Shown here one piece after another: positions 1 to 35,026 of a stretch of DNA of 35,026 nt (positions are counted from its first letter, which is position 1; each line of letters begins with the position of its first letter). Position numbers and translations under genes: made by a program. The stretch comes from Pelotomaculum sp. UBA3103 (GTDB lineage Bacteria > Bacillota > Desulfotomaculia > Desulfotomaculales > Pelotomaculaceae), in NCBI GenBank assembly GCA_002365855.1, contig DFAP01000065.1:1-35026 (forward strand), read 5' to 3'. The notes under the pieces were generated by a model. That model was not told the DNA's origin and searched no databases. It saw nothing but the letters and a program-made list of their open reading frames with translations.

Positions 1-50
1 ACAAAAAGCGGTCAAGTCAGGTTCTAGTAATTCTTGAAAGAGTTAAATGA
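1..50 (+). CDS. Possible 3' end of an upstream gene (partial)
   Basis: Frame 3 is open from the window edge to a TGA at 48-50 and gives a tail reading KKRSSQVLVILERVK. This faintly resembles the helix near the C-terminus of MurB (pattern A-DVLxLIxxVRxRV), and murB or murA usually lies just upstream of ftsQ in related cell-wall clusters. A normal MurB would continue about 15 residues further. Frame 1 from position 46 continues NEIKVSVDRRKL before a stop at 82-84. Only 16 codons are visible, so this is a suggestion and not an identification. Confidence 0.2.
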   Translation, partial: KKRSSQVLVILERVK

Positions 51-274
51 AATAAAGGTTAGTGTAGACAGGAGAAAGCTCTAGCGGCCTCCTTATTAAA
101 CTACTCTATCCTATGCCATAAGGAATAAAATGGTTACGTATTACAAAGATCAAAAATTTGCGGAAAAAACACAGTTTAAACATCCCGCGCTTTTTCAGTT
201 TATATATAGACAAGTTAGTAGTGGTTGGTATAATAGCTTATGAGGTAAATCTAATATATGATGGAGTGAACGTA

Positions 275-1024
275 TTGGCTGGTTCTCCTAAATTTTGCGG
301 GAGACGAAAAAGGTGGAACATCGTAGAAAGCGTTTTTTTTGTTTTGCTTATTCTTGTTTCTGGATATATCTTGCTCAAATCTCCTGTTTTTGAGGTACGA
401 AAAGTTATGGTCCGCGGCAACCATTTTTTAAACGAGGATCTAGTCAGGTCTGTCGCAGATATAAGCCCCGGCATTAATATTTTTAAGGCAGATCTTGAAG
501 GAGTGGCTTCCAACTTAAAGAAAGTTCCAATGATCAGGGAATCAAGTATTTCAAGGTCGCTGCCTTCCACGGTAATAATTGAGATCATAGAGCGTGTACC
601 CCTGGGCTTGTTACTTACCAATGATGGTCTTATAGAAGTCGATGAGGAAGGGGTATACTTGACTAAAGGAGGCGCCGGAACCCCCGGACTCCCAATCATT
701 ACGGGGGTGCAGGGTGATATGGCCGGCGCCGGCCCAGGTCAGGTCGTCAGAGCGGAAAGATTGGGGGAGGCTCTGATAATTATAAGCGAGTTGCCTCGCG
801 ATGTGACTTCAAATTTATCCGAGGTAAATTTGGACAAAGATGGCCAGGTTAAATTGTATACTGTTGAAGGGATTCAATGCCGTTTTGGCTTGGCCTCGGA
901 GGTCAGGGAAAAAGGAGCAATTCTGTCTCAAATCATTACGGAGTTGCGTAAGCAGGGTGCCAGGGTTAACTACATAGACCTCTCGTGTGCCGATCAACCA
1001 GTAATATATTATAAAAAACAGTAG
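275..1024 (+). CDS. ftsQ: Cell division protein FtsQ/DivIB
   Basis: Divisome protein that bridges the cytoplasmic ring and the septal peptidoglycan synthases; single-pass membrane protein with most of its mass outside the membrane. From the chosen start the order is a short basic cytoplasmic tail (CGRRKRW), one transmembrane helix (about residues 17-36), then a POTRA domain (FEVRKVMVRGNHFLNEDLV, then IERVPLGLL) and the FtsQ beta domain ending in YIDLS. The frame is open back to a TTG at 158, but that would add 39 residues with no binding site before it. The TTG at 275 follows GGAGTG (263-268) by 6 nt and gives 249 aa, normal for the family. It is followed after 15 nt by the first DUF881 gene, with the same strand order seen in clostridial division clusters. 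Confidence 0.9.
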   Translation: MAGSPKFCGRRKRWNIVESVFFVLLILVSGYILLKSPVFEVRKVMVRGNHFLNEDLVRSVADISPGINIFKADLEGVASNLKKVPMIRESSISRSLPSTVIIEIIERVPLGLLLTNDGLIEVDEEGVYLTKGGAGTPGLPIITGVQGDMAGAGPGQVVRAERLGEALIIISELPRDVTSNLSEVNLDKDGQVKLYTVEGIQCRFGLASEVREKGAILSQIITELRKQGARVNYIDLSCADQPVIYYKKQ

Positions 1025-1039
1025 CGGAGGCGAAAAGAC

Positions 1040-1732
1040 TTGAAAGGCTACCAGTGGGCTCTCGTTTTTGTAGGTCTGGTTCTGGGATTAATGCTGGCTT
1101 TCCAGTTCCGGGTTACAACAGAAATTAAAGCAGCTGAGCCTGTTCAGAGAGCTCAGATACTTACAGCCGAGGTAAGTCAGTTGAAAGAAAACCGCGATGC
1201 TATGCAGGCCCAAGTTGATTCCCTGCGCTCCAGCCTCGACCTTATTTCTGCAGGTCCCAGGGACGCGGAACTGAAAGAAGAGCTGGACAGGGCCCGAATT
1301 TTGGCTGGAGTAACCGAGTTATACGGCCCGGGTGTTGAGGTAACGCTTAATGACAGTAATATAACGATTAAACCGGGGGAAAACCCCAACCTGTATGTTT
1401 TGCATGACGAGGATGTACTGCGTGTGCTTAATGAACTCAGGGCTGCTGGGGCAGAGGCGTTATCAATTAACGGTCAAAGAATTCTTGCCAACACTGAGCT
1501 GCGCTGTACGGGTCCAACCATTGTCGTGAATAAAAATAAACGGCTGGCCCCCCCTTATGTTATTACTGCTATAGGAAATCCTGATACACTGGAAAGCTCT
1601 TTAAAGATGAAGGGCGGTGTTGCTGAAACCCTTCAGTTTTGGGGGATACAGGTAGTAGTAAAAAAAGCTCCCCAGGTCACGATACCGGCATATTCAGGTG
1701 GTCTTAAGTATGAATATGCCATTATCGGTTAG
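1040..1732 (+). CDS. DUF881 family membrane-anchored protein (first copy)
   Basis: The 230-aa product has an N-terminal transmembrane segment (WALVFVGLVLGLMLAFQFRV, about residues 5-24), a short coiled coil (about 40-70) and a DUF881 domain. Typical DUF881 sequence is visible: LYGPGVEVTLND, LYVLHDEDVLRVLNELRAAG, SINGQRI and PPYVITAIGNPDTLESSLKM. The family is recurrent in division clusters of Gram-positive bacteria, next to ftsQ and sbp, and has no established biochemical role; a structural link to septum proteins is inference from position only. TTG start preceded by GGAGG at 1026-1030. It is a tandem paralogue of the next gene, which suggests an old duplication. Confidence 0.85.
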   Translation: MKGYQWALVFVGLVLGLMLAFQFRVTTEIKAAEPVQRAQILTAEVSQLKENRDAMQAQVDSLRSSLDLISAGPRDAELKEELDRARILAGVTELYGPGVEVTLNDSNITIKPGENPNLYVLHDEDVLRVLNELRAAGAEALSINGQRILANTELRCTGPTIVVNKNKRLAPPYVITAIGNPDTLESSLKMKGGVAETLQFWGIQVVVKKAPQVTIPAYSGGLKYEYAIIG

Positions 1733-1744
1733 GAGAGGAAAATT

Positions 1745-2467
1745 TTGAAAAAGACCACGAAATTTAACAAATCAACATATGCTTCAATAACACTGGTTGC
1801 CTTATTAACTGGGATGTTAATGGTGTTTCAGTTTCGTGCTACCAGCAGCATTGCCCGGGGTATTCCAACAGACAGGGTTCAAGAACTGACCATCGAAAAA
1901 AAACAGGTTGAGAGAGATCTGGCAAACCTGGTTGAAGAAGCTGATGATCTTGCCGCCAAGCTAGAAGAGGCCGGTAAAGGAAGAACAGAAGCGGCTGTAG
2001 TGCTGGAGAGCGAGCTTACCAAGGTAAAGCTTTATGCTGGCCTCACCCAGATGGTAGGCCCCGGGGTTGAAGTTGTTTTGGATAACCCGCCTGGCGCCAC
2101 CGGACATGGCAGCAGTCCGGGTTTATTCAACGTCCGGGATGAAGACCTGTTAAAAGTCATTAATGACCTGCGCGGCGCAGGTGCAGAGGTGATAGCTGTA
2201 AATGATCAGAGGATCCTGGCAACGAGTGAGGTCCGCCTGGCTGGTAATCACATCAATATAAACCTTGCCAGGCTATCGCCTCCTTACAAAATTCACGCTA
2301 TCGGGAACGCAGGCGTTTTAAAAAGCAGCCTGGAGATAAGGGGAGGATTGGTTGAGTACCTTAGCGCTAACGGGATAATTATTAACGTGCAGACGTCAGA
2401 CAGCATTATAGTGCCCGCTTATACAGGCGGCCTGCGTTTTGATTATTCCAAACACGCTCTTAGGTAA
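1745..2467 (+). CDS. DUF881 family membrane-anchored protein (second copy)
   Basis: The 240-aa paralogue of the preceding gene has the same architecture: a transmembrane helix (about residues 13-30, ending FQFRATSS), a coiled-coil stretch rich in Glu/Lys (about 44-75) and the DUF881 domain (GPGVEVVLDNPPG, NVRDEDLLKVINDLRGAGAE, VNDQRILATSEVR, IHAIGNAGVLKSSLEIRGG). The TTG start lies 12 nt after the previous stop, behind GGAGAGG, so the two are almost certainly cotranscribed. Function unknown. A heterodimer with its neighbour is plausible because both are retained in tandem, but nothing in the sequence proves it. Confidence 0.85.
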   Translation: MKKTTKFNKSTYASITLVALLTGMLMVFQFRATSSIARGIPTDRVQELTIEKKQVERDLANLVEEADDLAAKLEEAGKGRTEAAVVLESELTKVKLYAGLTQMVGPGVEVVLDNPPGATGHGSSPGLFNVRDEDLLKVINDLRGAGAEVIAVNDQRILATSEVRLAGNHININLARLSPPYKIHAIGNAGVLKSSLEIRGGLVEYLSANGIIINVQTSDSIIVPAYTGGLRFDYSKHALR

Positions 2468-2509
2468 TCCTGTGTCTCTTATCATAAATTTAAATAAGGG
2501 TGGTCCGCT

Positions 2510-2854
2510 ATGTGGTTAGGTCTTTTTTTGGGAATACTAGGACTCGCTGTAGGTGCGGCAATAGGGCTTAATTTACCTTTGATGCTGCCCCACGCCTATG
2601 CTAAGTACCTGTCAGTCGCGGCACTGGCTGCTTTAGATTCGGTTTTTGGCGGCATTCGCGCCGCCATGGAAGAACATTTTGACAACTCAATCTTCTTGTC
2701 AGGTTTTTTTAGCAACGCCCTGTTGGCTGCAGGCCTGGCATTTATAGGAGAAAGATTGGGTATCGACCTTTATCTGGCAGCCGTAGTTGCCTTTGGTGTA
2801 AGACTATTCCATAATTTAGCAATTATACGGCGTCATCTGCTAAAAAAAAGATAA
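2510..2854 (+). CDS. sbp: Small basic protein Sbp (DUF1290)
   Basis: A 114-aa hydrophobic protein of the Sbp/DUF1290 family, a conserved membrane protein found between the DUF881 genes and ftsA. Recognisable features are an N-terminal helix (WLGLFLGILGLAVGAAIGLN), the family block KYLSVAALAALDSVFGGIRA, and two further helices ending in a basic tail (RRHLLKKR). Its function is not known. The ATG start follows a weak GGGTGG binding site at 2497-2502. It sits 42 nt after the second DUF881 gene and 74 nt before ftsA. Confidence 0.85.
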   Translation: MWLGLFLGILGLAVGAAIGLNLPLMLPHAYAKYLSVAALAALDSVFGGIRAAMEEHFDNSIFLSGFFSNALLAAGLAFIGERLGIDLYLAAVVAFGVRLFHNLAIIRRHLLKKR

Positions 2855-2928
2855 AACAAAAAGGGAAATCACTCTTAATGTGGAATTCTTAACAAAACAA
2901 GTAAAGTTTAGCACAGGAGGTGCCGCGG

Positions 2929-4107
2929 TTGGCCAAGAGGCATCCCGTTATACTGGCCGGCCTTGATGTAGGTACTTCAAAAACGGCGGTTATTATTGCA
3001 GCTTATCGTAGTGGTGTTCCAAAGCTGTTGGGCTCGGCAATAAGCCCAAGTGTAGGTATAAACAAAGGGATAATATCCGTAATTGGGTCTGCGGTTAAAT
3101 CAATTGGACACGCTCTTGAGAAGGCTGAGAAAATAGCAGGGGTTAAAGCTTCTTCCGTATATATCAGTTATAACGGCGCGGATATCACTCTAAGGCACTG
3201 CCGGGCAGCCCGGACATTAAATAAACGAGTAGATTGGCGGGATAATAACAGGTGCGGGTCCGACCCCTTCACATTTGTAATTGAGGGAATACCCCGTGAC
3301 GAAAAGGTTTTACAGCTTATTACCCCGAGATTGATCCCAAACGAATTTGGTATTATGCCCGAGTTAGACGCCAGAGCAATAACCGCAGGAAACCGCAGTA
3401 TCTCAGACCTGTCCGAAAGCGCTGGTCTGTCCGGACTGGTGGTAAAGGGTGTTATATACGCTCCTATGGCAGGAGCTGAATCTATATTGAGTCCTGCCGA
3501 AAAGGAACTGGGCGCTATCTTAATAGATTTTGGCGCGGGCACTACTACAATCAGCGTCTTTGACAGGGGGATGATCAGGGAAACCGCGGTTCTCCCGGTG
3601 GGAGGAGAGCATCTGTCAGGAGACCTGGCTATCGGACTTCGCACATCTCTAGCCATGGCGGAGGAAATACTGGCAGGAGATCCCATCGTAGATATTGAGA
3701 AGAAGGGTATTTCAGTTAAACCAGGATGTTTTAAAAATAATGAAATGCAGGCTCAAGATCATTTAGCCAGGTCGATCATAGACGCACGAATTGCTGAAAT
3801 TGTCAATTTAATCGCCTTATCAATTGATAAATTTGATTACTCCGGCTCACTTCCTGGAGGAGTGGTGATTTGCGGAGGTGTCTCCCGAATGGGCGGTATT
3901 TGTGATTTGCTGAGAACAAGGTTAAAAAGACCTGTAAAAGTTGGCTCGTTAACTGATATTGAGATGGATTTGTCCCCTGCTTATACCAATGCGGTTGGCC
4001 TGGTTAAGTACGGGAGCAGGCTGATTACCGGGGAAAAATACGGCGTCAGATCTCAGGGTCAAAACAGTGTCCTAGGCCGGTTTTTGGATTATTTCGGCCC
4101 GCAATGA
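2929..4107 (+). CDS. ftsA: Cell division protein FtsA (divergent)
   Basis: Actin-like ATPase that tethers FtsZ to the membrane. Visible actin-fold motifs are phosphate 1 (LDVGTSKTAVII), phosphate 2 (ILIDFGAGTTTISVF) and the adenosine motif (VVICGGVSRMGG). The C-terminus (VLGRFLDYFGPQ) is a short amphipathic helix like the membrane-targeting tail of FtsA. Two oddities: the 1C-like subdomain between SVYISYNG and LGAILIDFG looks about 15-20 residues shorter than in E. coli FtsA, and the usual GGGTTD of phosphate 2 reads GAGTTT. A GTG at 2920 overlaps the ribosome binding site AGGAGG (2915-2920), so the TTG at 2929, 8 nt after it, is the better start (392 aa). Position before ftsZ supports the call. 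Confidence 0.85.
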   Translation: MAKRHPVILAGLDVGTSKTAVIIAAYRSGVPKLLGSAISPSVGINKGIISVIGSAVKSIGHALEKAEKIAGVKASSVYISYNGADITLRHCRAARTLNKRVDWRDNNRCGSDPFTFVIEGIPRDEKVLQLITPRLIPNEFGIMPELDARAITAGNRSISDLSESAGLSGLVVKGVIYAPMAGAESILSPAEKELGAILIDFGAGTTTISVFDRGMIRETAVLPVGGEHLSGDLAIGLRTSLAMAEEILAGDPIVDIEKKGISVKPGCFKNNEMQAQDHLARSIIDARIAEIVNLIALSIDKFDYSGSLPGGVVICGGVSRMGGICDLLRTRLKRPVKVGSLTDIEMDLSPAYTNAVGLVKYGSRLITGEKYGVRSQGQNSVLGRFLDYFGPQ

Positions 4108-4167
4108 AGTAATCAGTAAGTTAAACAATATAGTTATAGTTTATTAATTACAGAGGGGGACAAAGCC

Positions 4168-5217
4168 ATGCTTGATATTGAACTCGACCTTGACCAGTTT
4201 GCTAACATTAAGGTTATCGGGGTCGGGGGGGGCGGCAACAATGCAGTGAACCGGATGATCTACGCAGGTCTTAAGGGTGTGGAGTTTGTTTCGGTTAACA
4301 CCGATGCCCAGGCGCTTTATCTGGCTCAATCCAACCACAAAATCCAAATCGGAATAAAACTCACCAAAGGCCTCGGTTCAGGAGGCAACCCCGAGATTGG
4401 CCAAAAGGCAGCCGAAGAAAATCGCGATGAAATCATGCAGGCCCTTAAGGGATCAGACATGGTCTTTGTAACTGCGGGAATGGGTGGCGGCACAGGAACT
4501 GGTGCTGCGCCAATCGTGGCGGAGGTGGCAAAAGAACTGGGCGCCCTCACAGTAGGCGTTGTCACCAAGCCTTTTACCTTCGAGGGCCGCAAGAGAGCTG
4601 CCCAGGCAGATAGCGGTATAGAAAATCTAAAGGCAAAAGTGGATACTCTTATTACCATCCCCAACGACCGTCTTTTGCAGGTTATCGAAAAACATACATC
4701 GATAGTGGAGGCATTCCGTATCGCAGATGACGTGCTGCGCCAGGGTGTCCAGGGTATTTCCGACTTGATTGCCGTACCAGGGCTTATTAATCTGGACTTC
4801 GCCGATGTTAAAACAATTATGCAGGAAACGGGCTCAGCCCTGATGGGTATTGGAAGCGCCAGCGGTGATAACAGGGCAACCGAAGCTGCGCGCGGGGCTA
4901 TATCCAGCCCGCTGCTGGAAACATCAATTGAAGGAGCCAGGGGGGTGTTGTTGAACATAACTGGAGGAACTTCCCTGGGATTGTTTGAGGTAAACGAAGC
5001 TGCGGAAATTATATTCCAGGCCGCCGGTCCTGAAGCTAATATAATATTTGGCGCCGTGATAGATCAACAAATGGAAGACGAGGTAAGGGTAACGGTTATT
5101 GCTACTGGTTTTGAACAGAGGGTACTTAAAAAAGAACGAAACAGAGCCGAACTTGAGATCAAGCCTTTCTCCAGCCATGATGATCTGGACATCCCGGCAT
5201 TCCTGCGCCGGCGCTAA
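4168..5217 (+). CDS. ftsZ: Cell division protein FtsZ
   Basis: Tubulin-like GTPase that polymerises into the division ring. The 349-aa product has the Rossmann start [15 protein letters not shown] (about residues 16-30), the tubulin signature GGGTGTG (106-112), the T7 synergy loop NLDFADV (208-214) that completes the GTPase site of the neighbouring subunit, and the conserved C-terminal peptide [12 protein letters not shown] that binds FtsA, SepF and other partners. The variable linker before that peptide is very short. ATG with GAGGGGG at 4153-4159. The gene is closed by a strong terminator at 5226-5249, so the division operon ends here. Confidence 0.98.
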
Positions 5218-5225
5218 TGATTACG

Positions 5226-5249
5226 ACCCCCTGATGAAGGGGGTTTTTA
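5226..5249 (+). terminator. Rho-independent terminator after ftsZ
   Basis: A stem of ACCCCC (5226-5231) pairs with GGGGGT (5239-5244) around a 7-nt loop, followed immediately by a T run. It lies 8 nt after the ftsZ stop codon. Confidence 0.9.
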
Positions 5250-5292
5250 TATGCCCAGGTGTCTTTGTTATAAATATTATAAGTCTAGTATA

Positions 5293-5337
5293 ATACACCT
5301 TTTAAGTCTTGACCTCTTAATGGACTTGGTGTATAAA
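5293..5337 (+). promoter_or_regulatory. selD promoter inside an interrupted palindrome
   Basis: TTGACC (5309-5314) and TATAAA (5332-5337) are 17 nt apart, a good housekeeping-type promoter. The promoter is wrapped by inverted repeats: ATACACC (5293-5299) with GGTGTAT (5328-5334), and nested inside, AAGTC (5304-5308) with GACTT (5323-5327). The outer right arm overlaps the -10 box. This is what an operator for a dimeric repressor can look like, but no regulator is identified. A second TATAAT upstream (about 5289-5294) may be another start. Confidence 0.6.
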
Positions 5338-5453
5338 AAAGGAGAATCAAAGACGAAGTTCTTTGATATTTTGCATAAAAAGCATTATTATAAGTAAAGC
5401 TTAAAAATATCAGGATAATCTAATTTAGATATGTCAGGAGAAGGGGGTCAGAA

Positions 5454-6503
5454 ATGCAGAAGTTAAAGAAGAGCCGTCTAACCGAGTTTTCCAGCAGTGC
5501 CGGGTGAGCGGCAAAGATAAGTCCTCAGGACCTGGCACAGGTGCTGTGCCAGCTAACACCCGTGGAGGACCCTAACCTGCTGGTTGGTTCCTCTACCTTT
5601 GATGACGCTGCTGTTTATCGCCTGACAGGGGATATGGCTATCGTTCAGACGGTGGATTTTTTTACTCCAGTTGTTGATGATCCCTATGCATTCGGCTCGA
5701 TCACCGCAGCAAATGCCTTGAGCGATATCTATGCCATGGGCGCCAGGCCGATTTTAGCTCTCAATATCATAGCTTTTCCATGCAAGGAACTACCCCTGGA
5801 AATCCTGGTTGAAATACTCCGGGGCGGGGCCGACAAGGTGAAAGAGGCGGGAGCGCTGATGGTCGGAGGTCATACTATCGAAGACCGGGAGCCGAAGTAT
5901 GGTCTGGCTGTTACAGGCCTGGCGCATCCCGACCAGATCACAACTAATGCCGGCGCACAACCCGGCGATGTCCTAATTTTGACCAAACCTTTGGGTGTAG
6001 GCATCATCACAACCGCAATTAAGGGCCAGTTGGCAGACGATTCTGCTTACCGGGCAGCAGTTGATTTGATGGCCTCCCTGAATGACCGGGCTGCCAGGGC
6101 TATGTCCGAAGTGGGAGTTCATGCCTGTACGGATGTTACCGGCTTTGGTCTGCTTGGCCATCTTTACGAGATGGCGTCAGCCAGTGGAGTAAGCGCGAGG
6201 ATCCACCTGGAAAAAGTTCCGGTACTGGCACAGGCCCGCCCTCTGGCTGAGATGGGCATGATTCCCGCGGGAGCGTATAGAAATCTAGAACACCTGGCTC
6301 AAAGAGTCCAGTGGGAAAATGAGATTGAAGAATTGGACAAATTGCTCCTGGCGGACCCTCAAACTTCGGGAGGCCTGTTAATTGCTGTGTCTGAAGAAAA
6401 GGCTGCGTCTCTTCTTGAAGCCATGCGTAAAGAGGGTGTAGACGCTACAGGGATTGGAGAAATGTTTGAATCTGAAGAGACCATGATTAATGTTTTCAGG
6501 TAA
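5454..6503 (+). CDS. selD: Selenide, water dikinase SelD, a selenoprotein (TGA at 5505-5507 read as Sec)
   Basis: Makes selenophosphate from selenide and ATP, the selenium donor for Sec-tRNA. From the ATG at 5454, behind AGGAGAAGGGGG (5436-5447), the frame reads to residue 17, meets TGA (5505-5507) as codon 18, and continues without another stop to 6503 (349 aa). Around the TGA the protein reads SSSAGUAAKISP, matching the family's glycine-rich catalytic loop, with Sec at the catalytic Cys site and the essential Lys three residues on (Lys21). The body carries VDFFTPVVDDPYAFG, AANALSDIYAMGA, VGGHTIEDREPKYGL and DPQTSGGLL, all typical of SelD. The hairpin at 5532-5552 fits a bacterial SECIS. Autonomous gene with its own promoter, lying between ftsZ and spoIIGA. 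A call starting at 5541 would lack the active site. Confidence 0.93.
5532..5552 (+). promoter_or_regulatory. Predicted bacterial SECIS hairpin in selD
   Basis: CTGGCACA (5532-5539) and TGTGCCAG (5545-5552) form a perfect 8-bp stem with a 5-nt loop GGTGC. It lies within the coding region 24 nt after the in-frame TGA. Known bacterial SECIS elements are short stems at roughly 16-37 nt from the UGA with a G among the first loop bases, and this fits. The element would recruit SelB with Sec-tRNA. Confidence 0.8.
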
Positions 6504-6540
6504 AATCCATCAGGCAACATATTACGAAGAGAACATAACT

Positions 6541-6572
6541 GGGACTGGCTCGTGCCGGTCCCGATGTTTTAT
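6541..6572 (+). terminator. Terminator after selD
   Basis: GGGACTGGC (6541-6549) pairs with GCCGGTCCC (6554-6562), 9 bp with one G-T wobble and a 4-nt loop, followed by GATGTTTTATT. It sits between convergent selD and the minus-strand gene ending at 6569. Confidence 0.7.
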
Positions 6573-6916
6573 TGTACTCTTCCCAGAACAGCCCTCAGTA
6601 CATCGTCAAAGGGCATAGATCCGATTTCATCGAGTATTTTATCCAGTATGGTTTCTCTCTTCAAGGAACCCTGTAGTAGAATCTGTGCAACCTGGTTCCT
6701 GTCAAATAATATAGAGTCTACCTCCAGTACACCTCCCAGCACCCCCAGAATTACCAGCACCTTTTGCGGCGTCAGCACAGGCGCTCTTTTGCTTCTTTTG
6801 GGGTGATCACCGCAGCTGCTGCAAGTTGGGGCCTGCACAAAGGAACTACTCTCCCACTGAGTAAGGTGGGGCTTAATCCTTTCAATTAGAATATCCAGTT
6901 CACCAGGTGAAAACAC
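6569..6916 (-). CDS. Protein of unknown function, 115 aa
   Basis: Not recognised as a named family. The sequence starts MFSPGELDILIERIKPHLTQ, has a Cys pair (CSSCGD, about residues 32-37), a basic stretch (HPKRSKRAP), a hydrophobic segment (VLVILGVLGGVLEVDSILFD) and an amphipathic C-terminal half (ILDKILDEIGSMPFDDVLRAVLGR). It looks soluble or peripherally bound. The GTG start at 6916 follows a purine-rich AAGGGGGA site. It is convergent with selD and lies 43 nt downstream of the 44-aa membrane gene on the same strand, so the two may form a transcript. A longer-looking frame on the other strand (6552-6806) is low-complexity Ser/Thr and is its shadow. Confidence 0.6.
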   Translation of the reverse strand: MFSPGELDILIERIKPHLTQWESSSFVQAPTCSSCGDHPKRSKRAPVLTPQKVLVILGVLGGVLEVDSILFDRNQVAQILLQGSLKRETILDKILDEIGSMPFDDVLRAVLGRVQ

Positions 6917-6959
6917 GAGGGATCCCCCTTAAATGTGCGAGTAATTATTTAATACGTCT

Positions 6960-7094
6960 TTACGGAAATACAACCGGTACATCCGGGACACTTGGTGGCC
7001 CTGACAGGCCAGTTACAAGAAGTATAGCTAAAGCTGTGGCAATGATTAAAAGAAGATCATGCTGAACATCTTTTTTGCTGGGGAAAAGAATCAC
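6960..7094 (-). CDS. Small single-pass membrane protein, 44 aa
   Basis: A short reading frame with clearly protein-like composition: a charged start (SKKDVQHD), one hydrophobic helix (LLLIIATALAILLVTGLSG) and a proline-rich tail (PPSVPDVPVVFP) before TAA. The only usual start codon in frame is GTG at 7094; AGGTAAGGA lies just before it, but with only 1-2 nt of spacing, so the start is uncertain. The frame is open 17 codons further up to a TGA. Function unknown. Small one-helix proteins with short tails are common among sporulation genes, and the spo cluster starts just beyond on the other strand, but that link is speculative. Confidence 0.45.
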   Translation of the reverse strand: MILFPSKKDVQHDLLLIIATALAILLVTGLSGPPSVPDVPVVFP

Positions 7095-7204
7095 TTCCTT
7101 ACCTGTATCTAGTAAATCTATATTAACGGGAAAGCTGGTTGGTCACGGCTTTAAACGGATTAGTATTTTATAATTATTTATAAAAAAACTTGTTGAGATC
7201 AAGA

Positions 7205-7238
7205 CCCGACAAATTATCGGGCTCTGCTGTTGTATAAT
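7205..7238 (+). promoter_or_regulatory. Possible Spo0A-type promoter of spoIIGA-sigE
   Basis: TATAAT at 7233-7238 has no good -35 box at 17 nt. CGACAAA (7207-7213), the inverted core of the 0A box TTTGTCG, lies where the -35 region should be. In B. subtilis the spoIIG promoter is activated by Spo0A at such boxes. The match is partial (two outer bases differ) and the leader to spoIIGA would be about 115 nt. The rest of 7095-7360 shows nothing else that can be supported. Confidence 0.35.
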
Positions 7239-7360
7239 TAGGCCAGGGATGTAATCATTTTACGGGTCTGTAATAACGGCCTAATTAAGGAAATATAATG
7301 GTTGTATACAAGACAAGAATATGCGACAGGATTTTCCCTTTAAAGTCGGGAGTTTAGTAT

Positions 7361-8278
7361 ATGGAGGCATATACCATTTACCTCGACCAGGTTTTTTTTA
7401 GTAACCTGGCCATGAACTATGCCATCCTCTGGGCCGCCGCCAAACTTAGCCGTTTGACGGTCAGTAAAGGTCGCCTTGCCGCCGGGGCCGCCCTTGGAGC
7501 ATTGTACTCCATAGCGGTTTTTATACCCGATACTGGTATGTTCTTAACGTTATGGTTTAAGACAGCAGCTTCCATTATTATTACGGCTGTTACCTTTGCC
7601 CCGCTCCCGCCAAAAAAATTCCTGACCTGTCTGGGATGTTTTTACCTGTCATCTTTTACGCTGGGCGGGTTGGTTTTCGGATTGATTTTTTTTATTCATT
7701 CCGGGCAGGTTGAAGGTTATAACGGTATTGGCAGAGTTATTGCCGATTATTTCTGGCCGGGTATCTTTTTGGGGCTGGCAGCTTTTTGGGCTGCCGGCAA
7801 GGCTATAGCGTCTCTGCAAAAAAAACATTACTTAGAAAACTTCCTAAAAATACCCCTTTTAATTAAATCAGGTGGAAAACAGGTAGAGGTGGAAGCCTTT
7901 TTGGATACCGGAAACCAGTTGAGAGATCCCCTGACCAGACACCCGGTAGTGGTAGCTGAATACGGAGTACTAAAGCCGATCTTGCCCGGGGAAGCGCATG
8001 CATGCTTCGAAGGGGATGGTGAGCCTGATGTGTGGGGATTTCTAGGTTCTTTGAGCGACAACCTCATTGCCACCCGCTTCAGCGCTGTTCCTTTTCATTC
8101 CCTGGGTAATGTCAATGGCTTGATGGTAGGATTCCGCCCCGATGAAGTTGTGATTATAAGACGGGAAAAACCGGTGCGAGTTGGTAAGATAGTAATAGCG
8201 ATTTATCCAAAAAGACTCGATTCCGATGGCTCTTACCACGCCTTGCTGGGTCTTGACCTGTTTGAACTTGTGTCTTAA
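7361..8278 (+). CDS. spoIIGA: Sigma-E processing peptidase SpoIIGA
   Basis: Membrane-bound aspartic protease that removes the pro-sequence from pro-sigma-E in the mother cell after septation. The N-terminal half (about residues 1-155) has about five hydrophobic helices, starting [20 protein letters not shown], which is characteristic. The cytosolic C-terminal half has the catalytic aspartate in [13 protein letters not shown] (D182), resembling retropepsin-type DTG sites, and ends with LLGLDLFEL. Length 305 aa is normal. It is followed after 28 nt by its substrate gene sigE, the standard arrangement. Confidence 0.95.
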
Positions 8279-8306
8279 CCTGCAATACAGTCAGGAGGGG
8301 TATAAA

Positions 8307-9038
8307 TTGGCTGCAGTTAATTTTTTGCGTATTAAGTGGACCGTTCGTTTGGCAGTGCTCCGTGTTTTGATCTGGATGGGCTATCGTCCGAGGGTATTTT
8401 ATGTTGGGAGCAGCGAAGCTTTACCTCCACCACTAAGCACAGACGAAGAAACCTTCCTCATTAATAAGCTTGAGTCGGGGGACGCTGCGGTAAGAAGCAT
8501 TCTAATCGAAAGAAACCTGCGGCTTGTTGTTTACATAGCTCGGAAATTTGAAAACACCGGTGTTGGCATCGAAGACCTGGTCTCCATTGGTACTATTGGC
8601 CTGATCAAAGCGGTTAACACTTTTGACCCGGCCAAAAAAATTAAACTGGCCACATATGCTTCACGCTGCATAGAAAACGAGATCCTGATGTATTTGAGGA
8701 GGAACAACAAGACCCGGGCGGAGGTATCATTTGACGAGCCGCTCAATATTGACTGGGATGGAAATGAACTTCTGCTTTCGGACGTCTTAGGCACAGAAAA
8801 TGATACCATATATAAGTTTATTGAGGACGAGGTTGACAAAAAGCTTCTGTACCTGGCACTTCAGAAGCTTACCGGCCGTGAGCGAAAAATAATGGAGCTG
8901 CGCTTTGGCTTAAATAGTGGGTTGGAAAAAACCCAGAAAGAAGTCGCCGACATGTTGGGAATATCACAATCGTATATTTCCAGGCTGGAAAAAAGAATAA
9001 TTAAGCGGCTCAAAAAGGAAATTCACCGTATGGAGTGA
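8307..9038 (+). CDS. sigE: RNA polymerase sporulation sigma factor SigE (pro-sigma-E)
   Basis: Early mother-cell sigma factor. The hydrophobic/basic N-terminal pro-segment ([20 protein letters not shown]) is followed by region 2 ([44 protein letters not shown]) and region 4 ([15 protein letters not shown], helix-turn-helix [20 protein letters not shown]). The frame is open from 8226, inside spoIIGA, but the TTG at 8307 follows AGGAGGGG (8293-8300) by 6 nt and gives 243 aa, the usual size. Activity needs cleavage by SpoIIGA, encoded immediately upstream. Confidence 0.95.
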
Positions 9039-9086
9039 CTTTACCCAATTTAACTTCAACTGAACCAGCTCCTCCACTTATTCCAT

Positions 9087-9116
9087 GTATAATTCAATTT
9101 GGGCGTGGCAATAATG
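9087..9116 (+). promoter_or_regulatory. Sigma-F-type promoter of sigG
   Basis: GTATA (9087-9091), 15 nt, then GGCAATAATG (9107-9116) fits the sigma-F consensus as I recall it from B. subtilis (GYWTA, N15, GGNRANANTW), except for the last base. It lies 45 nt before the sigG start. Forespore sigma-G genes are transcribed by sigma-F in known spore formers. Confidence 0.6.
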
Positions 9117-9161
9117 TCATTGTAGCGCAATGCATATATGGAAAGAGGTGGGAGGTTATCC

Positions 9162-9935
9162 ATGCTGGTGAACAAAGTTGAGATCTGCGGCGTGAACACT
9201 TCAAAACTACCGGTTTTGACAGGAACCCAGATGCGAGCTTTGTTCGAATCCATGCAGAAGGGGGACACCACCTCCAGGCCAAAGTTAATAAATGGAAACC
9301 TACGGTTAGTTCTGAGTGTCATTCAGCGTTTTACCAATAGAGGTGAATATGTGGATGACCTTTTTCAGGTCGGATGTATCGGCTTGATGAAAGCGATAGA
9401 TAATTTCGACCTGTCACAAAATGTGAAGTTTTCCACTTATGCAGTACCAATGATCATTGGTGAAATACGCCGCTATTTACGGGATAACAACCCTATCCGG
9501 GTGAGCCGGTCACTTCGTGACGTGGCATACAAGGCGCTTCAGGTAAGGGATACTTTGGTTAATAAATATTCCCGCGAGCCCTCCATCAATGAAATAGCCG
9601 GTGAGCTGAAAATGCCAAGAGAAGAGATCGTATTCGCCCTGGATGCCATTCAGGAACCGATCTCTCTCTTTGAACCTATTTACCACGATGGCGGTGATCC
9701 CATCTTTGTGATGGATCAGATTAGCGATGAAAAGAACCAGGATTTTAACTGGCTTGAAGGAATTGCTATTAAGGACGCTTTAAAAAAACTAAGTGACCGT
9801 GAAAAGTTAATCCTTACACTTCGTTTTTATGAAGGCAAAACACAAATGGAAGTGGCAGAGGAAATTGGGATCTCACAGGCTCAGGTATCACGCCTGGAAA
9901 AAGCGGCGTTAAGCCACATGCGAAAATTTATTTAA
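9162..9935 (+). CDS. sigG: RNA polymerase sporulation sigma factor SigG
   Basis: Late forespore sigma factor. The 257-aa product begins MLVNKVEICGVNTSKLPVL, the conserved N-terminus of sigma-G. Region 2 is visible as NGNLRLVLSVIQRFTNRGEYVDD and FSTYAVPMIIGEIRRYLRD, region 3 as VSRSLRDVAYKALQVRD, and region 4 as LSDREKLILTLRF with the helix-turn-helix MEVAEEIGISQAQVSRLEK. The ATG at 9162 is 6 nt after GGTGGGAGG, so the eight extra codons upstream are unlikely. It has its own sigma-F-type promoter and terminator, although it follows sigE on the same strand. Confidence 0.95.
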   Translation: MLVNKVEICGVNTSKLPVLTGTQMRALFESMQKGDTTSRPKLINGNLRLVLSVIQRFTNRGEYVDDLFQVGCIGLMKAIDNFDLSQNVKFSTYAVPMIIGEIRRYLRDNNPIRVSRSLRDVAYKALQVRDTLVNKYSREPSINEIAGELKMPREEIVFALDAIQEPISLFEPIYHDGGDPIFVMDQISDEKNQDFNWLEGIAIKDALKKLSDREKLILTLRFYEGKTQMEVAEEIGISQAQVSRLEKAALSHMRKFI

Positions 9936-9939
9936 CCTG

Positions 9940-9968
9940 GCGGCTTGAAAAAGCCGCTAAAATTTTTG
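9940..9968 (+). terminator. Terminator after sigG
   Basis: GCGGCTT (9940-9946) and AAGCCGC (9951-9957) form a 7-bp stem with a GAAA tetraloop, followed by TAAAATTTTTG. Confidence 0.85.
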
Positions 9969-10016
9969 TTCAGCACCCGCATACTTGTACATATAATATA
10001 GCGGGAGGTGCTTGAT

Positions 10017-10295
10017 ATGGTAAAAATTTCTGACCTACGGGCGCGGGAGATTATAAATATCGTTGATGGAAGGCGTCTTGGCCTAATCAAGGACATTGAG
10101 ATTGATCTGGAAGAGGGCAGGATAACGGCTATCGTCCTTCCAGGCGTCAGCGGAGGCAGGTTTTTGGGGTTTCTGGGAAAGGAAGAAGAAATAGTGGTGC
10201 CCTGGGAAAAAATAATTAAGATTGGAATGGATGTCGTTTTGGTTGATGGCAGCAGCTTCACTGATCCAAAACACGAGTTCAAAATCAAGTATTAA
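10017..10295 (+). CDS. YlmC/YmxH family PRC-barrel protein
   Basis: A 92-aa PRC-barrel domain protein of the YlmC/YmxH group associated with sporulation gene clusters. Recognisable core: KISDLRAREIINIVDGRRLG, then a beta-rich segment (DIEIDLEEGRITAIVLPG, FLGKEEEIVVPWEKIIKIGMDVVLVD). It has no membrane segment. The exact role is unknown in the family. A GTG at 10008 overlaps the ribosome binding site GGGAGGTG, so ATG 10017 is chosen. It stands alone between the sigG terminator and a terminator at 10397-10428. Confidence 0.85.
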   Translation: MVKISDLRAREIINIVDGRRLGLIKDIEIDLEEGRITAIVLPGVSGGRFLGFLGKEEEIVVPWEKIIKIGMDVVLVDGSSFTDPKHEFKIKY

Positions 10296-10396
10296 TTCAT
10301 AACTAGTTAACCAGATTAGATTGGTAATAGATTTTCTAATATTATCGCAATAAAAAAAGATTCTAAATTTGCGAGAAATTAACCATCAGGGTGTTT

Positions 10397-10428
10397 GGGA
10401 GAGTTTAACTCTCTCATTTGCTTTTTTG
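10397..10428 (+). terminator. Terminator after the ymxH-like gene
   Basis: GGGAGAG (10397-10403) and CTCTCTC (10409-10415) pair over 7 bp with one G-T wobble and a 5-nt loop, followed by ATTTGCTTTTTTGG. Confidence 0.75.
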
Positions 10429-10453
10429 GTATACTTTTCCGATTTTCGTCGGA

Positions 10454-10502
10454 CATCCATATATAGTATAATCTTTGCAGACTCATCCACTATATATGTG
10501 TC
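10454..10502 (+). promoter_or_regulatory. Promoter of nrdR-nrdD-nrdG with two NrdR-box-like sites
   Basis: CATCCATATATAGTAT (10454-10469) and CCACTATATATGTGTC (10487-10502) each match one half of the NrdR box consensus ACACWATATATWGTGT well. They are 33 nt apart start to start, about three helical turns, the usual paired geometry. The first overlaps a TATAAT at 10467-10472, so occupancy would block transcription. The -35 region (about 10444-10449) is weak. Confidence 0.7.
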
Positions 10503-10555
10503 ATGTAACAGGCAAGAACAGTATAACAAAAACGGTTGCGGGAGTGAAAGTGAAT

Positions 10556-11020
10556 ATGAGATGCCCCTTTTGTGGACAATCTGACAGTCGGGTGCTGGAC
10601 TCCCGGCCCACCGTGGAAGGAGAATCAATACGGCGCCGCAGGGAATGCGGCGGCTGCAGCAAGCGCTTTACCACCTATGAGAAGGTGGACGGACTTCCAC
10701 TGGTAGTTGTAAAAAAGGATGGGCGCAGGGAGACTTTTGACCGTCAGAAACTGCTTCTTGGATTAATTAAATCGTGCCAGAAAAGACCGGTTTCCACTGA
10801 AAAATTGGATTCTGTTGTTGACTGCATTGAAAGAGACCTCCGCAACATTATGGAGACAGAGGTTAAGAGCCAGTTGATTGGCGAACTGGTTATGGACCAT
10901 CTTCGCAAGCTTGATGAAGTTGCCTATGTCCGTTTTGCCTCGGTGTACCGGGAGTTCAGGGATGCTGAGAGCTTTATGGAGGAATTAAAAAACCTCCTCG
11001 AGAGAAAAAGCGACAATTAA
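10556..11020 (+). CDS. nrdR: Transcriptional repressor NrdR
   Basis: Zinc-ribbon and ATP-cone repressor of ribonucleotide reductase genes; it senses ATP/dATP levels. The 154-aa product starts [18 protein letters not shown], with zinc ligands CPFC and CGGC, then the conserved [19 protein letters not shown], then an ATP-cone ([20 protein letters not shown] onward). ATG 10556 gives the canonical N-terminus; an in-frame GTG at 10550 is 5 nt from GGAG (10541-10544) and cannot be excluded. It is the first gene of an operon with nrdD 19 nt on, and two NrdR-box-like sites lie upstream, indicating autoregulation and control of its own target. Confidence 0.95.
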
Positions 11021-11039
11021 AAAGGGGGACCAGAAGACC

Positions 11040-13052
11040 ATGTTCAAAACGATTCAGAAGCGTGACGGGCGGGAGGTTCCGTTTGATGAAACCAAAATCA
11101 CGGACGCCATCTTTAAAGCCGCCCGGGCAGTCGGCGGAGAAGACCGTCAGACTGCCATGGAGCTCACGATAGATGTCTTAAAACTCCTTAAGAAACTGTA
11201 CAACGGTAATCTTTTTGGAGTAGAAGATGTGCAGGACATGGTGGAAAAGGTCTTGATAGAGGCAGGCCACGCCCGCACCGCCAAAGCTTACATCCTTTAC
11301 CGCGCCAGACGCACACGCATGAGGGATGCCAAGGGGGAATTAATGGACGCCGTGGAGGAGATCCTGGAGGAGACTAACCGGGAAAACGCCAATATCAGCA
11401 ACTCACCGTCGGCAAAAATGCTTCAGATAGCCAGCGCGGCAAGTAAAAAATATTATCTGACCAGACTGATTCCGGAGGAAATATCCCAAGCCCACCTGCG
11501 GGGAGATATCCACATCCACGATCTTGACTTTTACGGTAAAACGTTAACGTGTATTCAAATACCGCTGTTTAAGTTGTTGTCGGAAGGCTTCAACACAGGA
11601 CACGGTTACCTGCGGCCGCCCAAGCGGCCGACTTCGGCAACCGCCTTAGCGGCCATAATACTGCAGAGTTCTCAGAATGATATGCACGGAGGGCAGTCCT
11701 TCGCCTTCTTTGATAGGGATATAGCTCCCTTTGTAGAGGATGCTTCTGATTTTGAGACCTACCAGGCCATGGAAGCCTTAATTTATAACCTGAACAGTAT
11801 GCACAGCAGGGCCGGGGCCCAGGTGCCTTTCTCTTCTTTAAATATCGGGACAGAAACATCAGAGCCCGCGAGGCGGGTTGTGAGAAATCTCCTGCTGGCT
11901 TACGAGGCGGGGTTGGGTAACGGGGAGAACCCTATCTTTCCGAATATCATCTTCAGGGTAAAAGAAGGAATCAATTTTAACCCCGGAGACCCAAACTACG
12001 ACCTTTTTAAACTGGCCATCAAGGTAGCAAGCAGGCGTTTAAACCCCACTTTCAGCTTTATGGATTCGTCATTTAACAAGGAGTGGGGCAACGAGGTATC
12101 CTACATGGGCTGCCGGACCAGGGTTATGGCAAATCGCTGCGGCCCGGCCGTTACCGACCGCCGGGGAAATCTTTCCTTTACCACCATTAACCTGCCAAGA
12201 GTGGCTATTAAGGCGGAGAGGGACCTGGATGAATTTTATCACAAGCTTTCAAGCGTAATGGACCTGGTTTTTCGCCAGCTGTACCACCGTTATGGAGTAC
12301 AGTCCAAACTCAAAGTCAAGGACATGCCCTTTATTATGGGACAAAAACTATATCTTGATTCAGAAAACCTGGGTCCCGATGATCCTATTGCCCAGGCAAT
12401 AAGACACGGGACTTTAACCCTGGGTTTCATCGGTCTCGCCGAGGCGCTGACCGCTCTTACCGGGCGACACCACGGGCAGGATGAGGAGTCCCAGTCCCTG
12501 GGGCAGGAGATTATGGACTTCATGCGTAAAAAGGTCGATGAGGCCTGCGATGAATACGATCTGAATTTCACCTTCCTGGCCACCCCGGCCGAGGGGTTAT
12601 CTGGCCGCTTTGTTAAGCTGGACCGCAAGGAATTCGGGTTGATCCCTGGGGTTACCACAAAGGAATACTACACCAACTCATTTCATATCCCCGTTGATTT
12701 TCCTGTCGGCAGCTTCGATAAAATCAGACTGGAGGCCCCATACCACAAATACTGCAACGCCGGACATATCAGCTATGTGGAGATGGCTTCACCGCCAATA
12801 CATAACCTTGAAGCGGTTGAAACAATTATCAGGTACATGCGGGAGTGCGACATAGGTTACGGTGGGATCAATTATCCAGTTGACTTCTGCACCAACTGCA
12901 ACCTGCTCGGGGTCATCAGCGAAGAAAACTGCCCCCGCTGCGGTATGGCCAGCATCAAGCGGGTTCGCCGGATTACCGGTTACCTCAGCACGACCGACCG
13001 CTTTAATGACAGCAAGGTATCCGAACTAAAGGACAGGGTTGCTCATAAATAG
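11040..13052 (+). CDS. nrdD: Anaerobic (class III) ribonucleoside-triphosphate reductase NrdD
   Basis: Glycyl-radical enzyme reducing ribonucleotides to deoxyribonucleotides without oxygen. The 670-aa product has an N-terminal ATP-cone (FKTIQKRDGREVPFDETKI), which mediates allosteric control by dATP. Two Cys in the barrel (C358 in GCRTR and C367 in NRCGP) are candidates for active-site residues. A C-terminal zinc site follows (C617, C620, C631, C634), then the radical glycine in RRITGYL (G647). Binding site AAGGGGGACC precedes the ATG. nrdG, its activase, follows after 32 nt. The presence of this class fits an anaerobe. Confidence 0.97.
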   Translation: MFKTIQKRDGREVPFDETKITDAIFKAARAVGGEDRQTAMELTIDVLKLLKKLYNGNLFGVEDVQDMVEKVLIEAGHARTAKAYILYRARRTRMRDAKGELMDAVEEILEETNRENANISNSPSAKMLQIASAASKKYYLTRLIPEEISQAHLRGDIHIHDLDFYGKTLTCIQIPLFKLLSEGFNTGHGYLRPPKRPTSATALAAIILQSSQNDMHGGQSFAFFDRDIAPFVEDASDFETYQAMEALIYNLNSMHSRAGAQVPFSSLNIGTETSEPARRVVRNLLLAYEAGLGNGENPIFPNIIFRVKEGINFNPGDPNYDLFKLAIKVASRRLNPTFSFMDSSFNKEWGNEVSYMGCRTRVMANRCGPAVTDRRGNLSFTTINLPRVAIKAERDLDEFYHKLSSVMDLVFRQLYHRYGVQSKLKVKDMPFIMGQKLYLDSENLGPDDPIAQAIRHGTLTLGFIGLAEALTALTGRHHGQDEESQSLGQEIMDFMRKKVDEACDEYDLNFTFLATPAEGLSGRFVKLDRKEFGLIPGVTTKEYYTNSFHIPVDFPVGSFDKIRLEAPYHKYCNAGHISYVEMASPPIHNLEAVETIIRYMRECDIGYGGINYPVDFCTNCNLLGVISEENCPRCGMASIKRVRRITGYLSTTDRFNDSKVSELKDRVAHK

Positions 13053-13084
13053 ATACGAATAATTAACAACAGTGAAGTGATTAA

Positions 13085-13591
13085 ATGGAAATACGTATTG
13101 CGGGAATAACCAGGGAGAGCGTGGTGGACGGGCCGGGACTGAGGTTCGTGGTATTTACCCAGGGCTGCACCCACGGTTGTCAGGGCTGTCATAACCCTGG
13201 CGCCTGGGATCCGTTAGGCGGCGCCGCTATCAGCGTGGTTGACCTGCTGGAACAGGTCAAAACTGCAAAATTGATTAAAGGGGTTACCCTTTCAGGAGGG
13301 GAGCCATTCCTCCAGGCAGAACCGCTGGCCTGGCTCGGCCGGGAGGTAAAAAAACTGGGTCTGGATGTGATTACTTTTACAGGATATACCTGGGGCATGC
13401 TGCTTACGCTTGCACGGGAGGAACAGCCTGTTAAAAAATTGCTCCTTGTTTCAGATTTTATAGTGGACGGCCCTTTCATCCTAGCCGAGATGGACCTGGA
13501 ACTGCCTTTTCGAGGTTCGAGGAACCAAAGGATAATTGACGTGGCCAAGTCAATACAAACGGGTGATGTAATAGAAGCCGGCTTTTCTTGA
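13085..13591 (+). CDS. nrdG: Anaerobic ribonucleotide reductase activating protein NrdG
   Basis: Radical SAM enzyme that installs the glycyl radical on NrdD. The 168-aa product has the cluster motif CTHGCQGCH (CX3CX2C, about residues 29-36), the SAM-binding GGEPF (about 78-82), and the early SVVDGPGLRFVVFTQG segment typical of this activase family. It has no extra ferredoxin-like cluster domain. Terminator stem begins inside its last codons. Confidence 0.95.
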   Translation: MEIRIAGITRESVVDGPGLRFVVFTQGCTHGCQGCHNPGAWDPLGGAAISVVDLLEQVKTAKLIKGVTLSGGEPFLQAEPLAWLGREVKKLGLDVITFTGYTWGMLLTLAREEQPVKKLLLVSDFIVDGPFILAEMDLELPFRGSRNQRIIDVAKSIQTGDVIEAGFS

Positions 13592-13612
13592 TGCAAAAGC
13601 CGGCTTATTGTT
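13575..13612 (+). terminator. Terminator after nrdG
   Basis: AAGCCGGCTTTT (13575-13586) and AAAAGCCGGCTT (13595-13606) form a perfect 12-bp stem with an 8-nt loop. The left arm overlaps the 3' end of nrdG and the trailing bases are ATTGTTC, so the T tract is modest. Confidence 0.8.
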
Positions 13613-13633
13613 CATTGATAATATAATATTGTT

Positions 13634-13662
13634 TTGAAATTTTGCGCGAAATGAAATATAAT
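13634..13662 (+). promoter_or_regulatory. Housekeeping-type promoter of the DUF502 gene
   Basis: TTGAAA (13634-13639), 17 nt, TATAAT (13657-13662). It follows the nrdG terminator and lies about 90 nt before the DUF502 start. Confidence 0.65.
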
Positions 13663-13750
13663 ATCTTTCTGCAGGCGGATATGTTCACACATTCAGCCGA
13701 ACTAAAGATCATGAAGGGAAGTGCGACAGCTAACAGGCTGTCTGTTGATT

Positions 13751-14368
13751 ATGAAAGTGAGAATACGTAAGTACCTGCTGGCAGGCACAGCAGTGTTGCT
13801 GCCCCTGACAGTTACATTTTATACCCTCTGGATTATATTTCGTTTATTTGACGGGTGGGCGAGACAAATAGTTTTTACTATTACCGGAAAGCATATTCCG
13901 GGAATTGGCATTATCCTTACCCTGCTGCTTTTGCTGACGGTTGGTTTATTTGCCACAAATTTTTTAGGGCGAAAGATTATAGATTTTTGGGAGTCCATGC
14001 TTCACCGCATCCCACTGGTAGGTGTGATTTACAAGACTACCAAAAAAGTAGTGGAAGTGGTGGGCGGCAAGGACAGCAGGCCTTTCCGGCGTACCGTACT
14101 GGTGGAGTATCCAAGGAAAGGCATATATTCGTTAGCATTTGTTACTGGGGATGTTACATTAAGTAAAAAATCAGGCGCGCGGGATCTGGTTTGTGTATAT
14201 ATTTGTACCACTCCCAACCCCACAACAGGTTTCTTGATATTAGTGCCCCGGGAAGATGTAATATACCTGTCCAACACAGTTGAGGAAGGTTTACAGTTGA
14301 TTTTATCGGCCGGTATTGTGGGAACATCTGAAAATGGCTGCCAGGGTGTATTGTTAAAAGGTGAGTGA
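13751..14368 (+). CDS. DUF502 family membrane protein
   Basis: About 205 aa with two N-terminal transmembrane helices (YLLAGTAVLLPLTVTFYTLWI and GIILTLLLLLTVGLFATNF) followed by the family segment FWESMLHRIPLVGVIYKTTKKVVEVV and a soluble domain with VLVEYPRKGIYSLAFVTGD and TTPNPTTGFLILVPREDV. These are the hallmarks of DUF502, a widespread family of unknown function. Start is uncertain: the frame is open from GTG 13721, and ATG 13751 is preferred because it leads directly into the basic residues before the first helix, although no strong binding site precedes either. It has its own promoter. Confidence 0.85.
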   Translation: MKVRIRKYLLAGTAVLLPLTVTFYTLWIIFRLFDGWARQIVFTITGKHIPGIGIILTLLLLLTVGLFATNFLGRKIIDFWESMLHRIPLVGVIYKTTKKVVEVVGGKDSRPFRRTVLVEYPRKGIYSLAFVTGDVTLSKKSGARDLVCVYICTTPNPTTGFLILVPREDVIYLSNTVEEGLQLILSAGIVGTSENGCQGVLLKGE

Positions 14369-14481
14369 GGAAGCTTTCCCTGATTTATTCAAATAATCAG
14401 GTAGATTCTCATGTTATTATTAATACAGCTTGAGTTTAAGTGCTACGGTATAAAGTGTCGGTAGAATTACCAATTAACTTT

Positions 14482-14512
14482 GCCCCGGCCTCCTGGGGGC
14501 TGTAATAGGAGG
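14482..14512 (+). promoter_or_regulatory. Leader hairpins before lctP, possible anti-Shine-Dalgarno
   Basis: GCCCC (14482-14486) can pair with GGGGC (14496-14500), leaving CCTCCT (14489-14494) in the loop. The same CCTCCT is the exact complement of the lctP ribosome binding site AGGAGG (14507-14512), so a second, mutually exclusive hairpin would hide it. Whether this switch operates is untested. Confidence 0.35.
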
Positions 14513-14522
14513 TTTAAGGGCC

Positions 14523-16274
14523 ATGGCCTGGACACAGGCGGTAAATCCCCTGGGCAATTTATGGCTTTCAGCCCTGGTGGCCTCAATACCGGTTGTTTTT
14601 CTTTTTGTCGCCCTGGCCGGTCTGCGCATGAAAGGTCATCTTGCAGGGCTGATTACAGTGGTCCTGGCCATGCTTATAGCCTCGACCGCCTTTGGCATGC
14701 CTTCAAAGTACGCTTTTTTGTCCACTCTGTACGGAGCTATGTACGGTCTTTTACCCATAGGCTGGATAGTTGTAACCGCGGTATTTCTGTACAATATAAC
14801 AGTCAGAACAGGCCAGTTTGAAATAATTAAAGATTCAATCGCTGATATCACCTGCGACCGCCGTCTCCAGGCGCTTCTGATAGCCTATTCCTTTGGTTCT
14901 TTCATTGAGGGCGCAGCCGGATTCGGTACCCCGGTGGCCATAACTGCGGCCATGCTGGTAGGACTGGGCTTTAATCCCTTGTACGCTGCTGGTATCTGCC
15001 TGATCGCCAATACCGCGCCTGTGGCTTTTGGAGGGGTAGGTATACCCATTATTACAGCCGGAGCGGTAACTGGTATTGACGCTATGGCTGTAAGCAAGAT
15101 GGTTGGAAGGCAGCTGCCGCTGATAGCAGCTTTTGTTCCATTCTGGCTGGTTTTGATCATGTCGGGCTGGAAAGGGGCCAGAGAAGTTCTGCCGGCAATC
15201 CTGGTTAGCGGAGTATCCTTTGCCGTAATGCAGTGGTTTTGCTCGAACTACTTGGGGCCTATGCTTCCAGCAATCATGGCTTCCTTGTTTTCCATCATCT
15301 GTTTAGTGTTGTTCCTGAGGGTCTGGAAGCCCAGGAATACCTGGCGCTTCAAAGATGAACCCCTTTTAACACGCGAAAATAAACAACACGGTCCTGGTGT
15401 TATTTTAAAGGCCTGGTCTCCTTTTATTATCCTCACTATATTAATTGCTGATTGGGGACTAAGGCCTGTTAAAGCGCTTCTTGACGCGGTAACTGTGAAG
15501 ATACCCTTTTACGGTCTGGACCAAATGATCCTGGCTGACGGGATGCCGGTGTCCGTAATCTATACCTTTAACTGGCTCTCTGCCACCGGTACCTCTGTAT
15601 TTGTCGCAGCCTTAATTACCGCCATCATCCTCAAGGTTACCCCCGCCAGATTCTTTGAAATATTTATTGACACGGTCAGGTCGCTTCGATTTGCCCTGAT
15701 CACGATTTCATGCGTTCTGGGCTTCGCTTACGTCGCCAACTGGTCCGGTATGACCACTACCCTGGGCAGGTCCTTTACCATTACAGGGGTGTTCTTCCCA
15801 TTCGTCTCCGCCTTTTTAGGCTGGCTTGGTGTTTTCGTTACCGGCAGCGACACTTCCTCCAATGCCCTTTTTTGCAACATGCAGAAAGTTACGGCGGAAT
15901 CCATGGACATCAATCCGGTTCTAACAGTTGCCGCTAATTCATCCGGCGGTGTTGCGGCTAAGATGATTTCACCGCAAAGTATAGTTGTGGGGACTTCGTC
16001 TACCGGACTGACTGGGCGCGAAGGTGACCTGCTCCGCTTTACCCTCCCGCACAGCATCTTTTTTACTTTTCTCATCGCCCTGATAGCCCTTGCACAGGCT
16101 TATGTTTTCCCATGGATGATTCCGCCGGCTTTGGCGGCGGGTGCTTCGACGGAAAGCGCAGCAGGCGGGGGAGGCGTAATTCTTATATTTACCGGACTGG
16201 CCATCCTGGTCCTTGGCGCAGCGGTTTACCGCCTTAGCGGAAGTGTTACATCAAAAAATACTGCAAATATGTAA
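14523..16274 (+). CDS. lctP: L-lactate permease family transporter LctP
   Basis: Polytopic inner-membrane symporter for lactate or the related hydroxyacid glycolate. The 583-aa length, about 12-14 hydrophobic helices, and family blocks (EGAAGFGTPVAITAAMLVGLG, LIANTAPVAFGGVGIP, FVTGSDTSSNALFCNMQKV, AANSSGGVAAKMISPQSIVVG) identify LctP. Substrate choice between lactate and glycolate cannot be read from sequence. ATG 14523 follows AGGAGG (14507-14512). No lactate dehydrogenase lies nearby. A terminator follows at 16339. Confidence 0.93.
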   Translation: MAWTQAVNPLGNLWLSALVASIPVVFLFVALAGLRMKGHLAGLITVVLAMLIASTAFGMPSKYAFLSTLYGAMYGLLPIGWIVVTAVFLYNITVRTGQFEIIKDSIADITCDRRLQALLIAYSFGSFIEGAAGFGTPVAITAAMLVGLGFNPLYAAGICLIANTAPVAFGGVGIPIITAGAVTGIDAMAVSKMVGRQLPLIAAFVPFWLVLIMSGWKGAREVLPAILVSGVSFAVMQWFCSNYLGPMLPAIMASLFSIICLVLFLRVWKPRNTWRFKDEPLLTRENKQHGPGVILKAWSPFIILTILIADWGLRPVKALLDAVTVKIPFYGLDQMILADGMPVSVIYTFNWLSATGTSVFVAALITAIILKVTPARFFEIFIDTVRSLRFALITISCVLGFAYVANWSGMTTTLGRSFTITGVFFPFVSAFLGWLGVFVTGSDTSSNALFCNMQKVTAESMDINPVLTVAANSSGGVAAKMISPQSIVVGTSSTGLTGREGDLLRFTLPHSIFFTFLIALIALAQAYVFPWMIPPALAAGASTESAAGGGGVILIFTGLAILVLGAAVYRLSGSVTSKNTANM

Positions 16275-16338
16275 ACTATCAATATTAGGGTTGAAGTCGC
16301 AGCAGCCTTTAAACAATCATAAGCAGTTACGTTTAATT

Positions 16339-16372
16339 TACCGGCTTTTATAAAAAAGGTCGGTTTTTTGTA
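16339..16372 (+). terminator. Terminator after lctP
   Basis: ACCGGCTTTT pairs imperfectly (one bulge) with AAAAGGTCGGT, followed by TTTTTG. Confidence 0.7.
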
Positions 16373-16390
16373 GTAACGCGGGCGGTCGTA

Positions 16391-16418
16391 ACCATTTAGT
16401 GTTTCTGAACATATAATA
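16391..16418 (+). promoter_or_regulatory. Possible sigma-K-type promoter of the LysM gene
   Basis: ACC (16391-16393), 16 nt, then CATATAATA (16410-16418) fits the late mother-cell sigma-K pattern (AC, N16-17, CATANNNTA). The region is AT-rich, so a chance match is possible. It lies 43 nt before the LysM gene. Confidence 0.4.
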
Positions 16419-16461
16419 AATAAAAATTTTTTCGAATTTTTTATGGGAAGGGGGTAAAAGA

Positions 16462-17598
16462 ATGGCTACCTATACTGTTCAAACAGGAGATACGCTGTTT
16501 CAGATTGCACAGCGGTTTGGTACAACGGTAGAAAGGCTGACCCAATTAAATAATTTAACCAACCCCGATGTCATTAATGTCGGCCAGGTGCTCACCATTC
16601 CTGAAACTGCAACAGCGGGAGTAACCGGAACAGAAGTGGATTTATCGGGAACGGAACAAAACGAAACCCGCCGTGTTAGGGGCCTGCTGTATAGACTAAT
16701 AACCAATAGGCGCGAATACGCCAGAGGTGAACCCGTAATCATAACCCTGGTCAAAACAAACGTCACCAACAGGAACATTACCCTGCGCTACCGCACCGCC
16801 CAGCGCTTTGACTTCGTGGTCAGACGCGGACCAGGGCAGGCGGAAATATGGCGCTGGTCCCGCGGGAGGTTTTTTGCCCAGGTGGTATCCACCGTCATTT
16901 TGAGGCCGGGCGAAAGCCAGACTTTCCGGGTCACCTGGGATCAGAGAAGTGATCGAGGCCAGCTTGTTCCACCCAGCTTTTACACTATAGAGGGATATAA
17001 CGTTGCGGAGGGCTATGCTGGCGAAGCTGTTTCCACTGTTATTAGAATACGTCCTGCAGTTACACCTACACCAACACCTACACCGACGCCGTTGCCGACA
17101 CCCACTCCCTGTCCTGACGTGAACGTTTTGGTTAACCCGGGTTTCGAAACGTGGCCTAATCCGGCAGCTCCGCCAACCGGCTGGAGCGGGAGCAACCTAT
17201 TCCGCACCACCCTGTCGCGCAGGGGTAGTTTTGCGGCTGGGCTTGGGGCCGTTTCCAGTCAAAGGGCTGTGCTGTCCCAAAGAGTGAATATAGAGCCGGG
17301 CAGGATTTACGAATTGACCTGGTGGGCCAGGGAAAACGTAAGGCCAGGCGCTGTGGGCAGGTTCATATTGTTCGTAGAAATCTTTTATTTCAACATTGCA
17401 GGCAATTTTGTCGGCAGAACCGAGCCCCGTTTCTCGCAGGAGAACATACCGGAAAACATTTACCAGCGGTACCAGTTGTCGACCGGCCGTGTGCCGGCGG
17501 GAGCAAGGATTGCCGAGATCAGGTTTACTTTCGAACCGTCATCTGCCAACAATAATACGGTCAAGATTGACGATGTAGACTTCCGCTGCCGGTTCTAA
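16462..17598 (+). CDS. LysM / BsuPI-like / Pro-Thr linker / C-terminal beta-domain protein
   Basis: The 378-aa product has four parts. Residues 2-46 are a LysM peptidoglycan-binding domain (TYTVQTGDTLFQIAQRFG, INVGQVLTIP). Residues about 72-195 match the BsuPI proteinase-inhibitor fold: FDFVVRRGPGQAEIWRWSRG, RPGESQTFRVTWDQRS. A (TP)n linker follows (about 200-219). The rest (VNPGFETWPNPAAPPTGWSG onward, DDVDFRC at the end) looks like a jelly-roll carbohydrate-binding or adhesion domain. No signal peptide or membrane anchor is visible; LysM proteins without signals are known among spore-coat and cortex proteins made in the mother cell (for example SafA), and the sigma-K-like promoter upstream agrees. 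Spore-layer protein is therefore an inference. Strong binding site AAGGGGGT before the ATG. Confidence 0.85.
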   Translation: MATYTVQTGDTLFQIAQRFGTTVERLTQLNNLTNPDVINVGQVLTIPETATAGVTGTEVDLSGTEQNETRRVRGLLYRLITNRREYARGEPVIITLVKTNVTNRNITLRYRTAQRFDFVVRRGPGQAEIWRWSRGRFFAQVVSTVILRPGESQTFRVTWDQRSDRGQLVPPSFYTIEGYNVAEGYAGEAVSTVIRIRPAVTPTPTPTPTPLPTPTPCPDVNVLVNPGFETWPNPAAPPTGWSGSNLFRTTLSRRGSFAAGLGAVSSQRAVLSQRVNIEPGRIYELTWWARENVRPGAVGRFILFVEIFYFNIAGNFVGRTEPRFSQENIPENIYQRYQLSTGRVPAGARIAEIRFTFEPSSANNNTVKIDDVDFRCRF

Positions 17599-17632
17599 TT
17601 AATTGAAAGAATTGAAAACTGCAGATAAACAG

Positions 17633-17660
17633 CAGGAGGCGGGGATATACCCGCCTCCTG
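17633..17660 (+). terminator. Strong hairpin after the LysM gene
   Basis: CAGGAGGCGGG (17633-17643) and CCCGCCTCCTG (17650-17660) form a perfect 11-bp stem with a 6-nt loop. There is no T run on either side, so it may terminate poorly or act as a 3' end stabiliser between convergent genes. Confidence 0.55.
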
Positions 17661-17731
17661 ACCTTAGACAAATTAAAATTATGCAAAGTCCATGGTGTTG
17701 AAACTAGCTGCTTCGTTGTTAAAGCGTCGTC

Positions 17732-17759
17732 AGTAAACTAAGCGAGCTGGAAGTTTACT
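17732..17759. repeat. Inverted repeat between convergent genes
   Basis: AGTAAACT near 17732 and AGTTTACT near 17752 form an 8-bp inverted repeat around about 12 nt. No T tract follows in either direction. It lies between the LysM gene hairpin and the 3' end of khtU; function not evident. Confidence 0.4.
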
Positions 17760-17829
17760 AGACCGGAGCAGAGAAGTCAAGCGGGTTTAGCACTATGGAT
17801 ATATTGTCTTGGACTACACAGATTGCTTT

Positions 17830-19047
17830 TCAGGAAGGCTTGCTTTTGCTGAACAAGCCGGTAGATTTATTGATCAGTTCATAGAATAATTTCGTGTTTT
17901 TGGCCAGAGCAGGGCTGACAAAGGCCAGGACAAGAACATACAGAGCTGCAAACGCCGGCAGTTTACCGCTCATGCCGGACATAGCCGCAAAATTAGCTAC
18001 AATAATAGAAAACTCCCCGCGGGCAATGATGGTGAAGGCAACATTAACCGCTCTCCTTCCCTTATACCCGGACAGCCAGGAAGCAATCATGCCGTTAATT
18101 ATATTTCCAAAAATGGTGATAAAGACTGCAATAGCCACCACGGTAATTACTTCACCAAAGGCCCTGTAATCAATCGCCATCCCAAATGAGAAGAAAAACA
18201 CTGCCCCAAACAGGTCCCTCATGGGAGTAATTATTTGAATAAACCTGTGGTTATGTGTTGTTTCCGCCATAACAAGACCGAGGAGCAGGGCGCCGATTGC
18301 CTCAGCTATGTGAAGTCTTTCAGCCAGGACTCCCGTGATCATAAGCATAGTAAAAGTTGCAATGACAAAAAACTCACTGCTCCTGAAGCTAAATCTTTTT
18401 TCAAACATGGCGCCCAGGCGTTGGCCGAATAAAATGATTGAAATAATAAAAACAAGTATAACTATGGTACTTGCTAACGTTTGCCAGATGTTTAAACTCC
18501 CGGATATCATTATCCCGGACAGCACGGAAAGATAGACAGCGATAAAAACGTCTTCAATGACCATAATTCCCAGGACCAGCTCTGTTTCCGGGTTTGCGGT
18601 TCTCTTAAAGTCAACGAGAAGTTTAGTAATTATGGCGCTGCTTGATATCCCTGTTACTCCAGCAACAACCAGCGCTTCAGGCCAGGTATCAAAAAACAGC
18701 CAGCCAAATCCGAGTCCTCTCATAAAATTAAACGCTACATAAAAAATGCCGCCCTTAAGAAGAGTTTTCCCTGATTCTACCAGTTTCCTGGCTGAAAATT
18801 CAAGACCCAGGTAAAAAAGCAGCAGTAGTACCCCGAGCCTGGAAAGCAACTCGATGGACTCTGAATCATAAATGAGATTGAATGAAAAGGCGCCAAGTTC
18901 AGGCGCGTGCGGGCCTACCAGCATACCTGCGAGGATCAGAAAAGGAATGGAAGAAAATTTTAGGCGTGAGGCCAACCACGACGCTGCGGTGATAAATACA
19001 AAAGCAAGGCCGACGTTAAAGACAGGGTCTGGTATCAAACTACCCAT
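17830..19047 (-). CDS. khtU: KhtU-like cation/proton antiporter (CPA2 family)
   Basis: A 405-aa polytopic membrane protein with about 12-13 helices in the Na+/H+ exchanger (KefB/CPA2) fold. Family sequence is visible: FSSIPFLILAGMLVGPHAPEL, LLLLFYLGLEFSARKL, VTGISSSAIITKLLVDF, HIAEAIGALLLGLVMAET and FFFSFGMAIDYR. No C-terminal RCK domain is attached; the regulatory part is the separate gene just upstream, overlapping by 8 nt (19040-19047). This two-gene layout matches the B. subtilis YhaU-YhaT (KhtU-KhtT) potassium/proton antiporter. Exact cation is inferred from that relation. Confidence 0.88.
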   Translation of the reverse strand: MGSLIPDPVFNVGLAFVFITAASWLASRLKFSSIPFLILAGMLVGPHAPELGAFSFNLIYDSESIELLSRLGVLLLLFYLGLEFSARKLVESGKTLLKGGIFYVAFNFMRGLGFGWLFFDTWPEALVVAGVTGISSSAIITKLLVDFKRTANPETELVLGIMVIEDVFIAVYLSVLSGIMISGSLNIWQTLASTIVILVFIISIILFGQRLGAMFEKRFSFRSSEFFVIATFTMLMITGVLAERLHIAEAIGALLLGLVMAETTHNHRFIQIITPMRDLFGAVFFFSFGMAIDYRAFGEVITVVAIAVFITIFGNIINGMIASWLSGYKGRRAVNVAFTIIARGEFSIIVANFAAMSGMSGKLPAFAALYVLVLAFVSPALAKNTKLFYELINKSTGLFSKSKPS

Positions 19048-19546
19048 TGGCGCCGAACATCTTTTCGAAATTTTTTATTTTGTCCTGCCTCCCTGCGGCT
19101 ATGACAATATGTTCCGGTTGAAAGATATAGCCCGGGTCAGGATTAATGTACAGGGTTTCCTTGCGTCCCTTGCCCTTATCTTCCATAACGGCAACGATGA
19201 TAATTCCAAGGTTTTTTCTTAAACCAAGCTCACCTATGCTTTTCCCCGCTATTTCAGATTTCTCCTTTACCTTCAACCACTCAATACGTAATTCAGATAT
19301 AACGGTATCGATTTTATCAAGTGTCTGGGGCTGGTAGAACGCGCCCCCGATAATTGATCCCAACTGGCGGGATTCCTGGTCGGAAAGGGTCAGGCTGGTC
19401 AGAGGTTCGTCAGCATCGTCGCAAAAGTGGTAAATTTCCCTAATGCCATCATCATGTATAACAACAATAACCTGCTCACCATTTTGCAGCTGAAACTGGT
19501 ATTTTTTACCGAGACCTGGCAGTTCCGCTTCACGAATAAGGGTCAC
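19040..19546 (-). CDS. khtT: KhtT-like regulatory subunit (RCK_C/TrkA-C domain)
   Basis: Cytosolic partner that gates the KhtU antiporter. The 168-aa product starts MTLIREAELPGLGKKYQFQL, the typical KhtT N-terminus, and its second half (about residues 80-165) is an RCK_C/TrkA-C ligand-binding domain (KSIGELGLRKNLGIIIVAVM, NPDPGYIFQPEHIVIAAG). The frame begins at ATG 19561, but that codon overlaps GGAGGG; the GTG at 19546 lies 7 nt after it and is chosen. Translation is coupled to khtU by the overlap. Confidence 0.88.
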   Translation of the reverse strand: MTLIREAELPGLGKKYQFQLQNGEQVIVVIHDDGIREIYHFCDDADEPLTSLTLSDQESRQLGSIIGGAFYQPQTLDKIDTVISELRIEWLKVKEKSEIAGKSIGELGLRKNLGIIIVAVMEDKGKGRKETLYINPDPGYIFQPEHIVIAAGRQDKIKNFEKMFGANG

Positions 19547-19584
19547 GCATGTTCCCTCCATTTACGTAATATACATATATTTTC

Positions 19585-19613
19585 ATTATAACATGATGTA
19601 TAACCTTAATAAA
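19585..19613 (-). promoter_or_regulatory. Possible promoter of khtTU
   Basis: On the minus strand TATAAT (19590-19585) has TTTATT 17 nt upstream (19613-19608). The -10 box is perfect; the -35 box is weak. It lies about 40 nt before the khtT start. Confidence 0.35.
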
Positions 19614-19782
19614 ACCCGCATGAAATTCTCCTTTCACAGCCAGCAGGTCAAAATGAACTATCATAAAGCAGACCAGGTAGGTTTACTTTTAAATCAAGAG
19701 GATGTCTTTTTTGATGAACAAAAAAGAGGGTTTCTTGGCGCGGGGATGAATTATTTTTAAAAATGGCTGCAGGAGGATGATA

Positions 19783-21348
19783 ATGCGCTTACAATTTTTA
19801 GGGGCTGCCGGTATTGTGACCGGTTCCTGTTTTTTGCTTGACACGAAAAATTCACGGTTAATGATAGAATGTGGTATGTACCAGGGTCAGAGAGAAATAC
19901 GAGAGCACAATTACGGCAATTTTTCAGTGCCGCCGCGGAGTGTGGATCATGTTTTGCTGACGCACGCTCATATAGACCACAGCGGTTTAATACCGAAACT
20001 GGTAAAGCACGGTTTTAATGGCTCCATATATACCACGCCTCCCACTTTTGAGCTTTGTGAAGTGTTGCTCCCTGACAGCGGATATATCCAGGAAATGGAG
20101 GTCGAAAGAAAGAACCGCAAGAACCGCCGTGCCGGCAAGAGTCCCATTGAACCGATCTATTCAGTTGATGATGCTTATAAGAGCCTATCCTATTTCAAAA
20201 CCATCGGGTATGATGAAATTATAGAAATTACACCGGATATAAGTGCACGTTTTGTTGATGCAGGCCATATACTTGGCTCGGCTATGATCGAGCTCTGGGT
20301 TAAGGAAAACGGCTCCCAGGTCAAGCTGGTTTTTACTGGGGACATGGGCAATCTTGACCGGCCTTTAGTTAAAAACCCATCGGTCATTGCTGAAGCGGAT
20401 TACCTGATTATGGAGTCTACTTACGGCGATGAGCTGCATAGCCAGGAAGTTAATGAAATTGAGCTGTTGCATGACGTGATCTGGGAAACATATAAAAAAG
20501 GCGGCAACCTAGTTATTCCTGCTTTCGCGGTCGAGCGCACCCAGGACCTGCTGTACCACTTATATTTGTTGATGGAGGGCAAGAGAATGCCTCCCATGTC
20601 AATATTCATTGACAGTCCTCTGGCTACGGCTGCTACCGCAATCTTTTGGAAAAACAGGGAATTTTTTGACCGGGAAGCTACTGATATAGTCAATAGGGGC
20701 GAAAACCCTATCCAGATGCCGGGTATGAAATTTACCCGGTCAGCGGATGAATCCAAATCTTTGAATAAAATAGACAGGGCCATCATTATTTCAGCCAGCG
20801 GTATGTGTGAGGCCGGACGGATCAGGCACCATCTCAAATACAACCTGTGGCGGCCTGAAAGCACGGTTCTATTTGTCGGTTATCAGGCTGACGGCAGCCT
20901 TGGCAGGCAGATCCTGGACGGCGCAAAATCTGTTCGCATTTTTGGCGACGAGATTGCAGTGAAAGCTGATATAAGATGTATCGACGGCTATTCTGCGCAC
21001 GCTGACCAGGCTGGCCTTGTTTCATGGGTTAAGAAGTTTGATAAACCGCCCAAAGAAGTATTCCTTGTGCATGGTGAACCGGAAGCACTGAGTGCTCTCG
21101 CTGTTCTATTGAGGAATAAATTAGGGTTAAATGTTACTGTCCCAGAACTACTGCAGGCAGTGGAACTTCTTCCTGAGGGTCTGGAAGTGGAACCGGAAGA
21201 AATGCTCAAAGCTGCCTATACTTCTGTCGTGGAAAAAATGCAGAAGCTATTAGCATCAGGGGTTGAGCAGAAAGACATTGATGAAATCTTATGCCGCCTG
21301 TCTGAATTGGATAAGGCGGTAGACCGGGGGATCAGAGAACAAATATAA
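19783..21348 (+). CDS. Metallo-beta-lactamase/beta-CASP RNase family protein
   Basis: A 521-aa metallo-beta-lactamase fold enzyme with the RNA-specific beta-CASP and C-terminal metal-binding motifs. The zinc motif HAHIDHSG (about residues 61-68), the aspartate in FTGDMGN, ESTYGDELH, the glycine-rich ISASGMCEAGRIRHHL and the final GYSAHADQ and LVHGEPEA are visible. Such enzymes cut or trim RNA, like the CPSF-73/YsH1 relatives in bacteria, and differ from RNase J in architecture. Specific RNA targets are unknown. An ATG at 19777 overlaps AGGAGG (19771-19776), so ATG 19783 is used. It is followed after 16 nt by pgeF. Confidence 0.9.
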   Translation: MRLQFLGAAGIVTGSCFLLDTKNSRLMIECGMYQGQREIREHNYGNFSVPPRSVDHVLLTHAHIDHSGLIPKLVKHGFNGSIYTTPPTFELCEVLLPDSGYIQEMEVERKNRKNRRAGKSPIEPIYSVDDAYKSLSYFKTIGYDEIIEITPDISARFVDAGHILGSAMIELWVKENGSQVKLVFTGDMGNLDRPLVKNPSVIAEADYLIMESTYGDELHSQEVNEIELLHDVIWETYKKGGNLVIPAFAVERTQDLLYHLYLLMEGKRMPPMSIFIDSPLATAATAIFWKNREFFDREATDIVNRGENPIQMPGMKFTRSADESKSLNKIDRAIIISASGMCEAGRIRHHLKYNLWRPESTVLFVGYQADGSLGRQILDGAKSVRIFGDEIAVKADIRCIDGYSAHADQAGLVSWVKKFDKPPKEVFLVHGEPEALSALAVLLRNKLGLNVTVPELLQAVELLPEGLEVEPEEMLKAAYTSVVEKMQKLLASGVEQKDIDEILCRLSELDKAVDRGIREQI

Positions 21349-21364
21349 TGAAAGAGGTTAAAAA

Positions 21365-22177
21365 TTGGCAATAGCCGGCTCAAGGGGCAACCTCAAATTT
21401 TATACTTTTCCCCACCTCGAGTCAACCGGCCTAGTAACACACGGTTTTACCACCCGCGTCGGTGGTGTGGGCAGTGGGCCTTATGAAAGTCTGAATACAG
21501 CTTTTCATGTCGGTGACTCCGCTGCTAATGTTATAGCTAACAGGGCTCTGGCCTGTGACGCCCTTGGCATTAACGCGGTTGACCTGGTTGCGGGCAGACA
21601 GGTTCATGGTGATTCGGTAAGCGTTGTGGGGCTTGAAGATATTGGCAGGGGAGCTATTTCGGATGAGGGATCACTAGGAGATACAGATGCCCTGATTACA
21701 GGTGATAAGGGAGTGCCCTTATCCAGTTATTATGCTGATTGTGTTCCGATTTTCCTGCTTGATCCTGTAAAGGGGGTCGCAGCCCTTGCTCATGCCGGCT
21801 GGAAGGGAACACTATTCCAAATTGGTCGTAAAACAGTAGAAAGAATGTGCCAAATATTCTGCTCCAGTCCACAATACTGTTTAGCCGGCATAGGCCCTTC
21901 AATAGGTCCATGCTGTTATGAAGTTGATGAGCAGGTGAGAGCTCTGTTTATTAATAATTTACCTGATTATAATGATCTTTTTTTGACAAAGTCACCTGGA
22001 AAATGGTATCTGGACTTGTGGGAGGCAAACCGGCGCACTCTTGTAAACGCAGGTTTGTTAAAGGAAAATATTTTGACATCGAGCTTGTGCACCTCCTGTC
22101 ACAACGATATATTTTTTTCCTACCGTGCTCAGAATGGAAGAGCCGGACGCATGGCTTCAATAATAATGCTTAAATAG
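21365..22177 (+). CDS. pgeF: Peptidoglycan editing factor PgeF / purine nucleoside phosphorylase-like (YfiH family, DUF152)
   Basis: The 270-aa DUF152 family protein, seen beside yggS and sepF in many Gram-positive genomes. Metal-site and core motifs are present: AGRQVHGDSV, DTDALITG, YYADCVPIFLLDP, LAHAGWKGT, GIGPSIGPCCYEV and CTSCHNDIFFSYR. E. coli homologue PgeF removes wrongly incorporated L-Ser/Gly-type residues in muropeptide precursors, and other members act as nucleoside phosphorylases; which applies here is open. TTG start after AGAGGTT. Confidence 0.9.
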   Translation: MAIAGSRGNLKFYTFPHLESTGLVTHGFTTRVGGVGSGPYESLNTAFHVGDSAANVIANRALACDALGINAVDLVAGRQVHGDSVSVVGLEDIGRGAISDEGSLGDTDALITGDKGVPLSSYYADCVPIFLLDPVKGVAALAHAGWKGTLFQIGRKTVERMCQIFCSSPQYCLAGIGPSIGPCCYEVDEQVRALFINNLPDYNDLFLTKSPGKWYLDLWEANRRTLVNAGLLKENILTSSLCTSCHNDIFFSYRAQNGRAGRMASIIMLK

Positions 22178-22395
22178 AGTTCAAGGTGTACAGCTGGGTT
22201 GGCCAGGGCAGCACATTCCTCTTTTTCCCATAAAGCAAAAGATAAAAAATTACCTTGTTTTTTTACGTGTCTTTTAAAAAGAAATAATTTAGAATTATTT
22301 ATTCAAAAACCGTTTAATTAGGCTTTATACGAAGGAATTGGCTTTTTGTCCGTCGAATTAGTTTCCATTTGAAGGTAACCCCGGGTGAATTAGAC

Positions 22396-23343
22396 ATGAG
22401 CATGGACAATGTAACTCCCACCTCACCCAGGAGGAGAAGACCTGGAAAAAGCTTTTACACGGGTATTATTGTTGCGGCGGTTCTCCTGGTTGTAGTTTTT
22501 TTTGGCCGTCAGTATGTAACGGCTGCCGTATCGAATGTTCAGTTCTTAACAATCCAGGAGGTAGGACAGGCCACTGCGCTGGAAGGTTTGCTAATTAAAG
22601 AGGAAAAGATCACCCGTTCCCCGGTGAACGGGAAGCTGCACCTGGTTGCGCAGGATGGCAGGCGTGTCGGAGTAGGAGCTAAGGTTGTTGAAATAATAGT
22701 AGCAGGGCAGGATTCGATTGCGGAGAAAGTTGATATTTTTACGACCTCCGCTGGTATCTTCTGCAACCATATTGATGGGCTGGAAAATATCCTGCTGTCT
22801 GATAATATTGATGTATTGGACCTCCAAGATTTAGAAAAAATAAATGGTAAGCAGGTTTGCGAAGGGGAGCGGGCTGAAAAGGGGCAGCCAATATTCAAAA
22901 TAATAGACAATCTGTCCCCCATCTATTTTTATGGCGAGTTCCCAAAAACTGCATTTGATAGTGTTGAAAAGGAGTGGCTGCACGCTACCTGGGAAAACCA
23001 GCCGCTATTAATTATGCCTGTTGAGTTAGCAGAAAAAGGGGACAGCTGGGTAGGCTATTTTCAGGTTTCTGGATACCCGGAAAAGATTGTTCACCAGCGC
23101 AAAGCACGTTTGAGTGTTACTTCCAAACTCCTTCGAGGTTTCCTGGTGCCGAAAAATGCTGTTGTTAACCGGGGGGAGGAGCCGGGCATTTACCTTGTTG
23201 TTAAGAATAAGGCCCAGTGGACTCCTGTTAAAATTGAGGGTGAACTCGCCGGGAAGGTGGCCGTCTCCGGCCAGGGAATAGTTGAGAATAATCGCTACGT
23301 CAGCAACCCCATCTTAGCCAAGGAAGGTTGGCCGGTAGAATAA
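22396..23343 (+). CDS. HlyD-like membrane-anchored protein
   Basis: About 315 aa with a basic N-terminus (SPRRRRPGKS), one transmembrane helix (FYTGIIVAAVLLVVVFFG) and an extracytoplasmic part resembling HlyD/membrane-fusion proteins: a lipoyl-like half (VNGKLHLVAQDGRRVGVGAKVVEII), and ILAKEGWPV at the C-terminus. It lacks the long coiled coil of true export adaptors. Genes of this kind are found between pgeF and yggS in clostridial relatives; function unproven. The frame is open from TTG 22369; ATG 22396 follows GGGTGA (22382-22387) by 8 nt. The 218 nt before it (22178-22395) show AT-rich sequence but no clear promoter or ORF. Confidence 0.7.
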   Translation: MSMDNVTPTSPRRRRPGKSFYTGIIVAAVLLVVVFFGRQYVTAAVSNVQFLTIQEVGQATALEGLLIKEEKITRSPVNGKLHLVAQDGRRVGVGAKVVEIIVAGQDSIAEKVDIFTTSAGIFCNHIDGLENILLSDNIDVLDLQDLEKINGKQVCEGERAEKGQPIFKIIDNLSPIYFYGEFPKTAFDSVEKEWLHATWENQPLLIMPVELAEKGDSWVGYFQVSGYPEKIVHQRKARLSVTSKLLRGFLVPKNAVVNRGEEPGIYLVVKNKAQWTPVKIEGELAGKVAVSGQGIVENNRYVSNPILAKEGWPVE

Positions 23344-23356
23344 AGGGGTGTGTGGT

Positions 23357-24040
23357 ATGAGCATCCCGGGAAATCTGACCCTGGTGCGGGAGCGGATTTA
23401 TAGAGCCGCCCTGCGCGCTGGTCGCGATCCGGGGGAAATAAAACTGGTTGCCGTGACCAAAAACGTCCCGGTAGAGGTTATCAAGGAAGCTCTAGCTTGT
23501 GGGATTAACTGTTTGGGTGAAAACAGGGCACAGGAGTTTAGAGAAAAAAGCCCTCTTCTGCCACCTGATCTGGAATGGCATTTTATCGGTCACCTGCAGA
23601 CTAATAAAGTGAAAATGATTGTAGGCAAGGTTGATTTAATCCATTCACTTGACAGTTGGCCTCTGGCTCAAGAGTTAAATAAAGCGGCTCTTGAGGCAGG
23701 AGTGGTTGTACGTGTGCTTATGCAGGTCAACGTGTCAGGAGAGCAGACTAAATACGGCCTCTCTATTACTGAGGCAGAGGACTTTGCGTGGGAAGTTTTC
23801 AGGTTGCCCGGACTGGAGTTGAGGGGACTGATGACTATCGCTCCTTTATGCATGGATCCTGAGGAAGTTAGGCCGGTATTCAAAAAGGCTAGAGAACTGG
23901 CTTTGCATATAAATAACAAAGTGCGCGGTCTGAAGATGGATGACCTGTCCATGGGTATGAGCGGTGATTTTGAAGTAGCCCTGGAGGAAGGAGCCAACAT
24001 TTTAAGGCTGGGTACAGCAATATTCTGCAAGCGGTATTAA
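23357..24040 (+). CDS. yggS: YggS/PLPHP family pyridoxal-phosphate homeostasis protein
   Basis: A 227-aa single-domain PLP-binding protein of the alanine-racemase N-terminal fold, involved in PLP and amino-acid homeostasis; not an active racemase. The Schiff-base lysine is K35 in LVAVTK. Other family blocks: GENRAQEFREK, WHFIGHLQTNKVK, LHSLDS-type segment IHSLDSWPLA, MQVNVSGEQTKYGL, LRGLMTIAP and LSMGMSGDFEVALEEGANILRLG. ATG 23357 follows AGGGGTG. Position before sepF is standard. Confidence 0.95.
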   Translation: MSIPGNLTLVRERIYRAALRAGRDPGEIKLVAVTKNVPVEVIKEALACGINCLGENRAQEFREKSPLLPPDLEWHFIGHLQTNKVKMIVGKVDLIHSLDSWPLAQELNKAALEAGVVVRVLMQVNVSGEQTKYGLSITEAEDFAWEVFRLPGLELRGLMTIAPLCMDPEEVRPVFKKARELALHINNKVRGLKMDDLSMGMSGDFEVALEEGANILRLGTAIFCKRY

Positions 24041-24141
24041 GATTTTAAACTACAAACCGATATTTTTGTTGAAGTGGTAAATTTTATATTTTAGTCTCCG
24101 TTAATTAATTAAAAAAATTTATTATGTTAAGGAGGTTGGAC

Positions 24142-24585
24142 ATGGCTGCTAAAATCTTTGATAAAGTACTCTGCTTCATGGGTTTTGAAGAGGAGGGTAA
24201 TGAAGACGAAAAGATGATGCATGAAGATGCTCAAGAGGATAAGTTGTGGCAGAAGAAAAAGGATAAAGAAAAGGGCGCTGTAATAAGCATGCACTCACAG
24301 CGCCAGGTGCGGGTAGTTGTGGTTGAACCCCGATCGTTTGATGAAGCAAAAAGCATTACTGACAACCTTAAGAACAGGCGTCCTGTTATCGTCAACCTGG
24401 AGCAAGCAGAGCCTGAACTGGCCAAGCGGGTTGTTGATTTCGTAAGCGGCGCCGCTTATGCCCTGAATGGGAGCATGCAAAAGGTTGGCAGCGGCATCTT
24501 TCTTTTTGTTCCAAATAATATGGATATATCAAGTGAAATAAAAGATCAAAACAGGGAAAAGGGAATGTTTTTTAAGATACGTTAG
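24142..24585 (+). CDS. sepF: Cell division protein SepF
   Basis: FtsZ-binding membrane tether that helps organise the ring. The 147-aa product starts with an amphipathic membrane-binding helix (AAKIFDKVLCFMGF), an acidic/basic linker, and the SepF core (VRVVVVEPRSFDEAKSITDNLKN, PVIVNLEQAEPELAKRVVDFVSGAAYALNG, VGSGIFLFVP). ATG 24142 follows AAGGAGG; codons further up to 24124 are not likely used. It lies 100 nt after yggS. Confidence 0.95.
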   Translation: MAAKIFDKVLCFMGFEEEGNEDEKMMHEDAQEDKLWQKKKDKEKGAVISMHSQRQVRVVVVEPRSFDEAKSITDNLKNRRPVIVNLEQAEPELAKRVVDFVSGAAYALNGSMQKVGSGIFLFVPNNMDISSEIKDQNREKGMFFKIR

Positions 24586-24619
24586 TAAAATATAGTAAAA
24601 TACATAAGGGGATAGCACT

Positions 24620-25435
24620 ATGCCTTTAAAAGGGCTGAAGATAGGTTTCCTGGGCGGGGGATCCATGGGTGAAGCCTTGCTGACGGGCTTAATCCGCGCA
24701 GGTCTGGCAGCGCCTCCTGAGCTTTTCGTGAGTGACATTAGCCCAGCGCGGCTGGATCTATTAAGAGAAAAACTTGGTGTTAATGTTACCACCCAAAACC
24801 ATGAGGTTTTACATGAGGCGGATGTTGTCATTCTGGCTGTCAAGCCGAATGCAGTCCCACCTCTATTAAAAAATATTGCCCCGGCAGTGAGAACCTGCCA
24901 GACATTTATTTCAATAGCCGCCGGGATATCAACAGGCCTCATTGAGAGCTGCCTGGCACAACCAGTACCGGTTGTGCGGGCAATGCCGAACACTCCATGC
25001 CTGGTAGGGGAAGGAGCAAGCGCGGTCAGTGTTGGAAAATACGCTGGAGAAAAAGACGTTAAGATAGCTTTGTCTATATTTTCATCGACTGGGAAAGCTG
25101 TACAAGTGCCAGAATCTCTACTTGACTGTGTGACAGGCCTGAGCGGCAGCGGGCCGGCATTTATGTACATGATCCTGGAAGGTTTCATCGACGGAGCCGT
25201 GCGCCAGGGGTTGTCCAGGGATCTGGCCAGGTTCTTGGCCGCACAGACCATGTTGGGTTCTGCCAAGATGGTTTTGGAAACAGGGGAACATCCAGGCAAA
25301 TTAAAGGACATGGTGACCACTCCGGGCGGTACTACAATTGCCGGGCTTTACGCCCTGGAGGAAGGGGCTTTAAAGGCTCTGCTGATGAAGGCTGTTGACG
25401 CTGCTACCCGGCGTTCCCGTGAACTTTCAGGCTAA
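24620..25435 (+). CDS. proC: Pyrroline-5-carboxylate reductase ProC
   Basis: NAD(P)H-dependent last step of proline synthesis. The 271-aa product has the Rossmann glycine-rich start KIGFLGGGSMGEALLTGLI, VVILAVKPNAVPPLL, ISIAAGIS, VRAMPNTPCLVGEGASAV and the catalytic-domain segment LSGSGPAFMYMILEGFIDGAVRQGL, ending with TTPGGTTIAGLYALEEG. ATG preceded by AAGGGGAT. Located between sepF and yggT as in related species. Confidence 0.97.
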   Translation: MPLKGLKIGFLGGGSMGEALLTGLIRAGLAAPPELFVSDISPARLDLLREKLGVNVTTQNHEVLHEADVVILAVKPNAVPPLLKNIAPAVRTCQTFISIAAGISTGLIESCLAQPVPVVRAMPNTPCLVGEGASAVSVGKYAGEKDVKIALSIFSSTGKAVQVPESLLDCVTGLSGSGPAFMYMILEGFIDGAVRQGLSRDLARFLAAQTMLGSAKMVLETGEHPGKLKDMVTTPGGTTIAGLYALEEGALKALLMKAVDAATRRSRELSG

Positions 25436-25451
25436 AAAAGGTGGGTGTGAT

Positions 25452-25739
25452 ATGATTGCTATTATAAAGACAGCTGTAGATGTAGCTTTTCAGGTTTATA
25501 CCTGGCTTCTGATTGTGCGGATCCTGCTTTCCTGGTTCCGCCATAATCCTTATCAACCTGTAATACGGTTTGTTTACGAGGTAACCGAACCATATTTACG
25601 GATTTTCAGGCGGATCGTCCCACCTTACGGCCAAGTAGATTTTTCCCCCATTGTTGCTTTCTTTGCCCTTCAGATTATAGCATGGATGGTGGATAGGGTG
25701 TTTAACTTTATTCTATACAAAATGTACTTTCTGGCCTAA
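25452..25739 (+). CDS. yggT: YggT family membrane protein
   Basis: A 95-aa, two-helix membrane protein of the YggT/YlmG family associated with sepF and divIVA. Conserved segments: YTWLLIVRILLSWFRH, NPYQPVIRFVYEVTEPYLRIFRRIVPPYGQVDFSPIV is present in order (positions about 31-67). ATG 25452 lies 8 nt downstream of GGTGGGTG; the frame is open 19 codons further up inside proC. Confidence 0.92.
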   Translation: MIAIIKTAVDVAFQVYTWLLIVRILLSWFRHNPYQPVIRFVYEVTEPYLRIFRRIVPPYGQVDFSPIVAFFALQIIAWMVDRVFNFILYKMYFLA

Positions 25740-25760
25740 AATAAACGAGGTGAATAGTCT

Positions 25761-26324
25761 TTGTTAACGCCGCTTGAAATTCAAAAGAAAGTATTTCGCC
25801 GTGTTTTCCGGGGTTATTGCGAGGAGGAAGTGGATTCCTTTCTGGATAAAATTAACCAGGACTATGAAATTTTATATCGTGAGACTCAGGAATTAAAAGA
25901 AAAACTGGTTCAGTCTGATCGCAGTATGGACCGTTACAGGGATATTGAGGAAGTACTCAAAAACACTATGGTCATGGCTCAAAAAAACGCAGACGAACTG
26001 CGACAGAACACCGAAAAAGAGACTCGCCTGATCATGGACAGGGCGCGCATTGAAGCTGATGAGTTGGCTCGGGAAGCCGAGCAGGAAGCTGCAGCTATCA
26101 TCAATGAGGCCGAACAGCGCGCATCTGTGATGGTATCCGAGGCTGAAAAAAAAGTAAGTCTTATTCTGGAAGAGTACCACCGGTTTAAAAGAGAGGCTCA
26201 GGTCTTCAGGATGCGCTTACGCTCTTTTCTGGATGCGCAGGTTAAGCTATTGGACTGCGAAGATTATGGACCGCTGGTGGAAAATGACTATGAAGAGGAG
26301 GAGCCTTTATCTGAGCCGGCTTAG
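25761..26324 (+). CDS. divIVA: DivIVA-domain protein
   Basis: Membrane-curvature-binding coiled-coil protein that marks septa and poles. The 187-aa product starts with the conserved N-terminal motif LTPLEIQKKVFRRVFRGY and EEEVDSFLDKI, then a long Glu/Ala-rich coiled coil (about residues 50-135, LAREAEQEAAAIINEAEQ), then a basic/aromatic segment RFKREAQVFRMRLRSFLDAQ and an acidic tail. TTG start, 6-8 nt after GAGGTG. Last gene of the yggS-divIVA run, closed by a terminator. Confidence 0.95.
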   Translation: MLTPLEIQKKVFRRVFRGYCEEEVDSFLDKINQDYEILYRETQELKEKLVQSDRSMDRYRDIEEVLKNTMVMAQKNADELRQNTEKETRLIMDRARIEADELAREAEQEAAAIINEAEQRASVMVSEAEKKVSLILEEYHRFKREAQVFRMRLRSFLDAQVKLLDCEDYGPLVENDYEEEEPLSEPA

Positions 26325-26354
26325 TTAAACAATTGATGCTTATTGATAGATGAA

Positions 26355-26388
26355 GGAGAGGGAGCTAGAGCCTTCTCCGATTTTTTTT
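26355..26388 (+). terminator. Terminator after divIVA
   Basis: GGAGAGGG (26355-26362) pairs with CCTTCTCC (26371-26378), 8 bp with one G-T wobble and an 8-nt loop, followed by GATTTTTTTT. Confidence 0.85.
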
Positions 26389-26469
26389 AGGGGTTGTCTG
26401 TTTAGTGGTTGATGTTTTAGACTAATTATAAACCAGTAATAAAGATAGAATTTGAGGTGCTGTGGCAAG

Positions 26470-27090
26470 TTGGAAAAACTGGGCAGGCTTTTTGACAGGA
26501 AGCCAGGTATCATAAACGAAAACGAATACTTTCTGTCCGCAGTGCTCCTGCCGCTCGTCGAAAAAGGAGGCAGGCATCACGTCTTATTCGAGGTGCGTTC
26601 CTGCCACCTGCTGAGGCAACCGGGGGAAATATGCTTTCCCGGAGGAAAAGTCGAAGAGTGTGAGCTTGCGTGTCCGGAAGAAACGGCTGTTCGTGAGGCT
26701 GTTGAGGAACTGGGAATAAAAAGAGAGCAGGTGTCCCTGCTGGGCTCCCTGGACTTTTTAATCACCCCGCCCGGCACGTTAGTATACGCTTATACAGGTC
26801 TGATCCGGGACCACGAGCGTATGTTTCCTAACCCGAATGAGGTTAAGGAGGTTTTCCTGGTACCAGTTGAGTATTTTTTAAAAAACCCTCCCTGTAAGAG
26901 CAGCGTTGAGGTAGCTACGCGTTATGCAGAAGATTTTCCGTATCACATGGTTCCTTCTTCATACAAAAAAGAATGGAATAAAAGATGGTCTTTTCCAGTG
27001 TATTATTACTTATATGGTGAAAGGTTCATATGGGGGATGACAGCTAGGATTCTTCAAAATTTTGTGCAGGTATATTACAACCTGAAATAG
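26470..27090 (+). CDS. Nudix hydrolase, coenzyme A pyrophosphatase-like
   Basis: A 206-aa Nudix protein of the NudL/CoA-pyrophosphatase type: VLFEVRSCHLLRQPGEICFPGGKVE is the family's Ser/His-containing signature upstream of the box, and REAVEELGI is the catalytic core. The spacing between the first glycines and REAVEELG looks two residues longer than the classical GX5EX7REUXEEXGU pattern. The likely reaction is hydrolysis of CoA or related nucleotide diphosphates. The frame is open from TTG 26452; TTG 26470, 10 nt after GAGGTG (26454-26459), is chosen. Independent of the divIVA operon because of the terminator. Confidence 0.85.
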   Translation: MEKLGRLFDRKPGIINENEYFLSAVLLPLVEKGGRHHVLFEVRSCHLLRQPGEICFPGGKVEECELACPEETAVREAVEELGIKREQVSLLGSLDFLITPPGTLVYAYTGLIRDHERMFPNPNEVKEVFLVPVEYFLKNPPCKSSVEVATRYAEDFPYHMVPSSYKKEWNKRWSFPVYYYLYGERFIWGMTARILQNFVQVYYNLK

Positions 27091-27134
27091 TGTTAAGAGG
27101 TTGTAAGCTTATTAGACTAAGGAGGTAGTGAGAC

Positions 27135-27983
27135 GTGAGTTGTATCTATCAGATAAGCTGGTTCAGTAAGGTTATGAGAGTACAGCCGGAAGAACTGCTT
27201 GCTGAATCGACTATAATCGGAACCGACGCTGAGGCGTCAGGAAGGCTGCTTACGGATGCAGCCAACTTTGAAATTAAGGAGGCGTCCTGGGAAGTCATCC
27301 GTTCACCGGGAGGCGTACTTGACGGCAGAGGTGTTGTTCCCGGTTTAAAAGGTGTGGCCGCTTACTTTAATGCCGGAAAGGAACTGCGCCGGGCCGTGGG
27401 TGAAGAGGCAGGCGGCCTGGCGAGGGAACTTTTTGCAGAATGTATCAGGGGTATGATTCAGGCTGAAACTTTTTTATACCAGGAAAGAGGATACCCAACA
27501 GCTGAAGCTTACGGAGGCTATTGGGAGAAACTTTATCTTAATTCGTGCCGCTATTACAGCAGCTTAGACCGCATTTCCCGCAGGTGGTCCGACTATGTTA
27601 GCGGTTACAGCACAGGCTCCACATTTTTCAACCGGGTTAAAAGCTGTTCTATTTACAAGAAACGCGACGGATTGACTACCGCTGGCATTTTGACGGACTC
27701 TTTTCACGAAATGAGCGCTATTATAGACTTTAACGCGGAGGGCACGGTGACAGGGTGTTCAGGCAATTTTCTCAGGGCCCCCGACCAGGTTTGTTTTGAA
27801 AATTCCTCGTTGCTTGATGGGTTAATAGGAGCACCCCTGATTGGCTTCGGCAAAAAAGATATTGCCAAAATTATCGGCGGTCCTCTGGGTTGCGATCATT
27901 TGGTTGATTTGGTTGGAGACATGGTAAAAAGTATTAATACTGTTTTTAAAAATAATTCTAACGTTTTGGAAGAGGGGCTATAG
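27135..27983 (+). CDS. DUF2889 domain protein
   Basis: A 282-aa protein of unknown function. The C-terminal half is DUF2889-like: IYKKRDGLTTAGILTDSFHEM, IDFNAEGTVTGCSGNFLRAP and the conserved closing GCDHLVDLVGDMVKS. The N-terminal half (about residues 60-150) contains many aromatic residues and a helical stretch (AGGLARELFAECIRGMIQAE). No signal or membrane segment. GTG start 8 nt after GGAGGT-type site (27120-27126). It is followed by yggU after 3 nt. Confidence 0.7.
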   Translation: MSCIYQISWFSKVMRVQPEELLAESTIIGTDAEASGRLLTDAANFEIKEASWEVIRSPGGVLDGRGVVPGLKGVAAYFNAGKELRRAVGEEAGGLARELFAECIRGMIQAETFLYQERGYPTAEAYGGYWEKLYLNSCRYYSSLDRISRRWSDYVSGYSTGSTFFNRVKSCSIYKKRDGLTTAGILTDSFHEMSAIIDFNAEGTVTGCSGNFLRAPDQVCFENSSLLDGLIGAPLIGFGKKDIAKIIGGPLGCDHLVDLVGDMVKSINTVFKNNSNVLEEGL

Positions 27984-27986
27984 CAG

Positions 27987-28283
27987 ATGCTGCATATAAC
28001 GGAAGACCGTGGCTCCGTTACATTTAAGGTAAGAGTACAGCCCAGATCATCCAAAAACGGGGTAGTAGGACTTTATGAGGATGCTCTCAAGCTGCGCCTG
28101 GCGGCGCCTCCGCTTGAAGGCAAGGCTAATGAGGCCTGCCGCGCTTATTTGGCGGAACTGCTTTCAGTGCCGCGCTCTCATGTGGAGATCGTTGCCGGCC
28201 TGGCAAGCCGCAGTAAAATAATCAGGGTCAGAGGGGTTAACGCTGATAAAGTTAACAAGCTAATTCTACAGGCGAAAAGATGA
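27987..28283 (+). CDS. yggU: DUF167/YggU family protein
   Basis: A 98-aa DUF167 (UPF0235) protein. The conserved FKVRVQPRSSKNGVVG, LKLRLAAPPLEGKANEA and the tail SRSKIIRVRGV are typical. Function unknown in the family. ATG 27987 overlaps no previous gene but is only 3 nt after the DUF2889 stop, so cotranslation is likely. Confidence 0.9.
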   Translation: MLHITEDRGSVTFKVRVQPRSSKNGVVGLYEDALKLRLAAPPLEGKANEACRAYLAELLSVPRSHVEIVAGLASRSKIIRVRGVNADKVNKLILQAKR

Positions 28284-28320
28284 GTTAACTTATTGCCATC
28301 ATAAAGGAACGCAAAAGGAC

Positions 28321-28543
28321 TCAAACCGCTTTAACCATACAGCATTCAATTTCCTCCTCGGAAAGAACCCTCGTTACAAACAAGTCCCCTTTTCGAGCCA
28401 GTGATTACTTCCTCCGGTTCGATCAGCCGCGTGCGATTATGGTCAAAAAGAACGCAAACACTTGGGAATGCTGGCCGGCCTTTAGAGAATGACAAAATTA
28501 TGCTCTGATTGACTTTGGCAGTAATTATATAATCGGTTCTTAA
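28321..28543 (-). pseudogene. Possible decayed open frame in the intergenic region
   Basis: On the minus strand a frame is open from about 28543 down to a TGA at 28348-28346. It reads like protein in part (PSVCVLFDHNRTRLIEPEEV and ITGSKRGLV). A neighbouring frame then reads ARKGDLFVTRVLSEEEIE and ends at TGA 28323-28321. Joining the two needs one frameshift near 28390. No ATG or convincing ribosome binding site is present. I recognise no family. It may be a remnant, or coincidence. The rest of the gap, 28544-28627, shows nothing. Confidence 0.25.
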
Positions 28544-28627
28544 CTACAAATTCTTAATTGGTTTTATAAAATATAAAATTTTTTTGGTGGCTGGTGATCA
28601 GCCTGTTTTTATTTGCCTGCGGTTTTA

Positions 28628-28656
28628 TTGACTAAAAAAGTGCTTTTATATATAAT
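28628..28656 (+). promoter_or_regulatory. Promoter of the ileS T-box transcript
   Basis: TTGACT (28628-28633), 17 nt, TATAAT (28651-28656): near-consensus housekeeping promoter. It starts transcription about 25 nt before stem I of the T-box leader. Confidence 0.85.
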
Positions 28657-28679
28657 ATTGCGTGTCAGCGCATATCAAA

Positions 28680-28942
28680 TGCCAATGAGCGGGAAGAGTA
28701 GATGTTAAACCTGTTTAGAGAACCCGGGACGGTGGAAGCCGGGTGGGGTAAGCGTTGAAAATCACCCGGGAGGCGCCAGCTGAAACCCATACGGGAATTA
28801 AGCTGTGCCGGCTAGCTGCCCGTTATACGGCTTTATTGAGTGGTTGGCTCTGGTTATACATATTTTTTTAAACCGGCCGGCAGTTTGGGTGGTACCGCGG
28901 GTTATTCATCCCGTCCCTTAAGGGGCGGGATATGTTTTTTTC
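28680..28942 (+). promoter_or_regulatory. T-box riboswitch, isoleucine specifier AUC
   Basis: Leader RNA that reads uncharged tRNA-Ile and controls ileS by antitermination. The T-box sequence TGGGTGGTACCGCGG is at 28886-28900; its UGGU pairs with the ACCA end of tRNA-Ile. Stem I shows AGAGAA and GGTG elements (about 28717-28732), and the specifier ATC at 28761-28763 (in GAAAATCACCC) followed by GGAG. The terminator ATCCCGTCCC / GGGGCGGGAT (28908-28931) is followed by ATGTTTTTTT. The AUC specifier agrees with the downstream gene. Boundaries are approximate. Confidence 0.93.
28908..28941 (+). terminator. T-box terminator hairpin
   Basis: ATCCCGTCCC (28908-28917) and GGGGCGGGAT (28922-28931), 10 bp with one G-T wobble around TTAA, then ATGTTTTTTT. 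It is the OFF-state terminator of the ileS leader. Confidence 0.9.
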
Positions 28943-29011
28943 TGCCTAAAAGTTTTTTTGATAGTTGTATTAAGCAAAAGTTTATATTTTTCAGTGAGAG
29001 GTGCAAAAAAG

Positions 29012-31795
29012 ATGGACTACAGTAAAACACTGAACCTGCCCAAGACAGATTTTCCAATGCGGGCAAACCTTCCTCAGCGGGAGCCGGATTTTTTGAAATT
29101 TTGGGATGAGATTGATCTCTACCGCAAAGTTCAGAAAAAAAACAGCGGCCGCCCAAAATTTATCCTTCATGACGGCCCGCCGTTTGCCAATGGGCATATC
29201 CACCTGGGGCATGTTTTAAATAAGGTTCTCAAGGACATCGTAGTGAAGTTTCACTCCATGTCCGGGTTTGACGCCCCGTATGTGCCGGGATGGGATACTC
29301 ACGGACTGCCTATTGAGCAGCAGGTAATCAAGGCCTCCGGTCTCAAACGCCATGAAATTGACACGAGGGTATTTAGAAACAGATGCAGGGACTTTGCCCT
29401 GGAATATGTGGACATTCAGCGCGAAGAGTTCAAGAGGCTGGGTGTGCGTGGTGAATGGGGTAAGCCTTACCTGACGCTTATGCCCGGCTTTGAGGCCCGC
29501 CAGATCGGCGTTTTTGGCGAAATGGCGAAGAAGGGCTTTATTTACAAGGGTTTAAAACCAGTTTACTGGTGTGCCGCCTGCGAAACCGCTCTGGCCGAGG
29601 CTGAAGTCGAATACGGCGATAAGCATTCCGCATCGATCTACGTAAGGTTCCCTGTTATGAACGGCAAAGGAATATTGCCTGAAAAGGATACTTACGTAGT
29701 TATCTGGACCACTACTCCATGGACCCTCCCTGCCAACGTTGCTGTTTCGCTTCACCCGGAATTTGAATACGCTCTGGTTCAGGTAAATTCAGAAAAATAT
29801 TTAGTAGCAGAAGATTTAAAAGAACAATTCCTGGAGACTATGGGCTTGAAGGGAGCCGAAACTGTAAAGAAATATCGGGGAGCTGAACTTGATCGAGTGG
29901 AATTAAGACACCCCTTTGCAGATAGAATTTCTCTGATAATTCTAGGTGATCATGTTACCCTTGAGCAGGGTACAGGCTGCGTACACACTGCACCTGGTCA
30001 CGGCATGGAAGACTTCATTGTCGGAAAACAGTATAATCTTCCTGTTATATCTCCTGTGGATGGTAAAGGACGCTTTACCGATGAGGGGGGTATTTTTGCA
30101 GGTCAGTTTTATCTGGATGCGGACAAAGCAGTGATTGAAGAGCTGGGGCGCAGGGGGCATTTAATGAAGCATGATACAATCCTGCACCAGTATCCACATT
30201 GCTGGCGATGCAAGAAGACGATTTTTTTCAGGGCAACCGAGCAGTGGTTCGCTTCTATTGATGGTTTTCGCCAGGCTGCTTTAGACGCTATTAGAAAAGT
30301 TCGCTGGATCCCCGGATGGGGTGAGGAGCGCATCTACAATATGGTGGCCAACCGGGGTGACTGGTGCATATCCCGTCAGCGGAGCTGGGGCGTGCCTATT
30401 CCCATATTTTATTGCGGCGAATGCGGCAAGGTACTGATCAACGATAATACGGTAGGCCACCTCCAGGAGCTTTTCAGGGAACACGGCTCAGACATTTGGT
30501 TTGCCCGTGAAGCCGCCGACCTGCTCCCCGTTGGTGTTAAATGCCCTCATTGCGATACAGGGCGGTTCACCAAAGAAACAGATATTATGGATGTTTGGTT
30601 TGATTCCGGCACCAGTCATTTAGGAGTGCTGGATGAACCGGGCTCATGGCCGGACCTGAGCTGGCCGGCGGACCTTTACTTGGAGGGAAGCGACCAGCAC
30701 CGGGGCTGGTTTAACTCCTCGCTCTCCACGTCAGTGGCTGTAAACGGTCAGGCGCCTTACCGAGCGGTGTTGACTCATGGCTTTGTGGTCGATGAACAGG
30801 GCCGCAAAATGTCTAAATCACTTGGAAATGTGGTAGACCCCGTCAAGGTCATCAGGCAGATGGGCGCCGATATTTTACGACTGTGGGTTAGTTCTGCGGA
30901 TTACCGGTCTGATCTTGCGGCATCACCTAATATTCTCAAACAGATGACCGAGGCCTACCGGAAAATTAGGAATACCTGCCGCTTTCTGCTGGGCAACCTG
31001 TATGACTTTGATCCTACCAAAGACATGGTTCGGTACGACCAGCTTTCAGAAATTGACAGGTGGGCCCTGGTAAAGCTGCAGAAACTGATTCAGAAGGTAG
31101 CCTGCGGGTACCGTGATTACGAATATCACGTGGTGTATCACACTATTTATGGCTTCTGTGCTGTAGACATGAGCTCCCTTTATCTCGATATCATTAAGGA
31201 TAGGCTTTACACTGCCCCTGCAGGATCTATTCAAAGGCGTTCGGCTCAAACTGTCCTGTATGAGGTACTGTCTGCATTAGTCCGTCTGCTTGTCCCCATT
31301 CTTGCGTTTACCACTGAGGAAGTCTGGCGTCATATGCCTGGTGATAAGGGAGATGCAGTAAGTGTTCAGCTTACAGAAATGCCTGAAGTAAATGAAGATT
31401 ACCTGGACGAGGAACTTGACAGGAAGTGGGAGCGCATCCTGGCAGTGCGCGGAGAGGTAACCAGGGTGCTGGAGGCTGCGCGCAGGGATAAAGTTATTGG
31501 TAATTCCCTCGAGGCAGCAGTTGAACTGTATGCCGGCAAAGAACTGCGAACTTTCCTCGACCCCCTTAACGACGAACTGGCTGTCATCTTTATAGTATCG
31601 GAAGTCAACCTGAAAGACATTGGCTCAGCGACGTTAGACGCGGTGAGGGTGGACTCCGTACCTGAGCTGGCGGTATCAGTGCATCCTGCCAGGGGTAAAA
31701 AGTGTGAGCGCTGCTGGATGTACCACGAGGAAACAGGATTGGACGCAGAAAACCCAACTGTTTGCCCCAAATGTGCCGCTGCCTTAAAGGGATAA
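29012..31795 (+). CDS. ileS: Isoleucyl-tRNA synthetase
   Basis: Charges tRNA-Ile; class I aminoacyl-tRNA synthetase with editing domain. The 927-aa product has the HIGH-type signature GHIHLGH (61-67), KMSKS (599-603) in [10 protein letters not shown], the CP1 editing domain between, and C-terminal zinc ligands in CERCWMY and CPKCA. The frame is open from 28958, but ATG 29012 lies after GAGAGGTG and gives the normal [20 protein letters not shown] start. Regulated by the T-box leader. Followed by a terminator, then vanZ on the other strand and lspA. Confidence 0.98.
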
Positions 31796-31853
31796 ACAAA
31801 AAATAGATTCGGGATTATCCAGTTTGTAGATGTAATCATGAATATTACCAGTT

Positions 31854-31885
31854 GGCCGCTGCTGATGCAATTTAGCGGCCTTTAC
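31854..31885 (+). terminator. Terminator between ileS and convergent vanZ
   Basis: GGCCGCT (31854-31860) and AGCGGCC (31874-31880) form a perfect 7-bp stem with a 13-nt loop, followed by TTTACTT. It could serve both convergent genes; the minus-strand side has no T run. Confidence 0.65.
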
Positions 31886-32274
31886 TTATAAACATTTCCA
31901 GTTTTACGGTTGGTGTTCCTTATTTTTTTAAAGAGATTGATGGCAACGACGGCCAACATCGCTCCTATCATATCGTTCCGTATGTCCAAAATCTCCGCTG
32001 AGCGTGAGGGAACAAAGGATTGATGGTACTCATCGGAAACCGCGTACGTCAAGCAGAGTAGCACAGACCATAAAGAGATATGCTTGAGAGAAGTTGTCCT
32101 GGCAAATGCGTAATAAAAAAGTGCTGACAGGATCAAGTAAGCTGTAACGTGGCCCCAGTCAAAATTCTTAATGAAGGGAAACAAGCTGTTTAGTTGGCTG
32201 CCCGTGCGCCCGGAAAAATAATATATAACACTCATCCAGAGTAAAGGCGGCAGCCAGTATAAGATTTTTTTCAT
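31882..32274 (-). CDS. VanZ-like family protein
   Basis: A 130-aa membrane protein with four hydrophobic helices. VanZ-family motifs are MSVIYYFSGRTGSQL, DWGHVTAYLILSALFYYAF and the conserved SDEYHQSFVPSRSAEILDIRNDMIGA. The family is named for low-level teicoplanin resistance but most members have no such role. ATG start with a weak AAGG site. Alone and convergent with ileS. Confidence 0.9.
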   Translation of the reverse strand: MKKILYWLPPLLWMSVIYYFSGRTGSQLNSLFPFIKNFDWGHVTAYLILSALFYYAFARTTSLKHISLWSVLLCLTYAVSDEYHQSFVPSRSAEILDIRNDMIGAMLAVVAINLFKKIRNTNRKTGNVYK

Positions 32275-32410
32275 TAAACAACCTTAGCCTTTCTTCATTC
32301 AAACAACATTTGTATTATATCATAAGCATTTAAGCTTTTATGGTTCCCCGTCATTGTTAGGAAAATAATGGGATAATATAAAGATGTTTCTCGTTTGATA
32401 CCTTTAAATT

Positions 32411-32890
32411 ATGGTAATATTAAGTTTGGTGATGGATATGTTCCTGCTTGTCATACTTACCACCTTCATAATTGATCAGTCTACCAAAGCCGCAGTGCAG
32501 CTGTCAATGTATCCGGGAGAATCAATCGCTGTGGCGCCGCCTGTTTTTCATCTCACCTACATCATGAATCCTGGCGCGGCCTTCGGCATATTCGCCTATC
32601 AGACTCACCTGTTCATTACAATGGGTATTTTACTGGTAGTCGGGGTGCTGATAGGTTACAGGAAAATTCCTCCGGGCTTTGTCCTGATGCGGGTTGGTCT
32701 GGGGTTAGTCCTTGGAGGGGCGCTTGGCAACCTGGCAGATCGCCTGCGGTTCGGTATGGTGGTTGATTTTTTAGATTTTCGTGTCTGGCCCGTGTTTAAC
32801 CTGGCTGATACAGCCATTTTTATCGGCGTCTGCCTCCTGGTATGGGAGCTGTTCAAAGATGAACAAAGGAAGTTGAAAAGGGGAGCGTAA
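32411..32890 (+). CDS. lspA: Lipoprotein signal peptidase LspA
   Basis: Membrane aspartic protease that cleaves prolipoprotein signal peptides. The 159-aa product has four helices and the family blocks IDQSTKAAVQ, NPGAAFGI, GGALGNLADRLRFGMVVDF (D119) and FNLADTAI (D133), the catalytic aspartate pair. Start is uncertain; ATG 32411 is the longest, and ATG 32432 or 32438 would also leave a complete first helix. Followed 6 nt later by the RluD-type gene, the usual lspA-rluD operon. Confidence 0.93.
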   Translation: MVILSLVMDMFLLVILTTFIIDQSTKAAVQLSMYPGESIAVAPPVFHLTYIMNPGAAFGIFAYQTHLFITMGILLVVGVLIGYRKIPPGFVLMRVGLGLVLGGALGNLADRLRFGMVVDFLDFRVWPVFNLADTAIFIGVCLLVWELFKDEQRKLKRGA

Positions 32891-32896
32891 AGGTAC

Positions 32897-33835
32897 GTGC
32901 TGCTGTTTAATTCATTTGAAGTGGAGGAGGATGACTCCGGCGCCAGGCTGGATGTTTTTCTGTCGCGCGAAATAGGGGAGTTAACCCGTTCCCACATACA
33001 AAAGTTAATAGTGGAGAGGCTGGTTACAGTAAACGGCAGCACAGCACGTTCCAGCTATAAGCTTAAGCCTGGTGACCTGGTTGATTTACGGATTCCCGAG
33101 CCACAGGGCCTGGAGCTTAGAGCAGAGCCAATACCCCTTGATATATACTTTGAAGATTTTGATGTTATTGTAATCAATAAGCCACGGGGAATGGTTGTCC
33201 ACCCTGCTACAGGGAACTTTTCGGGCACCCTTGTAAATGCCCTCCTTTATCACTGCCGTGACCTTTCCGGTATCAACGGGGTATTAAGACCCGGTATTGT
33301 TCACCGCCTGGATAAGGATACGTCGGGTTTGATTGCCGTGGCCAAAAACGATAACGCTCACGCAGGTCTTGCCGTACAGCTCAAGGATCGAACTGTTACC
33401 AGGCGCTATCTAGCCCTGGTTCACGGGAGGGTCAAAGAGCAGTCAGGCATAATCGATGCGCCAATCGGGCGTCACCCGGCAGACAGAAAGAAAATGGCTG
33501 TAGTGCAGAAAAACGCTAAGCACGCGGTTACAAAATATCGCGTGCTAAAGCGCTACAAAGGCTATACATATCTTGAGTTAACCCTTGAAACAGGCCGCAC
33601 CCACCAAATCAGAGTTCACCTGTCGTATATAGGGCACCCGGTAGTCGGTGACTTAAAGTATGGCCCATCCTGTCCACACTTTGGTCTCAAGGGGCAATTT
33701 CTCCACGCGGAGGTACTTGGCTTTATTCACCCGAGCACAGGGAAATACCTTGAGTTTAAGTCGCCCCTGCCTGAAACGCTGTCGGAGATAATCACAAAGC
33801 TACCGCCCGAAGAACCGGACCAAGGGCATCATTAA
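32897..33835 (+). CDS. RluD-type pseudouridine synthase
   Basis: Modifies uridines in large-subunit rRNA. The 312-aa protein has an N-terminal S4 RNA-binding domain (about residues 15-75, GARLDVFLSREIGELTRSHI) and the RluA-family catalytic domain with the aspartate D139 in HRLDKDTSGLI, plus INKPRGMVVHPATGN and LETGRTHQIRVHL. This domain order and length (about 300 aa) fit the RluD subgroup, with specificity for 23S rRNA inferred. GTG start 6 nt after lspA. Its 3' end overlaps the convergent DUF441 gene by 36 nt (33800-33835). Confidence 0.95.
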   Translation: MLLFNSFEVEEDDSGARLDVFLSREIGELTRSHIQKLIVERLVTVNGSTARSSYKLKPGDLVDLRIPEPQGLELRAEPIPLDIYFEDFDVIVINKPRGMVVHPATGNFSGTLVNALLYHCRDLSGINGVLRPGIVHRLDKDTSGLIAVAKNDNAHAGLAVQLKDRTVTRRYLALVHGRVKEQSGIIDAPIGRHPADRKKMAVVQKNAKHAVTKYRVLKRYKGYTYLELTLETGRTHQIRVHLSYIGHPVVGDLKYGPSCPHFGLKGQFLHAEVLGFIHPSTGKYLEFKSPLPETLSEIITKLPPEEPDQGHH

Positions 33836-34240
33836 GGCGGTTATTCCAGCTGCCATCAGCGGGCCTACAGGAACACCGTTCAGAAAGATAATGCCGAATA
33901 TAGATCCCAGAACCAGTCCAAATACTATTTCCGGATCTACCTTGAGCAGTTTTAAGCCGCGTCCGTTTAAGTGTGTTGCTGCCGCTCCTCCTGCAATAGC
34001 CAGCATGCCGGTAAGCGATGTTAAATTGGACACTATATCCCGGTCCGTAACCTTGCCATTGGCCAGTGGAACCAGGATGGCAAGCATCAGGAAAAGAAGG
34101 CCAAGCTCCAGGCCGCGCCTTTCCAGCAAAGGGAATATAAAATTTATATTTGTGAATTTTAATACCAACAGGACACTTGCGGATGTTGCGATTAGGCTGG
34201 AATGTGCCACGATGCCAATGAGCAGCAGCGCGACAAGCAT
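33800..34240 (-). CDS. DUF441 (UPF0756) membrane protein
   Basis: A 146-aa hydrophobic protein with about four helices; the pattern LLIGIVAHSSLIATSASVLLVLKF, GLLFLMLAILVPLANGKV, LTGMLAIAGGAAATHLNGRG and VFGLVLGSIFGIIFLNGVPVGPLMAAG is typical of DUF441/UPF0756 (YtwI-like). The frame is open to 34327, but ATG 34240 follows GGAGTG and starts at the first helix, so it is preferred. Function unknown. Its last 36 nt overlap the rluD gene end to end. Confidence 0.85.
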   Translation of the reverse strand: MLVALLLIGIVAHSSLIATSASVLLVLKFTNINFIFPLLERRGLELGLLFLMLAILVPLANGKVTDRDIVSNLTSLTGMLAIAGGAAATHLNGRGLKLLKVDPEIVFGLVLGSIFGIIFLNGVPVGPLMAAGITALMMPLVRFFGR

Positions 34241-34423
34241 GTTCACTCCTGACAAGAAAGCTTCCCCCCTTGAGGGCGATGGTATTTTAATATATGCCGC
34301 CTTTCTGGTTGTTATTACCAGGGACAAAGACCCTTAGAGGAGGGTAGTGATATATAGTTATAATGTAGTTATAATATAATGTTGATCATGCGTTGCATGT
34401 TTGTTAGCAGCGGGTTGAACAGC

Positions 34424-35026
34424 CTATGATTCATGCTTAAGGAAAATAGGGCGAAGGGTGTCCCCCCTAAGGCCTACTCTCAGGGCTTCAAGCGCCAGCA
34501 CTTCCTTAGTGGAAACATTTCCAAGGTTTACATTTGGGCCAAAGCGCATAATCAGTTCCTGCTGCTGCAGTTTCAAGGGAGCCTCCCAGATCAGCAAATG
34601 CGGTTCACTTACAGCTGACAGCATTTGCTCTACTTCATCCTTTATAAACTGACCCTTTTCGTCATAGAATCCCGCGTTCACTCCTGACTCCCTTCCTTCG
34701 ACGATAACTCTGTATGCCCCGTTTTCCAGATCGCGCCATATCTGATTAATATAATGGTCTATCCCAGCCTTGTCCTGGAGGTTCTTTTTGCCAACCTCGG
34801 TTAAAACCTTGAATCCCAGGTCGAGTGACATTTTTATGGCGCGTTCTCTCACCTCCGGTGTTACATTAATCGTGCCGTCCGATACTTCTATGGTGGTGTA
34901 GCCAAGATCACCGGCCATTCTCAAAAATTCCCTCAACTTATCCTGTAGGATGGCAATTTCCAGAAAAGTACCACCGGGATAAATCTCGACTCCATATTCT
35001 TTAGATAGGGCTTGCTGAACAAGTTT
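34424..35026 (-). CDS. comA: Phosphosulfolactate synthase, ComA family (partial, 5' end beyond window)
   Basis: Adds sulfite to phosphoenolpyruvate to give phosphosulfolactate, the first step to sulfolactate or coenzyme M. The visible 200 codons cover the C-terminal part of a TIM barrel: KEYGVEIYPGGTFLEIA, FLRMAGDLGYTTIEVSDGTI, GFKVLTEVGKK, YRVIVEGRESG and LIWEAPLKLQQQELIMRFG. The frame continues to the window edge (35026), so the ATG at 34936 is internal. In B. subtilis a relative (YitD) supplies spore sulfolactate; that role fits this spore former but is inferred. A 180-nt gap (34241-34423) with AT-rich repeats (TAGTTATAAT twice) and no gene separates it from the DUF441 gene. Confidence 0.92.
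   Translation of the reverse strand, partial: KLVQQALSKEYGVEIYPGGTFLEIAILQDKLREFLRMAGDLGYTTIEVSDGTINVTPEVRERAIKMSLDLGFKVLTEVGKKNLQDKAGIDHYINQIWRDLENGAYRVIVEGRESGVNAGFYDEKGQFIKDEVEQMLSAVSEPHLLIWEAPLKLQQQELIMRFGPNVNLGNVSTKEVLALEALRVGLRGDTLRPIFLKHES

Follow-up and report, generated by a model that had tools for sequence, protein, structure and literature searches.

Bacterial SelD (selenide, water dikinase) proteins with selenocysteine (Sec) in the active site have been described before, and the self-dependence of SelD is already discussed in print, in the part of the literature on which we draw here (PMC1794560). The same partial literature, a review in this case, includes a description of selC* tRNA-Cys species, some of which have an opal anticodon (PMC7609411). 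In this study we compare with these systems a selD gene of Pelotomaculum sp. UBA3103 (assembly GCA_002365855.1). The gene lies in a stretch of 35,026 nucleotides (contig DFAP01000065.1, positions 1 to 35,026 of the forward strand), hereafter called the window, in which ftsZ is followed by selD and then by the spoIIGA-sigE-sigG genes. Two further features of the window were recorded. A 523-aa beta-CASP metallo-beta-lactamase protein is encoded at 19777-21348 (plus strand); its best model is the type VII CRISPR protein Cas14 (433.7 bits, below the cut-off of 800), and it scores 319.1 bits against archaeal aCPSF1, below the cut-off of 580.2. A T-box leader (28676-28921, plus strand; 107.6 bits) precedes ileS (28958-31795).

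An initial annotation, made from the sequence alone, had proposed that a frame of 320 codons extends upstream, through a single TGA, to an ATG. This was verified in the sequence: on the plus strand the selD frame runs from ATG 5454 to a stop ending at 6503, is interrupted once, by the TGA at 5505-5507, and has its upstream limit at an in-frame TAA at 5421. The mechanical ORF lister reported for selD only GTG 5541-6503 (320 aa); the predicted truncation by automated annotation was thus seen, with that lister only. A ribosome-binding site is present before ATG 5454 on the plus strand (5436-5447, with AGGAG at 5436-5440 and GGGGG at 5443-5447), which we rate as plausible, rather than as excellent as first claimed. 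On the same strand, a sigma-70-like promoter match (TTGTTA-18-TATAAT, 5265-5294) and a terminator-like hairpin 3' of selD (6540-6563) are consensus matches only, the region having 7 promoter-like sites of that kind versus 1.8 expected from shuffles and 7 terminator-like hairpins versus 1.4 expected. No conserved selD leader was seen by eye among the upstream regions of our genome and nine family relatives. Folding predicts a hairpin in the leader (window 5293-5334, plus strand), which was not seen by eye in the nine family upstream regions.

Read through with Sec as residue 18, the product has 349 aa and is a full-length SelD. It scored 421.5 bits against the NCBIfam model TIGR00476 (SelD), above the curated cut-off of 125, and the match starts at residue 8, i.e., ahead of the UGA. 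Residues 7-339 align with a solved selenide, water dikinase, 3u0o_A (E 9.8e-81), in which a Cys is opposite Sec18 and a Lys opposite Lys21, in the N-terminal loop, at +3. We take 3u0o_A to be the E. coli SelD, and the aligned residues to be its C17 and K20. The peptide around the TGA, SSSAGUAAKISP when read with Sec and including Lys21, had been assigned to the SelD active-site loop with the Lys three residues past the Sec, and the 3u0o_A alignment agrees. A scan of the genome contigs with the SelD protein gave seven loci with 50–56% identity.

SelD was found above the cut-off in 57 of 60 genomes, our own included. The UGA occupies the active-site position in 30/30 loci inspected, 29 of which were placed by alignment offset and the thirtieth, L032 with its N-terminal insertion, by eye and by motif. 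Homologues starting downstream of 5541 without an active-site Cys or Sec, a check suggested by the initial annotation, were not encountered among the 30 loci, all of which keep the TGA. In larger samples, we counted rows by hand among the matches with E of 1e-60 or lower; where the TGA lies was established at sequence level for the 30 loci only. The class sample comprised 113 genomes, 107 with SelD, and exactly one TGA was present in 122 of 124 SelD rows, that is, in 122/122 rows covering the N-terminus; the two rows without TGA (G111, which starts at model position 20, and G039:C37, from position 92) both miss the N-terminus. In the phylum sample (199 genomes, overlapping the class sample by our genome and five others), 136 genomes had SelD, and one TGA was present in 144 of 150 rows, or 144/147 of those covering the N-terminus: three rows (G180, G218 and G115:C13) cover the N-terminus yet have no TGA, and the three others without TGA (G113, G261:C255 and G219) do not reach it. 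On these counts, Sec-SelD appears to be the rule among the sampled SelD-bearing relatives, nearly all of which would have it. Two SelD rows were found in 17 of the 107 SelD-bearing genomes of the class sample; in 15 of them both SelD are near full length with one TGA each, and in G039 and G087 the second rows are partial. As regards the gene neighbourhood, FtsZ is encoded in the flanks (about 1.5 kb or less) of 9/30 loci, SpoIIGA in those of 8/30 and both in six; one or both flank selD in 11/11 loci of our own family versus 0/19 from other families.

In the model of the bacterial SECIS, a G occupies the first positions of the loop. The hairpin found shortly after the selD UGA (5532-5552, plus strand) satisfies this rule, and is present as had been claimed: its arms (5532-5539 and 5545-5552) form eight Watson-Crick pairs around the G-starting loop GGTGC and start 24 nt after the TGA. 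Folding adds one G-C pair, giving nine pairs around GTG. GTG 5541 falls within the hairpin loop. The folding energy of the 61-nt stretch is unremarkable (z -1.17; 26 of 200 shuffles equal or better). To estimate the chance rate, we searched both strands of the window for a perfect 8-bp stem with a loop of 3-8 nt and an apical loop starting 15-37 nt 3' of a TGA: 8 of 1175 TGA trinucleotides were followed by such a stem, six of these having a G among the first two loop bases. With 6/1175 TGA satisfying the rule and an unexceptional folding energy, the hairpin by itself carries little weight, and we rejected it as a stand-alone proof.

Conservation of the hairpin was assessed in 30 SelD loci including our own (29 distinct rows), chosen as the 30 best-scoring matches rather than at random. 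In the 9-pair stem, 90.0% of the cells are paired versus 81.9% in shuffles, the covariation score is 0.298 versus 0.150, and 25 stem cells versus 11.1 are altered on both sides; none of 500 shuffles reached any of these three values, which are to be read with the coding nature of the region in mind, since the protein accounts for part of the conservation and relatedness is retained in the shuffles. When the 3' arm was slid by 1-3 columns, the paired fraction dropped to 19.5–53.6%. Two other measures were less clear: pairs changed on both sides (4 versus 2.4, reached by 32/500 shuffles) and further pair types (10 versus 8.5, reached by 53/500). The outermost pair is absent in 14/29 rows. By eye, no stem remains in L041 and L045 and that of L037 is partly broken, the UGA being retained in all three. 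Conservation with compensatory changes in this alignment places the SECIS-like hairpin above chance.

The assembly examined (2.38 Mb, 148 contigs, 87.3% complete) contains the machinery for Sec insertion. Profile matches located selA (C100:37049-38425, 626.4 bits) and the adjoining selB (C100:38468-40354, 394.1 bits), and a canonical tRNA-Sec of 98 nt was found at C142:1425-1522 (68.8 bits); the absence of selA, selB and selC, which the initial annotation had named as an argument against its proposal, is thus not observed. The profile search found no second selB above the cut-off in this genome, and the tRNA-Sec model gave 16 rows, 14 of them below the cut-off. Two formate-dehydrogenase-type genes also carry a UGA, in the motifs ARLUHAPTVAGL (C128; 896.5 bits, above the family cut-off) and ARLUHSSTVAGL (C32; a piecewise match below the cut-off), presumably where formate dehydrogenases normally carry their Sec.

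Taken together, the homology of the read-through product to full-length SelD, a UGA at the catalytic position, a hairpin conserved among relatives and a genome equipped with selA, selB and tRNA-Sec support the reading that selD is a selenoprotein gene, as the initial annotation had it. We put at roughly 97% the probability that UGA 5505 is decoded as Sec18 with the help of the hairpin and SelB. A ribosome would start at ATG 5454 and meet the UGA at 5505, where SelB, carrying GTP and Sec-tRNA-Sec and docked on the hairpin 5532-5552, would insert Sec as residue 18. The 349-aa SelD would convert selenide and ATP to selenophosphate, from which SelA would produce the Sec-tRNA-Sec needed by SelD itself and by other selenoproteins, e.g., formate dehydrogenases. 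We infer these decoding steps and the catalysis from the established bacterial Sec pathway. The circular dependence noted at the outset, SelD being needed for its own Sec, is real in logic, and no SelD row covering the N-terminus lacks a TGA in the class sample. SelA is able to use thiophosphate, yielding Cys-tRNA-Sec. For experiments on how SelD gets going in the absence of Sec, bacteria of this kind are well suited.

Outside the window, the genome encodes a second tRNA with a UCA anticodon (G000:C78:2883-2972, minus strand, L017; 90 nt), which scored 48.4 bits (gathering score 47) and folds with an 8-bp acceptor stem, a long variable arm and a T stem with one bulged base. We fetched 20 second-hit places of relatives, hand-picked from the table and not amounting to a census. 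A GCA anticodon, the same odd fold and U73 were present in 17 of the 20 (16 called tRNA-Cys by ARAGORN; that of G036 was read by eye), and a UCA anticodon in three (G002, G013 and G019), all of our own family; the 16 fetched loci from other families all have GCA. In G036, the GCA tRNA lies directly 3' of a Sec-type selD (C47, L085, 536-1735). For a model we took 18 of the 21 tRNAs, omitting three from the 20 relatives, and ran it over 25 family genomes. The UCA form was found in nine (G000, G002, G004, G012, G013, G014, G017, G019 and G021) and the GCA form in one (G010); in the other 15 this search found only the canonical tRNA-Sec or nothing. A candidate in G020 (C250) resembles, by eye, a canonical tRNA-Sec and was left uncounted. 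Base 73 of the UCA form is G in our genome and A in the eight family relatives, U73, the mark of selC*, being absent. G73 is held essential for tRNA-Sec in the part of PMC5330540 considered here, and is present in our copy; A73 in the eight relatives argues against their being tRNA-Sec, as the missing U73 does against charging with Cys.

In eight of the ten family loci, this tRNA lies between matches of the Sec-assisted organometallic (SAO) cluster, the operon of which is described in the part of PMC13188914 used here. The SAO names come from NCBIfam matches, each above its cut-off, of seven G004 proteins and one G014 protein. The tRNA follows saoC and precedes saoX in L129 (G004), L087 (G002), L089 (G013), L092 (G019), L131 (G014), L133 (G021), L132 (G012) and L090 (G010), with a UCA anticodon in seven and GCA in G010; in G012 only pieces of the cluster remain. 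Beside the tRNA of our own genome only a SaoD-like piece is left, and in G017 no SAO match was found within the stretch fetched around the tRNA. The C-terminal end of saoC is Cys-Cys in 7/7 copies inspected. The second UCA tRNA appears to derive from a selC*-like tRNA-Cys. Nothing else that we found is unusual, and we see no link between this tRNA and the decoding of selD. That it is needed for selD is unsupported, the UCA form being present in 8 of the 22 SelD-bearing family genomes, of which the assemblies are partly incomplete.

Several other readings of selD were weighed. The true start might be GTG 5541, as chosen by the mechanical lister, the upstream frame being chance or non-coding. 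Such a protein would lack the active-site loop and Lys21; the family match begins before the UGA, the same loop around the UGA is kept in 30/30 loci and GTG 5541 sits inside the hairpin loop, and we regard this start as extremely unlikely. A decaying selD, or a Cys codon turned into TGA by faulty sequencing or assembly, could be imagined, the window being drawn from an assembly broken into 148 contigs; however, the recurrence of one TGA in 122/122 class rows and 144/147 phylum rows covering the N-terminus, together with a gene body open across 320 codons, leaves a practically negligible probability for decay or error.

The tRNA at C78:2883-2972 raises the question of whether it is the main reader of the UGA, inserting an ordinary amino acid there. 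We hold this for highly improbable: the SECIS-like stem is conserved, the UCA form was undetected in 14 of the 22 SelD-bearing family genomes, the tRNA is without U73, a Cys identity mark, and we would expect Ser or Leu at this site to make a poor enzyme. It is also conceivable, if very unlikely, that the genome reads UGA with two tRNAs: the tRNA-Sec and an opal tRNA of selC*-type tRNA-Cys descent in which both Cys identity marks are lost. When selenium is short, the latter might carry a fraction of ribosomes past the selD UGA, or else it might be an opal decoder tied to the SAO cluster around it in relatives. If this were true, a lineage without a detected Cys-SelD could restart its own selenium pathway via another residue at the selD UGA. 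We retain the reading in which the UGA of selD encodes Sec18.

Comparison with known systems places both genes. In the part of the review PMC7609411 on which we rely, selC* tRNA-Cys and the minor 8/4 tRNA-Sec (Mukai 2017, cited therein) share with the second tRNA the 8-bp acceptor stem, the long variable arm and the bulged T stem, and its opal anticodon is as in some selC* tRNA-Cys. The bulged T-stem base, in contrast, is C in our copy versus A in that review, base 73 is G or A and not U, within the family the gene sits in the SAO cluster, and our genome yielded no second selB above the cut-off. The Cys-containing SelD 3u0o_A is homologous over residues 7-339, with a Lys opposite Lys21, but has a Cys at the active-site position and hence does without recoding. 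The closest likeness is to the Sec-containing bacterial SelD, which, in the parts of PMC4561486, PMC1794560 and PMC13188914 considered here, are of the same family with the same Sec position, likewise have a hairpin shortly 3' of the UGA and likewise need SelA, SelB and tRNA-Sec, with nothing different in kind. The arrangement is already known and ordinary, and the gene in the window is one more Sec-SelD.
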